Position numbers and translations under genes: made by a program
NCBI RefSeq assembly: GCF_900101505.1
Contig: NZ_FMZI01000008.1
Location: 1 to 64,000 of the forward strand
Source: Antarctobacter albus
GTDB taxonomy: Bacteria; Pseudomonadota; Alphaproteobacteria; Rhodobacterales; Rhodobacteraceae
Direction of reading: 5' to 3'
Length of the DNA stretch: 64,000 nucleotides
Notes under the pieces: model-generated
What the model was told of the DNA's origin: nothing
What the model saw: only the letters and a program-made list of their open reading frames with translations
The model's database searches: none
Part shown: positions 1-64,000 of the stretch, in pieces
How positions within the stretch are numbered: the stretch's first letter is position 1
How the letters are laid out: every line of letters starts with the position of its first letter

Positions 1-288
1 ATGCGTGGCGTCGATCATAACGGTCGTTTCCTCACCGTGCTCGGCCGCCAGACCCGCCATGATCCGGGCGAAGACGCCCCGATCGCTCCACCGCTTCCAC
101 CGGTTGTAGAGTGTCTTGTGGGGGCCGTACTCCCTTGGGGCGTCGCGCCACCGCAAACCGTTGCGATTGATGAAGATAATCCCGCTCAAGACACGCCGGT
201 CGTCGACGCGGGGCTTGCCGTGCGACTTCGGAAAGTAAGGCTCCAGACGCGCCATCTGTGCGTCGCTCAACCAGAAAAGATCAGACAT
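1..288 (-). CDS. IS5-family transposase, N-terminal part (cut by window edge)
   Basis: The minus-strand reading frame starts at an ATG at 288 and stays open to base 1, giving 96 residues. It begins MSDLFWLSDAQMARLEPYFP and contains the GLRWRDAPREYGPHKTLYNR block typical of the DUF4096 N-terminal region of IS5/IS427-group transposases. It ends in VMIDATH, just where the first DDE aspartate is expected, so the catalytic domain lies mostly outside the window. The enzyme would cut and join its own element ends. Because the frame is open at the window edge, intactness cannot be judged; many IS427 members make the full protein from two frames by frameshifting. The family call is from remembered sequence and is strong. 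Confidence 0.88.
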   Translation of the reverse strand, partial: MSDLFWLSDAQMARLEPYFPKSHGKPRVDDRRVLSGIIFINRNGLRWRDAPREYGPHKTLYNRWKRWSDRGVFARIMAGLAAEHGEETTVMIDATH

Positions 289-354
289 GATCACCGCTCG
301 TTTTCGAACCGTGAATCATGCCAGTCAGACCAAATCAATGGGTCCTGACCCTAG
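1..354 (-). mobile_element. IS5-family (IS427-like) insertion sequence, one end
   Basis: The transposase starts at 288 and reads leftward, so the element end lies just to its right. Read on the minus strand from about 350 the sequence is GGTCAGGACCCATTGATTTG, which has the look of an IS427-group terminal inverted repeat, and it is flanked by CTAG at 351-354. This group often inserts at CTAG or TA targets. The other end and its CTAG copy are outside the window, so the target duplication cannot be confirmed. Confidence 0.65.
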
Positions 355-405
355 GGACCCTTTGGCTGCGAGCCTGTATTAAAGGGCGGTTCACGCCTCC
401 TCCCG

Positions 406-464
406 GCGCCATCTCGCATCAGGTGCGCGTGTCTTTGTGACACGCACCTGACGCGAGACGGCGC
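406..464. repeat. 59-nt near-perfect palindrome (27-bp stem, 5-nt loop)
   Basis: The arm 406-432 pairs with 438-464 around the loop TTTGT. The arms differ at two positions. In a minus-strand transcript both become G-U pairs, so the RNA stem would be uninterrupted, whereas a plus-strand transcript has two A-C mismatches. There is no T-run after either arm, so it is not a classical intrinsic terminator. It lies between the IS end and the ribosome site of the PemK-like gene. It may be a REP/MITE-like unit, an operator or a structured leader; the sequence does not decide. Confidence 0.75.
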
Positions 465-517
465 TGCCGGATTGGGTGGGTTCGTGTCGGTTTATCAACA
501 TCGACACGGAGGATCGC

Positions 518-988
518 ATGCTCGATCTCACCAACTCTACCTCGGTGGCCGCCCTGGCCCCGGGCGACATCACTCTTTTCCGCTTCCCGGTTGCCGAGGG
601 CACCGACGATCCCAAGACGAAGGTCCGCCCCTGCCTCGTGTTTGACCGTCGCACTTTCGGCGGCGACGAGTTCATCGACCTCGCCTACGGCGCCACCAGC
701 CGCTCGCGAGCCAATGCTGGCTATGAACTGCACGTCACGCGCCGCCACGATATCGACGCCGCAGGGCTCAACTCGGCCACGCGCTTCATCTGCGCACGCA
801 GGGTGCTGGTCCATCCCCACCACCCTGGATTCCGCCTCCCAGAAGGGCGCGATCCCTTCGTCGGGCGCATCTCGCCGGACCTGATGCGTCGCCTTCAGGA
901 TCTGCAATGCAAGGTCAGGCAGGCGCTGATCGAAGGATGGCGTAGCCGCCCCAAGCTCACCGTCCTCGATACCCCCAGCAACCGCTGA
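518..988 (+). CDS. PemK/MazF-like small protein
   Basis: This 156-residue protein begins at ATG 518, chosen because GGAGG at 508-512 sits five bases upstream; the reading frame is open further up but without such a site. Residues about 15-42 (GDITLFRFPVAEG, then KVRPCLVF) match the start of the PemK/MazF beta-barrel fold, whose toxin members cleave mRNA and share a G-D-x-x-x-x-x-F-P and R-P-x-L-V pattern. The rest is less conserved and longer than a usual MazF (about 110 residues), so it may be a MazF-fold regulator rather than a toxin. No antitoxin-like gene lies directly upstream, where mazE/pemI is normally found; the gene at 1072 follows it instead. Fold assignment is inferred from motifs only. 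Confidence 0.6.
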   Translation: MLDLTNSTSVAALAPGDITLFRFPVAEGTDDPKTKVRPCLVFDRRTFGGDEFIDLAYGATSRSRANAGYELHVTRRHDIDAAGLNSATRFICARRVLVHPHHPGFRLPEGRDPFVGRISPDLMRRLQDLQCKVRQALIEGWRSRPKLTVLDTPSNR

Positions 989-1071
989 CCGCGGAACCGA
1001 TCCGGCCCTTCCCAACGGGGGCCGGACACGGTGCCCCGCTCATCTCTCAGATCATCATCACAAAGGAACCC

Positions 1072-1470
1072 ATGATGACCATTGCCCCGACCAAGCTCCG
1101 CATCTCCCACGACCGTTCCGACGAACCGCTCGAAAAAGGCATCGCGCAGGTCGCAGCGATCTTCCCGATCCTCAGGGCGGCGACGCAGCAGCTGATGACG
1201 CTGCCGCCCCAGTTGCTGGCGTCGGCCATGCCCTATTTCAGCGTCGTGACCAACTTCGTCCTGCATGAGGATGTGTCCGAGACGGAGCTCCATGAGAACA
1301 TCGAGTTCCTTGCCGACGAGATCCGCTCTGCGGACATGCCCGAGGAGTATCAGGAGACGCAGGAGGGGGCCGTAGAGGCCCTGATGCGTGCCCATGCTGC
1401 CTTGGAGCAGGTGTTGGACCAGGTGCATGCGCGACGCATCGTGTTGTTGGCTCTGGCGCGCTACGAGTGA
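1072..1470 (+). CDS. hypothetical protein, 132 aa
   Basis: This gene starts at a double ATG (1072 or 1075) with AAAGGA about seven bases upstream, 83 bases after the PemK-like gene on the same strand. The product is acidic, predicted largely helical, and has no signal peptide, membrane segment or motif that I recognise. A moderately hydrophobic stretch runs from about residue 26 to 63 and an acidic helix-rich part from 65 to 120. It could be co-transcribed with the PemK-like gene, but nothing shows that it is its partner. It belongs to the accessory segment between the IS element and tRNA-Ser. Confidence 0.6.
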   Translation: MMTIAPTKLRISHDRSDEPLEKGIAQVAAIFPILRAATQQLMTLPPQLLASAMPYFSVVTNFVLHEDVSETELHENIEFLADEIRSADMPEEYQETQEGAVEALMRAHAALEQVLDQVHARRIVLLALARYE

Positions 1471-1527
1471 GCCATGGCGGGCCTGTTCGGATTCCCGGGC
1501 AGGCTCACATCGTCCAGCCCCGTGACG

Positions 1528-1549
1528 GCCGATTTCAACGGAAATCGGC
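1528..1549. terminator. 9-bp perfect hairpin after the accessory genes
   Basis: GCCGATTTC (1528-1536) and GAAATCGGC (1541-1549) form a perfect stem with an AACG loop, 58 bases after the stop at 1470. Only a weak T-rich stretch follows, so termination is plausible but not certain. Confidence 0.4.
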
Positions 1550-1600
1550 TGTTCCTCTGGCTCTGGCCTGCAAATTTTTCACGCGAGTTTGAGGGGGAAT

Positions 1601-1636
1601 GTGGCACAAAAGGTGGCGCATTTTGTGGCGCAAAAC
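1601..1636. repeat. three 12-bp direct repeats beside tRNA-Ser
   Basis: GTGGCACAAAAG (1601), GTGGCGCATTTT (1613) and GTGGCGCAAAAC (1625) repeat at an exact 12-base spacing, starting 76 bases beyond the 3' end of the tRNA gene. Short direct repeats next to a tRNA 3' end resemble arm-type binding sites of tyrosine integrases or iteron-like sites. No integrase gene is in the window. Confidence 0.6.
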
Positions 1637-1676
1637 GCCGCTTTGCAAGCTAACCAGTTGAAAAACAATGGGATTA

Positions 1677-1766
1677 TGGCGGAGAGGAAGGGATTCGAAC
1701 CCTCGAGACGGTTTCCCGCCTACACACTTTCCAGGCGTGCGCCTTCGACCACTCGGCCACCTCTCC
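1677..1766 (-). tRNA. tRNA-Ser (anticodon GGA)
   Basis: On the minus strand, GGAGAGG at 1766-1760 pairs with CCTCTCC at 1687-1681, followed by discriminator G and an encoded CCA at 1679-1677. The T-loop GGTTCGAATCC and a D-loop region GGCCGAGTGGTCGAAGG are clear, and the long variable arm marks a class II serine tRNA. The anticodon loop CTGGAAA gives anticodon GGA, reading UCC and UCU. Its 3' end faces the accessory segment at 1-1676, as expected if an island integrated into this tRNA gene. Confidence 0.95.
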
Positions 1767-1924
1767 GTCGACCCGTTTAGCAAGGACTGTGCGTCGGCTG
1801 CAAGAGGCATTCGGACCTTGATTTCCTGTCCTCGGTTTTGACGGCGGATAGCGCTGTTGCGTCAGACTTGCATCTCCAAGGCCGCGCGCCGCACTCTGTG
1901 GCACGAGAGGCAAGGAGGGCAGAG

Positions 1925-2617
1925 ATGTTTGCGCGGAAGCAGTTGAAATACGAGGCGGTGGATCTGCCCGACCGGGTTTCCATGCCGGATGAGGAGATGG
2001 TCCGGGCGGCAGCGGAGTTTCACGACCGGATGAAGCAACGGCACTCGGTGCGGGAGTTCTCTGACCGTTCGGTGCCAAAAGAGGTCATCGAGGACTGTAT
2101 TCGTGCCGCCGGAACGGCGCCGTCCGGGGCCAACCACCAACCCTGGCATTTCGTGGCGATCTCGAGCCCGGGGATCAAATCGCGCATCCGAGCCGCCGCC
2201 GAGGAAGAAGAGCGCCGCTTCTATGATGGGGCGGCGGGGGATGAATGGTTGCGGGCGCTGGAGCCGATCGGCACAGGGCCGGAGAAACCGCATCTTGAGA
2301 TCGCGCCGTGGCTGATCGTGGTTTTTGCGCAGCGTTATGGGCAGTTCGACGATGGTACGCGGTTCAAGAACTACTACGTTCCCGAAAGCGTCGGTATCGC
2401 CACCGGTTTTCTGCTGGCGGCGTTGCACCATGCCGGGCTGGTGTCCTTGACGCATACACCCAACCCGATGCGGTTCCTGAACGACCTTCTGGGGCGGCCC
2501 GATTCCGAAAAGCCGGTGATGATCCTCGCCACGGGCCACCCCGCGCCGGACGCCAAAGTGCCCGCCGTGGCCAAGATCAAGAAACCGCTGGACGAGATCC
2601 TGACCCTGGCCGAGTAG
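1925..2617 (+). CDS. nitroreductase-family FMN enzyme
   Basis: The gene encodes 230 residues from ATG 1925, chosen over an upstream start at 1838 because AAGGAGG at 1912-1918 precedes it. The sequence RHSVREFSDRSVP (about 39-51), then TAPSGANHQPWHFV (about 65-78) for FMN binding, and the late YYVPESVGIATGFLLAALHH block are hallmarks of the nitroreductase superfamily. The length and these motifs are closest to the iodotyrosine-deiodinase/BluB-like branch, which uses NAD(P)H and FMN on halogenated phenols or nitro compounds or cuts FMN. The substrate is not predictable here. It appears to be a single-gene unit, convergent with the capsule gene ending at 2630. Confidence 0.85.
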   Translation: MFARKQLKYEAVDLPDRVSMPDEEMVRAAAEFHDRMKQRHSVREFSDRSVPKEVIEDCIRAAGTAPSGANHQPWHFVAISSPGIKSRIRAAAEEEERRFYDGAAGDEWLRALEPIGTGPEKPHLEIAPWLIVVFAQRYGQFDDGTRFKNYYVPESVGIATGFLLAALHHAGLVSLTHTPNPMRFLNDLLGRPDSEKPVMILATGHPAPDAKVPAVAKIKKPLDEILTLAE

Positions 2618-2629
2618 TCGCCAGGTGTC

Positions 2630-4282
2630 TTAGCTGGCGACCTGTTCGCGCAGGATCGAGGCGGTCAGCGAGATCATCAGGTAGATGCCGCCGAAGATCA
2701 GGAAGGCCAGCATCGTATTCTCGAACTTGCGGGGATAGCTGGGGTCTTCCGAGGGAACGGGCACCACGGATGTGGTCAGGTAGCGGGCCTGGCTGTCGGC
2801 GTCGCGGCGCGCCTGTTCCAGGCGTTCCAGTGCCGTCTGCAACATCAGGTCTCGGGTCGAAAGATCGGCCTCTGCCAGCTTGATCTGTACCGCCACCTCG
2901 GCCAGGGAATCCTTGCCCGTGGTCGCCGTCGTCATTTCGCGGTTCAGTCGGTCCAGCAGAGCCTCAAGCCGTCGGATGTCGCCCTGCGCGCCTTCGACCT
3001 TGGCCTGGTTCGGGCGGCTGTTGTCCAGCAAGGCCTGCAGTTGCAGTTGTTTTTCCTGCAGCTGCAGCTCGTAGGTGTTGATCTGCGAGCGCAGCGCTGC
3101 AATCCGGCCTTCGGGGTCGACGACATTGCCTTCCTGTTGCATGCGGACCAGCTTTTCCTGCGCTTCGCGGCGGGCGGATTCGGCATCTATCAAGCCTTCC
3201 TCGGCGTCCTTGACCGCGTTGGACCGCTTGCGCAGCGAGAGATTGTCCACCCGCTCCTCGGCGTAACCGATCAACGCGCTGGAGAAATTGGCGGCGATCT
3301 GTGGGTCGGCGGCCATGACCTCCATCTTGATGACGCCCTCTGTCGGATCATAGCCAATCTGGACGTGACGCTTGTAAAGCGAATAGGCCTCTTCGTTTGT
3401 CGGCTCCGGGTCCAGCCGCTGGATCGGGTCGATGAAGCCTTGGGTGAAATGCGACTTGAACCCCTCGTCCCGGTCCAGGCGCAGCATGGCATCCTTGGAG
3501 GTCAGGTAGGATTGCACTGCGATGGCATCCTGGTTGGTGGCAAATTGCGTGCCCGAGAACAGCGATCCCATCGCACCGCCCGAGCTTTCTGCCTTGAGGA
3601 TCAGGAATTCCGACTTGGTCGAATACATCGGTGTCGCCACGGCATAGAAATAATACCCGGCGATAAGGGTCGGCAGCAGGACGAATGCCGCCAGCCGCAC
3701 CATCAGCAGCATCATCTTCTTGCGGCGCCGCGCGGCCAGTTCGCGCTGGATCTTGAGGATTTCGGCGGCGCGTCGTTCGGCCGGGCTGACGGTTTCGGTC
3801 GAGGGCAACTGTGCCTTTTCCAGCTTCACGGTCTGGGGCAGTTGCACCTTGGGTTCGGGTTTCGATTGCGGCGGTGAAGCGGGCTTGTCACCGGGTTCGG
3901 CCTGAACCAGTTCCAGCATGTTGGTGCGCTGGAACGGGTCGATCCCGCGTTCACGCAGCAACCGCACGGCATCGAAATCCGATGTTGCCTCAAGCCCGTG
4001 CTTGTTCGCGACGCGGCGGGCCATGCGCAGCTGGCGCCCGGTCAACCCTTCGGCGCGGATCGAGTCGATATCCGTCTCTCCGGCGACCTGGCGGGGCGAG
4101 GCCACCTCTCCACTGCGGGCCTTGGACGCGGTCCCGGCGTTCGAGAACTGCGGTCGCCCCGCCGGGGGCGTTGGGGGCGGCGCCACTGCCGGGTCGGAAC
4201 GCTCGGTCTCGGCACCCTCGCCGGACAGGGCGGCAGCGGCCGGTGAACGCCGAATGCGGAACTTCTTAGCCTTCGGTTTCAT
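2630..4282 (-). CDS. KpsE/CtrB/BexC-like capsule export inner-membrane protein
   Basis: The product is a polysaccharide co-polymerase type protein that in group 2 capsule systems links the ABC exporter KpsMT to the outer-membrane channel. From ATG 4282 it is 550 residues; another ATG at 4288 is equally possible, and both overlap the end of the KpsT-like gene. After a basic start and a Pro/Ala/Thr-rich N-terminal extension (1-185), a transmembrane helix lies at about 190-215, followed by a periplasmic domain with long coiled coil (about 330-480), a PSEDPSYPRKFENT-type proline motif, and a second helix at about 525-543. Typical family members are about 380-430 residues, so the cytoplasmic extension of nearly 190 residues is unusual. 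The overlap with the ATPase gene implies translational coupling. Confidence 0.85.
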   Translation of the reverse strand: MKPKAKKFRIRRSPAAAALSGEGAETERSDPAVAPPPTPPAGRPQFSNAGTASKARSGEVASPRQVAGETDIDSIRAEGLTGRQLRMARRVANKHGLEATSDFDAVRLLRERGIDPFQRTNMLELVQAEPGDKPASPPQSKPEPKVQLPQTVKLEKAQLPSTETVSPAERRAAEILKIQRELAARRRKKMMLLMVRLAAFVLLPTLIAGYYFYAVATPMYSTKSEFLILKAESSGGAMGSLFSGTQFATNQDAIAVQSYLTSKDAMLRLDRDEGFKSHFTQGFIDPIQRLDPEPTNEEAYSLYKRHVQIGYDPTEGVIKMEVMAADPQIAANFSSALIGYAEERVDNLSLRKRSNAVKDAEEGLIDAESARREAQEKLVRMQQEGNVVDPEGRIAALRSQINTYELQLQEKQLQLQALLDNSRPNQAKVEGAQGDIRRLEALLDRLNREMTTATTGKDSLAEVAVQIKLAEADLSTRDLMLQTALERLEQARRDADSQARYLTTSVVPVPSEDPSYPRKFENTMLAFLIFGGIYLMISLTASILREQVAS

Positions 4283-4925
4283 AGTCATAGAGCCGTTTCG
4301 CTTCTTCCAGGGTGTCGAACATATGCATCTTGCCATCCATCAGGACAGCCGCCTTTCGGGCGAATTTTTCCAGCACCTTGGGCTGGTGGCTGACGATGAT
4401 GATCGTCGTCGTGCGCAGCCTTTCGGCCAGGATGTCCCCGGCGCGCTTGTTGAAGGCGGCATCGGTGGAGTTGGGCATGCCCTCGTCGATCAGGTACATG
4501 TCGAAATCCAGCGCCAGCATCAGGGCAAAGGTGAACCGGGCCCGCATGCCAGAGGAGTAGGTGCCGATGGGCTGGTCGAAATATTCCTTCAGGTCGCAAA
4601 GCCAGCGGCAGAAGGATTCGACGTAATCCGGATCGAGTCCATAGAGCTTGGCGATGAAGCGGGCGTTTTCCTTGGCCGAGATCTTGGACACGACGCCGCC
4701 CATGAAGCCCAGCGGAAAGGAGACGCGGCAATTGCGCCTGATCTCGCCCTCGTCCGGTTTTTCCAGCCCAGCCATCATCTTGATGACGGTGGATTTTCCG
4801 GTGCCGTTCGGGGCCAGGATGCCAAGGGACTCGCCAAGGTCGACACGAAAGGAAACCCGGTCAAGGATCACCTTGCGCTGGGCGCCTGTCCAAAAGGACT
4901 TGCTGACCATGTCGAACTCTAACAT
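4266..4925 (-). CDS. kpsT: KpsT-like capsule ABC transporter ATPase
   Basis: The product is the ATP-binding subunit that powers export of capsular polysaccharide across the inner membrane. From the ATG at 4925 (MLEFDMVSKSF) it is 219 residues. The Walker A motif is APNGTGKST at 38-46, the signature SSGMR at 124-128 with the SGM form typical of KpsT/Wzt exporters rather than LSGGQ, and the Walker B is MYLIDE at 143-148. A GTG at 4997 would add 24 residues, but exporters of this family usually begin directly at the MIE-like strand. The permease partner kpsM is absent on both sides, so it must be encoded elsewhere. The end overlaps the KpsE-like gene by about 17 bases. Confidence 0.87.
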   Translation of the reverse strand: MLEFDMVSKSFWTGAQRKVILDRVSFRVDLGESLGILAPNGTGKSTVIKMMAGLEKPDEGEIRRNCRVSFPLGFMGGVVSKISAKENARFIAKLYGLDPDYVESFCRWLCDLKEYFDQPIGTYSSGMRARFTFALMLALDFDMYLIDEGMPNSTDAAFNKRAGDILAERLRTTTIIIVSHQPKVLEKFARKAAVLMDGKMHMFDTLEEAKRLYDYETEG

Positions 4926-5013
4926 CTGGGTGCCCTGACTATACCCGGTTCCCTTGTAAATTGGTGTATGCGTCAAGTTGGTAGATAATTTGTTCACATT
5001 ATGGCGCTGTCGC

Positions 5014-5050
5014 GAAACAAAAACAAACCGGGCCCCGCGGAGAGGCCCGG
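5014..5050 (-). terminator. intrinsic terminator downstream of the ArsP-like permease
   Basis: Read on the minus strand, a CCGGGCC/GGCCCGG stem (5050-5044 with 5034-5028) is followed by TTTGTTTTTGTTT. It lies directly after the permease stop at 5075 and separates that gene from kpsT. Confidence 0.8.
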
Positions 5051-5074
5051 CAAGTCAACAATTCATCATGAATC

Positions 5075-6100
5075 TCAGGCGATGAGGCCCCAGGTCATGC
5101 CCGCAATCAACGATCCCAGTAGGGCGTAGCCAAGATAGGCGATGAACACCCGCGGCTTGACCAACGCCCAGACCGCGATGGCGGCGGGGATGCAACTGAC
5201 ACCCCCGGCAAGGACAAAGCTCATCGCCGCGCCCGGTGCCATGCCCTGCGCCAACAGCGCATCGACCAGCGGCACGGCGGCATAGCCATTCAGGTAGGCC
5301 GGCGCCCCGACCAGCGCGCCCAGCAGGACCGGCATGAACCCGGTGCCACCCAGCACACCCGCGATCATGTCGGCGGGGATGTAGTGGATCATCAGCGCCT
5401 CGATGACATAGGCCAGAGTCAGCCATTTCAGCAGGAACAGGGCGTTCTCCAGCGCCGTGTCGCGGAAGGTCGCGGTGCGCTCACTCTCTTGCCAAAAGGT
5501 CCAGACGGGTTTGCCGCTGAACGGTTTCTTGACGCCGCAGCAGCCGCCCACCTGCGGTTTCTCGCGCAGCGGATCACGGAAGACGGGGCTATTGGCCAGG
5601 GCCTTGGTCCCGAAGCCGCCCAGCAGGCCCAGCCCAACGGCGGCGACGGTCTTGGCCACGGCAAAGCCCCAGCCCAGCGTGCCCGCGGTGATGAGGAACA
5701 TGGCCGGGTCCATCAGCGGCGAGGCCAGCCAGAAGGCCATGACCGCCGACAAGGGCGCGCCCACGGCCAGCAGGGCGGCGATAAAGGGGATCACCTCGCA
5801 GGAACAGAAGGGCGCCATGCCCCCCAGCAGCGCGGCCAGGAAGATCATCCGCACCTCGCGCCCCTCAAAGGCCCTGGCCAGCAGTTTTTCGGCCCCGGTG
5901 GCCTTGAGATAGGCCACCGCCAGCACGGCAAAGAGGATGAACGGAGCGGTATGACCAATGGCCCCTGCGGTGAACGTGACCGTCGGCCAGAACTGCGGCC
6001 AGTCGAACAGCGCGACAAGGGCCAGAAGCACGGCACTGGCCAGCCATGCCTTCGGAACCGGCGGCAGGCGGCGGGTTGCCGTCGTGGAGGTGTCAGCCAT
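5075..6100 (-). CDS. ArsP-like (DUF318/UPF0718) permease
   Basis: This 341-residue polytopic membrane protein starts at ATG 6100, which overlaps the arsR stop by eight bases; a longer frame up to 6232 runs through arsR. About eight hydrophobic segments are visible. The MAPFCSCEVIPF motif (C99, C101) and the small-residue helix after it are characteristic of the ArsP_1/DUF318 family, whose studied member ArsP exports trivalent organoarsenicals. A hydrophilic loop carries a second cysteine pair in GGCCGVKKPF (C187, C188), which could bind metalloid or metal. The coupled arsR-type regulator supports a metalloid- or metal-responsive exporter. The actual substrate is inferred; many DUF318 members are uncharacterised. 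Confidence 0.82.
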   Translation of the reverse strand: MADTSTTATRRLPPVPKAWLASAVLLALVALFDWPQFWPTVTFTAGAIGHTAPFILFAVLAVAYLKATGAEKLLARAFEGREVRMIFLAALLGGMAPFCSCEVIPFIAALLAVGAPLSAVMAFWLASPLMDPAMFLITAGTLGWGFAVAKTVAAVGLGLLGGFGTKALANSPVFRDPLREKPQVGGCCGVKKPFSGKPVWTFWQESERTATFRDTALENALFLLKWLTLAYVIEALMIHYIPADMIAGVLGGTGFMPVLLGALVGAPAYLNGYAAVPLVDALLAQGMAPGAAMSFVLAGGVSCIPAAIAVWALVKPRVFIAYLGYALLGSLIAGMTWGLIA

Positions 6101-6437
6101 TCTGGATATCCTTGTGACAGATTGAGGCATCTGCGCAGCACTGGCGCAGCAAGTATTCGGACAGCGCCTCGACTTCCGAGTAATCGGCGGCGGCACAAAT
6201 GATGGACCGTCCCTGCCGCGCCTGGGTGACAAGACCGGCGGCAGAGAGGATTTTCAGGTGATGGGTGAGGGTCGACCCGGTGATCCCGGTACGCTCACCC
6301 AATGCGCCGATGCTGAGTCCGTCGTGGCCGGCCCGCACCAGCGTGTGCAGGACCTGAAGGCGCTGCTCGGACCCAAGCGCGGCGAACTTCGAGGCCGCCT
6401 TTTCGACGGTCAGAGGTTGGGAATCGATCATTTTCAT
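6093..6437 (-). CDS. ArsR-family transcriptional regulator
   Basis: The product is a 114-residue winged-helix repressor counted from ATG 6437 (MKMIDSQP); 6431 or a start at 6473 are alternatives. Residues 17-70 form the ArsR/SmtB helix-turn-helix, with LGSEQRLQVLHTL and SGSTLTHHLK-like recognition helix (TGSTLTHHLKIL). The C-terminal tail has a cysteine cluster, C100, C101 and C107 followed by H108, plus C81; such clusters bind As(III), Sb(III) or soft metals in this family at varied positions. The stop overlaps the permease start, so both are translated together and the regulator probably controls its own operon through the repeats just upstream. Confidence 0.88.
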   Translation of the reverse strand: MKMIDSQPLTVEKAASKFAALGSEQRLQVLHTLVRAGHDGLSIGALGERTGITGSTLTHHLKILSAAGLVTQARQGRSIICAAADYSEVEALSEYLLRQCCADASICHKDIQNG

Positions 6438-6501
6438 ATTTCTAATATTGTCGAAATGAAACCCGGGAGGCAACCTTTATTTCGAAAAGTGTCGAAGTGA
6501 A
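6438..6501. promoter_or_regulatory. candidate ArsR operator/promoter region
   Basis: The interval holds an ATTTC-N10-GAAAT inverted repeat (6438-6457) and two direct copies of TGTCGAARTGAA (6449-6460 and 6490-6501) spaced 41 bases, about four helical turns. It is AT-rich relative to its surroundings and directly precedes arsR, the expected place for an autoregulatory operator. The assignment is inferred from position and symmetry. Confidence 0.5.
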
Positions 6502-6594
6502 TTGGCGGGACGCCCGCGATGCCCCGCTTTGAGCGCGCGTTCCCCTCGCCGGAAGACCGGCCCAGGGCAGGCAACCCAACTTCCGCCCTGTCGT

Positions 6595-6657
6595 GTTTCT
6601 TTGGGCCGAAAATACCTCCGGGGGTGAGGCCGAAGGCCGAGGGGGCAGCGCCCCCTC
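6595..6657. repeat. dispersed GC palindromic repeat, copy 1
   Basis: The unit contains a GCCGAAAATACCTCCGGGGG segment followed by nested GAGGCC/GGCC and GGGGGCAGCGCCCCC palindromes. A related copy in the opposite orientation lies at 17206-17260. Similar units are, to my knowledge, scattered between genes in Rhodobacteraceae genomes. Here it is intergenic, between arsR and the uracil-DNA glycosylase gene. Confidence 0.7.
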
Positions 6658-6697
6658 CCGGCGTGACCTCGACGCACTGGCGGACTAGACTTGCGCA

Positions 6698-7279
6698 ATG
6701 CACCAACTGCTTGCCGACATTCGCGCCTGCCGTCTCTGCGCCGACCGTTTCGCCGCCACCGAGACGGAACATGCGCCGCGCCCCGTCCTGCGGGCCCAGC
6801 CTTCGGCCCGGCTGCTCATCGCCGGGCAGGCCCCGGGAATGAAAGTGCACCATTCGGGCCTGCCCTTCACTGACCCGTCCGGAGACCGCCTGCGCGACTG
6901 GCTGGGGCTGAACAGCGAGACCTTCTATGACGAGAGCCGCGTCGCCATCGTGCCGATGGCCTTCTGCTTTCCCGGCTATCGCAAGGGATCGGACCTGCCG
7001 CCGCCGCCGATCTGCGCCCGCACCTGGCGAAGCCAGGTCATCGAGGCATTGCCCGAGGTCCGACTGACCGTGCTGGTCGGCGGCTACGCGCAGAAATGGC
7101 ATCTGGGCGTCAAGACAGGCGTGACAGAGACCGTCACCCGCTGGCGCGACTTTTCGCCCGCGGCGCTGCCCTTGCCGCATCCCTCGTGGCGCAATACCGC
7201 ATGGTTGAAACGCAATCCCTGGTTCGAGGCCGAGCTGCTGCCCGTCCTGCGGACCCGTGTCGCGGAGGTGCTGGCATGA
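6698..7279 (+). CDS. uracil-DNA glycosylase superfamily protein (family 4-like)
   Basis: The 193-residue product belongs to the uracil-DNA glycosylase fold, which removes uracil or related bases from DNA. Motif 1 is GQAPGMKVHHSGLPFTDPSG (about 43-62) and motif 2 is LPHPSWRN near the end, both in family positions. Four cysteines, C11 and C14 (CxxC) and C90 and C106 (C-x15-C), match the iron-sulfur ligand pattern of family 4 enzymes. The start at 6698 gives an immediate N-terminal cysteine motif, as in that family. It is read as an operon with the SseB-like gene, which overlaps it by four bases. Which base it removes is not visible from the sequence. Confidence 0.85.
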   Translation: MHQLLADIRACRLCADRFAATETEHAPRPVLRAQPSARLLIAGQAPGMKVHHSGLPFTDPSGDRLRDWLGLNSETFYDESRVAIVPMAFCFPGYRKGSDLPPPPICARTWRSQVIEALPEVRLTVLVGGYAQKWHLGVKTGVTETVTRWRDFSPAALPLPHPSWRNTAWLKRNPWFEAELLPVLRTRVAEVLA

Positions 7280-8070
7280 GCGACGAGACCCTGACCGAAC
7301 TGGACCGCGCCCATGCGGCGATGGAGGCCGCGCCCGAGGATGATGCCCTGCGCCTGCGCTATTACGACCGGCTGGCCACGACCGAGTTGTACCTGATGCT
7401 CACCGCCGAACCGCAGGGGCAGGAGATTTCTCCCGAGGTCTTCGAACTGGGCGACGCGCGTTTCGTCCTAGGGTTCGACCGCGAGGAACGGCTGGCCGGA
7501 TTTGCCGGACGGGCCGTCCCCTATGCTGCGCTGTCCGGCCGGGCGCTGGCCTCGATGCTGGCGGGGCAGGGGATCGGACTGGCCCTGAATCTCGAAGTCG
7601 CGCCCTCGCAATACCTGCTGCCCCCCGAAGCGCTGGCCTGGCTGGCGGAAACGCTGGGCCACGGCCCGCAACAGGCCGAGGCGCGCCCGGCCGAGTTCCG
7701 CGCCCCTCGCGTGCCAGAGGCGCTGGTGACGGCGCTGGATGCGCGGCTGGCCATCGGTGCCGGGCTGGCGCGCAAGGCCTACCTGGCCGAGGTGATCTAT
7801 GACGATGGGTCTCGCGGGCATCTGTTGGGCATCACCGGTGCCGTCGCGGGCGCCGAAGCCGCGCTGGCCGGGGCCATCAACGAGGCACTGGTCTTCTCGG
7901 GATTGGAGGCAGGGGCGCTGGACGTCACCTTCCTGTCGGACAGCGACCGCCTGACCGCCGATCTGGCCCGTGTCGCGTTGCGCTTTGACCTGCCGGAACC
8001 CCAGGCGCCTGAGCGCGTCGAACGCCTGGCCCCCGGGACCGATCCGGACAAGCCGCCGATCCTGCGCTGA
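7276..8070 (+). CDS. SseB-domain protein
   Basis: The gene begins at ATG 7276 inside an ATGA overlap with the glycosylase stop, although its frame is open back to 7096. The 264-residue product has no signal peptide or membrane segment. Residues about 20-125 resemble the SseB N-terminal domain (TELYLMLTAE near the start, LGFDREERLAGF, and a YAALSGRALASMLAGQGIGL stretch followed by LNLEVAPSQYLLPPEAL). A second domain (about 150-260) resembles the SseB C-terminal region. SseB is named from enhanced serine sensitivity in E. coli; its molecular role is poorly known. The coupling to a DNA repair gene suggests co-expression only. Confidence 0.75.
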   Translation: MSDETLTELDRAHAAMEAAPEDDALRLRYYDRLATTELYLMLTAEPQGQEISPEVFELGDARFVLGFDREERLAGFAGRAVPYAALSGRALASMLAGQGIGLALNLEVAPSQYLLPPEALAWLAETLGHGPQQAEARPAEFRAPRVPEALVTALDARLAIGAGLARKAYLAEVIYDDGSRGHLLGITGAVAGAEAALAGAINEALVFSGLEAGALDVTFLSDSDRLTADLARVALRFDLPEPQAPERVERLAPGTDPDKPPILR

Positions 8071-8082
8071 TCCCCGCCATAG

Positions 8083-8103
8083 GATGGGTCGTCGCGACCC
8101 ATC
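8083..8103. terminator. perfect 9-bp hairpin between convergent genes
   Basis: GATGGGTCG and CGACCCATC form a perfect stem with a three-base TCG loop between the SseB stop (8070) and the end of the peptidase gene (8110). No T-run follows on either strand, so it may act as a bidirectional RNA-end stabiliser rather than a strict intrinsic terminator. Confidence 0.5.
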
Positions 8104-8109
8104 GCCGCC

Positions 8110-9108
8110 TTACCCCAGTTCAGATCGCAAGGTCGGCAGTGTATCCCCTTGACGTGGCTCGGCTTCCCAGATTGCACGGGCGATGGCGCGGGACAGGCAC
8201 AGGCTGGCTGCATGGCCGATCATGGCCACCTGCCTGCCGGGGTCATCCAGCACCCGCGCGCCTGTCGCGGCGGCAAAGACAAGGTCCCCGTCCATCGGTG
8301 AATGCGCCGGCAGGATTGCCCGCGCGATGCCGTCATGGGCCGCAACCGCGACGCGGTGGCACTGCGCCTTGGTCAGCGCGGCATCGGTTGCGACGATGGC
8401 GATCGTGGTGTTGCCCTGGGCGGCCATTGCGCCGAGCTTGCGGCTGGGGGGGAGGGCGATGCCTGGGGACGGGTCCACGCCCAGGCCGCCGAACTCCGCC
8501 CCGAGTTCGAAGGGCGCGGCCCAGAAGTGGCGGCCCGACGGGGTGGTCACGCTGCCCATCGGGTTGGCGGCGACCAGCGCGCCAACGGTGATGCCATCGT
8601 CCAGCACGAGGCTGGCCGAGCCCAGCCCGCCCTTGTGCTGTGCGGTCTGTGCGCCGGTGCCCGCGCCGGCGGTGCCAAGGGCGAAATCCGCGGTGGCCGA
8701 GGCCAGCGCCTGCCGCCCCAGCGCGGGATAGGGATTGTCGCCCCATGCCTTGTCGCCGCCGTTCAGGAGGTCGAACAGGATGGCCGCCGGAACGATTGGC
8801 ACTCGGGCCGAGAAGATGCTGAAGCCCTTGCCTTTTTCATGCAATGCATCCATCACGCCCTGGGCCGCCGCAAGGCCGAAGGCACTGCCGCCGGACAGCA
8901 CCAGCGCATGCACGGCCTCGACCGATTTGTCCGGCGCCAGCAGGTCGGTTTCGCGTGTTCCGGGCGCCCCGCCCATGACCGAGACCGAGGCGGTGAGCGG
9001 TTTGTCCGAGGTCAGGACAGTGGTGCCCGAATTCAGCCTGTCGTTTTGGGCATTGCCGACCAGAAGGCCGGGCACATCGGTGATCAGGTTTCGGTTTCCG
9101 GGTCGCAT
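8110..9108 (-). CDS. P1/DmpA-family (S58) self-processing peptidase
   Basis: The product belongs to the DmpA/NylC fold of N-terminal-nucleophile hydrolases: a precursor cuts itself into two chains and the new N-terminal Ser or Thr becomes the nucleophile. From ATG 9108 it has 332 residues (MRPGNRNLITDVPG); the frame extends to 9183 but this start matches the family. Diagnostic parts are the NLITDVPGLLVGNA opening, LSGGSAFGLAAAQGVMD, the central GGLGSASLVLDDG, and the TTIAIVATDA and HDGIARAILPAHSPMDGD stretches near the end. Studied relatives are beta-peptidyl aminopeptidases or nylon-oligomer hydrolases. There is no clear signal peptide. The gene is alone, about 200 bases downstream of a strong palindrome. 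Confidence 0.88.
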   Translation of the reverse strand: MRPGNRNLITDVPGLLVGNAQNDRLNSGTTVLTSDKPLTASVSVMGGAPGTRETDLLAPDKSVEAVHALVLSGGSAFGLAAAQGVMDALHEKGKGFSIFSARVPIVPAAILFDLLNGGDKAWGDNPYPALGRQALASATADFALGTAGAGTGAQTAQHKGGLGSASLVLDDGITVGALVAANPMGSVTTPSGRHFWAAPFELGAEFGGLGVDPSPGIALPPSRKLGAMAAQGNTTIAIVATDAALTKAQCHRVAVAAHDGIARAILPAHSPMDGDLVFAAATGARVLDDPGRQVAMIGHAASLCLSRAIARAIWEAEPRQGDTLPTLRSELG

Positions 9109-9312
9109 GGCGGGCCTTGGGATCAGGGATTTGCCCGCAGCATCCGGGGCCGCCCGGAGAATCGCAAGGGGCCTTGGCCGCAACGGATGAAGATCCGGTG
9201 CCAGTGGCGGGCGAGGGGGTTAACGTGGTGCAGATGACACAACATGGCGCAAGATGTTGTGGTCATGCCCGGCCCGGACAGGGCCGTAGACGGAGCTGCA
9301 AGGGGCCTTTCT

Positions 9313-9361
9313 CCGTACGTTTTGTACAAAACGTACGGCGATTTCCGCAAAACGTACAAAA
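9313..9361. promoter_or_regulatory. 26-bp perfect palindrome plus a second half-related site
   Basis: CCGTACGTTTTGT followed by its exact reverse complement fills 9313-9338. A second copy of the core AAAACGTAC lies at 9349-9357, 21 bases (two helical turns) from the first at 9328. It sits in the 333-base gene-free stretch between the P1 peptidase (start 9108, minus) and the end of the ZnuA-like gene (9442, minus); nothing else gene-like is visible there. The symmetry is typical of a TetR-type dimer site, but no regulator gene is adjacent. Confidence 0.6.
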
Positions 9362-9441
9362 CCGTTCCCGCTTTGGTCCCGGTCAGGAAGGTGACGTTGC
9401 GTCGGCAAAGGTTAAGGCCCGAAAGGCGGCGGCCGAAAGGG

Positions 9442-10314
9442 CTATTGCCGTCCGGCCAGACCGGCGATTTGCGCCCGCATGACAGAGGCAAAATCCCCGC
9501 TGGCGGGCCGCGTCGCAAGCGGCGCAAAGATGACGGAGACAAGCCCCAGTTCGGCGGCCCGGTCCCGGGCCTCGCGGGGCGGTTCCGCCTCCCAGATCAG
9601 GACGGAGGCGCCGGTTTCCGCCATCATGTCCTTCAGGTCCTGCCATTGCGCCTCGTCCGGCATGGCGCCTGCCTCCCATTCGAGCGCGGCGATATCGAGC
9701 CCGTAGGCCCGGGCGAAATACTGGTAGCGGGGATGGGTGGCGATGATCGTCGTGCCTTGCAGCGTCGCAAGGGCCTCGCGCGCCTGGGTGTCGAGGGCGT
9801 CCAGATCGGCCAGCAGCGCGGGCATCGTTTCCGCCACCTGATCGCTCAGGTCGGGCATCCGGCGTTGCATGGCCGCTGCCAGCGCCCTGGCCTGTCCCGC
9901 AGCCAGGTCGAAATCGAGCCATGTGTAGCTGGCGGTGCCGGTGTGCGAATGGGCGCCATCCTCGCCGTGGCTGTGGGTCACGGACTGCGTCGCGATGAAG
10001 GCATCGGAGAGTTTGGCGGAGGTATCGACCAGCCGAGAGCGGGGCAGCGAGGCGCGCGTCGTCCAGGCCGCGAAACCGGCCCCGTTGAGCGCGATCAGGT
10101 CCGCCTGCTGGATCGCCGCGATGTCGGACAGGCCGGGCCGCCAGAAGGACGGGTCGCGCCCCTCCGGAACCGGGAACAGCACCTCGACCGCATCGCCGCC
10201 CAGGCGTTCCGCCATCCAGGCCAGCGGATAGTTCACGGTGGCCACCACGGGCCGGTCCTGCGCGCTGGCGGCGCCGGCCAGGAGGGCCAGCGCGAAGGCA
10301 AGAGGTTTGAGCAT
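9442..10314 (-). CDS. ZnuA-like periplasmic protein with degenerate metal site
   Basis: The product is a cluster A-I metal-binding protein by overall fold: signal peptide (1-18, ending GAASA), VVATVNYPLAWMAERLGGD, ADLIALNGAGF, ATHPRYQYFARAYGLD and IWEAEPP blocks all align by eye with ZnuA. A His-rich loop (H114, H116, H122, H124) precedes the TWLD segment, as in zinc-specific members. However, the positions equivalent to the E. coli ligands His60 and His143 are S56 and Y130, and the C-terminal LDPL motif reads FAPL; only H194 is kept. The protein may therefore bind metal differently or act as a receptor or chaperone. It is the last gene of the metal cassette, overlapping the previous stop by one base. 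No ZnuB- or ZnuC-type gene is near. Confidence 0.8.
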   Translation of the reverse strand: MLKPLAFALALLAGAASAQDRPVVATVNYPLAWMAERLGGDAVEVLFPVPEGRDPSFWRPGLSDIAAIQQADLIALNGAGFAAWTTRASLPRSRLVDTSAKLSDAFIATQSVTHSHGEDGAHSHTGTASYTWLDFDLAAGQARALAAAMQRRMPDLSDQVAETMPALLADLDALDTQAREALATLQGTTIIATHPRYQYFARAYGLDIAALEWEAGAMPDEAQWQDLKDMMAETGASVLIWEAEPPREARDRAAELGLVSVIFAPLATRPASGDFASVMRAQIAGLAGRQ

Positions 10315-10649
10315 CAGTTCGTTCCCTGGCCGTAGGCGATGTCGTCCGGTGTCAGCATCCAGTAGTCGGAATGGCCCTCGTTGACCTCGACCTCGATCAT
10401 CAGGCCGGTCTTCGCCGTGCCCTCGGGCAGGGGGAACCGTGTCTTGCCCTCGGCGCCGATGTCCAGCGTCATCAGCAGGACGTTCCCGGCATCCAGCACG
10501 CGGACCGTGCCCCCGGTCGGAACCCGACCGGACGAGAAGGTGGATTCCACCGTGACGGTCTGACCCGAGACGGAGGCAAAGACCCTGAGGTCATGCGCCG
10601 CCACGGGAAGGGCGGCGACAACCAGGGCAAAGGCAAGGGCGCGGATCAT
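10314..10649 (-). CDS. NikL-like small periplasmic protein
   Basis: The 111-residue product has a signal peptide ending LPVAA, so the mature chain would begin with His19-Asp. The remainder (LRVFASVSGQTVTVESTFSS, a GGTVRVLD strand and KTRFPLPEG) is one beta-sandwich domain that resembles NikL, a periplasmic accessory component of nickel ECF transporters. Here no ECF genes are present. It overlaps the preceding gene in ATGA and the following ZnuA-like start by one base, so the three are made together. A predicted N-terminal His could take part in metal binding. The NikL link is by pattern memory, not alignment. Confidence 0.7.
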   Translation of the reverse strand: MIRALAFALVVAALPVAAHDLRVFASVSGQTVTVESTFSSGRVPTGGTVRVLDAGNVLLMTLDIGAEGKTRFPLPEGTAKTGLMIEVEVNEGHSDYWMLTPDDIAYGQGTN

Positions 10650-11410
10650 TGCGCGCCCCAGGGTTCGAAGTGGACCCAGATCACCGCGCCCAGTTCGTGG
10701 GCCTTGTCCTCGCCGTCATGCTGCATCGGCTCTGCGGCGGTGTTCAGCGCGGCGAAGCCCCACCAACCGGCGGTCGGCACGGCGTAGCTGAAGACCCCAT
10801 CGGCGTCGGCCTTGATCGTCTGGGTGATCATCAGGTCCGAGGGCGCGACGGCGCTGCCGCCCTCGTTGTAGTATTCGACCTCGACCTCGGCGTAGGGCAC
10901 GGGTTCGCCGTCGAGCTTGACGATGCCCTGGAACAGGTTGCCTTCCCACAGGGCAAAGGGCTTGGACAGGGGCACGATCTCTGTCTTCAGGCCAAGTTCC
11001 GCGTCCCAGCCTTCGTCGTCGCCGTAGGCGGAAACGTAGGTCTTGGTGAAATGGGTGATGAAGGCGTCTTCCTCGGGTTCCCAGTAGGGTTTGGGCGTCA
11101 GGGCAAAGACATGCGTGCCCGGGCGTTCCAGCCGGTATTCGGCGGCAAAGCCTGCGTGGTCCATGACCTGCGTGTCCTGCAGCCTGTCCAGCAGGTCGGT
11201 CGTCTTGCCGCCATGCGTCACGGTAAAGGCCTCGGGCCGTTCCAGCACCATGCCGATGCCCTCGAACGGATGCGAGAAGGAGAGCGTCAGGTCGATGCTG
11301 CGCCCGTCTTCCTGGCTGACCATGTTGTCGGAGGGGATGATCATGCCGTAGTGGGCCGTGGCCGTCGTGGCGAGGGCGGCAAGGGCCGCGGCGGTCATCA
11401 GGGTCTTCAT
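10646..11410 (-). CDS. DUF4198 (NikK-like) periplasmic protein
   Basis: From ATG 11410, which has GGAG eight bases upstream, the product is 254 residues. A signal peptide (MKTLMTAAAL...TTATA) ends at about residue 19, leaving His20-Tyr at the new N terminus. HYGMIIPSDNMVSQEDGRSI followed by LTLSFSHPFEG is characteristic of DUF4198/NikK proteins, beta-rich periplasmic components found with nickel and cobalt transport genes. The C-terminal part (KLDGEPVPYAEVEVEYYN, then DADGVFSYAVPTAGWWGFAA) looks like a second Ig-like domain. In this window it accompanies an ABC transporter of the LolDE/MacB type and a ZnuA-like protein, not an ECF transporter. The metal is unknown. Confidence 0.8.
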   Translation of the reverse strand: MKTLMTAAALAALATTATAHYGMIIPSDNMVSQEDGRSIDLTLSFSHPFEGIGMVLERPEAFTVTHGGKTTDLLDRLQDTQVMDHAGFAAEYRLERPGTHVFALTPKPYWEPEEDAFITHFTKTYVSAYGDDEGWDAELGLKTEIVPLSKPFALWEGNLFQGIVKLDGEPVPYAEVEVEYYNEGGSAVAPSDLMITQTIKADADGVFSYAVPTAGWWGFAALNTAAEPMQHDGEDKAHELGAVIWVHFEPWGAQ

Positions 11411-11447
11411 CGGGGTGTCTCCGTTAACGGGCATTTGCAATGGTTAC

Positions 11448-12602
11448 TCAAAGTGCAAGGATCCAGGCGACCAGGCTGTCGCCGTTCATCGTGACGACCG
11501 TGACAAGCCCGGTGGCAAGCCCTGCCGACAGGATCAACAGTAGGGCAATTTCCGCGAAGGCCAATCGCAGGATCATGAAGCGGCCCGCGCCCAGGCGCCG
11601 GGCGGTTTCGATCTCGGGGGCGCGCAGGCTCCACGCCAGGAAAAGCGACAGGCCGATGGCGCCAAGCGCCGCGATCCCGATCACCAGGGTGACCGCGTCC
11701 AGGAGCGCCGCGATCCGGAAGATCCGGTCGACCAGCCCCGCGACCACCTCTGCCGGGACGGTCATCTGCAGCGGGTTCTCCGGGTCCAGGTAGCGCCCGC
11801 GCAGGATCGTCCCCGAACGGGTGTCATAGGGGGCGACCAGAACGGCGGACAGCGGGTAGTCACTCGCCGCGCCGTGGAAATGAAAGCTGTCGATGTTCTC
11901 GGGCGTGATGCGCTGGAACTGGGTGATGGCGGCATTGGCGGTGACATTGCCCGCGTCATCCGGCGTCACCACGTCGTCATGGCCGTGCCCGATGCCGGCG
12001 ATGATCCAGGTGGTCTTGACGTCGGTAAAGACGGCCTCGTCATCGGGGGTGCCGGTGGCCGCCAGCACGCCGGTGATCTTCAGTTCCAGCGGGTAGACCC
12101 CGTCGAGGTCGAAGAGGTTTTCCGGCGAGGAGACCACCGTGTCGCCGGGGCCGAGGCCCAGCCGGTCCGCCACCTGCGCGCCCAGCACCGCCTCTCCCAG
12201 GAGGGCCATCTGGCGCCCTTCGGCCACCTGAAGGCCGCGAAAGTCGAAATAGTCGAGCGAGGTGCCCACGATCCGCGCGCCATTCGTCTGGAAGGCGGTG
12301 TGCAGCGGGATCGGCAATGCCAGCCCGCTGTCCCAGACCGCGTCCTCGGCGGCGCGGGTGACGGGCTGGGCGCGGTCCTGCGAGAAATAGACCGCACTCA
12401 TCACCAGGTCGAGCTGGCTGCCGCGTGCGCCCAGCACCAGCGGCGTGACCTCGGCCCGGCGGGTCAGCGCCTCTTCGGAGCCGCGCAACAGGACCTGTGT
12501 CACCAGCGGGACGGAGAGGATCAGCGCGCCGACCACGACGAGCAGGAGACTGCGCGCCCATGTCCAGCGCAGGTGGGCGAAGGCCAGGAAAAGCGCGTTC
12601 AT
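11448..12602 (-). CDS. FtsX/LolE/MacB-type ABC permease
   Basis: This 384-residue membrane protein has one N-terminal helix (about 15-38), a large periplasmic domain (about 40-290) and three C-terminal helices (about 290-312, 340-360, 362-382), the topology of FtsX/MacB mechanotransmission transporters. The domain has the MacB-PCD-like segments TSLDYFDFRGLQVAEGR and LGEAVLGAQVADRLGLGPGD. Two His motifs, GHGHDD (H206, H208) and FHFHG (H241, H243), face the periplasm and could touch metal. The gene overlaps the ATPase gene in ATGA. Such transporters pull on periplasmic partners rather than moving ions through a channel, which is unusual beside a ZnuA-like protein. Confidence 0.85.
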   Translation of the reverse strand: MNALFLAFAHLRWTWARSLLLVVVGALILSVPLVTQVLLRGSEEALTRRAEVTPLVLGARGSQLDLVMSAVYFSQDRAQPVTRAAEDAVWDSGLALPIPLHTAFQTNGARIVGTSLDYFDFRGLQVAEGRQMALLGEAVLGAQVADRLGLGPGDTVVSSPENLFDLDGVYPLELKITGVLAATGTPDDEAVFTDVKTTWIIAGIGHGHDDVVTPDDAGNVTANAAITQFQRITPENIDSFHFHGAASDYPLSAVLVAPYDTRSGTILRGRYLDPENPLQMTVPAEVVAGLVDRIFRIAALLDAVTLVIGIAALGAIGLSLFLAWSLRAPEIETARRLGAGRFMILRLAFAEIALLLILSAGLATGLVTVVTMNGDSLVAWILAL

Positions 12603-13261
12603 GCGGGCTGTCTCAGGGTGGCAAAGTCGATTACCCGGTCGAAACGGGGCAAGAGGTCGTGGTCATGGGTCACCGCAAGCACGGTTGCCTGCATGTCAGA
12701 GGCCCGGTCGAAGAGCAGGTCGAGGATGGCTTCCTTGGTTTCGGGATCGAGGTTGCCGGTGGCCTCGTCCGCGAGGATCAGTTTCGGCCGTGTGACCAGC
12801 GCCCGGCAGATGGCCACGCGCTGCTGTTCGCCCCCCGACAGCGCGGCGGGATGGCTTTTCAGGCGATGCGCGATGCCGCAGGCCTCTGCCAGGGCGCGGG
12901 CCCGGTCCCTGACCTGCGCATCCAGGCGCAGCCCGAGGCCGACGCGATAGGGATAGAGGATGTTCTCGTAGGCGTTCAGGTAATCGACCAGCGCGAAGTT
13001 CTGAAAGATGAAACCCACATGCGTTGCCCGGAACCGCCGCCGCGCGGCGTCGTCCAGCGTGGCCAGGTCGCTTCCGGCGACGGTCAGCGCGCCGGCATCC
13101 GCCCGCACCATCCCGGCCACCAGGTTCAGCAAGGTCGTCTTGCCGGTGCCGCTGGGGCCGATCACGCCGACACGTTCGGACGGGGCCACGTCCAGCGCGG
13201 GCACCTTGAGGGCAAAGCCTCCGCCGGGATAGGCAAAGGACAGGTCGCGGGCCGCGATCAA
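12599..13261 (-). CDS. LolD/MacB-type ABC ATPase
   Basis: The 220-residue product powers the adjacent FtsX-type permease. It has Walker A GPSGTGKTT (35-43), a Q-loop FQNFALVDYLNAYEN, signature LSGGEQQR (141-148), Walker B LILADEATGNLD (about 160-171) and H-loop THD, all canonical for the LolD/MacB/FtsE group. It starts with TTG at 13261, inside a TTGA overlap with the upstream stop; no better start exists nearby, and the first strand IAARDLSFAYPGG follows directly, as in relatives. Gene order ATPase then permease, with four-base overlaps on both sides, supports a single complex. Confidence 0.92.
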   Translation of the reverse strand: MIAARDLSFAYPGGGFALKVPALDVAPSERVGVIGPSGTGKTTLLNLVAGMVRADAGALTVAGSDLATLDDAARRRFRATHVGFIFQNFALVDYLNAYENILYPYRVGLGLRLDAQVRDRARALAEACGIAHRLKSHPAALSGGEQQRVAICRALVTRPKLILADEATGNLDPETKEAILDLLFDRASDMQATVLAVTHDHDLLPRFDRVIDFATLRQPA

Positions 13262-13827
13262 CTACCGTCTCCTGCGGGCGGTGCGTCGGCATTGCGTTCC
13301 AGCGTGCCCGCGTCGCTGCGGTCGACCTCTGTCAGCGAGAAGCCGGTGATTTTCCATGCCCCCTGGTCGGCGGCCATCGTGAGATCGGCGGCATAGGCAT
13401 TGCCCCGCATGTGCATGTGTTCGGCATGGCCGACCACGCCCAGGACGCGCCACCTTGCGGTGATGTCGACAAGGTCGCCGTTTCGGCGCGCGCTCATGCC
13501 CAATAGCGAGACCTCGTGGATTTCCTGATCCGGGTTCAGGCCGCCCCCGGCCATCGCCCCGACCCGTTCGAGGTAGAGCTGTTCCAGCGCGGGGCCCGTG
13601 GCCACCTTTGCCAGCCGGTCGTAGATCTCTGCCTCTTCGGTTTGACTGAAAGCCTCGTAGATCGTGGCGAGGATGCCGGGCAGCAACAAGGGGCTTTCGC
13701 GTGAGAATTCCTGCGGGGACATGCCGTCCGCAGAGACCGGGCCGGTCCGGTCAGGCGCGATGAAGCTCCAGGCGCCGATCGCGATGCCGGCCGCCGCCAG
13801 CGCCGCGGCCAAGATGTTTCTGAGCAT
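13258..13827 (-). CDS. membrane-anchored periplasmic protein of the metal cassette
   Basis: This is the first gene of the cassette. From ATG 13827 the product is 189 residues: an N-terminal hydrophobic segment (about 4-24) with no lipobox, then a mixed alpha/beta domain. Residues 35-70 (MSPQEFSRESPLLLPGILAT onward) are helical, and 115-165 look like strands of a cystatin- or NTF2-like fold. The motif GHAEHMHMRG (H134, H137, H139 with two Met) looks suited to metal binding. I do not recognise a named family. The frame is open to 13917, but the signal anchor makes 13827 the sensible start. It ends in an overlap with the ATPase gene. Confidence 0.7.
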   Translation of the reverse strand: MLRNILAAALAAAGIAIGAWSFIAPDRTGPVSADGMSPQEFSRESPLLLPGILATIYEAFSQTEEAEIYDRLAKVATGPALEQLYLERVGAMAGGGLNPDQEIHEVSLLGMSARRNGDLVDITARWRVLGVVGHAEHMHMRGNAYAADLTMAADQGAWKITGFSLTEVDRSDAGTLERNADAPPAGDGS

Positions 13828-13947
13828 GATACGACTGCACCGCCTTCCGAACTGTCGCCAAGAGCATAGTGCAGACCGGTTTGCGTGCAAGGCGGGCCGG
13901 GATGGTTCGTCTTGCATCCGGGGCCATGTCTGAGTTTGCGGGCGCCC

Positions 13948-14688
13948 TCAGATACACCGCCCGCCGTCCACCTCCATGCAGACGCCGGTGATCATGTCGG
14001 CCTCGTCCGAGCAGAGGAACAGCGCGGCGTTGGCCAGGTCGCGGGGGGTGGAAAACCGGCCCAGCGGGATGGTGGAGAGGAATTTCGCCCGCATCTCGGG
14101 GGTGTCCTCGCCCATGAAGCTGGCGAGCAGGGGCGTTTCGCCCGCCACCGGGTTCAGTGCGTTGACGCGGATGCCCGCGGGCGCCAGTTCCACCGCCATT
14201 GCCCGCGTCGCGGTGTTCATCCAGCCTTTGGAGGCGTTGTACCAGTTCAGGTTCGGCCGGGGAGAGACGCCGGCGGTGGAGGCCACGTTGAGGATCGCGC
14301 CTGATCCCTGTGCCTTGAGCGCGGGGACAAGCGCGCGGGCGGTGAGGTAGACGGACTTGCAGTTGACGGCAAAGACGCGGTCGAAGTCCTCTTCGCTGAC
14401 CTCTTCCATCGGCGCGGGCAGATGGGTGATGCCGGCGTTGTTCACCAGGATGTCGATGCCGCCCATGTGCTCGGTCGCCAGCGCCATGAGGGCGCGGACG
14501 CTGGACCCGTCCGAGACATCGGTGTGCAGGGGATGGGCGCCGGTCGCCTCGGCCACCTTGCGGGCGTTTTCATAGTTGATGTCGGCCACGACCACCTGCG
14601 CGCCCTCGGCGGCGAAACGGGTGACGATCCCCTCGCCAAAGCCGGAGCCGCCGCCGGTGACGATGGCGCGTTTGCCTTCCAGTCTCAT
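13948..14688 (-). CDS. SDR-family oxidoreductase
   Basis: This 246-residue classical short-chain dehydrogenase/reductase has the cofactor motif TGGGSGFG (about 11-18), ADIN after strand two (D at its end favours NAD), NNAG, and the catalytic YNASK with Ser upstream (VASTAGVS). The end MITGVCMEVDGGRCI is typical of the family. GGGAGACCC precedes ATG 14688. It follows another SDR gene by eleven bases, so the two probably act on related alcohols or sugars. The substrate is unknown; their position downstream of the oligopeptide-type transporter genes suggests catabolism of an imported compound, as an inference only. Confidence 0.88.
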   Translation of the reverse strand: MRLEGKRAIVTGGGSGFGEGIVTRFAAEGAQVVVADINYENARKVAEATGAHPLHTDVSDGSSVRALMALATEHMGGIDILVNNAGITHLPAPMEEVSEEDFDRVFAVNCKSVYLTARALVPALKAQGSGAILNVASTAGVSPRPNLNWYNASKGWMNTATRAMAVELAPAGIRVNALNPVAGETPLLASFMGEDTPEMRAKFLSTIPLGRFSTPRDLANAALFLCSDEADMITGVCMEVDGGRCI

Positions 14689-14699
14689 GCCGGGTCTCC

Positions 14700-15431
14700 C
14701 TAGTAGGTGGCGCGGCCGCCGGACTGGTCGAAGACCGCCCCGGTGGTGAAGCTTGCCTCGGACGAGGCGAGCCAGCAGGCCATTGCCGCGATTTCGTCGA
14801 CGGTGCCGAAGCGGCCCATCGGGATCTTGCTTTCCATGTAGGCGATGAATTCATCCGTCATCTGGTCGAAGATCGCGGTGCGCACGGCGGCGGGGGCGAT
14901 GGCGTTGACGGTGATTTGGGTGTCGGCCAGTTCCTTGCCCAGCGATTTGGTCAGCCCGATGACAGCGGCCTTGGAGGCGGAATAGGCCGAGGCGTTGGGG
15001 TTGCCCTCTTTCCCTGCGACCGAGGCCATGTTGACGATCCGGCCAAAGCCCCCGGGCCGCATCAGCGCGGCGGCGGCGCGGTTGCAGTAGAACAGCCCAT
15101 GCGTGTTGAGTTCGAACACCTGTTTCCAGGCCTCGGTCGGGTATTCGATGACGGTGGTGTTGGGGCCGGTGATCCCGGCAGAGCAGACCAGCGTGTCCAG
15201 CCCGCCCATCGCGGTCTGGTCCTCTGCCATCGCGCGGGTGACGGCCTGTGGATCGGTGACGTCGATGGCGCGGGTGCGGATGTTGGCCTCGCCCTCGATC
15301 GAGTCGAGATTGTCGGCGGAAATGTCCCAGACGGTGACCGTGGCGCCCTCGGCGGCAAGGCGGCGCGAAATCGCCGCGCCGATGCCCGAGGCGCCGCCGG
15401 TCACCACCGCGTGGCGGTTTTCGAAGCGCAT
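14700..15431 (-). CDS. SDR-family oxidoreductase
   Basis: This 243-residue classical SDR has TGGASGIG (about 11-18), VWDIS ending strand two, a CSAGITG variant of NNAG, NMASVAGKEG with the catalytic Ser, and YSASK. GGGAGG lies about nine bases before ATG 15431. Replacement of NNAG by CSAG is common in some subfamilies and does not by itself indicate loss of function. The neighbouring SDR has only moderate similarity, so they are not a recent duplication. The 196-base gap upstream holds a nested palindromic repeat. Confidence 0.88.
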   Translation of the reverse strand: MRFENRHAVVTGGASGIGAAISRRLAAEGATVTVWDISADNLDSIEGEANIRTRAIDVTDPQAVTRAMAEDQTAMGGLDTLVCSAGITGPNTTVIEYPTEAWKQVFELNTHGLFYCNRAAAALMRPGGFGRIVNMASVAGKEGNPNASAYSASKAAVIGLTKSLGKELADTQITVNAIAPAAVRTAIFDQMTDEFIAYMESKIPMGRFGTVDEIAAMACWLASSEASFTTGAVFDQSGGRATY

Positions 15432-15497
15432 TGATGATCCTCCCTTTTGCCCGGCATGTTGGGGTGTCGCAGGGAGAAGGTCCAGAGGCTTGCGTGT

Positions 15498-15554
15498 GGT
15501 CGGCGGGGCGACTCTGTTTGCGGCTGGCGCCGCAAAGACGCCCGCCCGCCGACC
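15498..15554. repeat. nested palindromic repeat, copy 1
   Basis: An outer 10-bp stem (GGTCGGCGGG at 15498 with CCCGCCGACC ending 15554) encloses an inner perfect stem TTTGCGGC/GCCGCAAA (15517-15536). A related element with the same architecture and the shared edges CTGTTT and AAAGACGCCC lies at 24947-24999. It sits between the transporter ATPase gene and the SDR gene, both on the minus strand, and could end or stabilise transcripts. Confidence 0.65.
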
Positions 15555-15627
15555 CTTGGGGAAACGCTGTGCGTGTCAGGTCCTTCGAGGAGCAGGCTGG
15601 GCACCGGGAGCTGCCGTCGGTCGGGCG

Positions 15628-17268
15628 TCAGGGGACGAGATCTGGCAGCCGCGGGGCGGCATCGAGCAGCGTTCGGGTATAGGGATGATCCGGCGCGGAG
15701 AGGATCCTGTCGGTCGGCCCAGCCTCGACGATGCGGCCCTTTTGCATGACCATGACCCGGTCGGTGATCCCCCGCACAACCGAAAGATCGTGGCTGATGA
15801 AGAGATAGGCCAGCCCGTAACTGGCGCTGAGATCCGCGATCAGGTCGAGGATCTGCGCCCGCACGCGCACGTCGAGCGCCGAGACCGCCTCGTCGAAGAC
15901 GATCAGCTCGGGCCGGATGATGAGCGCGCGGGCGATGGCCAGGCGCTGGCGCTGGCCGCCGGAAAAGGCGTGGATATGTTTCTGCGCGTCATCGGGTGAG
16001 AGGCCGACAGCCGTGAGCGCCTCGGCGATGGCCTCGGCGCGCGCGGCGCCGCGCGGCGGGTCGGGCAGCAGGTGAAAGGGTTCCGAGATCAGCCGCGCGA
16101 CCCGGTGGCGGGGGTTGAAGCTGCCGTAGGGGTCCTGGAAGACCACCTGGACCTTGCGCCGGACCTGCGGGTTGGGGCGGTGATGCGTGAAGACCGGCGT
16201 GCCGTCGAGCGTGATCCCCCCGGCGGCGATGGGGGTCAGGCCCAGCAGGGCGCGGGTGAGGGTGGACTTGCCGCAGCCGGATTCCCCCACGAGGCCGACG
16301 CGTTCGCCGCGACCGATGGCAAAGCTGACATCGTCAACGGCGGTGAAGCGGGGGTGGGCGGCAAAGGGATGCGGACGGGGCAGCGGGTAGGTGCAGGTCA
16401 CGCCCTGCGCCTGCAGCAGGGCGCCGCTGTCGGGCCGGGGGGGCAGGTGCGGCTGGTGGCCCGAGGCCTCGAAGAGGGCGCGGGTATAGGGGTGGTCGCG
16501 TCTTGCGATGAGCTGCCCGGTGGGCGCGCTTTCGACGATGCGGCCCTTTTGCATGACGGCGATGCGATGGGCCATGCCGGCGACCACGGCGAGGTCATGG
16601 GTGATCATCATCAGCGCCATGCCCTCGGTTCGCGTGAGGTCCTGCAGCAACCCGAGGATCTGCGCCTGGGTGGTGACGTCGAGCGCGGTCGTGGGTTCGT
16701 CGGCGATCAGCAGCCGGGGGCGCAGCGCGATGGCCATCGCGATGACCACGCGCTGGCGCTGGCCGCCGGACAGCTCATGCGGGTAGCGCGAGAGCGGCAG
16801 GTCGAGGCCGCAGCGGTGCAGGGCCTCCCTTGCCCTTGCGCGCGCCTCGGCCCGCGGGGTGCGGGGGGCGTGTTGCAGGATGGTTTCCGAGACCTGCGCG
16901 CCGATGCTTTGCACCGGGTTGAGCGCGGTCATCGGTTCCTGGAAGACCATGCCGATGTCGCGGCCCCGGATGTCGCAGAGCCTGCGCTCCGGGAGCGACA
17001 GGAGATCGGTGCCGTCCAGCGTGATCCGCCCCGAGGCGACCGCGCCCTGCGGCAGGAGACCCATCGCCGCCAGCGCCGTCATGGACTTGCCGGAGCCGGA
17101 TTCGCCGGTCAGGGCGAGGATTTCACCGGGGGCGATCGTCAGCGATACGGAGTCGAGGATGCGCGTGCCCTGGATTTCGACGGTGAGGGCGTCGATGTCG
17201 AGAAGAGGGGGCTCTGCCCCCGGCCTGCGGCCTCCCCCGGGGGATTTTTGCCAAGAAGAAGCCCTCAT
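15628..17268 (-). CDS. fused oligopeptide-type ABC ATPase (DppD-DppF arrangement)
   Basis: The 546-residue product contains two complete ABC domains in one chain, as in GsiA/YejF. Domain 1 (about 22-270) has Walker [10 protein letters not shown], signature LSGGQRQR and Walker [13 protein letters not shown]. Domain 2 (about 290-545) has [18 protein letters not shown] and [12 protein letters not shown]. Each is followed by an HPYTR motif of the oligopeptide-transporter C-terminal extension. ATG 17268 overlaps the upstream permease stop in ATGA, which supports this start. A dispersed GC repeat is translated as residues about 4-21 ([10 protein letters not shown] then RRPGAEPP), a low-complexity leader not needed by the fold. 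Confidence 0.92.
17206..17260. repeat. dispersed GC palindromic repeat, copy 2 (inside a gene)
   Basis: GGGGGCTCTGCCCCC and GGCCTGCGGCC palindromes followed by CCCCCGGGGGATTTTTGCC form the reverse-orientation relative of the element at 6595-6657. Unlike that copy it lies in the first 60 bases of the ABC ATPase gene and is translated. Confidence 0.7.
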
Positions 17269-18080
17269 GTGCGCAGGACCTTCAGCCGCGGGTCCAGCGC
17301 GTCGCGCAGCCCGTCGCCCAGCAGGTTCAGGCCCAGCACCATGAAGACGATCGCGAGGCCCGGGATCACGGCGACATGCGGCGCCAGCGAGACCAGCGTC
17401 TGGGCATCGGCGAGCATCCGCCCCCAGGACGGCACGGGCGGCTGGGCGCCGAGGCCGACATAGCTGAGGCCGGCCTCTGCGAGGATGCCCAGGGAGAACT
17501 GGATGGTGCTTTGCACGATCAGCAGGTTGGCGATGTTGGGCAGGATGTGTTCGGCGCTGATCCGGAGCGTGGACTTGCCGGCGACGCGGGCGGCGAGGAT
17601 GAACTCGCGCGTCCAGAGCGACAGCGCCGCGCCGCGTGCGAGGCGGGCGAAGACGGGGATGTTGAAGATGCCGATGGCGAGGATGGCGTTGATGGCGCCG
17701 GGGCCGAAGACGGCGGTGATCAGGATGGCGATCACGAGGCTGGGAAAGGCGAAGATGAGGTCGGAGGTACGCGAGATGAGCTCGTCCAGCCAGCCGCCGC
17801 GGTAAGCGGCGGCGGTGAGGCCAAGGGGGACGCCGAGCGTCAGGCCGATGCCAACGGCGACCAGCGCCACGGCGATGGAGGTGCGCGCGCCGACCATCAG
17901 CATGCTGAGGATGTCGCGGCCGAAGTGATCGGTCCCCAGCAGGTGATCGCTGCCCGGCGGCAGGAGGCGACCGGGGATGTTCATGGCGGTGACGTCGTCC
18001 GGCGTCCAGGCAAAGGACAGGGCCGCGGCGCCCAGGAAGAGCGCGGTGAGCAAACCGCCGAGGATCAGGCTGCGGCTCAT
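17265..18080 (-). CDS. oligopeptide-type ABC permease (DppC-like)
   Basis: This 271-residue inner-membrane protein starts at ATG 18080, within an ATGA overlap with the DppB-like gene; the frame is open much further upstream but through other genes. A short N-terminal helix and LGTDHFGRDILSMLMVGART are hallmarks of the DppC/OppC subfamily, followed by five more helices. The EAA-type loop that docks on the ATPases is ARVAGKSTLRISAEHILPNI-like (about 160-180). The end GLRDALDPRLK is typical. It pairs with the next gene to form the channel of the importer. Confidence 0.92.
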   Translation of the reverse strand: MSRSLILGGLLTALFLGAAALSFAWTPDDVTAMNIPGRLLPPGSDHLLGTDHFGRDILSMLMVGARTSIAVALVAVGIGLTLGVPLGLTAAAYRGGWLDELISRTSDLIFAFPSLVIAILITAVFGPGAINAILAIGIFNIPVFARLARGAALSLWTREFILAARVAGKSTLRISAEHILPNIANLLIVQSTIQFSLGILAEAGLSYVGLGAQPPVPSWGRMLADAQTLVSLAPHVAVIPGLAIVFMVLGLNLLGDGLRDALDPRLKVLRT

Positions 18081-19018
18081 GTCCGGCGCAGCCTGGGGTC
18101 GGCCAGCGCATAGGCGAGGTCGGTGAGGAAGTTCACGAGGATCACGGCGAAGACCAGCAGCATGACCGTGCTTTCCACCACGATCAGGTCCCGTTGCGAG
18201 ATGGCCTGGAAGATCAGCCGCCCGAGGCCGGGCAGGTAGAAGACCTGTTCGATGATGATGCCCCCGGCGATGAGAAAGGAGAATTGTAGCCCGATGATTG
18301 TCAGCACCGGGATCAGCGCGTTGCGCACCCCGTGCCGCCAGAGCGTCTGGGTGCGGGTCAGCCCTTTGGCGCGGGCGGTTCGGATATAGTCCTCTCCCAG
18401 CGCGTCGATGAGCGAGGAGCGCAGGACGCGGGCGAGGATGGCGGCCTGCGGCAGGGCCAGCGCCACGGCGGGCAGGGTCAGGGCACGGAGGGCCAGTAGC
18501 GGGTCCTGCCAGCCGGGAAAGCCGCCGGAGGGGAAGATCCGCCAGGAGATGGCAAAGCCCAGCACCAGCAACATGGCGAACCAGAAGTTGGGGATCGCGA
18601 CGCCCAGTTGCGAGAAGGCCATGACGCCCAGGTCCGGTGCGCGGCCTCGCGTGGCGGCGGCGATCAGCCCCGCCGGGAAGGCCAGCAGCACCGCCAGCGT
18701 CAGCGCGAAAAGCGCCAGCGGCAGCGAGATCCAGAGCCTTTCGCCGATGATCTCTGCCACCGGCGCGCGGTAGGTGTAGGAGGTGCCGAAATCGCCGGTC
18801 AGCATGCCGGTCGTCCAGGCGAGGTAGCGTTGCCATTTCGGCAGGTCGAGGCCCAGCTCCTGGCGCAGGGCGGCCAGGGTTTCGGGCTGGGCGTTGATGC
18901 CCAGCATGTAGCTGGCCGGATCGCCCGGGGCCACCTCGACCACCAGGAAGATCACCGCCGAGGCGACGGCAAGGCTGAGAACCAGCGAGATCAGGCGTCG
19001 GGTGAGATAGGCCAGCAT
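18077..19018 (-). CDS. oligopeptide-type ABC permease (DppB-like)
   Basis: This 313-residue six-helix inner-membrane protein begins MLAYLTRRLISLVLSLAVAS, with the APGDPASYMLG motif after the first helix and a periplasmic region with LGLDLPKWQRYLAWTTGML, typical of DppB/GsiC. The EAA loop is DYIRTARAKGLTRTQTLWRH. It is the first permease gene of the block and is followed without a gap by the DppC-like gene and the fused ATPase gene. The binding protein gene lies upstream on the same strand at 21622-23091, separated by three other genes. Confidence 0.93.
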   Translation of the reverse strand: MLAYLTRRLISLVLSLAVASAVIFLVVEVAPGDPASYMLGINAQPETLAALRQELGLDLPKWQRYLAWTTGMLTGDFGTSYTYRAPVAEIIGERLWISLPLALFALTLAVLLAFPAGLIAAATRGRAPDLGVMAFSQLGVAIPNFWFAMLLVLGFAISWRIFPSGGFPGWQDPLLALRALTLPAVALALPQAAILARVLRSSLIDALGEDYIRTARAKGLTRTQTLWRHGVRNALIPVLTIIGLQFSFLIAGGIIIEQVFYLPGLGRLIFQAISQRDLIVVESTVMLLVFAVILVNFLTDLAYALADPRLRRT

Positions 19019-19069
19019 GCGGGCACCGTATGGGCGGCCCGGGGCGGCGTCCAGAGGGTTGAGGGCCGC

Positions 19070-19954
19070 CTAGTCCAGCGAGGACAGGAAGGTCTGCAGC
19101 GCCTCTGTCGTCTCGGCCGGGGACTGGTCGATGAAGAAATGCCCGCCGGGGATCGTGCGGGCGGCCACGTTCTCCAGCCGGGTGGCCCATGTGGCGGGCA
19201 CGTCGTAGGCCCGCGCCATTGCCCCCTCGGCGCCATAGAGCACCAGCGCCGGGCAGGTCACGCGGCGGTCGAGGTCCTCGGCGTCGTCGTGCAGGTCGAT
19301 CTCGATCGCGGCACGGTAGTCGTCGTTCATGGCGCGGCGGCACTGCGGATCGGCCCAGGCGGTGCGATAGGCGTCCAGCTGGGCAGGAGCGAAATCCGAC
19401 AGGTCGGCCTTGCCGAAGCCCAGCAGGCAGCGGGTGTAGAATCCTTCGGGGTCGGCGGCGATCATGGTTTCCGGAAAGGGCTCTGGCTGGGCCAGGAAGA
19501 ACCAGTGGTAATAGCCCTTGGCGACCTCGTGCGTCAGTTCGGTCAGCAAATGGTGGGTGGGTACGATGTCCATGACCGTCAGCGAGCGCACCGCCCCGGG
19601 CGCGTCGAGCGCGAGGCGATGCGCGGTGCGTGCGCCGCGATCGTGCCCGACCAAGTGAAAGCTCTCATGGCCGAGGTGGCGCATCAGGGCCAGCTGGTCG
19701 CGCGCCATGTTGCGAAAGCTGTAGCTGGCGACGCCTGCGGGCTTGTCGCTTTCGCCGTAGCCGCGCAGATCGGGGCAGATGACGGTGAAATCGCAGGCGA
19801 GGGCGGGGGCGACTTCGGCCCACATGGCGCGGGTCTGGGGAAACCCGTGCAGCATCAGCAGCGGTGGTCCGCTGCCGCCGCGTTCATAGGCGATTCGCGT
19901 GCCGTCAAGCGCGGCGCTGTCTGCGGTGAAACCGGGGATGTCGTTGCGGAGCAT
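19070..19954 (-). CDS. haloacetate-dehalogenase-like alpha/beta hydrolase
   Basis: The 294-residue product has an alpha/beta hydrolase fold with an aspartate nucleophile instead of serine: GHDRGARTAHR carries D105, with R106 and R109 in the places that bind the substrate carboxylate in fluoroacetate dehalogenase. HGFPQT (oxyanion region), the second acid in VMDIVPT (D129), YHWFFLAQP (H150 and W151, halide-binding positions) and GGHFFIDQ (catalytic His near 275) complete the active site. Known members hydrolyse fluoro- or chloroacetate to glycolate. Its place between transporter genes suggests a role in using an imported substrate. Epoxide hydrolase is the main alternative, but the HDRGAR motif favours dehalogenase. 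Confidence 0.8.
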   Translation of the reverse strand: MLRNDIPGFTADSAALDGTRIAYERGGSGPPLLMLHGFPQTRAMWAEVAPALACDFTVICPDLRGYGESDKPAGVASYSFRNMARDQLALMRHLGHESFHLVGHDRGARTAHRLALDAPGAVRSLTVMDIVPTHHLLTELTHEVAKGYYHWFFLAQPEPFPETMIAADPEGFYTRCLLGFGKADLSDFAPAQLDAYRTAWADPQCRRAMNDDYRAAIEIDLHDDAEDLDRRVTCPALVLYGAEGAMARAYDVPATWATRLENVAARTIPGGHFFIDQSPAETTEALQTFLSSLD

Positions 19955-19959
19955 GGCGC

Positions 19960-21354
19960 CTAGCCCCCGGTCACGCAGAGGATCTCTGCCCGGCCGGGGA
20001 TCAGCAGGCAGGTGTTGTCGTCGCCATAGGGTTCGGCCAGCGCGCCGTCGACACGGTAGATGTCCAGCCCGTCCTCGTAGACCTGGTGCACCGCGATCTC
20101 GACCCGGGTGGGGGCGCCGCCGGGCCAGTAGAGCCGGTGCAGGCTGGTGTCGCGGTCGGGGTTGTCGACCAGGTCGACGGCCTGGGTGCAGGGTGCGTTC
20201 CGCAGCACGGCGCCCGAGGTGTCGCGCAGCGTGCAGCGGGCGCTGCGCAGGGCGTCTGCCTGCAGCCCGCTGGTGCTGATCGCCTTGATCTCGCTCACCG
20301 GGTGATAGCGGGCGTAGGGGGGCAGGGTGACAAAGATGTCATCCTCGCAGTCGCCGACGGTGATGCGATAGTTGCTGTCATAGCCGCAGACCTCGACCCG
20401 GTCCCCGTCGATGCGGACCCGGCATTCCATCGGCAGGGCGCTGTAGCGAAAGCCGTAGACGGTGTCCTGGCCATCGGCGGCGTCGTAGTCCCACAGGATG
20501 CGGTCCGTGTCCGTGTCGGGCAGCGGCGCGAGGTCGAAGACGGTTTCCGACATGACCTTGACGCTGCCGCCGCCGTGGCCGTCGTAGATTCGGCTGGGCT
20601 GGCGGAAGCCGCGCAGCAGGCCGGTTTCGCAGGCCATCTGCCGTTGCACGGCCAGTTGCGGCAGGGGGCCGTCCAGCCCTTCCAGCCCGATGTCCCAGAT
20701 CAGCGCCTGTTCGATGGTGCGCAGGTGGAACAGCTCGGTTCCCGGCGTGGCCAACAGGTTGCCGATCAGGTCCGGGTGCATCATGGCGCCGGCCTCGAAG
20801 ACGCGCGGGGAATTGGCCAGTTCGACAAGGCTCAGGATGCTTTCGATGCCCAGCGTGTAGGCGCGCTTGATCTGGTCCGAGCTGTATTGCCCGCCGTCGT
20901 CGATGGTGATGGAAGGGCTGTGAAAGGCCAGGTCGCCGCCGACATGCAGGATGCGGTTTTCCTCGATCGAGGTGGGGCCGGCGTGTTTGTTGCCCATCAT
21001 GAAGATGATCGCGCAGATGGAATAGCAGCGCGCGCCGTCGCCGATCCGCGTCTGGACGCCCTGGTCATAGACGAACCGGGCGACTTTTATGCCCTCGGTC
21101 AGGCTGCCGCCCTCGCTGTTCAGGCAGAGCACGGGGTCGATGTCGAACCCCGCGGCGAGCCAGCTGTATTCCTCGCCGCGAAACTCCACGAGGGTTTCGT
21201 ACTCGCCGCCGGTGATCTGCCCGTCGAGGGTGAAGGTGCAGGGTGTGCTGCCCACGGCGACCGTGGCGGCACGGGCGGCGGGGGACAGGGAGATGGCCAG
21301 CAGGGCAAGGGCCAAAAGGGCCGTGAGGCGGAGGAAATGGCGGGTGGCGGGCAT
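19960..21354 (-). CDS. secreted ClpP-fold (serine protease-like) protein
   Basis: The product is 464 residues from ATG 21354; a TTG at 21360 would add two. A signal peptide (about 1-29, ending AARA) is followed by a ClpP/crotonase-like domain: LNSEGGSLTEGIKVARFVYD provides the oxyanion loop, ARCYSICAIIFMMG places the likely nucleophile at S112, and FHSPS supplies a candidate His (H145). This pattern recurs in periplasmic ClpP-like proteins of alphaproteobacteria with unknown targets. The C-terminal 230 residues, with several cysteines (for instance VEVCGYDSN and VGDCEDD), form a separate domain that I do not recognise. It is downstream of the binding-protein gene and upstream of the hydrolase on the same strand. 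Confidence 0.75.
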   Translation of the reverse strand: MPATRHFLRLTALLALALLAISLSPAARAATVAVGSTPCTFTLDGQITGGEYETLVEFRGEEYSWLAAGFDIDPVLCLNSEGGSLTEGIKVARFVYDQGVQTRIGDGARCYSICAIIFMMGNKHAGPTSIEENRILHVGGDLAFHSPSITIDDGGQYSSDQIKRAYTLGIESILSLVELANSPRVFEAGAMMHPDLIGNLLATPGTELFHLRTIEQALIWDIGLEGLDGPLPQLAVQRQMACETGLLRGFRQPSRIYDGHGGGSVKVMSETVFDLAPLPDTDTDRILWDYDAADGQDTVYGFRYSALPMECRVRIDGDRVEVCGYDSNYRITVGDCEDDIFVTLPPYARYHPVSEIKAISTSGLQADALRSARCTLRDTSGAVLRNAPCTQAVDLVDNPDRDTSLHRLYWPGGAPTRVEIAVHQVYEDGLDIYRVDGALAEPYGDDNTCLLIPGRAEILCVTGG

Positions 21355-21432
21355 TGGCAATGGGTCCGGATGCAGGGAAATCGGTTCAGCCTAACATGCG
21401 GCACGGCGGGCTGCGAACCAGGCTGTTGCAGA

Positions 21433-21528
21433 TCAGTCGCGGTAGGTCGGTCCGCGATCCGGCGTGATCGTTGTGGCAAACGCGGGTTGGGCAAGCAGGA
21501 GCAGGCAGAGAAACCTGAAAATCGGCAT
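21433..21528 (-). CDS. 31-residue ORF with signal peptide
   Basis: On the minus strand ATG 21528 opens a short frame encoding MPIFRFLCLLLLAQPAFA followed by TTITPDRGPTYRD and TGA. The first 18 residues form a near-ideal signal peptide with an AFA cleavage site, leaving a 13-residue mature peptide. There is no strong ribosome site, only weak purines upstream. It could be a real tiny secreted peptide or the eroded start of a former exported protein. It lies in the 267-base gap between the ClpP-like gene and the binding-protein gene, both on this strand. Confidence 0.4.
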   Translation of the reverse strand: MPIFRFLCLLLLAQPAFATTITPDRGPTYRD

Positions 21529-21621
21529 CGGGGAAATCCATCGTCGGAAAGGCCGGAACCTTGCCGTTTCACGATGCCCCGAAGGCGCGCGCCCTGTCCA
21601 CCGTCAAGGCGCGCCCCGGGG

Positions 21622-23091
21622 TCACTGCGTCCAGCGCACCTGCGCCAGTGGGTTGGCCTGGGTCGGCTGGTTGGTCCACAGGCCTTCGATCCGGGCATCG
21701 GCCACGGTGGGGAAGGCCAGCTGGAACAGAAAACCGTTGACGTAGTCCCGGGCGATCAGCGTCTGCGCCTCGGCCAGCATGTCTGACCGTGCCGACGGGT
21801 CGGTGGTGGCGTTCAGCGTCGTCATCAGGGCCTGGAACTCTTCGCTGTCATACTGGAAGTAATAGTCGGGCCGGGCGTAGATGCCGATGTCGAGCGGTTC
21901 GGTATGGCTGACGATGGTCAGTCCGAAGCCCTTGCCCTTGAACACTTCCTCCAGCCATTGCGCCCATTCCAGGTTGGTGATCTCGGCCTCGATCCCGACA
22001 TTGCGCAGCTGCGCGGCGATGATCTCTCCGCCGCGGCGCGCGTAGGAGGGCGGCGGCAGTTTCAGCGTGGTCTTGAACCCCTCGGCATAGCCCGCGTCCA
22101 CCAGCAACATGCGCGCGCGGTCGGGGTCGTGCGGCGACAGGCCGGTGAGGTCGACATAGTCGGGGTTGTGCGGCGCGAAATGCGTGCCGATGGGCGTGCC
22201 CAGGCCGAACATGGCGCCGTCAATGATCGCCTGCCGGTCGATGGCATGGGCCACCGCCTCGCGCACCTTCGGATTGTCGAAGGGCGGCTGCTTGTTGTTC
22301 ATTGCCAGGATGGTTTCGCCCTCGGACGAGCCCAGCAGGACCTGGAAGCGCGGGTCGGCCTGGAACTGGGGCAGGTTCTCGGGCGCGGGGTAGCCGGAAA
22401 ACACGTCGATGTCCTGCGCCATCATGGCGGCGAAGGCAGCGGTCGGGTCCGAGATGAACTTGAACGTGGCCTCTGTCAGATAGGGGGCATCCCCCCAGTA
22501 GTCGGCATTCTGGACCAGGCGCACGCTGTCGCCCTTGCGCCATTCCGCGAACTTGAACGGGCCGGTGCCGATGGGGGTTTGCTGGATGTCCTCGATGCTT
22601 TCGGGGGCCACCATGACCGCGTCGCCCCAGGCCAGGTTGAACAGCAGGTTGCCGTTGGGCGCGTTCAGCGACAGCTCGACCGTCGCCGGGTCGATCACCG
22701 TGACCTGGGCAATGTCGGAGAACAGGGCCTTTTGCGCATTGGTGCTGTCCTCGGCCCGGGCGCGGTCGAGGCTGAACTTGACGTCCTCGGCGTCAAAGGT
22801 GGTGCCGTCGTGAAAGACGACACCCTCGGCGAGGTGGAAGGTATAGGTCAGCCCGTCGTCCGAAATCTCCCATGAGCGGGCCAGCGCCGGCACGATGGCG
22901 CCATCGCCGGTGAACCGGGTCAGACCTTCGAAGACATTGGAATAGAGCACGCTGTCGATCGCCCCGGCCGCGGCAGAGGTCGGGTCAAGGTGCGGCGGTT
23001 CCAGCTGGATCGCGATGGTCAGGTCGGTCTGCTGGGCGAGCGCCGCGGTCCCGCCCAGAAGGGCGGCGGCGAGGGTGAGGCGGAAGGTCAT
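21622..23091 (-). CDS. oligopeptide-type ABC substrate-binding protein (family 5)
   Basis: This 489-residue periplasmic protein starts at ATG 23091, with AGGGGAA upstream, although the frame runs on to 24072. The signal peptide is about 1-19 (ending AALAQ). The family 5 signature appears early ([20 protein letters not shown], then EGLTRF), and [20 protein letters not shown] with a [20 protein letters not shown] stretch is diagnostic. It should feed the DppBC-like channel encoded downstream. The ligand may be a dipeptide, but family 5 proteins also bind sugars, nickel complexes or opines, and the neighbouring dehalogenase-like and SDR genes point to a small organic compound. It is the likely first gene of the operon. 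Confidence 0.9.
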
Positions 23092-23200
23092 GTCGTTTCC
23101 CCTGTTGCTTTGGACCCGAGTGTTGCGCTTTGCCGGGCGCGGTTCAAGCACGGGCTGCAAATGGCCTCTGGTTCTGCGTTGCAGCAAATGATAGGTGGGT

Positions 23201-23217
23201 GCGCAACTTTGTTGCGC
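23201..23217. promoter_or_regulatory. perfect inverted repeat in the divergent dpp/panB region
   Basis: GCGCAAC-TTT-GTTGCGC lies 58 bases before panB and 110 bases before the binding-protein gene on the other strand. It could be an operator for either unit or a leader hairpin. No T-run follows, so termination is unlikely. Confidence 0.4.
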
Positions 23218-23274
23218 GAGGGGCGCCGGGCCTTGCCCGGTCCTTGCGCCACGCTCAGGGAGGAGGCCCAGGCG

Positions 23275-24108
23275 ATGAGTGCAACCGCGAAGAAGAAAGC
23301 GCCGATGGCGGAGGATATCCGCGCCCGCAAAGGCGGCGAACCGCTGGTCAGCCTGACGGCCTATACCACGCCGATGGCGCAGATGATGGACGCGCATTGC
23401 GATTTCGTGCTGGTGGGCGACAGCGTCGGCATGGTGCTGCACGGGCTGCCCTCGACCCTGGGCGTGACGATGGAGATGATGATCCTGCACGGCCAGGCGG
23501 TGGCGCGGGGCCTGTCGAGCGCCATGATGGTGATCGACATGCCCTTTGGATCCTACGAGGAAAGCCCCCAGCAGGCGTTCCGCAACGCCGCGCGGCTGAT
23601 GGCCGAAACCGGCGCGGGCGCGGTCAAGCTGGAAGGCGGGGTCGAGATGGCGCCGACAATTGCCTTCCTGGTGAAACGGGGCATCCCGGTCATGGCCCAC
23701 GTCGGGCTGACGCCGCAGTCGATCAACACGCTGGGCGGCTACAAGGTGCAGGGGCGCGGCACAGCGGGCGAGGCCCTGATGGCCGACGCGCGTGCGGTGG
23801 CCGAGGCGGGGGCCTTTTCGGTGGTTTTGGAAAAGGTGCCGGCCTCGCTGGCCGATGCGGTGACGCAGGCGGTGCCGATCCCGACCATCGGCATCGGTGC
23901 GGGCGCCGGCTGTGACGGGCAGATCCTCGTGGTGGACGACATGCTGGGGCTGTTCACGGCCTTCAAGGCGAAATTCGTGAAACGCTATGCGACCCTGGGC
24001 GCGGACGGCGAGGCGGCGATTGCCGACTATGCGCGCGAGGTGCGCGCGCGGAGCTTCCCCGCGCCGGAACATGTCTTTGGCGACGACGCGCCGGAGGGCA
24101 AGGCATGA
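23275..24108 (+). CDS. panB: 3-methyl-2-oxobutanoate hydroxymethyltransferase
   Basis: The enzyme transfers a hydroxymethyl group from 5,10-methylenetetrahydrofolate to ketoisovalerate to give ketopantoate, the first committed step of pantothenate synthesis. ATG 23275 has AGGAGG about nine bases upstream. The 277-residue protein shows the PanB barrel motifs: [30 protein letters not shown] (metal-binding Asp), [32 protein letters not shown] and [20 protein letters not shown]. The sequence is full length. It overlaps panC by four bases, giving a panBC operon. Confidence 0.97.
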
Positions 24109-24947
24109 TCGCGCCGATCATCCGCAGCGTCGCCGAGCTGCGACAGCTGACCGACGGCTGGCATCGCGCGGGCGACACCATCGGCGCGGTGCCGACGATG
24201 GGCGCGCTGCACGACGGCCACCTGAGCCTTGTCGCGGCGGCCAAGGAACGCTGCGAACGGGTGATCGTGACGATTTTCGTCAATCCACGGCAGTTCAACA
24301 GCCGCGAGGATTACGAGAAATATCCCCGTACCGAACATGACGATGCCCGCAAGCTGGAGCGCTTTGCCGTCGATGCGATCTTTGTGCCTGACGGGGGCGA
24401 GATGTACCCGCAGGGGTTTGCGACGGGTGTTTCCGTGTCCGGCCTGACCGACGTGTTGTGCGGCGCGCACCGGCCCGGGCATTTCGACGGGGTGGCGACC
24501 GTTGTGACCAAGCTGTTGTTGCAGACCGCCGCCGACCGGGCCTTTTTCGGCGAGAAGGACTGGCAGCAATTGCAGGTGGTGCGGCGGCTGGTGGCGGACC
24601 TGAACATCCCGGCCGAGATCGTGGGTTGCCCGACGATCCGCGAGATCGACGGGCTGGCCATGTCCTCGCGCAACCTGCTGTTGTCGGACAGGGCACGGGC
24701 GCGGGCGGCGGCCCTGAACGAGGCTTTGGAAGAGATGGCCGAGGGGCTGCGTGGTGGGCGTGCGGCACAGGATCTGCGCCCGGCGGCCGAGGCGCGGCTG
24801 TCGGCGGCGGGCTTCACGGAGGTGGAATACCTGGACCTGCGGGCCAATGACGACCTGTCGCTGCTGGAGCGTCCCGAGCGGCCCGCGCGCCTGCTGGTCG
24901 CGGCCTGGTTGGCCGGGGTGCGTCTGATCGACAATATCGCGGTGTGA
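24105..24947 (+). CDS. panC: pantothenate synthetase
   Basis: The enzyme joins pantoate and beta-alanine with ATP to form pantothenate. It has 280 residues with [18 protein letters not shown] (the HIGH-like ATP site), [10 protein letters not shown], the [20 protein letters not shown] region and the late [10 protein letters not shown] (KMSKS-like). The start overlaps the panB stop in ATGA. panD (aspartate decarboxylase) is not in the window. The operon ends in a nested hairpin repeat at 24947-24999. Confidence 0.97.
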
Positions 24948-24999
24948 CCGGCGGGCGGACGCTGTTTCGCGCTTTGCGCGAAAGACGCCCCGCCCACCG
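24947..24999. repeat. nested palindromic repeat, copy 2
   Basis: The inner stem TTTCGCGC-TTT-GCGCGAAA (24965-24983) is enclosed by imperfect GC-rich arms (CCGGCGGGCGGACG and GACGCCCCGCCCACCG). It has the same plan and edges as the element at 15498-15554, but the inner stem sequence differs with pairing kept. It lies between the convergent panC and M20 genes, a natural place for a bidirectional terminator. Confidence 0.65.
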
Positions 25000-25017
25000 T
25001 CCCATTCGCGTTGCGCC

Positions 25018-26289
25018 TCAGGGCAACAGCAGTTTTTCCAGCGTGCGGCCCATGACCTTGGCACTGTCCAGCATATCCGTGACGCCGACCCATTCATCGG
25101 GTTTGTGCGCCAGTTCCAGCACCCCCGGCCCGTAGGCGATGCAGTTCTGCAAGCGCCCGATCCGGTCGATGTGCTTCTGGTCGTAGGACCCGGGCGAGGC
25201 GACGTAATCCGGCGCCTGCCCCAGCACGTCGGCGATGGCCTCGGCCACCGTTGTCACCACCGGCGCGTCCTGAGCCGTCATCGAGGGGTCGATGCGGTTG
25301 ATGTCGCGGATCGCGTAATCAAACCGGGGGCGGCGGGCCTTGAGATCGTCCAGCAGGGCAATGACCTCGCCGCGCACCTCGTCATAGGCCTCTTCGACCA
25401 AGAACCGGCGGTCGATCACCATGCGGCAGCTGTCGGGGACGTTGGGCGCGGGCAGGCCGGTGAAATCTTCCAACTCCGGCTCGCCCCCGTGGACCGAGTT
25501 GATGTTGAGCGTCGACTGCCGCGCGGCCTCTGGCGTGACGGGCATGGCGGTTTCGCGCGTGGTCAGGGCGGGGAACAGCCGGTCCTCGAAGGCCTGCATC
25601 ACCGCGCCCATGTGGCGCACGGCGCAATCGCCGAGAAAGGGCATCGAGCCATGCGCGATCTCTCCCCTGGTCTCGATCTCGGCCCACCAGGCGCCGCGAT
25701 GGCCGAGGCAGATGCGGTCCTTGTTCAGCGGTTCGGGGATGATGACGTGCTGCACCCGGTCGGGCGAGAAATATCCAAGCTGGGCCAGGTGCGCGACGCC
25801 GCCGTAGCCGCCGGTTTCCTCGTCCGCGGTGCCGGAAATCTCGATGGCGCCGGCATATTCGGGATGTTCGACGATGAAGCATTCGGCGGCGATGATCGAG
25901 GCGGCCAGCCCGCCCTTCATGTCGCAGGTGCCCCGGCCATAGATCCGGTCGCCGTCCAGTTCGGCGCCAAAGGGATCGCGGGTCCAGCCGTTGCCGACCT
26001 CGACCACGTCGATATGGCTGTTGAAATGCACGCATTGGCCGGGGCGCGTTCCCTCGCGGCGGGCGATCACGTTCCAGCGCGGGTAGCGGTCGCTGTCGCC
26101 GGGCGCGCCCTCTGCCCGGATCAGCTCGCAGGTGAACCCCGATGGCGCAAGGCGTTGTTGCAAGAGCTCGCAGATCTCGCGGTAGTGCCGGCCTGGCGGG
26201 TTCAGCGTGGGCAGGCGGACAAGGGCCTGGGTCAGCGCGATCAGGTCGTCGCGTGCGGCGTCGATCCGCGCGAAAAGGGAATCTGTCAT
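25018..26289 (-). CDS. M20-family deacylase (ArgE/DapE-like)
   Basis: This zinc metallohydrolase has 423 residues from ATG 26289, the start that gives a family-typical N terminus; the frame remains open to 26688. Metal and active-site motifs are HFNSHIDVV (first His and Asp), GRGTCDMKGG (bridging Asp), TADEETGGYGG (Glu pair), IPEPLNKDRICLGHRG, and SPGSYDQKH late in the chain. These fit the ArgE/DapE group: N-acetylornithine deacetylase, succinyl-diaminopimelate desuccinylase or N-formyl/N-acyl amino acid deacylase. No arginine or lysine biosynthesis genes are adjacent, so the substrate stays open. It is followed by DUF2125 on the same strand. Confidence 0.9.
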   Translation of the reverse strand: MTDSLFARIDAARDDLIALTQALVRLPTLNPPGRHYREICELLQQRLAPSGFTCELIRAEGAPGDSDRYPRWNVIARREGTRPGQCVHFNSHIDVVEVGNGWTRDPFGAELDGDRIYGRGTCDMKGGLAASIIAAECFIVEHPEYAGAIEISGTADEETGGYGGVAHLAQLGYFSPDRVQHVIIPEPLNKDRICLGHRGAWWAEIETRGEIAHGSMPFLGDCAVRHMGAVMQAFEDRLFPALTTRETAMPVTPEAARQSTLNINSVHGGEPELEDFTGLPAPNVPDSCRMVIDRRFLVEEAYDEVRGEVIALLDDLKARRPRFDYAIRDINRIDPSMTAQDAPVVTTVAEAIADVLGQAPDYVASPGSYDQKHIDRIGRLQNCIAYGPGVLELAHKPDEWVGVTDMLDSAKVMGRTLEKLLLP

Positions 26290-26341
26290 GCGCGAAGTCT
26301 CTGTCGCTTGGCGCGGCGGCGCAAGGGGGTGCGACGCGCGC

Positions 26342-27253
26342 TCAGGGCAGGTGCAGGCGGGGTGCCTTGCCCAAGGGGGTATCCCCCAGCGTGACCTGAC
26401 CCGCGTCGAAGACCAGGGGCAGGTCGCGACGGCCTTCGCTGGCGTGCTCAAGTGTGTCCGCCAGCGTGGCGGGGATGAGGCCGGACCGGCGGACGCTGTC
26501 CACCAGGGCGGGCCACTGTGTTGCGGTGAGCGCCAGTTCGCCCTTGGCGCGTCCCTGCGCGTCGATCTCCAGCAGGCCGGTGGCGTCCAGCTGGGCCCCG
26601 CCGGTCGTATAGCTGCCCTGGCGCAGGTCGATCCTTGCCGGTTTCGGCATGGCACCGGCAAGACTGTTGAGCTGCCAATCCCGGACAAAGGTGATCTCGG
26701 CCCTCAGGGCCAGCCCGTTGTCCGCCGGCGTTCCCGCGAATCCGGCGCTCATTCCCAGGCGGTAGAGACCCGGCGTGCCCGCCACGTCCAGCAGCCCAAC
26801 GCGCAGGTCGGCCAGCGAGATGTTGCCCTGCCGAAACGTGTCCGCCTCGAGGTTGGCGCGCAGGATCACGCCCTCGGCATCGTGGATCAGCGAGGCGCGC
26901 AGGCCGGTGCTTTGCACCGTGACCGGGCCGGAGGGCAGGGTCACGGTCTGGCTGTCGGGCCAGACCAGGATGCGGTGTCCGGGCCGGTAGGTCAGCCCCA
27001 GCACCTGAAAGAAGTCCCCCTGCCAGCCGATGCCGCCTGCGGTGTCCATCAGCACGACATCGTTCAGCGTGGCGTCCAGCCGGCTGGGAAAGCCGCGCAC
27101 GGTCAGCGAGGAATACTCTGCCTGCCAGCCCTCGGCACGCCGTGCCTCGAACCAGTCGGCAATGTCCGCTTTCAGGGCCCGGGAGGAGGTCAGCCAGAGC
27201 CCGGACCAGGCCAGCCCCAGCGCCAAGGTCACGGCAAAGATCCAACGTGCCAC
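26342..27253 (-). CDS. DUF2125 envelope protein
   Basis: The 303-residue product has an N-terminal signal anchor (about 4-24), then a beta-rich domain typical of DUF2125: ADWFEARRAEGWQAEYSSLT, VRGFPSRLDATLNDVVLMD, and repeated strands such as VTLPSGPVTVQSTGLRASLI. Members are found in alphaproteobacteria and resemble AsmA/YdbH-like lipid-transport-related proteins in being anchored and strand-rich, but the function is not established. The start codon is GTG 27253. It is divergent from the cyclotransferase gene, with 63 bases between. Confidence 0.8.
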   Translation of the reverse strand: MARWIFAVTLALGLAWSGLWLTSSRALKADIADWFEARRAEGWQAEYSSLTVRGFPSRLDATLNDVVLMDTAGGIGWQGDFFQVLGLTYRPGHRILVWPDSQTVTLPSGPVTVQSTGLRASLIHDAEGVILRANLEADTFRQGNISLADLRVGLLDVAGTPGLYRLGMSAGFAGTPADNGLALRAEITFVRDWQLNSLAGAMPKPARIDLRQGSYTTGGAQLDATGLLEIDAQGRAKGELALTATQWPALVDSVRRSGLIPATLADTLEHASEGRRDLPLVFDAGQVTLGDTPLGKAPRLHLP

Positions 27254-27316
27254 GCGTGCCCCCCTTTTCCTGCCGCACCCGATCGTGTTTACAGGCCCCC
27301 AGCGGGAAGGACCAGA

Positions 27317-27853
27317 ATGATGACGCTTTGGGTGTTCGGATACGCCTCACTTCTTTGGAACCCGGGGTTTCCGGTGGCGGAACGGGTGCAGGCGCGGCTC
27401 TATGGCTATGCGCGCAGTTTCTGCATGTATTCGATCCACCATCGCGGCACCGAGGAAAAGCCGGGGCTGGTGCTGGCCCTGGACGAGCAGGACGGCGCCA
27501 GTTGCGACGGGCTGGCCCTGCGCGCCGCACCGGGCAGCGAGGAAGAGACGCTGGCCTACCTGCGCGAACGCGAGCTTGTGTCCTCGGCCTACCTGGAAAA
27601 ACGGCTGGAACTCAGCCTGACCGACGGGCGACATGTCGAGGCGGTGGCCTATGTGATCGACCCGCATCACGTCCAGTATTGCCACCTGCCGCTGGAAGAA
27701 CAGGCGCGGCTGATCGCGCGGGCGCATGGCGGGCGCGGGCCGAACACGGAATACCTGTACAATACCGCCGCCCACCTGGACGAGATCGGCGTCCCGGACG
27801 CCGATCTGCACTGGCTGGTGCGCGAGGTGAAGGCGCTGTCGCGGGACAACTAG
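27317..27853 (+). CDS. ChaC-like glutathione-specific gamma-glutamylcyclotransferase
   Basis: The enzyme is expected to cleave glutathione to 5-oxoproline and Cys-Gly. ATG 27317 with GGAAGG upstream starts 178 residues; another ATG follows directly. The binding loop FGYASLLWNPGFP (about 7-19), the YARSFCMYSIHHRGTEEKPG block, and the ELVSSAYLEKRLELS region with a glutamate are ChaC-type features. The C-terminal part has HGGRGPNTEYLYNTAAHLDE, a conserved family stretch. It is monocistronic and divergent from the DUF2125 gene. Confidence 0.9.
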   Translation: MMTLWVFGYASLLWNPGFPVAERVQARLYGYARSFCMYSIHHRGTEEKPGLVLALDEQDGASCDGLALRAAPGSEEETLAYLRERELVSSAYLEKRLELSLTDGRHVEAVAYVIDPHHVQYCHLPLEEQARLIARAHGGRGPNTEYLYNTAAHLDEIGVPDADLHWLVREVKALSRDN

Positions 27854-28028
27854 CGGAGGCAGGCGGTCACTTGGTCGGGCCGCTGTGAACGCAGCTTTGA
27901 CGGCCTCGGGACAACTGTTGCGCAAAGCGCCGCTTTTCCCGGCGCGACGGCGGAATTGTTCATAACTTCTTGGCTCTGTGGCCTTAAACCCCTAGGTATA
28001 GCACGAGAGAACAAGTGTCAGGTGTCCG

Positions 28029-29204
28029 ATGGACCAGCCCGACCGCGAGGCCGAGCCACATTTCAGCCAGCCCTTCCGCCAGGTGGTCCTCATGCTGGCG
28101 GTGTTGGGCCTGTCGGGCTTTGGCGGCTTCCTGGCCCTGCCGCGCGTTCTGCCGGTGTTCCAGTCGAACCCCTATCTCAACGGTTTCATCCTGATCGTTT
28201 TTGTGGTCGGTGTGCTGGCCTGTTTCTGGCAGGTGGCGCAGCTGATGGTCTCGGTCCAGTGGATCGAGCGGTTCACCGCGCGGGGCGACCAGGGCGTGCG
28301 GGCGACGCCGCCGCGCCTGCTGGCGCCGCTGGCCGCGCTCTTGCGGTCGCGCCGGGACAAGCGGATGCAGATCACGGCGACCTCGACCCGGTCGATCCTC
28401 GACTCCGTGGCGCAGCGGATCGACGAGGCGCGCGAGATCACGCGGTACATCGTGTCCCTGCTGATTTTCCTGGGCCTGCTGGGCACCTTCTACGGGCTGG
28501 CCACCGTGGTGCCCGCGCTGGTCGAAACCATCCAGAGCCTTGCCCCGCAGGAGGGCGAAACCGGAACCGCCGCCTTTGCCCGCCTGATGTCGGGGCTGGA
28601 GGGGCAGCTGGGTGGCATGGGCGTGGCCTTTGCCAGCTCGCTGCTGGGCCTGGCCTGTTCGCTGGTCGTCGGCCTGCTGGAGCTTTTCGCGGGCCACGGG
28701 CAGAACCGCTTTTACCGCGAGCTTGAGGAATGGCTGTCGTCGATCACCCGGCTGGGCTTTTCCCACGATGGCGAGGGGCCGGACCTTGGCCCGGCGGGGC
28801 TGGTGCTGGACCAGATGGCCGAGCAGATGGACCGCCTTCAGTACCTCTTCGCCGAGGCGGAACAGGGCCGGTCCGAAGTGGACACGCGGCTGGCGCAACT
28901 GGCCGACAGCGTCGAGCGCCTGACCGAGCGGATCGAGGCGACATCGCCTTCTGCCTCGTCGCTGGCGCGGATCGCCGAGGGGCAGGAGCTGCTGGCGCAG
29001 GCGATCCGGGAAAAGGAAAGTGACGAGGGCCTGGATGCCGAAAGCCGGATGCGGCTGAGGTCCATCGACGTGCAGATGCTGCGCATCCTCGAGGAAATCA
29101 GCGCGGGCCGGCAGGAAAGCATGGCCGAACTGCGGACGGACCTTGCGGCGCTGTCGCGGTCGCTGGGCACGACGCGCAACAGCCGGCCCCGCGGGGACGG
29201 GTGA
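28029..29204 (+). CDS. MotA/TolQ/ExbB-like proton-channel protein
   Basis: This 391-residue membrane protein has helices at about 17-42, 52-76, 141-168 and 193-222. The last two, with GTFYGLATVVPAL and LGGMGVAFASSLLGLACSLVVGL, match the MotA/TolQ/ExbB core in which two helices line the ion path. A cytoplasmic loop (80-140) and a C-terminal helical tail (about 250-391, rich in Glu, Arg and Gln) surround it. It is separated by three bases from the MotB/OmpA-like gene, so the two should form a stator complex using the ion gradient. No flagellar, Tol or Exb genes are adjacent. It is also reminiscent of ZorA from Zorya, but no other Zorya genes are present. Confidence 0.85.
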   Translation: MDQPDREAEPHFSQPFRQVVLMLAVLGLSGFGGFLALPRVLPVFQSNPYLNGFILIVFVVGVLACFWQVAQLMVSVQWIERFTARGDQGVRATPPRLLAPLAALLRSRRDKRMQITATSTRSILDSVAQRIDEAREITRYIVSLLIFLGLLGTFYGLATVVPALVETIQSLAPQEGETGTAAFARLMSGLEGQLGGMGVAFASSLLGLACSLVVGLLELFAGHGQNRFYRELEEWLSSITRLGFSHDGEGPDLGPAGLVLDQMAEQMDRLQYLFAEAEQGRSEVDTRLAQLADSVERLTERIEATSPSASSLARIAEGQELLAQAIREKESDEGLDAESRMRLRSIDVQMLRILEEISAGRQESMAELRTDLAALSRSLGTTRNSRPRGDG

Positions 29205-29207
29205 CGC

Positions 29208-32200
29208 ATGGCCCTGTCGCGACGCACAGGTGCGCGCTTTCAGGCCTCGATCTGGCCGGGCTTCGTGGATGCGATGACCGGCCTTCTGCTAGTGCTGACC
29301 TTTGTCCTGTCGATCTTCATGGTCATGCAGTTCGTGCTGAACGAGACGATCTCGGGGCAAGAAAGCGAACTGGACACGCTCAGCGCCGAGATCACCGCCC
29401 TGTCCAAGGCGCTGGGCGTGGAACGCACCCGCGCAACGCGGCTGGAAACAGAGCTGGGCCGCATGACCTCGACGCTGAGCGACCGGGACCTGCAACTGGC
29501 CGAACAGCAGACCATCATCGACAGCCTGACCGCCACCCGCGACAGGCAGGCGGATCAGCTTGCCGCCGCCGCCGCCCGCATCGCGACCTTCGAAGAGCGC
29601 GTGGCCACCTTGTTGCTGGAGCGGGACACGGCGCGCGACGAGGTTCAGGACCTGACCGTCGCCCGCGACGCCCTGGCCGAAGAACGCGACGAACTGACCG
29701 ACGAACGCAATGCGCTGACCGCCGCGCTTGCCACGGCCCGGAGCGAGATCGACGAACAGGCCGAAGCCGCCAGGCTGGCCGCCGCCCGGCGCGAGGCGAT
29801 GGAGGCGCTGATCACCGATCTGCGCGCCCGCAACGCGGACCGTGACGCGCGCATCGCCGCGCTGTCCGCCGATCTCGACGAGGCCGAAAAGGCCCTGACC
29901 GAAGAGGAACAGGCCAAGCTGGCCGAGGCAGAGGCGGCCGCAGCGCTGCGCAAGCGGCTGGAAGAGGCGGATGCGGAACTGACCGCCATGACGCTGGCCC
30001 TGGAACAGGAGCGCGCCCGGGCCGAGGAGACGCTGACCCTGCTGGCGGCGGCCCGAGAGGCGGAAAAGGACCTGAACGCGCAACTGGCGGCGGCGTTGCT
30101 TGCCCGGCAACAGCAAGGTGACGACCTGCAAGCGCGCATCGACGCGCTGGAGGCGCAATTGGCCGAGGCGCGGCGGAACGAAACCCGCCTGACCGCGCAA
30201 CTGGCCGACCTGCGGGATGAAAGCGCGCTGGAGGCGCAGCGGCTCAAGGCGCGGATCGACGACGCGACGGCGCGCATTGCCCGGCTGGAGGCCGACCTGG
30301 ACGAGGCCGCAAAGGCCGGTGAGAAACTGACCGCCGGGCTTGGGCCCACCGAGGCACCGCCCGCAACGCTGCAGACGCAGGTGGATGCGGCGCTGGCCCG
30401 CATCACCGAGCTGGAGGCGGCCCTGTCGCGGGCACGGCAGGACGAGGCCAGGCTGAACGAGGAACTGGCCGTGGCGCTTGCCGATGGCGAGCGCGAGGCG
30501 CGCGCCCTGCAGAGCCGCATCGACGCGGCGCTGGCCCGGATCTCGGAGCTTGAGGAAACGCTGGCCGATGCACGGGCACAGGGGGCGCAGACAGACAGCC
30601 GCCTTGCGGGGCTGCGCGGCGACCTGACCGAGGCCCTGAAGGCGCAGCGCGACGCCGAACAGGCGCTGGCGCGGGAAACGGCGGCACGCACCCTGGCCGA
30701 ACGTGCCCTGAAGGACGTGCAGGCCGAGGCCGCGGCGCGCGCCTCGCGGCTGACGGATCTTTCCGCGCAACTGGCCCAGGCGCTGGCCCGGCTGGCCGAG
30801 GCAGAGGCGCTCCGGACCGAGTTGGAGGCGCTGCGGGCGCGCAACGAAGCGCTGGTCTCGGACCTGTCGGCGGCCGAGGGGCAGGCTGATGATCGCGCCG
30901 CGGCGCTGGCCGAACTGCAGGCAGAACGGGACCGGCTGGAGGCCGCGCTGACGCGCGCGCGGGGGGACGTGGGCGATGCGCGCGGCGCCGTGGCCTCGTT
31001 GCAAGACCAGGTGGCCGCGCTGGAGGCGCAACTGGCCCAGGCTCAGGAACGTGTGACCGAGCGGACAGAGCTGATCGAAGGCCTGCGCGGGCAGGTGGCC
31101 CAGGTCCAGGCGCAGCTGGATTCGGCCCTGAAACGGGTCGAGGATCGCGGCGACCGGATCGACCGTCTGCAAAGCGAGAATGCCGATCTGTCGGCGCGCC
31201 TGGCCCGGCTGGGCGGTGAGGCGGCGCAGCAGGATGCCGCGGTTGCTGCGCTGCGGGCGACGAACACGCGCTTGTCGGCGGACCTCGATGCGGCCCGCGC
31301 CCGCGCGGGCGAGCGCGACGCCCAGATGGCCCGCCTGCAGCAGGAGTTGGCGCAGGCCGAGGCCCGGGCCGAGGACCGCACCGCCGAGGCCGCCGAGCTG
31401 GAGGTGCTTCGCGGTGAACTGGCGCAGCTGCGCACCCGGCTCGAGGCCTCGCAGGCGCGCGCGGCACAGGGCCTGACCCGTGTCATCTCGTTGGAAGCCG
31501 AGAACGCCGACCTTGGCCGCCGGCTGGCCGAGGCGGATGGCCGGGGGGCGGCCAAGGACGCGGAACTGGACCTGCTCAAGGCCCGGATCGACCGGATTGC
31601 CTCTGAGCTGGATGCCTTGCGGTCCCGTGATGCGCGGCGCGATGCGGTGATCGCCGAGTTGCGCCAGCAATTGGCCGAGGCCGAGGCCCGGGCCGCCGAA
31701 CAGAGCGACGACACCCGCACGCTGGAGGAAAAGCTGGCCGCCGCACTGGCCGCGCGCATGGCCGCGGAGACGACGGTTGATGAAACACGCGACCGGCTTG
31801 CCGCAGCCCTTGCCGCGCAGGAGGCGGCGGAACTGAAACTGGACGCGCGGCTGGACGAGGTCGAGGAGCGGCAGATCCTGCTCAACACGGCGCGTGAAAA
31901 GCTGGCCCTGACGGAGGAACGCGCGACCAAGGCCGAACTGCAGGTCGAGGCGCTGAACCAGAACGTGGCCGAGTTGCGCCGGCAACTGAGCGAGTTGCAG
32001 GCGCTGCTGGATGATTCCAAGGCCCGCGACGCGGCGGCCGAGGTCCGGCTGCAGAACCTCGGGTCGGAACTGAACGCGGCGATCGCGCGTGTGGCGCAGG
32101 AAGAACGGCGCCGCCGCCTGGCCGAAGAGGCGCGCCGCAAGGCTGAAGAGGAAAAGCGCAAGCTTGAGGAAGAAAGGGCCAAACGGCTGGAGGCCGAGAA

Positions 32201-32669
32201 GAAGGACCTGGAAAGCTATCGCTCCGAGTTCTTTGGCAAGCTGCGCGCGGTCGTGGGCGACCGCGAAGGCATCCGGATCGAGGGTGACCGTTTCGTGTTC
32301 TCGTCAGAGGTGCTGTTCGAGGTGGGGTCGGCCGATCTTTCGGCGGCAGGTCGGCGCGAGATCGAGAAGGTCTCGCAGATCCTGCGCGACATTTCCGGGG
32401 ACATTCCTCAGGGCATCGACTGGGTGATCCGGGTGGACGGTCATACCGACAGCCAGAAGATTCGTCCGGGGGGAGATTTTGCCGACAACTGGGAGCTCAG
32501 CCAGGCGCGGGCATTGTCCGTGGTGCGCGATATGATCGACAACTACGACATTCCGCCCAACCGGCTGTCCGCCAACGGGTTTGGCGAGTTCCAGCCGATC
32601 GACCCTGCGGACACGCCGGAGGCGCGGGCGCGGAACCGGCGCATCGAGTTGAAACTGACGGAACGCTGA
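29208..32669 (+). CDS. giant coiled-coil MotB/OmpA-like protein
   Basis: The 1153-residue product has a short cytoplasmic start, one transmembrane helix (about 16-45) with an aspartate at its beginning (D21 in IWPGFVDAMTGLLLVL) as in MotB and ZorB, then about 950 residues of nearly unbroken coiled coil rich in Ala, Glu, Arg and Leu with many related 30-40 residue stretches, and a C-terminal OmpA-type peptidoglycan-binding domain (about 1005-1153, with EVLFEVGSADLS, VDGHTDSQKI and the end RARNRRIELKLTE). Usual stator partners are 250-350 residues. If fully extended, the helix would far exceed the width of a periplasm, so it should fold back or run along the wall. It pairs with the MotA-like protein. 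Confidence 0.9.
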   Translation: MALSRRTGARFQASIWPGFVDAMTGLLLVLTFVLSIFMVMQFVLNETISGQESELDTLSAEITALSKALGVERTRATRLETELGRMTSTLSDRDLQLAEQQTIIDSLTATRDRQADQLAAAAARIATFEERVATLLLERDTARDEVQDLTVARDALAEERDELTDERNALTAALATARSEIDEQAEAARLAAARREAMEALITDLRARNADRDARIAALSADLDEAEKALTEEEQAKLAEAEAAAALRKRLEEADAELTAMTLALEQERARAEETLTLLAAAREAEKDLNAQLAAALLARQQQGDDLQARIDALEAQLAEARRNETRLTAQLADLRDESALEAQRLKARIDDATARIARLEADLDEAAKAGEKLTAGLGPTEAPPATLQTQVDAALARITELEAALSRARQDEARLNEELAVALADGEREARALQSRIDAALARISELEETLADARAQGAQTDSRLAGLRGDLTEALKAQRDAEQALARETAARTLAERALKDVQAEAAARASRLTDLSAQLAQALARLAEAEALRTELEALRARNEALVSDLSAAEGQADDRAAALAELQAERDRLEAALTRARGDVGDARGAVASLQDQVAALEAQLAQAQERVTERTELIEGLRGQVAQVQAQLDSALKRVEDRGDRIDRLQSENADLSARLARLGGEAAQQDAAVAALRATNTRLSADLDAARARAGERDAQMARLQQELAQAEARAEDRTAEAAELEVLRGELAQLRTRLEASQARAAQGLTRVISLEAENADLGRRLAEADGRGAAKDAELDLLKARIDRIASELDALRSRDARRDAVIAELRQQLAEAEARAAEQSDDTRTLEEKLAAALAARMAAETTVDETRDRLAAALAAQEAAELKLDARLDEVEERQILLNTAREKLALTEERATKAELQVEALNQNVAELRRQLSELQALLDDSKARDAAAEVRLQNLGSELNAAIARVAQEERRRRLAEEARRKAEEEKRKLEEERAKRLEAEKKDLESYRSEFFGKLRAVVGDREGIRIEGDRFVFSSEVLFEVGSADLSAAGRREIEKVSQILRDISGDIPQGIDWVIRVDGHTDSQKIRPGGDFADNWELSQARALSVVRDMIDNYDIPPNRLSANGFGEFQPIDPADTPEARARNRRIELKLTER

Positions 32670-32710
32670 TCTCCGGGCGGCAAGTGCGTTGCAACGCGCT
32701 TTCGTCGCGC

Positions 32711-33685
32711 TCAGTTCGAGACGGTCACATGTGCGAAGCGATGGGCGATGACCTTGCCGTCGCGGGTCAGCTTGGCACGGCCCAGGTATTCCCCGGCAGG
32801 CCAGCCCGAGGAAGGGGCCTTGCGACCCAGGGCGCGCATCTGGCTGGCCTGGTCGCTGTCCAGCGTGATGGCGCGGCGAAACAGGTCGGTCCCGGCAGGG
32901 CTTTCCGCTGAAAGCGTCAGGACGTCGCCGGGCTGGGCGTAACCCAGGTGGGCATAGACGACCATCGCCTCGTCCGGGCCCAGGGTTGGACGCCGGGCAG
33001 AGCCGTCGCCCACCGCCTGCAGTGTCGGCACCGCATCCGAGAACCCGGCGGTGACGAGGCCCGTCCTTGTGTAGGCGGGCGGTTCGGTCCAGAGAGACGG
33101 GCCGGGATCGCCGCAGGTGCCCGTGGCCTCGGGGCGGAAAGGGTCGACCACCTGGCCGTTGCGCAGGAGCGTCAGGTGCACATGGGGGTGGTTTGTCTGA
33201 CCCGAGAGGCCGACAAGGCCCAGCGGATCACCGGGTTGAACCAGGTCGCCAGGTGCGACCGAGACAGAGCCGAGCCGCAAGTGGCAATAGAGCGTCTGCC
33301 AGCCCCCGCCGTGATCGATCAGCACCGCGTTTCCGCAGGCATTTTCCGAGGTGACGCCCCGCATCAACCGGTCATCGGGCATCGAATCCCGGGTGCGTTT
33401 GACCACGCCGGGCGCGGCGGCCAGAACCGACACACCCTCACCGATGGCACCAAAGTCGAGCAGGGCAAAATCCGTGCCCTTGTGCCCGTCGCGGGAATTG
33501 ATGCCGCAGGCGAAATCCCTGTGGCGGCCCTGCGTGGGGTCGTTGTCGACGTAATCCTCGATGAAACAGGTCTCGCCCAGGGTGCAATCCAGCGGCACCG
33601 AAAGGCGAAAATCCTCCGCCCCGGCAGGCGGGACGGAGGATATCAGGGCCAGCGCGGCCGCAAAGGCGGCGCGCGCGTGCGTCAT
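32711..33685 (-). CDS. secreted M23-domain peptidase-like protein
   Basis: The product has 324 residues with a signal peptide (about 1-23, ending AGA). The LytM/M23 zinc motifs are RDGHKGTDFALLDFG (HxxxD) and NHPHVHLTLLRNG (HxH), which suggests an active peptidoglycan endopeptidase or a LytM-like regulator. Four or more cysteines in the first half (CTLGETCF, DFACG, ENACGNAV, LYCH) may form disulfides. A C-terminal domain (about 225-324, QPGDVLTLSAESPAG...) resembles an Ig-like module. The start overlaps the clpA stop in ATGA, so it is translated with clpA, and its end faces the giant stator gene. Confidence 0.87.
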   Translation of the reverse strand: MTHARAAFAAALALISSVPPAGAEDFRLSVPLDCTLGETCFIEDYVDNDPTQGRHRDFACGINSRDGHKGTDFALLDFGAIGEGVSVLAAAPGVVKRTRDSMPDDRLMRGVTSENACGNAVLIDHGGGWQTLYCHLRLGSVSVAPGDLVQPGDPLGLVGLSGQTNHPHVHLTLLRNGQVVDPFRPEATGTCGDPGPSLWTEPPAYTRTGLVTAGFSDAVPTLQAVGDGSARRPTLGPDEAMVVYAHLGYAQPGDVLTLSAESPAGTDLFRRAITLDSDQASQMRALGRKAPSSGWPAGEYLGRAKLTRDGKVIAHRFAHVTVSN

Positions 33686-36012
33686 TCCGCGGTCAGAAGC
33701 GGCGGCTTCTTGGAGCCGAGGCGCGGATTGTCCGGGCCGCTGAGGTCGAGGAACAGCTCGCCGTCGCGGACCGAGACCTTGACCACACCGCCCTTGGCCA
33801 GCTTTCCGAAGAGCAGTTCCTCGGCCAGCGGCTTCTTGATGTGTTCCTGGATCACGCGCCCCAGCGGGCGGGCGCCCATCTTGTCGTCGTAGCCCTTGTC
33901 CGCCAGCCATTCGGCGGCGGGCTTGGTCAACTCGATGGTCACGTTGCGATCCATGAGCTGCGCTTCAAGCTGCAGCACGAACTTCTCGACCACCTGCAGG
34001 ATGGTCTCCTTGGGCAGCGGCGCAAAGCTGATGACCGCGTCCAGGCGGTTGCGGAACTCCGGCGTGAAGGTCCGCTCGATGGCCGCCGTGTCCTCGCCCT
34101 CGCGGCGGTCGCGGCCAAAGCCGATGGCCGACTTGGCCTGTTCGGTCGCCCCGGCGTTCGAGGTCATGATCAGGATTACGTTGCGGAAGTCCACCGTGCG
34201 ACCGTTGTGATCGGTCAGCGAGCCGTGGTCCATGACCTGCAGCAGGATGTTGTAGACATCCGGGTGCGCCTTCTCGATCTCGTCCAGCAGCAGCACGCAG
34301 TGCGGGTGCTGGTCGACGCCGTCGGTCAACTGGCCGCCCTGGTCAAAGCCGACATATCCCGGAGGCGCGCCGATCAGGCGAGAGACCGCGTGTTTCTCCA
34401 TGTACTCGGACATGTCGAAGCGCAGCAGTTCCACGCCAAGGCTGTCCGCCAATTGCTTGGCAACCTCGGTCTTGCCGACGCCGGTCGGGCCCGCGAACAG
34501 ATAGTTGCCGATGGGCTTTTCCGGTTCGCGCAGGCCGGCCCGGGCCAGCTTGATCGCCGAGCTGAGGGCCTCGATCGCCTTGTCCTGGCCAAAGACCACG
34601 CGCTTGAGCGTGTTTTCCAGGTCCTTGAGCACCTCTGCGTCGTCCTTGGAGACGTTTTTCGGGGGGATGCGGGCGATCTTGGCCACGACCTCCTCGATCT
34701 CCTTGGTGCCGATTGACTTGCGCCGCTTGGAGGCGACCACAAGGTGCTGCGCCGCGCCGGCCTCGTCGATCACGTCGATGGCCTTGTCGGGCAGCTTGCG
34801 ATCATTGATGTAGCGCGCCGAAAGCTCCACGGCGGTCTTGATGGCGTCGCCGGTGTATTTGACGCTGTGGTGCTCCTCGAAATAGGGCTTCAGGCCCTTG
34901 AGGATCTTCACGGTGTCCTCGACCGACGGCTCGTTCACGTCGATCTTCTGGAACCGGCGGGACAGGGCGCGATCCTTTTCGAAGTGCTGGCGGAATTCCT
35001 TGTAGGTGGTCGACCCCATCGTGCGCAGCTTGCCGCCCTGCAGCGCGGGCTTCAGCAGGTTGGAGGCATCCATTGCCCCGCCAGAGGTGGCCCCGGCGCC
35101 GATCACGGTGTGGATCTCGTCGATGAAGAGCACCGCGTCGGGGTGTTCCTCAAGCTCCTGCACCACGGCCTTGAGCCGCTCCTCGAAGTCGCCGCGATAG
35201 CGCGTGCCGGCCAGCAGAGCCCCCATGTCGAGCGAGTAGATGGTGGTGTTCGCCAGCACCTCGGGGGTTTCGCCAGCGACGATCTTGCGTGCCAGCCCTT
35301 CGGCGATGGCGGTCTTGCCCACGCCGGGATCACCCACCAGAAGCGGGTTGTTCTTGCGGCGGCGGCAGAGCACCTGGATGCAGCGCTCGACCTCGGCATT
35401 GCGGCCGATCAGCGGATCGACGTCGCCGTCACGCGACTTGGCGTTGAGATCGACGCAGTATTTCGCCAGTGCCGATTCCTTGTCCGAACCGGGGGCGGCG
35501 GCCTCGGCCTGCTGCGCCTCTTCCTCGGCCTCGGTTGCGCCCTGGACGGGCCGCGCCTCGCCATAGGCGGGGTTCTTGGCGACGCCATGCGCGATGAAAT
35601 TCACCGCGTCGTAGCGCGTCATGTCCTGTTCCTGCAGGAAGTAGGCGGCATTCGATTCGCGTTCGGCGAAGATGGCGACCAGGACGTTTGCGCCCGTCAC
35701 CTCGGTCCGGCCCGAGGACTGGACGTGGATCGCCGCGCGCTGGATCACGCGTTGGAACGCAGCGGTCGGCACCGCCTCGGACCCTTCGACATCGGTCACG
35801 AGGTTCGACAGATCGTCGTCGATGAATTCGACCAGCGTGGTGCGCAACTCCTCGGTGTCGACCGAGCAGGCTTTCATCACGCGGGAGGCATCCGGTTCGT
35901 CGATCAGCGCAAGAAGAAGGTGTTCAAGCGTGGCGAATTCATGGCTGCGAGAGTTCGCCAACGCCAGCGCCGAATGAATTGCCTGCTCAAGTGTGTTCGA
36001 GAATGAAGGCAC
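33682..36012 (-). CDS. clpA: ATP-dependent Clp protease ATP-binding subunit ClpA
   Basis: ClpA is the AAA+ unfoldase that feeds proteins to ClpP. The 776-residue product starts at a GTG at 36012 with AGAGGAG upstream. It has the Clp N domain (about 1-150), AAA-1 with GDPGVGKTA and [16 protein letters not shown]-2 with GPTGVGKTE and [15 protein letters not shown], the ClpP-binding loop region between them and the end, and the C-terminal D2-small domain. There is no middle coiled-coil domain between AAA-1 and AAA-2, which separates it from ClpB and ClpC. The ClpS gene is not adjacent. The gene is coupled to the downstream M23 gene. Confidence 0.96.
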
Positions 36013-36161
36013 GGGAGTGCTCCTCTTGTCTGCGCCGATCCGTGAGGATCAGCATTGCCTCATAGTATTAAAGTTTGGTCGATTGCGGCCACTCTTCAAG
36101 TTTTTTCTCAAGGTTCCTGCATCACTTTTGGACAAACTGGCGAAACCTGCCGTGTGCGTGA

Positions 36162-36923
36162 TCAGAACCGGTCCTTGCGCGCGCGCACCTCTGCAAAGAC
36201 CTCTGCATCCGTTCCGCCCGGCAGGCCGACGGCCCGTTTCACGCTGTCGGTGGTGGCTCGGAGGAAGGGATTTGTTTCAAGTTCGACCGAAAGCGGCACC
36301 TGTGCGGTGGGCCGCCCCTCGGCGCGGGCTGCGTCGATCTCCCGCTTGCGAGAGATAAGCGCTTGGTTCTCCGGTTCAATGGTCAGGGCAAATGCGGCAT
36401 TCGCCGTTGTGTATTCATGTCCCGAGTATACCACGGTTTCCGGGGGCAGAGAGGCCAGCTTTTCCAGACTATCCCACATCATCTGAGGCGTGCCCTCGAA
36501 GATGCGCCCGCATCCCAGGGCCATCAGGCTGTCGGCGGTAAAGACAGCGCCGCCGCGGGGGTAGTAATACGCGATATGGCCCAGCGTATGGCCCGGAACG
36601 GCGATCACCTCGCAGAGGCCGTCCCCGGTGCCGCCGGAAAACCCCGGGTCCAGCGCCATGTCCAGTTTCGGCAGCTTGTCCACTTCGGCCTTCGGTCCCA
36701 TGACAGGGCAGCCGTATTTCTCGCGCAGCTCGGCGACACCGCCGACGTGGTCGTGATGGTGGTGCGTGATCATGATGACGCCCAGCGACCAGCCACGGGC
36801 CTCCAGCGCCTCGATGATCGGCCCGGCCTCGGGGGCGTCGATCAGCGCCACGCCGTCGGGGCCGTGGACAAGGTAGGCGTAGTTGTCCGAGAGGCAGGGG
36901 ACGGTCACGATCTCGAGGGGCAT
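36162..36923 (-). CDS. gloB: hydroxyacylglutathione hydrolase (glyoxalase II)
   Basis: The enzyme hydrolyses S-lactoylglutathione to lactate and glutathione, completing methylglyoxal detoxification. The 253-residue protein has the metallo-beta-lactamase signature [10 protein letters not shown] (about 53-62), the [11 protein letters not shown] His, the [11 protein letters not shown] Asp and the SGHEYT His, all metal ligands of the binuclear site. The late region with NPFLRATT is typical of the glyoxalase II C-terminal domain. It lies 68 bases from the divergent methyltransferase gene, an arrangement common in Rhodobacteraceae. Confidence 0.95.
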
Positions 36924-36991
36924 GGTCTTTCCTTCGCGGCTTTGTCAGGATGCGCACATCGTCAGAGTGGCGCATCGGGGCTGGGGTATCA

Positions 36992-37732
36992 ATGCATCTG
37001 GATGTGCAGGTGTTGCGCGATTTCTACTACCGCAGTGCGCTGGGGCGCGCGGCGCAAAAGATCCTGCGCACTCAGGTTCAGCGTTTCTGGCCCGAGACGA
37101 AGGGCCAGACGGTGGTGGGCTATGGCTTTGCCGTGCCCATGCTGCGCCCCTACCTGAAAGAGGCGCGCAGGGTTGTTGCCCTGATGCCCGCGCCGCAGGG
37201 GGTCATGACCTGGCCCGCCGGTATGCCCAATGTCTCGGTGCTCAGCGAAGAAACGCTCTGGCCGCTGGAGACGGGCCATACCGACCGCTTGATTCTGATG
37301 CACGGGCTGGAAACCTCGGAACGGCCGTCGGACCTGCTGGACGAGGCGTACCGCGTGCTGGGGCCGGGGGGCAGGGCGCTGTTCATCCTGCCGAACCGGG
37401 CGGGGATCTGGGCGCGGGCGGATCACACGCCTTTCGGCTATGGGCGGCCCTATTCGCTGGGCCAGCTCGAGGCGCAACTGAAACGGCATGACTTCGTCCC
37501 CGAGGCGCATGTCTCGGTGCTGTACCAGCCGCCATCGACCCGCCGGTTCTGGATGAAGACCGGCCCGGTCTGGGAACGCATGGGCCGCGCGGTGCCCGTG
37601 ACGGCGGGCGGTGTCATGATGGTCGAGGCCTCCAAGCGGCACCCGCCGTCGCGCCGCGGGGTGGGCGAGGCCGCCAAGGTTCTCAATCCGCTGGAGGTGC
37701 TCAGTCCGGCAGGCAAGGCCAAGCCGATCTGA
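36992..37732 (+). CDS. SAM-dependent methyltransferase-like protein
   Basis: The 246-residue product starts at ATG 36992 ([15 protein letters not shown]); an upstream ATG at 36950 lies in the divergent promoter. The motif 1 region is replaced by [14 protein letters not shown], a degenerate GxGxG-like loop, while [20 protein letters not shown] (about 107-126) is the post-motif of class I methyltransferases and supports the fold. [20 protein letters not shown] follows. Whether it still methylates is uncertain because the SAM loop is weak. Genes of this form divergent to gloB are conserved in relatives as far as I recall. Confidence 0.7.
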
Positions 37733-38027
37733 ACCCGCCCCGGAGGCGCCAAGGGACCGGATTCTGCCCTGTGCAGGCAAATTCGGGGCCAAAAGGCTCT
37801 GTGACCTGCGGCAAATGCGGTCAGAGGCGCCCGAAACTGCCCGGGAATCGTGCATTTGCAGCAAAAACTGTGGCTTTGAGGCACCTTGGCAGAGCACGAA
37901 AGGTCGCACTAAAAGGGGCGTTTTTGCCAAGCCATTGAAAACAATACATTTAGCGCAAGCGTTTATCTTTCCTAAGCATGTTGCGAGGTGGGGGAGGCTC
38001 TGCTACATCCGCCACGATTTGATTGCT

Positions 38028-38041
38028 TTGACGCAGGTCAA
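38028..38041. promoter_or_regulatory. FnrL-type box upstream of atpH
   Basis: TTGACGCAGGTCAA is a perfect TTGAC-N4-GTCAA palindrome, matching the consensus of FNR/FnrL-family regulators in Rhodobacteraceae. It lies 78 bases before the atpH start in the 386-base gene-free stretch 37733-38118, which must carry the promoter of the atp operon. Elsewhere in that stretch I see only weak promoter-like sequence around 37924-37968. Confidence 0.6.
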
Positions 38042-38118
38042 GGTATGGAAACGCTGCCAGACGCCGCCCCGGACCCGGGGCGCGCGTAACATGGCGGCTT
38101 ACTATCGGAAGGGTGGAC

Positions 38119-38679
38119 GTGTCTGACTCAGCATCGATTTCCTCCGGCATCGCAGAGCGCTATGCCACCGCCGTCTTCGAGATCGTGAAGGAGGCCGGCG
38201 AGCTTCCCACGCTCGAAGGCAACCTGGATGATCTCTCTGCCGCGCTGGATGAAAGCGCTGACCTGCGGGATCTCCTGGTGAACCCCGTCTACTCGCGCGA
38301 TGCGCAGGGCGCCGCCATCAAGGCCGTCGCCTCGAAGATGGGCCTGATGCCGGCCATGACCAACGTGCTGGGGCTGATGGCCTCCAAGCGCCGCCTCTTC
38401 GTGGTCCCGCAGATGGTCACGCTCCTGCGCGAGATGATCGCAAAGGAAAAAGGCGAAGTCACCGCAGAAGTGACCTCTGCCCAGGCCCTGACCGATGCCC
38501 AGGCGGCCCAGCTGGCGGACGCGCTGAAGGCAAAGGTCGGCAAGGATGTAAAGATCAATGCGACCGTCGATGAAAGCCTCATCGGCGGTCTTGTCGTCAA
38601 GGTGGGCTCGAAGATGATCGACACGTCGATCCGTGCGAAGCTCAACTCCCTCCAGAATGCAATGAAAGAGGTCGGATAA
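38119..38679 (+). CDS. atpH: ATP synthase F1 subunit delta
   Basis: The delta subunit joins the F1 head to the peripheral stalk. The start chosen is GTG 38119 ([20 protein letters not shown]), six bases after GGAAGG; a GTG at 38113 would overlap that site. The 186 residues show [18 protein letters not shown] at the N terminus and the OSCP signature near the end ([19 protein letters not shown], then [12 protein letters not shown]). It is the first gene of a five-gene operon; atpA starts with the base after its stop codon. Confidence 0.95.
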
Positions 38680-40215
<1,536 letters not shown>

Positions 40216-40227
40216 GGGGATCATCAG

Positions 40228-42553
<2,326 letters not shown>

Positions 42554-42567
42554 TCCAATCCACCGCT

Positions 42568-42590
42568 CGGGGGCGCCTGCCGCGCCCCCG
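42568..42590. other. hairpin between atpD and atpC
   Basis: CGGGGGCGC and GCGCCCCCG form a perfect 9-bp stem with a CTGCC loop in the atpD-atpC gap, with no T-run. It may be an RNA-processing or partial attenuation element; transcription must continue for atpC to be expressed. Confidence 0.5.
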
Positions 42591-42608
42591 GCCTGAACGG
42601 AGGACAAC

Positions 42609-43040
42609 ATGGCAGATACGATGCAATTCGACCTGGTGTCGCCCGAGCGCCGCCTGCTGTCGACCGAGGCGACCTCGGTTCAGATCCCGGGCGCCGACGG
42701 CGACCTGACCGCCATGCCGAACCACGCGCCGCTGATCACCACGCTGCGCCCCGGCATCCTGACGGTCGAGACCGCCAAGGGCACCGAGCAGTTCGTCGTG
42801 ACCGGCGGGTTCGCCGAGATCGGCGAGAGCCTTTCGGTGCTGGCCGAAAAGGCCCTGCCGCGCGCGGACGTCGACCAGGCCACCTACGAGGCCCTGGTGG
42901 ACGAGGCTCACCGCATCTACCAGCAGACCAAGGAAACCGCCGAGCATCCGGGTCTGGTGGACGACGCGGTCAAGCTGCTGCAGGACATGGTGGCTGTCGG
43001 CACGCATATCGGTCTGGACCCGAAACAGCCCTCGATCTGA
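42609..43040 (+). CDS. atpC: ATP synthase F1 subunit epsilon
   Basis: The epsilon subunit couples the shaft to the c-ring and can inhibit ATP hydrolysis. GGAGGA precedes ATG 42609. The 143-residue product has the beta-sandwich start [33 protein letters not shown] and [11 protein letters not shown], followed by a C-terminal helical hairpin. It is the last gene of the operon, ended by the terminator at 43064. Confidence 0.96.
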
Positions 43041-43063
43041 GGCACCGGACAGACTATTCTGAC

Positions 43064-43098
43064 AAGGCCCTGCCACCCGGCGGGGCCTTTCATTTTTT
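43064..43098 (+). terminator. intrinsic terminator of the atp operon
   Basis: AAGGCCCTGCC (43064-43074) pairs with GGCGGGGCCTT (43079-43089) around ACCC, with one T-G pair, followed by TCATTTTTT. It lies 24 bases after the atpC stop and reads on the plus strand. Confidence 0.92.
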
Positions 43099-43139
43099 GT
43101 GACCCGCCGGTTTTGTGCGGCGACTCCGGGACTGACGAC

Positions 43140-44363
43140 ATGGAAACGAAACGCGGCGCCGTCTGGTTCATCCTCGCCACGATCCTGCTCGATGCCATCG
43201 GCATCGGGCTGATCTTTCCCATCATGCCGGACCTGATGGCACGCGTCGGCGCCGGAGACACGGCCACCGGGGCTTTCTGGGGCGGTGTCCTGCTGGCGAC
43301 CTATGCTGGCGCGCAGTTCATCTTCTCGCCCGCAATGGGGGGCATTTCCGATGCCCTGGGGCGCAAGCCGGTGCTTCTGGTCACGCTGGCGGCGCTGGCA
43401 GTGGACTATGTCATCATGGCGCTGGCGGGGACGTTCTGGCTGTTGCTGGTGGGCCGTTTCCTGGCCGGGATCGCTGGCGCCACCTACATCACCGCCTCGG
43501 CTTACCTGGCCGATATCTCGGCGCCCAAGGACAGGGCTGCGAACTTTGGCCTGATCGGGGCGGCTTTTGGTGTCGGGTTCATCTTTGGTCCCGCCCTGGG
43601 CGGCCTGCTGGCCGGTATCCATGTCACCGCGCCCTTCTGGGCAGCGGCGGGACTGGCGGCTGCGAATTTCCTGTTTGGCCTCTTTGTCCTGCCCGAAAGC
43701 CTTGCGGTCGAGAAACGCCGCGGGTTCGACCGCAAGGATCTCAACCCCTTCGGCAGTATCCTGGCGGCCGCGCGACTGCCGGGGCTTGGCCTGCCGCTGT
43801 TCGGCCTGTTCCTCTTCGAGTTCGCCAACATGGTCTATCCGGTGCTCTGGGCCTTCTGGACGCGCGAGGCCTTTGGCTGGCCCTCGCATCTGATCGGCCT
43901 GTCGCTGGCGGCCTATGGCATAGGGGTTGTCATCACCCAGGGCGGGTTGATGCGGGTCATGATCCCCCGCATCGGCGAATGGCGCACGCTGATGGTGGCG
44001 GTGGCTGCCGGCGTCATTGCCTCTGTCGCCTACGGGTTCATCTCGGCGGCCTGGCTGGTCTGGGCCTTCCTGCCGTTTGCGTGCCTGTCCGACATGGCAC
44101 CGCCGAATGCCACCGGCATCGCCTCGAACCTCGTGGACGAGGACCGGCAGGGGGTGTTGCAGGGTGTCATTGCCAGCCTCAGCGCCGTTGCGGCCATCAC
44201 CGCGCCGCTGATCGTGACCCCTCTGTTCCGGACCTTTGCCACGCCGGACGCCGGGGTCTACCTGCCCGGGGCGCCTTTCCTGATGACGGCGCTCTTGCTC
44301 CTTCTCAGTGCGCTTGTCTTCTGGCCTCTGCGCCCGGGACGGCAGCAGGCGCCCGCCGCCTGA
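43140..44363 (+). CDS. MFS transporter, TetA-like
   Basis: This 407-residue membrane protein starts at ATG 43140 (METKRGAVWF) and has twelve predicted helices. The DHA1 motif GGISDALGRKPVLL (motif A between helices 2 and 3) and the motif C-like GAAFGVGFIFGPALGGLL in helix 5 place it among drug:H+ antiporters, close to TetA of Gram-negative bacteria (TILLDAIGIGLIFPIMPDLM near the N terminus). Chromosomal relatives do not necessarily confer tetracycline resistance, and the substrate is unknown. It follows the atp terminator, so it should have its own promoter. Confidence 0.87.
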   Translation: METKRGAVWFILATILLDAIGIGLIFPIMPDLMARVGAGDTATGAFWGGVLLATYAGAQFIFSPAMGGISDALGRKPVLLVTLAALAVDYVIMALAGTFWLLLVGRFLAGIAGATYITASAYLADISAPKDRAANFGLIGAAFGVGFIFGPALGGLLAGIHVTAPFWAAAGLAAANFLFGLFVLPESLAVEKRRGFDRKDLNPFGSILAAARLPGLGLPLFGLFLFEFANMVYPVLWAFWTREAFGWPSHLIGLSLAAYGIGVVITQGGLMRVMIPRIGEWRTLMVAVAAGVIASVAYGFISAAWLVWAFLPFACLSDMAPPNATGIASNLVDEDRQGVLQGVIASLSAVAAITAPLIVTPLFRTFATPDAGVYLPGAPFLMTALLLLLSALVFWPLRPGRQQAPAA

Positions 44364-44462
44364 CCGCCAAAAAAGGCCTGTCGCCTTGCATGAAAGGGCG
44401 CGATCTGACAGGAGGCCCATGACCGGCCCGCCTGTGGGACGGCGCGCGCGGAAATTTCTGTC

Positions 44463-45113
44463 ATGTTGTACGACCCCAGCGCCTTGTTGCGCGAATTCAT
44501 CACGTTGCTGGTGGTGATCGACCCGATCGGTTCGCTCCCGGTGTTCTATTTCGCCACGGCTGCCGTGCCGGCGGCGCTGCATTGGCGTTTCGCCCTGCGC
44601 GCGGTGCTGGTGGCCTGGATCGTCCTGATGGCCTTCCTCGTCGTCGGGCAACTCCTGCTGGAGGGCCTGGGGCTGCGGTTCGGTTCCTTCCAGATCGCGG
44701 GCGGGATCGTCCTGTTCCTTTTTGCGCTGACCATGATCTTTGGCGAATCCAAACCGGAGCGGGAGATCGAGGAGGCCGGGCGCAGTGACCTGTCCGGCGC
44801 GATCTTTCCGCTGGCGATGCCTTCCATCGCCTCGCCCGGCGCGATGCTGGCGGTTGTCGTGCTGACTGACAATCATCAGAACTCGATCCCCGATCAGATC
44901 GCCACGGCGGTCCTGTTGACGGTTGTCCTGCTCCTGACGCTGCTTTTGCTTCTGTTGGGGACGCTGCTGAAAAAGCTGCTCGGCAATTCCGGCGCGCTGG
45001 TGATTTCCCGTGTCATGGGGATCATCCTGGCGACCGTGGCGGTGGATGCCGTGCTGGGTGGCCTGGCAGAGGTTGGCGTTCTGGACCTGCAAGGTGGGAC
45101 GGGTCCGCTGTAA
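44463..45113 (+). CDS. MarC-family membrane protein
   Basis: This 216-residue protein has six predicted helices and the MarC family pattern: VVIDPIGSLPVFYFAT in helix 1, FQIAGGIVLFLFALTMIFG, IFPLAMPSIASPGAMLAVVV and a final helix pair with ISRVMGIILATVAVDAVLGG. The family is of unknown transport function; the old link of MarC to antibiotic resistance was not upheld. The gene stands 99 bases after the MFS gene and 70 before the lectin gene. Confidence 0.9.
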   Translation: MLYDPSALLREFITLLVVIDPIGSLPVFYFATAAVPAALHWRFALRAVLVAWIVLMAFLVVGQLLLEGLGLRFGSFQIAGGIVLFLFALTMIFGESKPEREIEEAGRSDLSGAIFPLAMPSIASPGAMLAVVVLTDNHQNSIPDQIATAVLLTVVLLLTLLLLLLGTLLKKLLGNSGALVISRVMGIILATVAVDAVLGGLAEVGVLDLQGGTGPL

Positions 45114-45183
45114 GCGGATGATCGGCCTTCACAATTCCGCCCGATTGCAGAACTATCTTCGCAGGGATGGAGAAGGGCCGAAC

Positions 45184-45531
45184 ATGAAGAAACTGACCGG
45201 CAGCCGGGTCGGAATCGACCAGGGAGACGAGGAAGTCTTTTCCGAGTTTGCCACCGGCGGCGACATGTGGACGGGAGAGGGCAGCCGCGAGCGCCGCAAG
45301 GCCGTCAGCTTCTCGGAACCTTTCCGGACACCGCCAACGGTTCAGGTGGCCATGTCGCTCTGGGATATCGACCAGCGCGCAAACATTCGGGCCGATGTCA
45401 CCGCCGAAAACGTCACGCGCAGCGGCTGCGATCTTGTCTTTCGCACCTGGGGCGATACGCGTGTCGCCCGCGTGCGCATGAGCTGGCTCGCCATCGGCGA
45501 GGTCAAGAGCGAGGACGACTGGGACCTGTGA
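45184..45531 (+). CDS. H-type lectin domain protein
   Basis: The 115-residue product starts at ATG 45184 with GGAGAAGGG upstream; the frame is open to 45010 but without a ribosome site. Residues about 40-107 are one H-type lectin domain: VSFSEPFRTPPTVQVAMSLW, DIDQRANIRADVTAENVT and TWGDTRVARVRMSWLAIG, with the conserved TW and W-L-A-I-G end. In animals and slime moulds this fold binds N-acetylgalactosamine as hexamers. No signal peptide is visible, so if secreted it uses another route. It may bind glycans or act as a protein-interaction unit. Confidence 0.85.
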   Translation: MKKLTGSRVGIDQGDEEVFSEFATGGDMWTGEGSRERRKAVSFSEPFRTPPTVQVAMSLWDIDQRANIRADVTAENVTRSGCDLVFRTWGDTRVARVRMSWLAIGEVKSEDDWDL

Positions 45532-45546
45532 GCGTGCGGTCCGGCG

Positions 45547-46038
45547 TTACTTGAGTTGCGCGCTCAGCCGGTCCAGCATCAGCGGCACCTCGTCGGGCGT
45601 CAAGCGGCCGTGCTCGACCAGAAAGCTCTCGATATCGCGGCCCGTGTAGCGGCCCACAAGGCGCCCGTCCTGTTCGATCAGTTTCAACCGCGACAGGACG
45701 ACGGCGCGCTGGTGGCAGACATAGCATTTGCGCTGGAACAGGCGCCCGCCTTCGTGGATGGCGATGAACTGCGCGGCCAGCGCCTCGGCTTCCTCGGCGG
45801 TCAGCCTGCCGTGCCCTGCGGACAGCATGGCGGCGACAGGCATCCCGGTCTTCTTGCCGACCAGGCCCTCGCCGCTGGCGATCAGGCTTTCAAAGACGAA
45901 ATCGCCCGCATGTGCGGAATGGCAACCGGCGCAGGCACGTTCGTAGACCGCATGTGCGTCGATCTCCTGCGCTTGTCCCGGCGCGCCCGACAGCACACCG
46001 AGAAAGGCAAACGCAGTGAGCCAGTGTTGTCTTGCCAT
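45547..46038 (-). CDS. periplasmic dihaem cytochrome c
   Basis: The product has 163 residues from ATG 46038 (MARQHWLTAFAFLGVL) with a signal peptide ending GQA. Two haem c motifs, CAGCH (C36-H40) and CYVCH (C105-H109), are separated by about 65 residues. Both halves have cytochrome c-like helices, although Met ligands are not obvious for each. It probably carries electrons in the periplasm. The gene lies 16 bases downstream of prs on the same strand and may be read from the same transcript, without an obvious functional reason. The frame extends to 46083 into the prs end. Confidence 0.87.
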   Translation of the reverse strand: MARQHWLTAFAFLGVLSGAPGQAQEIDAHAVYERACAGCHSAHAGDFVFESLIASGEGLVGKKTGMPVAAMLSAGHGRLTAEEAEALAAQFIAIHEGGRLFQRKCYVCHQRAVVLSRLKLIEQDGRLVGRYTGRDIESFLVEHGRLTPDEVPLMLDRLSAQLK

Positions 46039-46054
46039 TGCCGCCTCCTGACGG

Positions 46055-47062
46055 TCAGAGGATGCCTTCGTAGATCGGGCCAAGGGTTTCGGTCTCGAAC
46101 AGGGACGAGACAGAAGTGCCGTTCCAGATGTTCAGAATCGACTGCGCAAACATCGGGGCGGTCGGCAGGATGCGAATGTTCGGAGCCCCGGCAACGGCGG
46201 CGGTCGGCTGGATCGAGTCGGTCAGAACCAGCGATTTCATCACCGATTTGGTGACGCGCTCGACAGCCGGGCCGGACATGACGCCGTGGCTGATATAGGC
46301 GTGGACCTCGGTCGCGCCGTGTTCCATCAGCACCTCGGCGGCCTTGCAGAGCGTTCCGGCGGTGTCGCACATGTCATCGACGATGATGCAGCGCTTGCCC
46401 GTGACGTTGCCGATCACCGTCATCTCGGCGACTTCGCCGGGTTTCTCGCGGCGCTTGTCCACGATCGACAGCGGCGCCTCGATCCGCTTGGCCAGTTCCC
46501 GCGCGCGGGCCACGCCGCCGACGTCCGGCGAGATCACCATCACGTCGCTCAGGTCGTCGAACTGTTTCTTGATGTCCAGCGCGAAGATCGGCGAGGCATA
46601 GAGGTTGTCCACCGGGATGTCGAAAAAGCCCTGGATCTGCGCGGCGTGCAGGTCCATCGTCAGCACCCGCTCGATCCCGGCCTCGGCGATCATGTTGGCC
46701 ACCAGCTTGGCGGTGATCGGCGTGCGGGCCTTGGTGCGGCGGTCCTGGCGGGCATAGCCGAAATAGGGGATCACGGCGGTGATGCGTGCCGCTGACGACC
46801 GGCGCAGCGCGTCCGACATGATCAGCAGTTCCATCAGGTTGTCGTTGGCCGGGTTCGAGGTGCTCTGCAGGATGAACATGTCCTCGCCGCGGACGTTCTC
46901 GAAGACCTCGACAAAGATCTCCTGGTCGTTGAACCGCTCGACGCGGGCATCCACGAGGCCGACGGTCATGCCGCGGTACAGAGACATGCGGCGGGCGATG
47001 GCCTGTGCCAGCGGCTTGTTGGCGTTGCCGGCGATCAGTTTGGGTTCGATGACGGTGGGCAT
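46055..47062 (-). CDS. prs: ribose-phosphate pyrophosphokinase
   Basis: The enzyme makes PRPP from ribose 5-phosphate and ATP for nucleotide, histidine and tryptophan synthesis. The 335-residue protein has the flexible-loop [20 protein letters not shown], the [20 protein letters not shown] stretch with the regulatory and catalytic His, and the PRPP-binding loop [14 protein letters not shown]. It is full length, with a slightly extended N terminus typical of alphaproteobacteria ([19 protein letters not shown]). It is followed closely by the dihaem cytochrome gene. Confidence 0.97.
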
Positions 47063-47161
47063 GTGATGCGTCCTCGGCGGATGACGGATTCGTGACGATG
47101 TTGCGGTCCCGTTAGCATGGGCCTACGGTCGGCGCCAGCACAGGCACCGGAAGGCGACAGC

Positions 47162-47761
47162 ATGGCTCATATCGACTACTTCTTCTCCACGATTTCGCCC
47201 TTTTCCTATTTTGCGGGCACGCGATTGGAAGAGATCGCTGCGAAACATGGCGCCAGTATCGCCTACAAGCCCTTCGATATCATCGCCCTCTTTGGTCGCA
47301 CCGGGGGCGTACCGCCGGGGCAGCGTCATCCCAACCGGCAGGCCTATCGCCTGCAGGAGATAGAGCGCGCCGCGAAGAAGACCGGCCTGCCGGTGAACAT
47401 CAAGCCGGCGCATTTCCCGACCAACCCGGCGCCCTCCTCCTATGCGGTGATCGCCGCCCAGAAGGCGGGCGGCGGCGACATGGGCAGGCTGGTGCACGGG
47501 CTGCTGGCGGCCTGCTGGGCGCAGGACAAGGACATCGCCGAGGACGCGGTGATCAAGGCCTGTCTCTCCGAAGCCGGTTTCGACCCGTCTCTGGCGGACA
47601 CCGGCCTGCTGGCCGGGGCCGAGACCTATCCCGCCAACCTCGAAGAGGCAGTGGAAAAGGGCGTCTTTGGCGCGCCGACCTATGTCGTCGACAGCGGTCA
47701 GGTCTTCTGGGGCAATGACCGGCTGGACGACCTGGACGCGCATCTGGCGGGCAAGCTCTGA
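47162..47761 (+). CDS. 2-hydroxychromene-2-carboxylate isomerase-like (DsbA-fold) protein
   Basis: This 199-residue protein starts at ATG 47162 (MAHIDYFFSTISPFSYFAG). IDYFFSTISPFSYFAG has the Ser where kappa-class glutathione transferases and HCCA isomerases place their glutathione-contacting residue, and GVFGAPTYVVDSGQVFWGND near the end has the cis-Pro motif of the DsbA fold. HCCA isomerase works in naphthalene breakdown, but most chromosomal relatives are glutathione-dependent isomerases of unknown substrate. No other aromatic degradation genes are nearby. It overlaps the hydrolase gene by one base (TGATG). Confidence 0.85.
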   Translation: MAHIDYFFSTISPFSYFAGTRLEEIAAKHGASIAYKPFDIIALFGRTGGVPPGQRHPNRQAYRLQEIERAAKKTGLPVNIKPAHFPTNPAPSSYAVIAAQKAGGGDMGRLVHGLLAACWAQDKDIAEDAVIKACLSEAGFDPSLADTGLLAGAETYPANLEEAVEKGVFGAPTYVVDSGQVFWGNDRLDDLDAHLAGKL

Positions 47762-48561
47762 TGCGCGACGCGGGCCCCGAGACGGGGCTGCATTGGCGGG
47801 ACTGGGGGCAGGGGCCGGCAGAGGTGCTGGCCCTGCACTGCGGTCTTGGACAGGGCGGCATGTGGAAAGCGGTGGCGCAGGCGCTGGAGGGCCGGTGCCA
47901 TTTCCGCGCCCCGGATCTGCCAGGCCACGGACGCAGCCCGTCCTTTCCCGAGGGGGAAGACGTTCATGATGCCGCCTGCGCCGCGCTCCGCCCGCATCTG
48001 ACCGACGGCATTCATCTCGCGGGCCACAGCTTTGGCGCCACGCTTGCTCTGCGGCTGGCGCTGGAGGCGCCCGCGCGCATTGCCTCGCTCCTGCTGATCG
48101 AGCCGGTTTTCTTTGCCGCGGCCCCTGACAGCGCGCTGAAGCGTGACCACAAATCCGCCGAGGATGCGCTATACGCCGACGTCGACACCGGGAATCTTCT
48201 GGAGGCCGCGCGCGGTTTCAACCGGTTGTGGGGCGGGGGTGTGCCCTGGGCCAGTTTCCCCGAAAAAGTGCAGAGGGGCATGGCCGCCCAGATGCCCTTT
48301 GTCCGCGCGACAGAGCCGGCTCTCTGGCAGGACCGCGCCGGGATGCTGGCGCCCGGCGGGCTGGAAAAGCTGAACTTTCCGGTCACGCTGTTGCGGGGGG
48401 CGGATACCGTTCCGGTCATTGCCCAGGTGCATCGCGGCCTGATGGCGCGCCTGCCGATGGCCTCGGAAATGGTGGTCGGCGGGGCCGCTCACATGGTCCT
48501 GATGTCGCATCCGCAGGCCGTGACGCAGGCGCTGTCAGAGCAGCTTGGCGCGCTGCCCTGA
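47761..48561 (+). CDS. alpha/beta hydrolase
   Basis: The 266-residue product has LHCGLGQGGMW as the oxyanion loop (instead of HG), DLPGHGRSP, nucleophile elbow AGHSFGATL (Ser), and a late His in GGAAHMVLM. It is a typical serine hydrolase with an intact triad; acid residue and lid are not assigned. Translation is coupled to the isomerase-like gene through a one-base overlap, so the two may act on one substrate. It is convergent with the ABC-2 permease gene. Confidence 0.87.
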   Translation: MRDAGPETGLHWRDWGQGPAEVLALHCGLGQGGMWKAVAQALEGRCHFRAPDLPGHGRSPSFPEGEDVHDAACAALRPHLTDGIHLAGHSFGATLALRLALEAPARIASLLLIEPVFFAAAPDSALKRDHKSAEDALYADVDTGNLLEAARGFNRLWGGGVPWASFPEKVQRGMAAQMPFVRATEPALWQDRAGMLAPGGLEKLNFPVTLLRGADTVPVIAQVHRGLMARLPMASEMVVGGAAHMVLMSHPQAVTQALSEQLGALP

Positions 48562-48573
48562 CCTGCCGCCCGG

Positions 48574-49335
48574 TCAGGTGCGGATGCGCCAGCCGGTCTT
48601 GAAGATCCACCAGACCGCAGCAAGGCAGATCGCGGTGAACCCCGCGATCGCCAGCAGGCTGACGGCGATCGGCACATCGGCAAGGCCAAAGAAGGACCAC
48701 CGGAACCCCGAGACCAGGTAGACCACCGGGTTGAAATAGGCGACGGTCTGCCAGGCCGGGGGCAGCATCGAGATCGAGTAGAAACTGCCGCCCAGGAAGA
48801 CCAGAGGCGTCACCACCAGCAGGGGCACCAGCTGCAGCTGTTCAAAATTCCTGGCCCAGATCCCGATGATGAACCCCAAGAGTGAAAAGCTCATGCAGGT
48901 CAGCAGCAGGAAGATGACCATCGCCACCGGATGCATGATCTGCAGGTCGACGAAAAACGCCGCCGTGCCCAGGATCACCACGCCGATGAACAGCGCCTTG
49001 GTCGCCGCCGCCCCTACAAAGCCCAGCACAATTTCCAGGAAGTTCACCGGGGCGGACAGCAGCTCGTAGATGGTGCCGATGAATTTCGGGAAGTAGATGC
49101 CGAAACTGGCGTTGGAAATCGCCTGTGTCATGACTGACAGCATGATCAACCCCGGCACGATGAAGGCGCCATAGCTGACGCCCTCCACCTGGTCGATGCG
49201 TGACCCGATGGCCGCGCCGAAGACCACGAAATACAGCGAGGTCGAGATAACGGGCGAGACGAAGCTTTGCAGGATGCTGCGAAAGAAACGGGCCATCTCG
49301 AACTTGTAGATGGCCCAGATCGCGGGAAGGTTCAT
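48574..49335 (-). CDS. ABC-2 type transporter permease
   Basis: This 253-residue membrane protein starts at ATG 49335 in an ATGA overlap with the ATPase stop, although the frame continues upstream. Six helices and the ABC-2 signature region ([17 protein letters not shown] with [20 protein letters not shown] before it) resemble YadH/YhhJ-type exporters. It forms an exporter with the ATPase of the next gene. The cargo (lipid, drug or polysaccharide) cannot be told. Confidence 0.9.
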
Positions 49336-50270
49336 GCTGCGGTCTCCTCTTCCTGCCGGGCCACCAGCCCGACGAAGATATCTTCGAGCGAGTTCTGCGC
49401 CGTGTGCACGTCGCGCACCTGGCATCCTGCCTCGGCCAGAAGCCCCATCAGCCGCCCGATGCCGGTGCGGTCTGCCCCGGTGTCGTAGCGGTAGGTCAGG
49501 CTGCCGCCGTCCTCGCTCAGCCGCAGGTCGTAATCCGACAGGGCAGGGGGCACGCTGTCGACCGGGTCGGTCAACTCGATGGTCAGCTCCTTCTGGCCCA
49601 TGCGGGTCATCAGGCTGGCCTTGTCCTCGACCAGCAGGATCTCGCCCTTGTTGATGACGCCCACCCGGTCGGCAATGGCCTCGGCCTCTTCGATGTAGTG
49701 GGTGGTCAGGATGATGGTCACGCCGTCGCGCTTCAGCTCGGCCACCGTGTCCCACATGTCCCGGCGCAGTTCCACGTCCACACCCGCCGTCGGCTCGTCC
49801 AGGAACAGAACGCGCGGTTCATGTGCCAGCGCCTTGGCGATCAGCACCCGGCGTTTCATGCCGCCGGACAGTTCCATCACCTTGGCGTTGCGCTTGTCCC
49901 AGAGCGACAGCCGCCGCAGGATGCGTTCGATCAGCGCCTCGTCTGGCCGCTTGCCGAACAGCCCGCGCGAAAACCGCACCCCTGCGATGACCGTCTGAAA
50001 GGGTTCCAGGTTCATTTCCTGCGGCACCAGCCCGACAAGGCTTCGCGCCGCGCGGAACTCTGTCACAACGTCATGTCCGCCGACCCGAATGCTGCCATCG
50101 GTGATGCGGGTGATCCCGCAGATCGCCGAGATCAGCGTGGTCTTGCCCGCGCCGTTGGGGCCGAGCAGGGCCAGGATTTCGCCTTCCTCGATGTCGAGCG
50201 AGACGCCCTTGAGCGCCTCGAACCCGCCATCGTACCGTTTCCGCACGTCGCGGATTTCTACCGTGGGCAT
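49332..50270 (-). CDS. ABC transporter ATPase (YadG/CcmA-type)
   Basis: This is the 312-residue ATPase of the ABC-2 exporter. ATG 50270 has AAGGAGGG upstream and is preferred over an in-frame start at 50351. It has Walker [10 protein letters not shown] (about 37-45), signature LSGGMKRR, Walker [13 protein letters not shown] and the H-loop TTHYIEEAE. The C-terminal extension (about 225-312), with [20 protein letters not shown] and [18 protein letters not shown], is the DUF4162-like tail of drug and lipid exporters. A 12-bp palindrome ACGTCATGACGT at 50306-50317 lies upstream and might be an operator. Confidence 0.93.
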
Positions 50271-50403
50271 GGTCCGCCCTCCTTGTTCGCACGCCTGCAA
50301 CCTAAACGTCATGACGTGATGCGCAATTGAGCAGAAATGCATAGGGCACATGCATGTCGCAAACAGACTGGCACCCCCGGTCCCCGCGTTCTAAGCCCTT
50401 TGC

Positions 50404-51390
50404 ATGACCTCCATCACGACCGCCGCGATCAACCGCCCCGCGCTGGGCATCTTCTATATCTGTCTCGGAATCCTCGCGATTTCCGTCAACGACATGCTGA
50501 TCAAGGTCCTGTCGGGCGGCTATCCGCTGCACCAGATGGTCTTTACCCGCTCTGCCATCGGGTTGGTCTTTACCTTCGGGTTCGTCTTTGCCGAGGGCGG
50601 GCTGGGCCTGCTCCGGACCGCGACGCCGGGCCTGCACCTCTTGCGCGGGTTGCTCGTGGTTGCTGCGAACATGACCTATTTCTGCGCGCTGGCGGTGCTG
50701 CCGCTGGGGCAGGCGACGGCGCTGTTCTTTGTCGCGCCGCTGATGATCACGCTGCTGTCGATCCCGATCCTGGGGGAAAAGGTGGGGCCGCTGCGGATCG
50801 GCGCGGTCGTGGTGGGCTTTGCCGGGGTGATCATCATGCAGGAACCGTGGAAGGCCGACCTGTCGGTGTCACGCCTTGTCATGCTGCTGCCGGTGATCGC
50901 GGCGGGTTTCTACGCACTGATGCAGGTGCTGACCCGGCGGCTGGGGATGACGACGCGGGCCTCGGCGCTGGCGGTCTATATCCAGGGCACCTTCCTGATG
51001 GTCTCGGCGGTGTTCTACCTTGTCGCGGGCGACGGGCGCTATGCAGAGGGCGTGACAAACGAAAGCCTCATCTTCCTGTTGCGGGCCTGGGTCTGGCCCT
51101 CGCCGGACGATTGGCTGGTGTTCCTGGGGCTGGGGATCTGTTCGGGCGTGGTGGGCTATTGCCTCAGCGCGGCCTACCGGCTTGCCGACGCGGCGACCAT
51201 CGCGCCCTTCGAATACATCGGCCTGCCGCTGGCGATCCTCTGGGGATGGATGATCTTCGGGGAATGGCCGGTCGCGGCAACCTGGGCCGGTTGCGTGCTG
51301 ATCATCGGCGCCGGTGTCTTCGTCTTCCTGCGCGAACAGGCCAAGGCCCGACCCACGCCGGGGCGCCGCGCCCGCTGGGGGCGCCGCTGA
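50404..51390 (+). CDS. EamA (DMT) family transporter
   Basis: This 328-residue membrane protein has ten predicted helices in two EamA repeats: GIFYICLGILAISVNDMLIK near the start, and VLPLGQATALFFVAPLMITL, characteristic of the fourth helix of repeat one; SVVGYCLSAAYRLADAATIA-like sequence marks repeat two, ending IAPFEYIGLPLAILWGWMIF. The family moves metabolites or amino acids; the substrate is unknown. The gene is divergent from the ABC ATPase gene and convergent with the TPR lipoprotein gene. Confidence 0.9.
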   Translation: MTSITTAAINRPALGIFYICLGILAISVNDMLIKVLSGGYPLHQMVFTRSAIGLVFTFGFVFAEGGLGLLRTATPGLHLLRGLLVVAANMTYFCALAVLPLGQATALFFVAPLMITLLSIPILGEKVGPLRIGAVVVGFAGVIIMQEPWKADLSVSRLVMLLPVIAAGFYALMQVLTRRLGMTTRASALAVYIQGTFLMVSAVFYLVAGDGRYAEGVTNESLIFLLRAWVWPSPDDWLVFLGLGICSGVVGYCLSAAYRLADAATIAPFEYIGLPLAILWGWMIFGEWPVAATWAGCVLIIGAGVFVFLREQAKARPTPGRRARWGRR

Positions 51391-51397
51391 CAACCGT

Positions 51398-51910
51398 TCA
51401 GAGCGCCCGCAGCCGTACCGCGATGCTGGCCTGTCTCCCGGCGAGCGATCCCAGCGGATCAAGCTCGGGGTGGGTGTCCAGCACCTGTGTCATCGCCACC
51501 TGGGCGCGCTCCAGCTGGGCCTTGCCGCCCTGCCGGTCGCCCTGTGCCAGTGCCGCCAGCCCCAGTTCGTGCCGGGCCGTGGCCGCGACCGCCAGCGCCG
51601 CGGCACTGGCCGCGCCCTCGCTGCTCATGGCCATGCCCTCGGCCAGATCGGCGGCCTGGGCATAGTCTCCGGCACGCAAGAGGCTGTGCGCGTATTCCAG
51701 CTGAATCCGCGGCAGGAAGGGCCCCGCGCTGCTCATCAGCCTGGCATACTGTCGGTTGGCCTGGCCGTAGTCGCCCTCTTCAAGCGCCGAGCGCGCCACG
51801 AAATAATTCTTGCGAAAGCCCGAAGCGTTGCCCTCTGCGGTGTCACAAGCCGCCAGCGGCAACATCACGCCAAGCGCCATCAGCGCCGGCATCACCCGTC
51901 CCATCATCAT
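51398..51910 (-). CDS. TPR-repeat lipoprotein
   Basis: The 170-residue product starts at 51910 (a triple ATG leaves 51907 and 51904 as alternatives). A signal peptide ends in the lipobox LAAC (C22 from 51910), with Asp at +2, which in E. coli retains lipoproteins in the inner membrane, though this rule is untested here. Residues about 33-130 form at least two TPR-like helical pairs (ARSALEEGDYGQANRQYARL and HSLLRAGDYAQAADLAEGM). The gene is divergent from gspC, 117 bases away. Small lipoproteins beside secretins may be pilotins, and PilF is a TPR pilotin, but the Asp +2 argues for another role. Confidence 0.8.
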   Translation of the reverse strand: MMMGRVMPALMALGVMLPLAACDTAEGNASGFRKNYFVARSALEEGDYGQANRQYARLMSSAGPFLPRIQLEYAHSLLRAGDYAQAADLAEGMAMSSEGAASAAALAVAATARHELGLAALAQGDRQGGKAQLERAQVAMTQVLDTHPELDPLGSLAGRQASIAVRLRAL

Positions 51911-52026
51911 CTGCTCTGTCCTCAACGTCGCCAAGGTTTGCCTTGATCGACGGTCATGATACCACCTGACCGGGGGCGGCGTCCACGAAAACCCAAGCCC
52001 GCCCGTGGGATGGATGGAAAACCGTG

Positions 52027-52500
52027 ATGCGCTGGCTGGCCTGGCTCCTGACTCCGCTGACCCTGGCCGCCGCGATCTGGGCCGGGAACACCCTGTACAG
52101 CACGCTGCAGGACCCGCTGCCCGCGCCCCGCGCGGCGCCCTCGGCCACGCCGGACACGGGGCTGGCGCTGGACCTGCCCCAACCGCAGCCGCCGATGCGC
52201 TGGCCCTCGCTGTTTGGCAGCTACAAGCCACCGGAACCGCAGCCGCCGAAGCCGCCCTCACCGCCCGTCGTGGACGAACCGCAGCCGCCCGCGCCCCCCA
52301 TCGACAGCCTCGGCTTTGCGCTGAAAGGCGTGGTCAGCAACGGCGACAGCAGCTGGGCCATCGTCTCGCATCCCACCGGAGAGCGGCTGATGCGCGTGGG
52401 CGATACCCTGGCCGACGGCATCACCGTCACCGCCATCGAGGCGGGGGGCATAAGGCTGGACAATCACGGCGCGCCCGCCTTCCTGGCCTTCACCGACTGA
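52027..52500 (+). CDS. gspC: short GspC-like type II secretion protein
   Basis: GspC links the inner-membrane platform to the secretin GspD. This 157-residue protein has one N-terminal helix (about 4-21), a Pro-rich periplasmic linker (about 30-93) and a small HR-type beta domain at 95-155 (GFALKGVVSNGDSSWAIVSH, then GDTLADGITVTAIEAGGIRL). Usual GspC proteins are 270-300 residues and end in a PDZ or coiled-coil domain involved in substrate choice; this one ends just after the HR domain. ATG 52027 is preferred over the GTG at 52024. It is 98 bases from gspD with a strong hairpin between. Confidence 0.82.
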   Translation: MRWLAWLLTPLTLAAAIWAGNTLYSTLQDPLPAPRAAPSATPDTGLALDLPQPQPPMRWPSLFGSYKPPEPQPPKPPSPPVVDEPQPPAPPIDSLGFALKGVVSNGDSSWAIVSHPTGERLMRVGDTLADGITVTAIEAGGIRLDNHGAPAFLAFTD

Positions 52501-52523
52501 GCCCGCCACCCGGGGGGAGACAA

Positions 52524-52572
52524 GCCGCGTGTTTCGCGGTATGTTGCCCGAAATGACCGCGAAACACGCGGC
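52524..52572. other. 17-bp perfect stem-loop between gspC and gspD
   Basis: GCCGCGTGTTTCGCGGT (52524-52540) is exactly complementary to 52556-52572 across a 15-base loop. It lies between the gspC stop and the gspD GTG, 26 bases before the latter, with no T-run. It could act in RNA processing, partial termination or translational control. Confidence 0.75.
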
Positions 52573-52598
52573 AAGAACATAATCGAGAGGGCACGAAA

Positions 52599-54551
52599 GT
52601 GCGGGCAGGAACTTCGGTCGACAGGGCCGGCCCCGGGTGGGTCCGGTCGTGGTGCGTGGCGCTACTCCTAGCAATCCTGGTGACGGTCCCCGGGCTGACC
52701 CGCGCACAGGGCGCGCTGGACCTGCGGGATGCAGACCTGCGCAGTTTCGTGGAAATCGTGTCCGAGGCCACGAACCGGAATTTCGTCATCGACCCCGGCG
52801 TGCGCGGCACCGTGACCGTGCTGGCGCCGGAAAACGTCACCCCCGCCGCCCTGTATGAGATCTTTCTCAACGTGCTCGAGGTCAACCGCCTGACCATCGT
52901 CAAGGGTGTCGATGCAGACCGTATCGTCCCGCTGACCACCGCGCGCGAGCTGTCGCCCGGTGTCGCCGGGTCCGGTGTCTATGAAACCCGGGTGATCCGG
53001 GTCAATCACATCCCGGTGTCAGAGGTGGTGGACGTGGTGCGCCCCCTGCTACCTTCCGAGGCGGTGATTTCCACCGTGCCCGACGCGCGGTTGATCATCC
53101 TGTCCGACCGTGCTGGCAACCATCGCCGCATCCAGGCACTGATCTCGGAACTCGACCAGCCCCGCTCGGAGCCGATCGAGATGATACGGCTGCGCAATGC
53201 CGACGCGCGCGAGGTGTTGCAGGTGATCCAGTCGATGGGCATCGTCCCCGATGGCGCCAGCGTCAGCGTCGATGCGCGGTCCAACGCGCTTCTGGTGCTG
53301 GGGCCGCAATCGCTGCGCGAACAGGTGCGGGTGCTGGCCGGACGGCTGGACGCGCAGCGCAACAGCCAGCAAAGCCGGGTGGTGCAGGTCAACTATGCCC
53401 AGGCGGCCAGCTTGGCCGATGTCGTGTTGCGCAGTTTCCAGGGCGACGGCTCCGGCGGGCAGATCCGCATCGTGCCGGAACCGGGCACCAACTCTCTGCT
53501 GATTTCCGCCCCTGCCGACCGGATGCATGAAATCGTCGCGATGGTGCAGCACCTCGATCGCCGCCCGACCCAGGTGCTGGTCGAGGCGGTGATCTTTGAA
53601 ATGTCGGTCGATGGCTTTGCCGACCTTTCGGTCCAGTTCGGCGCGATCCTGAACGACGCCATCGTCGGCGGCGTTCAATTCGCGCTGGAAGGCCGGCCCA
53701 GCCTGACCAGCCTCGTGTCCACGGTCCTGAACGGCGACGCGCCCAATCCGGGCAACGGCGGCGTGATCGGTGGCCGGGCCGGGGATTCCCGCACCGGCAT
53801 CGCGGGACTGCTGACCGCCATCGCCGAAACCCGCAGTACGCGGCTGCTCTCCACCCCCTCGATCCTGACCCTGAACGGGCAGGAGGCCGAGATCGTGGTG
53901 GCCCAGAACGTGCCCTTTGTCACCGGCCAGTTCACCCAGGTGGGGCAGGGCGCCGTTCAGGAGCCGTTCCAGACCATCGAACGCCAGGACGTGGGCCTGA
54001 CCCTGAACGTGACCCCGCAGATCAACGCCGACGGCACCGTGCGGCTGGTGATCAAGCAGGAGGTGTCGAACCTGACCAATGCTACCTCCTCGGCGGGCGG
54101 AGAGATCACAGCCAAACGCGCGCTGTCCACCACCGTCCTGGTGCGCGACGGCAACGTGATCATGCTGGGCGGGCTGTTGGAAAACGGCTTTGGCTCCAAC
54201 GCGCAGCGGGTGCCGGGCGTGTCCAAGCTGCCCATCGTGGGTGGGCTGTTCCGGGGCAAGTCCGGGTCCAAGAACCAGCGTGTCCTGCTGGTCATGCTGC
54301 GGCCCCGGATCGTCAGTTCCGACCGCGAGGCGACGCGCCTGACCCGTGAACTGGCGCGCGAGGCGCAACGGGCCAGCCTGGCGATCCAGCCCGAGGACAG
54401 CACGCGCTTTCCCCAGACCCCGCTGGGCGCGCTGCCCTTTGACGGCGCCGACCTGAACCAGCCCTTCGACGAGACCTTCATCGACAAGGCAGCGCGGAGC
54501 AAGAACTATCCGCCGCTGCCCAGCCGACTGAAATTCAACGGAAAATATTAG
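52599..54551 (+). CDS. gspD: type II secretion secretin GspD
   Basis: GspD is the outer-membrane channel of type II secretion. The start is GTG 52599 and the product 650 residues, with signal peptide (about 1-37, ending TRA-Q). It has the N0 domain (about 38-105, DLRDADLRSFVEIVSEATNR), N1 to N3 KH-like repeats (about 125-345, including TVPDARLIILSDRAGNHRRI and ARSNALLVLGPQSL), and the secretin core (about 385-570) with VPFVTGQF, QDVGLTLNVTPQI and VPGVSKLPIVGGLFRGK. The last 70 residues are polar. Length and domains are normal; the partner pilotin is not certain. Confidence 0.95.
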   Translation: MRAGTSVDRAGPGWVRSWCVALLLAILVTVPGLTRAQGALDLRDADLRSFVEIVSEATNRNFVIDPGVRGTVTVLAPENVTPAALYEIFLNVLEVNRLTIVKGVDADRIVPLTTARELSPGVAGSGVYETRVIRVNHIPVSEVVDVVRPLLPSEAVISTVPDARLIILSDRAGNHRRIQALISELDQPRSEPIEMIRLRNADAREVLQVIQSMGIVPDGASVSVDARSNALLVLGPQSLREQVRVLAGRLDAQRNSQQSRVVQVNYAQAASLADVVLRSFQGDGSGGQIRIVPEPGTNSLLISAPADRMHEIVAMVQHLDRRPTQVLVEAVIFEMSVDGFADLSVQFGAILNDAIVGGVQFALEGRPSLTSLVSTVLNGDAPNPGNGGVIGGRAGDSRTGIAGLLTAIAETRSTRLLSTPSILTLNGQEAEIVVAQNVPFVTGQFTQVGQGAVQEPFQTIERQDVGLTLNVTPQINADGTVRLVIKQEVSNLTNATSSAGGEITAKRALSTTVLVRDGNVIMLGGLLENGFGSNAQRVPGVSKLPIVGGLFRGKSGSKNQRVLLVMLRPRIVSSDREATRLTRELAREAQRASLAIQPEDSTRFPQTPLGALPFDGADLNQPFDETFIDKAARSKNYPPLPSRLKFNGKY

Positions 54552-54592
54552 GTTCTCTCTCGTAGGTGTGCCTCGGAAACCTGTCGCCGCTC

Positions 54593-55525
54593 TCAGGCGG
54601 CGGCGGGTTTCGTCAGCACCTCGATACGGCGCCCAAGCCTGACACGCAGGTGGTCGGGCAGCAGGCGGGCGGCGCTGATCCGTGGCATGGCCATCTCGGG
54701 GATGGCGCTTTCTTCACCATAAAGCGCCCGGTATTCGGCGTGGTTGTCAAAGCGGCTGCGGGCGGCGTAATCGACGAAGGTTTCCGTTGCCGCGCCATTG
54801 GCCAGGATGACGTCATGCGCCTCGGTTTCGACATGGTAGACCGTGAACTGCGCGGGCAGTTCCGCCAGGGGCACCTGGCAGATCGAATGACCGTTCACCA
54901 GGGCCGAGGCATTCACAACATATCCGTCCAGCACCATCCCGTGATCGCCGGTCACGGTCAGGTCGCTGTGTGGCAGCCCCTCGGCCAGGGCGCCCTTGCG
55001 AATTCGGATCATCCGGGCGCGGTCGCCCCTGAACCGTGTCAGGATCGTCTGGCATCCGATCCACTTGACGGGAACCTGTCGGCCGTCCGCCGTGGTGATC
55101 TTGTCCCCGATGCGCAGCGTTTCGACCGGCCGATCCCCAAGGGCGGTTGCAATCCCCGTGCCCGCGGCAAAGCAGGTCACGAAATCGCTGGTGTCCAGAG
55201 TGTCGAGATCGATACTGTCGGGCAAGGTTACATATGCAGGCGGGACCCCTTCCGGCAGGATCAACACGCGCTGGCTGCTGCTCACGGAACTGAAGTCCGC
55301 GACCATCGCCTCGACCGTGCCGCCGCCGTTCAACGGTACGGTCAAGGTTCCCAGGAAGGTGGTGACGATGGCATTGTCGTTGATGTCGTCACCGACCTCA
55401 AAGGTGTTGTCCGCCTCCGTGTCATCGTAGGTATACGGACTTGAGAAGTTCTGTTCGAGGAAATCGTAGGTCGTTCCTGAATCCAACTGGTAAATGAAGT
55501 ATGTTCCCGCGTCATATGTGGCCAT
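54593..55525 (-). CDS. Hint-domain (Hedgehog/intein-like) protein
   Basis: The 310-residue product lacks a classical signal peptide. Residues 1-112 form an uncharacterised Thr- and Asp-rich domain; from C118 the Hint motif FVTCFAAGTGIATALGDRPV then VETLRIGDKITTADGRQVPV and WIG follows, with LTVTGDHGMVLDGYVVNASA further on (TGDH block). Bacterial Hint domains of this kind can self-cleave proteins; many alphaproteobacterial ones lack the C-terminal His-Asn for splicing and probably only cut. The gene lies on the minus strand inside the secretion cluster, between gspD and gspE, which makes the product a candidate cargo or processing factor. That link is inference. Confidence 0.85.
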   Translation of the reverse strand: MATYDAGTYFIYQLDSGTTYDFLEQNFSSPYTYDDTEADNTFEVGDDINDNAIVTTFLGTLTVPLNGGGTVEAMVADFSSVSSSQRVLILPEGVPPAYVTLPDSIDLDTLDTSDFVTCFAAGTGIATALGDRPVETLRIGDKITTADGRQVPVKWIGCQTILTRFRGDRARMIRIRKGALAEGLPHSDLTVTGDHGMVLDGYVVNASALVNGHSICQVPLAELPAQFTVYHVETEAHDVILANGAATETFVDYAARSRFDNHAEYRALYGEESAIPEMAMPRISAARLLPDHLRVRLGRRIEVLTKPAAA

Positions 55526-55761
55526 AATATTCCTCGTTACTGATACCTGCCGGGGGCCGCATCGCGGCGTTCTGGCTGAACGGGAGCCAGAGCCGGCATT
55601 TCACTACCGGTCCGGCATACAGTAAAACATGTATGTCCGTTAACCTTTTTCTGTCGCGTTCTCGGATATGGGCGCCAGCGGGAAAGGACGTTGCGAGGGG
55701 GACGGTCTTGAGGGCACAAAGGGACGGACCCTTGCCACGCCGAAAGAAAGGCCCGACCGGG

Positions 55762-57234
55762 ATGCCAGAAGATCACCCGCCTTCCGTCGCTGCTGTCCCG
55801 CTGCCCTACGCCTTTGCGCGCGATCATGGCGTGGCGCTGGAGGGCGGGCGCGTGGTTGCGGGGCCGGGGGCCTCGGTGATGGGCTTGCGCGAGGCTCAGC
55901 GCCGCGCGGGACTGAACGCGCCGCTTGACCGAGAGGATGCAACGGGCTTCGAGGCGGTGCTGGCGCGGCTCTACCATTCCGGCGCCCGCGAGGGCGAGGT
56001 GCAAGGCGTGACCTTCGATCTTGTCGATACCGCCACCGATAAGCGCGGCCGCGACCTTCTGGAGGATGCCGAGGAAGCGCCTGTGATCCAGTTGGTAAAC
56101 CAGCTCTTGCGGCAGGCGGTTCTGGACGGCGCTTCCGACCTGCATATCGAACCGCACGAGGGCGGGTTGCGGGCGCGGATGCGCCTGGACGGGTTCCTGA
56201 AAACCGTGATGGACCGCGCCGACGTGCCTGTGAAACGCGTGGTTTCGCGGCTCAAGGTCATGGCAGGGCTGGACATCGCCGAAACCCGCCTGCCGCAGGA
56301 CGGGCGCATCCCGCTGCGCCTGGGCGGGCGGATGATCGACACGCGGGTCAGTTCACTGCCCGGCAACTACGGCGAACGCATCGTTCTGCGGATCCTCGAC
56401 CGGGCGGCGGGGCTGATGCCGCTGGACCGATTAGGGCTGGACGCGGGTCAGATCGCCTTGCTGGAACGGCTGGCCGCCACGCCCAACGGGATCATCCTGG
56501 CCACCGGGCCGACGGGCGCGGGCAAGACGACAACGCTTTATTCCCTGCTGAAACTGGCCGACCGCGAGGAACGCAATATCGTCACGGTCGAGGACCCGAT
56601 CGAATACGACCTGACCGGCATCAGCCAGACCCAGATCAACGCCGAAATCGGCATGAGCTTTGCCGCCGGGCTGCGCGCCACGCTGCGGCAGGACCCGGAC
56701 GTGATCCTGGTGGGCGAGATCCGCGACACCGAAACCGCCAGCACGGCCGCGCAGGCGGCGCTGACCGGGCACCTGGTGTTTTCATCGCTGCACGCCAACA
56801 GTTCCGTGGCCGCCGTGGTGCGGCTGCGCGACCTGGGGCTGGAAAACTTCCTGATCGCCGCCACCCTGCGCGGGGTCATTGCGCAGCGGCTCTTGCGCCG
56901 GCTCTGCCCCGACTGCCGCAGGTCGCACGCGCCGTCCTCCAGCGAGGCGGCACAGTTCGACCGCGCGGACCTGCCCCTGCCCACGGCTTTGCACGATGCG
57001 CAGGGCTGCGACGCCTGCAACGGCACCGGCTATGCCGGGCGCCTTGGCATCTTCGAAATCCTCGAAGTGGGCGAGGACCTGCGCGAGGCGATCAATCACG
57101 GCGCGGGGGAAGGCGCACTCTGGCAACAGGCACTGCCTCCGCGTGACAGATTGATTGGTCAGGCTTTGCGGGCCGTATCCGCCGGGCAAACCAGCCTGGC
57201 AGAGGCGCTGCGCGTGGTCGGGGACGGCGTGTGA
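55762..57234 (+). CDS. gspE: type II secretion ATPase GspE
   Basis: GspE is the cytoplasmic hexameric ATPase that drives pseudopilus growth. From ATG 55762 the product has 490 residues; the frame is open to 55633, adding a basic 43-residue stretch, and the ribosome site at 55762 is weak. It shows GASDLHIEPHEGG in the N2 domain, Walker A GPTGAGKTTTLYS (about 250-262), the Asp box EDPIEYDL, Walker B VILVGEIRDTETA, the His box TGHLVFSSLHAN, and a tetracysteine zinc site (CPDC and CDAC) before GYAGRLGIFE. The N1 domain is shortened. It overlaps gspF by four bases (GTGA). Confidence 0.93.
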   Translation: MPEDHPPSVAAVPLPYAFARDHGVALEGGRVVAGPGASVMGLREAQRRAGLNAPLDREDATGFEAVLARLYHSGAREGEVQGVTFDLVDTATDKRGRDLLEDAEEAPVIQLVNQLLRQAVLDGASDLHIEPHEGGLRARMRLDGFLKTVMDRADVPVKRVVSRLKVMAGLDIAETRLPQDGRIPLRLGGRMIDTRVSSLPGNYGERIVLRILDRAAGLMPLDRLGLDAGQIALLERLAATPNGIILATGPTGAGKTTTLYSLLKLADREERNIVTVEDPIEYDLTGISQTQINAEIGMSFAAGLRATLRQDPDVILVGEIRDTETASTAAQAALTGHLVFSSLHANSSVAAVVRLRDLGLENFLIAATLRGVIAQRLLRRLCPDCRRSHAPSSSEAAQFDRADLPLPTALHDAQGCDACNGTGYAGRLGIFEILEVGEDLREAINHGAGEGALWQQALPPRDRLIGQALRAVSAGQTSLAEALRVVGDGV

Positions 57235-58439
57235 GGGCCTTTGCCTATACCGCCTACACGGCCGAGGGGCGGCGCAAGTCCGGCACGCTGGTGGCAGAGA
57301 CAGAGGCTCATGCCTCAGACCAGCTCAAGGCGCAGGGGCTTTATGTTTCCGAACTGACGGCGCGGACACGCGGTGCGCGGGGGCCGTTGCTGGGCCGGGC
57401 GCGGCTGTCGCGCGACCTGCAGGCGGTGTTCACCCGCCAGATGGCGGTTCTGCTTGGGGCCGAAATGGCCGTGGACGCGGCGCTGGGCACGCTGAAAAGC
57501 GCCGGCAGCACGGCGGCGCTGGACCTGGTGGTGGCGCGCGCGCAGGCCGCCCTGCTGGAAGGAGAGCCGCTGTCGCGGGCGCTGGAGCACAGCGGCGCGG
57601 GCTTTCCCCGCTATTACCTCGCCGCCGTGCAGGCAGGTGAAAGGGCAGGGGAATTGTCCAGCGTCTTCAACAGCCTGGCCGACCACCTTGAGACCGCCCG
57701 CAGCGACCGGGCGCAGCTGGGATCGGCCCTTGTCTACCCGGCCTTCGTGGCTGTCGTCTCCGTTTTGGTGGCCGGGGTGCTTTTCGTGACCGTCGCGCCC
57801 GAGATCGTGGCGCTCTTTGAAACCTCGGGCCGCCCCTTGCCCGACCTGACGCGTGTCATGATGGGCTTTGCCCGCTGGGTCGAAGGGCAGTGGCCGCTGC
57901 TGACCGCCGTTGCGCTGGGGATTTTGGGGCTGGCGCTGATGAGTGGGCGCATCGCCGCCCTGCGAGAGAGGCGGGACAGGTTGTTGCTGCGCCTGCCGCT
58001 GGTGGGCGGGCTGATCCGGCAGGCGGCGGCGGTGCAATACCTGCGCACGCTGGCGCTGGTGTTGGAGGCACGCCACACGGTGCCCATCGCGGTGGACAGC
58101 GCCGGATCGGTCCTGACCATCACCCGGTTCCGCATCGAGGCGGACCAGGTCGCCACGGCGGTCCGTGCCGGGGAATCCCTGTCCGATGCGCTTGCGGCGC
58201 TCAGTTTCGTGCCACCCGTTGCACGCCAGCTGATCGGCGCCGGAGAGGTCTCGGCCCGGCTGGCGCGGATGGCGGGGCGTGCGGCGGCCTTGGTCGAAAA
58301 CGGCCTGTCGACCCGGCGCAAGAGGATCGCGGCGCTGATGGAACCGGCGCTGATGATGGTGGTGGGGGCAATGGTGCTGGTGATCGTCCTGTCGGTTCTC
58401 CTGCCGATCTTCGATCTGCAGACCCTGGTCGCCCCGTGA
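57231..58439 (+). CDS. gspF: type II secretion platform protein GspF
   Basis: GspF is the inner-membrane platform protein that couples the ATPase to the pseudopilus. Start GTG 57231 overlaps the gspE stop. The 402-residue product has two T2SSF domains (about 65-190 and 265-390), each with the Phe-Thr-Arg-type opening (FTRQMAVLLGAEM and YLRTLALVLEARHT) and conserved GE motif (AGERAGELSSVFNSLADHLE and AGEVSARLARMAGRAAALV), and three membrane helices (about 165-190, 215-240 and 375-398). Full length. Confidence 0.94.
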   Translation: MRAFAYTAYTAEGRRKSGTLVAETEAHASDQLKAQGLYVSELTARTRGARGPLLGRARLSRDLQAVFTRQMAVLLGAEMAVDAALGTLKSAGSTAALDLVVARAQAALLEGEPLSRALEHSGAGFPRYYLAAVQAGERAGELSSVFNSLADHLETARSDRAQLGSALVYPAFVAVVSVLVAGVLFVTVAPEIVALFETSGRPLPDLTRVMMGFARWVEGQWPLLTAVALGILGLALMSGRIAALRERRDRLLLRLPLVGGLIRQAAAVQYLRTLALVLEARHTVPIAVDSAGSVLTITRFRIEADQVATAVRAGESLSDALAALSFVPPVARQLIGAGEVSARLARMAGRAAALVENGLSTRRKRIAALMEPALMMVVGAMVLVIVLSVLLPIFDLQTLVAP

Positions 58440-58544
58440 GCCCGGATCCACGGTTGTTGCTGAAATGCCCTTTGGGTGATGCCTAAACTCTTCGGCACAA
58501 CAGGCTGGTGTGGTTAACCTTTTGATCATCGGTTGTCGGGGCTG

Positions 58545-58612
58545 GGGTGGATTCGCCTCTGCTTGTGTCGCCAGAAAGTCGCACATCGCGCCTCGCTTGC
58601 CGGAATCCACCC
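58545..58612 (+). other. hairpin in the leader of the repeat-protein gene
   Basis: GGGTGGATTC (58545-58554) is exactly complementary to GAATCCACCC (58603-58612), enclosing 48 bases. It lies in the 317-base gap between gspF and the repeat-protein gene, about 145 bases before that start. The gap also has a GGTTAACC palindrome at 58513-58520. I see no gene in it and no match that I can support to a known riboswitch. Confidence 0.4.
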
Positions 58613-58756
58613 GGTCGCCAGTACGGCAGCCTTTCCCGACGTAATCCGCTCGGCTACGCAAGTGTCAGAACAGATCGGTCAGCCGTGATCCAAGCTGCGC
58701 CCTGCTCCGGGCGCCTGGCACTGGCAAGGCCGATACGAGACGAGGGGAAACACGGT

Positions 58757-61700
58757 ATGTCGGCGATTCAGCGGGTTCTTGGGGTTGGTCTGCTCTGGCT
58801 CATGGCGGCCCTGGCGCCAGCGGCGGCGCAGGCACAACCGACATTCGACACCGAGTTTTCGCCCTCGACCATCGGTCCCGGCGGTGTTTCGGACCTGACA
58901 TTCACGATCACCAACGGCGGCGCAACGCCGGTGACCGACCTCGCCTTCACCGCCGTTCTTCCGGCCTCGGTGACGCTTGTCGGCTCTGCCTCTGACGATG
59001 GCACCTGTGCCATCGGAACTCTGAGCGCGCCGGACGGAGGCGGGACGGTCTCGCTTTCGGATACCTCCATCGGCACCTTTGCCAGCTGCACGATCACCGT
59101 CAGCGTCACGTCCAGCGTCCCGGGCGCACACACGCTTCCGGCCATCACCCTGTCCTCCTCGGTTGGCAGCTCGATGTCGCTGGCGACCGACCTGACGGTC
59201 GACAGCGCGCGCCCCGGCTTCAGCAAAAGCCTGTCGCCCAGCACGGTGGACATCGGCCAGACCACGACTGTCACCTATACGATCGACAACAGCTTGAACG
59301 CCGCCGCGCTGTCGTTCATGGCTTTCAACGAGACGCTTCCGTCGGGACTTGAGGTCGCCTACCCGGCCAATGCAACATCGACCTGCAACGCCGCCAGCCC
59401 CCCATTGGTCACGGCATCGTCGGGGAGCGGCAGCATCGCCCTGAGCACGGGCAGCGTGGGAGCGAATTCCACCTGTACCGTGACCGTAGATCTGCTGGCA
59501 ACCGGCGCCGGCGAATTCGAACTGAGGTCAAGCGAACTGACCTACTCTAGCGGTTTCAGCTCCTTCAGCGCGGGTTTCAGCCACGATATCCTGACAGTGA
59601 CCGCGCCTGCGGGCGTGGGTGTGGTCAAGTCCTTCGCCGTCGACCCGGTGGCCCCCGGCGGCAGCACCACCCTGGACTTCACGCTGACCAACTATGACCG
59701 CTTCGACACCGCCACCGGCATCACCTTCACCGATGACCTCGACGCGATGCTGAGCGGCGCGGTCGCCTCCGGCCTGCCCTCGGCGCCCTGTGGCGCCGGG
59801 TCTTCGTTCAGCGGCAGTGGCCTGCTGACCCTCACCGGCGGCACGCTGGCCCCCGGTGCCTCCTGCAGTTTCAGTGTCACGGTGGACGTGCCGGGCGGGG
59901 CGGCGCCGGGCACCTATGTGAACACCACCAGCGCAGCGACCGCGTCGATCGGCGGCGTCCCCAGCGTCGGCACGGCGCTCGGCGAGGACACGCTGACGGT
60001 CGAGGCGCTCCCTGCGGTGCTGCCCCCGGTCCTGACCAAGGTTTTCCAGAGCGACCCGCTGCTGCCGAATTCCACGGTCGATGTGGTCTACACCTTGACC
60101 AACCCCAACGGCGGCAGCGCGCTCAGCGGCCTGGGATTCACGGATGACAACAGCAACCTGCTGAACTCGGAGCCGGCACAGGCCATCGGCCTGGGCAACG
60201 CGGTCGGGATTCTGGGCGCCGGACTCGCGGTTCCGGGCGATTGCACCGGACAGCTCAGCTCGATCCCGAATTCGACCCTGCCTTCGCCGCCGTTTCCGGC
60301 TCTGCCCTCTGCGGGTTTCGTCTACACCGGCGGCAGCCTTGCCGCCGGGGCAAGCTGTTCCTTCACGATCACCTACAACACCGGCTCCGCGCTGAGCAAT
60401 GGCACCTATTCCGCGCCGAGCATGGAGATCCTGTCGAACGAGGCAGCCGCTGGCGACCCGGCGCTGGCCTCCTTTACCTGGGGCGCGGGTGACGTGCAGC
60501 TTTCGCTCTCCAAGGTGTTCCAGGACGACACCGCCGTGACCGGCGCGGTCGTCAACATCGACTTCACCCTGACCAACGGTGAACAGACCGCCACCGACAT
60601 CAGCTTTTCCGACGACCTCGACGCCTTCCTGAGCGGCACCACCCCTGCCTTGGTGGTCAGCAACGGATGCGGGTTCAGCTCGATCGCCGGCACATCCACT
60701 GTCACATTCACCGGCGGGTCCGTTGCGATCAACGACAGCTGTACCACCACCATCGCCGTGACGCTGGGGGCCGGGGCGGACGGCACCTATACCAACACCA
60801 CCAGCGACCTGACCGCGAACATCGACGGCGCCGGTGCGGCCCTTCTGCTGAACACCCCGGCTTCGGACAGCATCGACGTGACCGGCGCGGACAGCCAGCT
60901 GCCGCTCTTCGAGGTCGCCTTTCCGGACGGTCCGGCCATCGCGGGTGAAACCGTCACCTTGCGGTACACGATCACCAACCCCAACGTCACCAGCCCGGCA
61001 GGCGATGTCACCTCCATCGCCTTCGGCCACAACCTTGCCGTTATCCTGCCCGGATCGCCGGACGTGACGGCCAACCTGACCCCGGTCAGCGACACCTGCG
61101 GCGGCACGCTGGCGGGATCGGCAACCGTCCTCAGCTACAGCAATGGCACCGTGGCGGCGGGCGCCACCTGCACGATCGAACTGGACGTACTGGTCCCCGC
61201 AGGCACCGCTGACGGCAGCTACAACGCCGTGACCGACAACCTGGTGTCGAGCCTCGGCGTGACCGGCATCGCAGCCACCCAGCTCGAGGTGCAGAACGAG
61301 CGGATCGGCCTTTCCAAGAGCTTTGCCGACGATCCGGTTGCACCCGGCGAACAGGTCACGCTGGAATTTACCGTGACGAACCTCGATACGACGCGCGTCG
61401 CCAGCTCGGTCGCCTTTACCGACGACCTTGGCGCGATGCTCACCGGGACGCTTTATGACAGCACGCTGTCCAACACCTGCGGCGCCACCCTGACCGGCAC
61501 GGGCACCTCGCTGGTCGATGTATCGGACATTTCGCTCGCCGCCGGGTCCAGCTGCACCATCGGACTGGCGGTCACCGTGCCCGCAGCGGCCACGCCGCTG
61601 AGCACGGCGGTCAACACCACCAGCGGCGCTACGGGCACAATCGCGGGCCTGAACGTCACCGGCTCGGCGGCCACCGACACGCTGAGCATCGGTGCCGGGC

Positions 61701-64000
61701 TGGCGCTGGGCTTTGCCAAGTCCTTCGACGATGACACCGTTGCAGGCGGCAGCGCGGTCCTGACCTTCGACATCGTCAACAGCAGCGCGGTCGGCGCGTC
61801 CAATGTATCGTTCTCGGATGACCTCGACGCCATGCTGTCCGGCGCGACGGCGACCGGGATGTCGGCCAGCGCCGCTTGCGGCAGCGGCAGTTTCACCGGC
61901 ACCTCGATCCTGACCTTCTCGGGGGGCAGCATCGACGCGGGGCAAACCTGTACTCTGACCGCCACCATCAACGTGCCCGCAGCGACCGCGCCCGGCACCT
62001 ATACCAACACCTCCAGCCAGCTTTTCGTCGGCGGCATCGCCACGTCGCTGCCTGCCTCGGCAGATCTCGACGTTCAGCCCGCCCCGACCTTTGCCAAGTC
62101 CTTTGCACCGGACACGGTTTTCGTGTCGCAAGCCTCGACGCTGACCTTCACCATCGACAACAGCGCCTCGACCCTCGCGGCAAGCAGCCTCGACTTCACC
62201 GACAACCTGCCCGCCGGGCTCGTGGTGGCCGCCACGCCCAATGCCTCGACCACCTGTACCGGCGGCACGCTGACCGCCACCGGCGGCAGCGGGACGATCA
62301 CCTATACCGGCGGCACCGTTTCCGCTGGCGCGACCTGTACCGTCTCTGTCGACGTCGCGCCCACGACGGCGGGCGCGCATGTCAACACCAGCGGCGACCT
62401 GACCTCTAGCAGCGGCAATTCCGGCCCCGCGTCGGACACGCTGACGGCCGAGCCGCAGCCCCTCTTTGACAAGAGCTTTGCCGCCAGCGCCATCGCGCTG
62501 AGCCAGACCACGACGATGACCCTGACCATCGACAACAGCGGCGCATCGCTGGCGGCGACCGGCCTGGACGTCACCGACAACCTCCCCGCGGGGATGCTGG
62601 TTGCCGTGCCCGCCAATGCCGCGACCACCTGTACCGGCGGCACCCTCACCGCCACGCAAGGGACGGGCACGGTCAGCTATTCCGGCGGCACCGTCGCCGG
62701 CGGGGCCACCTGTACCGTCACGGTCGACGTGCTGGCCACCGCGGTTGGTTCTGTCGCGAATGTGACCGGCGACCTGACCTCTTCGGCCGGCAATTCCGGC
62801 AACGCGGGTGCAAACCTGACCATCGTGCCGCAGCCCGGTTTCGACAAGGAATTCACCCCCGGCCTGATTGCCGACGGTTTCTCGACCACGCTGGTCTTCG
62901 AGATCGACAACAGCCAGTCGATCCTGGCCGCCACGGCGCTGGACTTCACCGACAACCTGCCCGCCGGGACCGAGGTCGCGGCGACGCCCAATGCCTCGAC
63001 CACCTGTACCGGTGGCACGATTACCGCCACCGGCGGCAGCGGGACCATCTCCTATACCGGCGGCACGGTCGCCGCCTCGTCGATCTGTACGGTCCAGGTG
63101 GACGTGACCGCGACCACCACCGGCCTGCTGAACAACATCTCGGGGGATCTAACCTCCAGCCTGGGCAACTCGGGCAGTGCCTCGGACGCGCTGGCCGTTG
63201 TGCCGCCGCCCGCCTTTACCAAGGTCTTTGCTCCGGACACCCTGGGTGCGGGCCAGGTCAGCACGCTGACCTTCACCATCGACAATGACCGCCCGGCGAC
63301 GCTGGACGCCACCGGCCTGACCTTCACCGACAACCTTCCGGCGGGCATGGTCGTCGCCTCCAGCCCGAATGTCGTGAACAATTGTTCTGGCACCGTGACC
63401 GCCAACGCGGGCAGCGGGTCGATTTCGCTGACCGGCGGCCAGCAGCTGGCGGGCGGTGCCTGTACCATCGCGGTCGACGTGGTTGCGGCCGCGGCCGGCA
63501 ACTACACCAACACCAGCGGCGACCTGACCTCTTCGATGGGCAATTCCGGCCCGGCGACCGATGTCCTCTTCGTGATGCCGCAACCCGTCTTCGCCAAGAG
63601 CTTCGCCGACCCCGCCATCGCGCTGGGCTTTGAAACCACGCTGACCTTCACCATCGACAACAGCCCCTCGATCATCGACGCCACGGCGCTGGATTTCACC
63701 GACAACCTGCCCGCGGGCGTGCAGGTCGCGGCGACGCCGGCGGCCTCGACCACCTGTACCGGAGGCACCATCACCGCCACGGGCGGCGCGGGCACGATCA
63801 GCTACAGCGGCGGATCCATTGCCGCCGGGGCCACCTGTACCGTCGCGGTGAACGTGACCGGCACGGCAGTGGGCGCCCAGGTGAACACCAGCGGTGACCT
63901 GACCTCCTCGCTGGGCAACTCGGGCACCGCGAACGCGACCCTGACCGTCGTGCCGCAGCCCGTCTTCACCAAGGTCTTTGCCCCCGACACGATCAACCTG
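58757..64000 (+). CDS. giant secreted repeat protein (DUF11/DUF7933-like), C-terminus outside window
   Basis: The frame is open from ATG 58757 (GAGGGG upstream) to the window end, 1748 codons without a stop. A signal peptide (MSAIQRVLGVGLLWLMAALA, then PAAAQA) is followed by at least twelve tandem Ig-like units of 115-145 residues. A unit has a [F/V]-x-K-[S/V]-F-x-P entry, TLTFTIDNS, a TDNLPAG or SDDLDAML stretch, a C-G or TCTGG cysteine, GATCTVSVDV and the end NTSGDLTSSLGNSG. Each carries paired cysteines. Such DUF11-like chains occur in surface adhesins and filaments. The last units share the sequence closely and repeat every 375 bases. It follows gspF on the same strand and could be exported by it; an anchor, if any, would be at the unseen C terminus. 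Confidence 0.88.
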   Translation, partial: MSAIQRVLGVGLLWLMAALAPAAAQAQPTFDTEFSPSTIGPGGVSDLTFTITNGGATPVTDLAFTAVLPASVTLVGSASDDGTCAIGTLSAPDGGGTVSLSDTSIGTFASCTITVSVTSSVPGAHTLPAITLSSSVGSSMSLATDLTVDSARPGFSKSLSPSTVDIGQTTTVTYTIDNSLNAAALSFMAFNETLPSGLEVAYPANATSTCNAASPPLVTASSGSGSIALSTGSVGANSTCTVTVDLLATGAGEFELRSSELTYSSGFSSFSAGFSHDILTVTAPAGVGVVKSFAVDPVAPGGSTTLDFTLTNYDRFDTATGITFTDDLDAMLSGAVASGLPSAPCGAGSSFSGSGLLTLTGGTLAPGASCSFSVTVDVPGGAAPGTYVNTTSAATASIGGVPSVGTALGEDTLTVEALPAVLPPVLTKVFQSDPLLPNSTVDVVYTLTNPNGGSALSGLGFTDDNSNLLNSEPAQAIGLGNAVGILGAGLAVPGDCTGQLSSIPNSTLPSPPFPALPSAGFVYTGGSLAAGASCSFTITYNTGSALSNGTYSAPSMEILSNEAAAGDPALASFTWGAGDVQLSLSKVFQDDTAVTGAVVNIDFTLTNGEQTATDISFSDDLDAFLSGTTPALVVSNGCGFSSIAGTSTVTFTGGSVAINDSCTTTIAVTLGAGADGTYTNTTSDLTANIDGAGAALLLNTPASDSIDVTGADSQLPLFEVAFPDGPAIAGETVTLRYTITNPNVTSPAGDVTSIAFGHNLAVILPGSPDVTANLTPVSDTCGGTLAGSATVLSYSNGTVAAGATCTIELDVLVPAGTADGSYNAVTDNLVSSLGVTGIAATQLEVQNERIGLSKSFADDPVAPGEQVTLEFTVTNLDTTRVASSVAFTDDLGAMLTGTLYDSTLSNTCGATLTGTGTSLVDVSDISLAAGSSCTIGLAVTVPAAATPLSTAVNTTSGATGTIAGLNVTGSAATDTLSIGAGLALGFAKSFDDDTVAGGSAVLTFDIVNSSAVGASNVSFSDDLDAMLSGATATGMSASAACGSGSFTGTSILTFSGGSIDAGQTCTLTATINVPAATAPGTYTNTSSQLFVGGIATSLPASADLDVQPAPTFAKSFAPDTVFVSQASTLTFTIDNSASTLAASSLDFTDNLPAGLVVAATPNASTTCTGGTLTATGGSGTITYTGGTVSAGATCTVSVDVAPTTAGAHVNTSGDLTSSSGNSGPASDTLTAEPQPLFDKSFAASAIALSQTTTMTLTIDNSGASLAATGLDVTDNLPAGMLVAVPANAATTCTGGTLTATQGTGTVSYSGGTVAGGATCTVTVDVLATAVGSVANVTGDLTSSAGNSGNAGANLTIVPQPGFDKEFTPGLIADGFSTTLVFEIDNSQSILAATALDFTDNLPAGTEVAATPNASTTCTGGTITATGGSGTISYTGGTVAASSICTVQVDVTATTTGLLNNISGDLTSSLGNSGSASDALAVVPPPAFTKVFAPDTLGAGQVSTLTFTIDNDRPATLDATGLTFTDNLPAGMVVASSPNVVNNCSGTVTANAGSGSISLTGGQQLAGGACTIAVDVVAAAAGNYTNTSGDLTSSMGNSGPATDVLFVMPQPVFAKSFADPAIALGFETTLTFTIDNSPSIIDATALDFTDNLPAGVQVAATPAASTTCTGGTITATGGAGTISYSGGSIAAGATCTVAVNVTGTAVGAQVNTSGDLTSSLGNSGTANATLTVVPQPVFTKVFAPDTINL
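62076..64000. repeat. tandem 375-bp coding repeats
   Basis: The landmark CACCTGTACC recurs at 62251, 62626, 63001 and 63751, with a diverged equivalent near 63376, so the period is exactly 375 bases (125 codons). Other shared stretches such as GACAACCTGCCCGC and GGCGGCACCGT recur in step. Earlier units (58840-62075) are less regular in length. The constant period implies recent duplication or gene conversion within the array, which continues past the window end. Confidence 0.85.

Follow-up and report, generated by a model that had tools for sequence, protein, structure and literature searches.

What does a gene unit do that joins a ZnuA-like receptor and relatives of NikK and NikL to an FtsX-type permease and its ATPase? 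The question is raised by six ORFs, named A to F in the order in which they are read, that occupy positions 9442–13827 on the minus strand of the window, the whole 64,000-nucleotide stretch of Antarctobacter albus DNA that was analysed (Table 1). A sequence-only reading had proposed six coupled genes here, forming a periplasmic machine for the transfer or release of metal, and the ORF calls confirmed the six genes. Four of the five junctions overlap and the fifth, between C and D, is a gap of 37 bases, as that reading had it, but the four-base A/B overlap is TTGA (B starts with TTG) and not the ATGA that occurs at B/C and D/E; E and F share one base (TGATG). No sigma-70 promoter was found in a scan of positions 9000–14200. 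The stated lack of ZnuBC and of an ECF nickel transporter holds for the window, the unit having no ABC-3 (ZnuB) partner and no NikM/Q/O core, but not for the genome, which encodes ABC-3 permeases of the ZnuB type on C21 and C35 and CbiM/NikM on contig C19.

Table 1. Genes and histidine-containing stretches of the cassette in the window, and exact Zur-type sites of the genome
Feature	Position or contig	Strand	Remark
A, anchored protein, 189 aa	13258..13827	-	No family match in either profile library
A, H134-x2-H137-x-H139 motif	13411..13428	-	Three His invariant in 48/48 aligned rows
B, ABC ATPase, 220 aa, TTG start	12599..13261	-	ABC_tran profile match
C, MacB/FtsX-like permease, 384 aa	11448..12602	-	MacB_PCD 35.7 bits, cut-off 27
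C, GHGHDD motif	11973..11990	-	H206, H208 invariant 56/56 (partly built in, see text)
C, FHFHG motif	11871..11885	-	H241, H243 invariant 56/56 (partly built in, see text)
D, DUF4198 protein (NikK's family)	10646..11410	-	DUF4198 197.9 bits, cut-off 34
E, NikL-like protein, 111 aa	10314..10649	-	NikL 68.9 bits, below NCBIfam cut-off 100
F, ZnuA-like (cluster A-I) receptor, 290 aa	9442..10314	-	ZnuA PF01297 138.2 bits, cut-off 29
F, DPSFWRP stretch	10135..10155	-	First canonical ligand His replaced by A, S, V or M in 50/50
F, loop H114xH116G..H122xH124	9943..9975	-	Four His invariant 50/50
Exact Zur-type site 1	C21		Before znuA
Exact Zur-type site 2	C27		Before CobW-type GTPase
Exact Zur-type site 3	C10		Before permease/ATPase paralogue
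Exact Zur-type site 4	C24		No clear placement

The view that these genes form a true unit could have failed on a gene order that was not conserved. The order was kept in 18 of the 20 same-family relatives carrying the permease, which were found by whole-protein search, and in 37 of 43 named alphaproteobacterial loci, these two sets overlapping. All six genes were present in 38 loci (37 of the 43 alphaproteobacterial and one of the 37 other loci), on one strand and in the order A–F in 38/38. The core A-B-C-F was also found in Gammaproteobacteria, Desulfobacterota, Nitrospinota and others, the non-alphaproteobacterial loci comprising 20 with ABCF, eight with BCF, five with ABC, two with BC, one with ABCDEF and one with ABCEF. 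These wider loci were collected with permease patterns covering the GHGH and FHFH stretches, and start codons in the relatives were set by rule, for most genes as the one closest to the upstream stop, which favours overlaps. Because the recurrent flanking genes of the alphaproteobacterial loci come from broad families and have no constant position, the cassette itself is the conserved unit, and it is common to many marine bacteria. A search of the open-access literature, including parts of PMC4176598 and PMC9820375, found no paper describing the six-gene set.

The transporter is MacB/FtsX-like, as the earlier claim of an FtsX-type permease had it. Walker A, signature, Walker B and H-loop were recognized by eye in ATPase B, and hydropathy predicted three transmembrane (TM) helices and a large periplasmic domain in C. 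The truncated L041 permease was omitted from the permease alignment A1. A larger permease alignment consisted of the window protein and 55 rows picked from 79 references; 54 of these 56 sequences have two hydrophobic segments in the last 30% of their length, the exceptions being L064 and L099, with an extra segment before TM2 and none after TM3. By hydropathy of the 56 permeases, C would lack the fourth TM helix of a four-TM permease with a full FtsX domain. The 56/56 invariance of the four histidines of C is partly built in by the collection of loci with patterns spanning both motifs; the 20 same-family relatives, whose whole-protein search is free of this bias, also keep the GHGH and FHFH motifs.

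A profile built from the 56 permeases scored 73.9 bits against ZrgB of Aeromonas and 76.8 bits against ZrgB of Anianabacter, with 8.7 bits for LolE, 5.8 for MacB, 2.0 for LolC and 1.0 for FtsX; the best single score, 89.0 bits, belonged to a Rhizobium permease whose ATPase lies outside the cassette group. In the ATPase tree, cassette B was sister to ZrgC with support of 92/87, on a branch that was not starred and with long branches in play; the L041 ATPase (a called ORF without a start codon) was omitted from the ATPase set. C and B are homologous to ZrgB and ZrgC, yet form a distinct clade. To judge by these comparisons, Zrg would be the nearest of the named systems tested for permease and ATPase, the Rhizobium permease scoring higher. 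The same data bear on lipoprotein release of the LolCDE type with metal genes adjacent by chance, which the sequence-only reading had itself named as a way in which it could be wrong. B does score 168–170 bits against LolD and FtsE models, far under their cut-offs, but grouping of the cassette ATPase with LolD was rejected (p-AU 0.0096), as was grouping with MacB (p-AU 0.018); the permease barely matches LolC and LolE, there is one permease gene instead of two, and the gene set is conserved across phyla. On tree test and profile scores together we reject lipoprotein release, which we regard as improbable in the extreme.

The receptor departs further from its family. The F profile aligns over almost its whole length with AdcA and YcdH, and against six canonical ZnuA/SitA-type receptors F forms a clade of its own (100/100). 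Three pocket histidines, which we take to be ligands in cluster A-I receptors, were followed through an alignment of the window F and 49 rows picked from 69 references: the first is kept in 0/50, the second in 6/50 and the third in 48/50, and the window F retains the third alone. By this alignment the canonical metal pocket of F has decayed, and F is not a normal ZnuA-type receptor. The candidate columns for the fourth pocket ligand, which varies between cluster A-I subfamilies, hold Asp/Glu in 21/50 rows (position 264) and in 1/50 (position 267).

Protein A is predicted to have a single hydrophobic helix at its N-terminus and a small domain in the periplasm; a PDB profile search gave chance-level matches alone, and an NTF2-like fold is our guess. 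Its alignment comprised the window and 47 rows picked from 67 references. The histidines of A and F lie outside the permease search patterns. Every histidine motif noted earlier (GHGHDD and FHFHG in the permease, HAEHMHM in A and the receptor loop) is present in the window; the C and F motifs and the H-x2-H-x-H spacing of A are kept in relatives, but the methionines of HAEHMHM are not.

To judge by eye, D and E each begin with a signal peptide, with histidine next at the mature N-terminus. The PDB profile search gave no matches for D, and for E only designed repeat proteins, taken as chance. A role for both as accessories of NikMQO encoded elsewhere was rejected for lack of CbiM enrichment in cassette genomes (7/21 vs 110/274 others, p 0.65), the CbiM/NikM match being missing in 14/21. 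The DUF4198 and NikL relatives, together with a NikR gene beside the Methylomagnum copy of the cassette, suggest nickel or cobalt no less than zinc. Orphan NikK/NikL genes without known context are reported in passages of PMC2667541, and the cassette may supply a genomic home for some of these genes left unexplained by comparative genomics.

Regulatory sites gave little that was common to the loci. The Zur site that might have been expected upstream of position 13827 was not found in the window, a scan allowing up to two mismatches giving chance-level matches, and neither the window nor the 20 related loci held a convincing NikR site; NikR-like matches in the locus scans were weak and lay inside cassette genes or far from them. 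Scans of 21 and 82 loci did not bear out a shared regulator box. In the smaller scan, exact Zur-type boxes occurred in the Anianabacter locus and L028 only, and in the larger, exact boxes lay directly before the cassette in one locus; L029 had one Fur/Mur-like box. Among relatives the Zur-box pattern is thus seen in L028 and possibly in Anianabacter. The Anianabacter cassette and zrgA (128.9 bits, cut-off 27.4) lie opposite each other with two exact Zur-type boxes between them, and these boxes can be accounted for by the adjacent zrg operon. L028 has a znuA gene with a Zur box, divergent from genes of the FUR family and of znuCB type; this znuA shares the strand of A and ends 73 bases ahead of it, and the cassette follows. 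An additional canonical ZnuA/SitA-type receptor gene was found in the flanks of 5/20 relatives and 4/43 alphaproteobacterial loci, three being common to both. The ZrgA model matched in 60/295 family genomes. The genome of the window gave no match to it, in a search in which the control genomes gave none either; a link to ZrgA by co-occurrence was dropped, the difference between 7/21 cassette genomes and 50/274 others not being significant (Fisher p 0.15).

The L028 arrangement, with znuA directly ahead of the cassette and a Zur box ahead of znuA, would suit a second zinc importer, in which Zrg-like permease and ATPase carry zinc to the cytoplasm and F takes the place of ZrgA. F is descended from importer receptors, and Zrg, the nearest named relative tested, is treated as a zinc importer in the V. 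cholerae genetics described in parts of PMC9820375. This reading is nevertheless rather unlikely: C has only three predicted TM helices, the window F keeps one of three canonical ligand histidines, none of the genome's four exact Zur-type sites lies at the cassette, and the genome already encodes ABC-3 permeases and a ZnuA with a Zur box.

We prefer, at about even chances, a machine of the cell envelope that is dedicated to a borderline transition metal, with zinc the likeliest, and is built from a MacB/Zrg-type core and a relay. The cassette would then be an ATP-driven periplasmic metal-transfer machine and a sister variant of Zrg, the metal probably being zinc. Two B and two three-helix C subunits would form a mechanotransmission core of the MacB/Zrg type. 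F would carry metal on the invariant histidines of its HxHG..HxH loop, to which the retained His194 might contribute, instead of in a closed pocket. It would dock on C, in whose periplasmic domain the GHGH and FHFHG motifs would accept or release the metal; A, with H-x2-H-x-H, would form the opposite end of the relay. Hydrolysis of ATP in the cytoplasm would power periplasmic opening and closing, so that metal is stripped or handed over, and in Alphaproteobacteria D and E would be extra periplasmic metal carriers. Metal binding, the identity of the metal, docking, direction of transfer and stoichiometry are what we infer here from sequence. The transfer or release machine proposed earlier is partly supported by the conserved unit, the MacB/FtsX-like transporter and the invariant metal-type histidines of C, A and F, and both conditions that had been named for its refutation turned out in its favour, transfer or release itself still being conjectural.

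More tentatively, the cassette may represent an undescribed, widespread class in which a three-TM MacB-like permease and its ATPase use ATP to shift metal between periplasmic histidine clusters and not across the membrane. Its receptor would be a ZnuA-type protein put to a new use, and the TM helix of A would replace the missing fourth helix of the permease. The loop of F, variable in other receptors, would have been turned into a metal site.

Flanking genes suggest two further possibilities. A GntH-type metallo-hydrolase gene lies close to the core, in most cases upstream of A, in at least 12/37 non-alphaproteobacterial loci (a lower bound, some loci having little flank), and two of these proteins tested with NCBIfam scored 490.7 and 399.9 bits (cut-off 333). 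The machine could accordingly be imagined to take metal from F and insert it through A into periplasmic or exported clients; the clients are putative, however, and the GntH-type gene cluster has no member in any alphaproteobacterial locus, which leaves metalloenzyme loading unlikely. A role in export, whether of a metal complex, a metallophore or surplus metal, would suit the MacB fold class and has an experimental case, described in parts of PMC11481552, in the P. aeruginosa relative PA4063-PA4066, which is proposed to export pyochelin-cobalt. NRPS genes occur near the cassette in L068, L072 and L075, Peripla_BP_2 receptors (iron-siderophore/cobalamin type) in L071, L076, L077 and L087, and a phosphopantetheinyl transferase in L090. 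Such metallophore-type genes, however, vary in position and are present in fewer than half of the 43 alphaproteobacterial loci, none of the six proteins matched MacA in the profile libraries, and F is a receptor-type protein; we consider export decidedly unlikely.

The cassette matters beyond this locus. The function of Zrg is disputed between a zinc importer in Vibrio and a pyochelin-cobalt exporter in Pseudomonas, and this sister system, with fixed invariant histidines in three proteins, a smaller permease and a receptor whose fold is known, offers a clean test of periplasmic metal handling by MacB-type ABC proteins.

Among known systems, the C. jejuni FetMP-FetABCDEF system resembles the cassette, by description, in having an ABC transporter within a metal system; according to passages of PMC10783030 this transporter, FetBCD, has an unclear substrate and supports the metal system. 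The cassette differs from it, the C. jejuni system being described with the iron permease FetM, the P19-type FetP, thioredoxins and two permease genes. Unlike MacAB-TolC, in which MacB is fused, the cassette has ATPase and permease on separate genes and lacks a MacA match, and unlike LolCDE, with LolC and LolE of four TM helices each, it has one permease gene with three predicted helices. With ZnuABC it shares a cluster A-I receptor, F matching PF01297, but it has no ZnuB or ZnuC, and F has lost pocket histidines, while those of its loop are invariant. With NikKMLQO it shares a DUF4198 protein, D, and the NikL-like E, but not NikM, Q or O.

Zrg had been overlooked when the cassette was called not described; studies in V. 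cholerae (parts of PMC9820375) and P. aeruginosa (parts of PMC11481552) describe this relative. In this system (V. cholerae zrgABCDE, P. aeruginosa PA4063-PA4066) the same type of permease and ATPase is paired with a histidine-rich periplasmic zinc protein, and the studies tie it to zinc and Zur, whereas most cassette copies have no Zur box in front. The cassette permease has three predicted TM helices and ZrgB four, the ZrgB comparators (Aeromonas and Anianabacter) matching the FtsX domain over nearly its full length, and GHGH and FHFHG were not seen by eye in the first 330 residues of Anianabacter ZrgB. ZrgA (PF10986) is not encoded in the cassette, A, D, E and F matching other families or none. 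The two systems are alike in their separate MacB/FtsX-like permease and ATPase genes and their histidine-rich periplasmic proteins; alongside these, Zrg has ZrgA and ZrgE (DUF3299), and the cassette has the ZnuA-like F and the anchored A, with D and E added in Alphaproteobacteria.

All six genes of the cassette proposed in the sequence-only reading were found in the window. In operon order they encode an anchored protein (A), an ABC ATPase (B), a MacB/FtsX-like permease (C), a DUF4198 protein (D), a NikL-like protein (E) and a ZnuA-like receptor (F). B, C, D and F were each backed by a Pfam match, E scored below the cut-off of the NCBIfam NikL model, and A matched no family in Pfam or NCBIfam. 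A whole-genome search of 295 genomes of the family recovered C at E ≤ 1e-20 in 21, including that of the window, and the neighbourhoods of the other 20 (12–18 kb around C) were read. In 18 of these 20 relatives the complete set A–F was present with its order unchanged, so that the gene order to which the earlier reading drew attention is conserved. In a Marinovum MAG (L041, the same locus as L087) D was missing and the frames of B and C were broken, reflecting either decay or an assembly error, and L045 carried A-B-C-F alone; approximately 0.9 kb separates E from F in L040, one of the 18. With start codons chosen by rule and the window included, stop-to-next-start distances were −4 to +1 bases for A/B and −8 to −1 for B/C (20 cases each), −4 to +43 for C/D and −16 to +3 for D/E (19 cases each), and −13 to +41, with one case of 924, for E/F (20 cases). 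Directly downstream of F in the window lies a perfect 26-base palindrome, CCGTACGTTTTGTACAAAACGTACGG, with an extra half-site, which resembles an operator of the next gene.

Searching named genomes with the permease alignment yielded at least 333 confirmed relatives. Of these, 80 were kept and divided by record title into 43 alphaproteobacterial loci and 37 from Gammaproteobacteria, Desulfobacterota, Nitrospinota, Rokubacteria, one Flavobacteriaceae MAG, Vibrio hangzhouensis and one labelled simply Pseudomonadota, many of these 37 being MAGs and some lying on short contigs. Gene content within 6.5 kb of C was ABCDEF at 37 alphaproteobacterial loci, ABCD at two, and BCD, ACEF, ABCF and CDEF at one each; at the other loci it was ABCF (20), BCF (8), ABC (5), BC (2), ABCDEF (1) and ABCEF (1), several incomplete loci stopping at a contig end. 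All 38 six-gene loci had the order A–F on a single strand. These counts indicate that A-B-C-F is the core and that D and E are mainly an alphaproteobacterial addition; those for the 20 relatives and the 43 alphaproteobacterial loci are not independent, because many are the same places. The genes that recurred around the alphaproteobacterial loci (ABC ATPases, short-chain dehydrogenases, response regulators and adenylating enzymes) belong to broad families at scattered positions, and it is therefore the unit itself that is kept. The cassette is plasmid-borne in Paracoccus liaowanqingii, where F precedes D and E and an extra DUF4198 gene stands in front; the A-B-C-F core of Methylomagnum ishizawai is likewise on a plasmid. 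At non-alphaproteobacterial loci the A domain usually forms the C-terminal portion of a protein of approximately 600 aa; the N-terminal portion (roughly 450 aa, starting ADWINLTGAE after the signal peptide) matched neither Pfam nor NCBIfam in the one case tested, L094. A further secreted protein without a Pfam match is encoded in a Saccharospirillum MAG by a gene that shares 4 bases with the end of F.

Positions of the cassette and of features associated with it or its relatives
Feature	Sequence	Coordinates	Remark
Six-gene cassette	window	9442-13827	minus strand
Palindrome	window	9313-9338	
FUR-family, znuC-type and znuB-type genes	L028	3831-7676	
zrgA group and boxes facing the cassette	L056 (Anianabacter)	3907-6421 and 6524-6569	
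SitA-type receptor gene	L029 (= L061)	5778-6731 (L061 5719-6672)	divergent from cassette
Long form of A	L094	3257-5170	
Further secreted protein	L108	10243-10905	
GntH-type metallo-hydrolase genes	L104, L110, L114, L115, L119, L128 and six others		outside Alphaproteobacteria
Second permease/ATPase pair	L046 (window genome, C10)	~8934-10795	minus strand
Exact Zur-type box	C10	80937-80949	
CobW/G3E-type GTPase gene	L150 (window genome, C27)	~3087-4337	

Amongst 56 aligned permeases the sole invariant His residues were 206 and 208 (GHGH) and 241 and 243 (FHFHG), every other column having His in at most 22 sequences. Since this set was retrieved with patterns covering both stretches, greater weight is given to the 20 same-family relatives from the whole-protein search, in which these residues are kept. 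In A, His 134, 137 and 139 and Arg 141 were invariant (48/48), and in F the same was true of His 114, 116, 122 and 124 (50/50). The canonical ligand register of F was taken from alignments with AdcA and YcdH. The first ligand (position 56) was replaced by Ala in 33, Ser in 12, Val in three and Met in two of 50 rows, with His at the neighbouring position 57 in two; the second (position 130) was His in six of 50, the window having Tyr, and the third (position 194) was His in 48. The fourth ligand of cluster A-I receptors differs between subfamilies. F formed its own clade against six canonical receptors (100/100), and the ZnuA of the window's genome retains PH and DPHVW. In ordinary cluster A-I receptors loop length and make-up vary (PMC9820375), whereas F has invariant loop His and a decayed metal pocket.

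The fixed His clusters of receptor, permease and anchored protein suggest a relay as the simplest scheme. F would deliver metal on its loop, C would take or release it at GHGH/FHFHG while its periplasmic domains open and close, and A may be the membrane-side partner; MacB-type proteins pass ATP-driven motion to the periplasm (PMC11481552). D and E, which by eye have His at the mature N-terminus, could be extra carriers. A rival to the relay is the loading of metalloenzymes, which is favoured by GntH-type metallo-hydrolase genes near the core at 12 of the 37 non-alphaproteobacterial loci (490.7 bits in L128 and 399.9 bits in L104; cut-off 333).

As to the metal, the motifs have no conserved Cys or Met, which would favour Zn, Ni or Co over Cu(I). 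Putative descent from relatives of ZnuA and of the zinc system Zrg was counted for zinc. In L028, a relative's locus, an exact Zur-type box lies approximately 40 bases before znuA (223.2 bits, cut-off 29), which shares the strand of A and ends 73 bases short of it; a FUR-family gene, a znuC-type ABC ATPase and a znuB-type ABC-3 permease are divergent from znuA. There the cassette seems to be the end part of a Zur-controlled unit, and it was likewise counted for zinc, as was that of Anianabacter, which is divergent from zrgA and its permease/ATPase genes across two exact GTTATNNNATAAC boxes. Further canonical ZnuA/SitA-type receptor genes were found in the flanks of five of the 20 relatives and four of the 43 alphaproteobacterial loci, three being common to both. 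At the density in the window's genome, two such genes in 5.26 Mb, the 474 kb of alphaproteobacterial flanks would contain about 0.2, a rough estimate and not a controlled test; the receptor genes in the flanks were also counted for zinc. All four exact Zur-type sites of the window's genome lie away from the cassette, which speaks against Zur control in the window. One stands directly before a gene identified by eye as a CobW/G3E-type GTPase. Counted for nickel/cobalt were the families of D and E, together with the NikR and TonB receptor genes beside the Methylomagnum copy. Iron or a metallophore was credited with NRPS genes near three alphaproteobacterial loci (L068, L072 and L075) and Peripla_BP_2 receptors near four (L071, L076, L077 and L087), at varying positions, and with a perfect Fur/Mur-like TGAGAATTATTCTCA approximately 100 bases before A in L029, between the cassette and a SitA-type receptor gene.

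Scored with the profile of the 56 permeases, two ZrgB-type permeases reached 74–77 bits, a paralogue in the same genome 71 and an unnamed Rhizobium permease 89; LolC, LolE, MacB, FtsX and the YbbP halves reached 1–13. The Zrg comparators were identified by an adjacent ZrgA (128.9 bits) in Anianabacter, and by an adjacent ZrgA, read by eye, and DUF3299 in Aeromonas. In the ATPase tree the 17 cassette ATPases adjoin ZrgC (92/87, an unstarred branch amongst long branches), and those of Rhizobium and the paralogue fall with LolD, FtsE, MacB and YbbA, not with the cassette. Grouping of the cassette ATPases with LolD, a LolDE affiliation being what the sequence-only reading had set against its own proposal, was rejected (p-AU 0.0096), as was grouping with MacB (p-AU 0.018). 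Hydropathy gives the cassette permeases TM1 plus two helices late in the sequence, and a median of 14 residues separates the end of the last helix from the C-terminus. LolC, LolE, FtsX, MacB and both ZrgB have an additional segment after TM3. Exactly two segments occurred in the last 30 % of 54 of the 56, the other two having an extra segment before TM2; to the extent that hydropathy shows, the three-helix permease is therefore characteristic of the family. On contig C10 the window's genome encodes another permease/ATPase pair of broadly the same type, with an exact Zur-type box approximately 140 bases before the ATPase start and, by eye, a heavy-metal P-type ATPase gene nearby.

No description of this gene set was found in a search of the open-access literature. 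The available parts of two papers on zinc and Zur responses in two Alphaproteobacteria mention no such cassette (PMC4176598, PMC5387054); other papers cover the FetMP-FetABCDEF metal system of C. jejuni (PMC10783030) and orphan NikK/NikL genes (PMC2667541). Zrg of V. cholerae is described as a zinc importer with a MacB-like, four-TM ZrgB (PMC9820375), and plain import is a further rival to the relay. The P. aeruginosa relative of Zrg is presented as a MacB-type pyochelin exporter (PMC11481552); export by the cassette, on that model, seems improbable. The relay remains the preferred scheme. The cassette is related to Zrg and would work like it, but has no ZrgA, a permease of three rather than four TM by hydropathy and, in the window, no exact Zur-type site in front of it.
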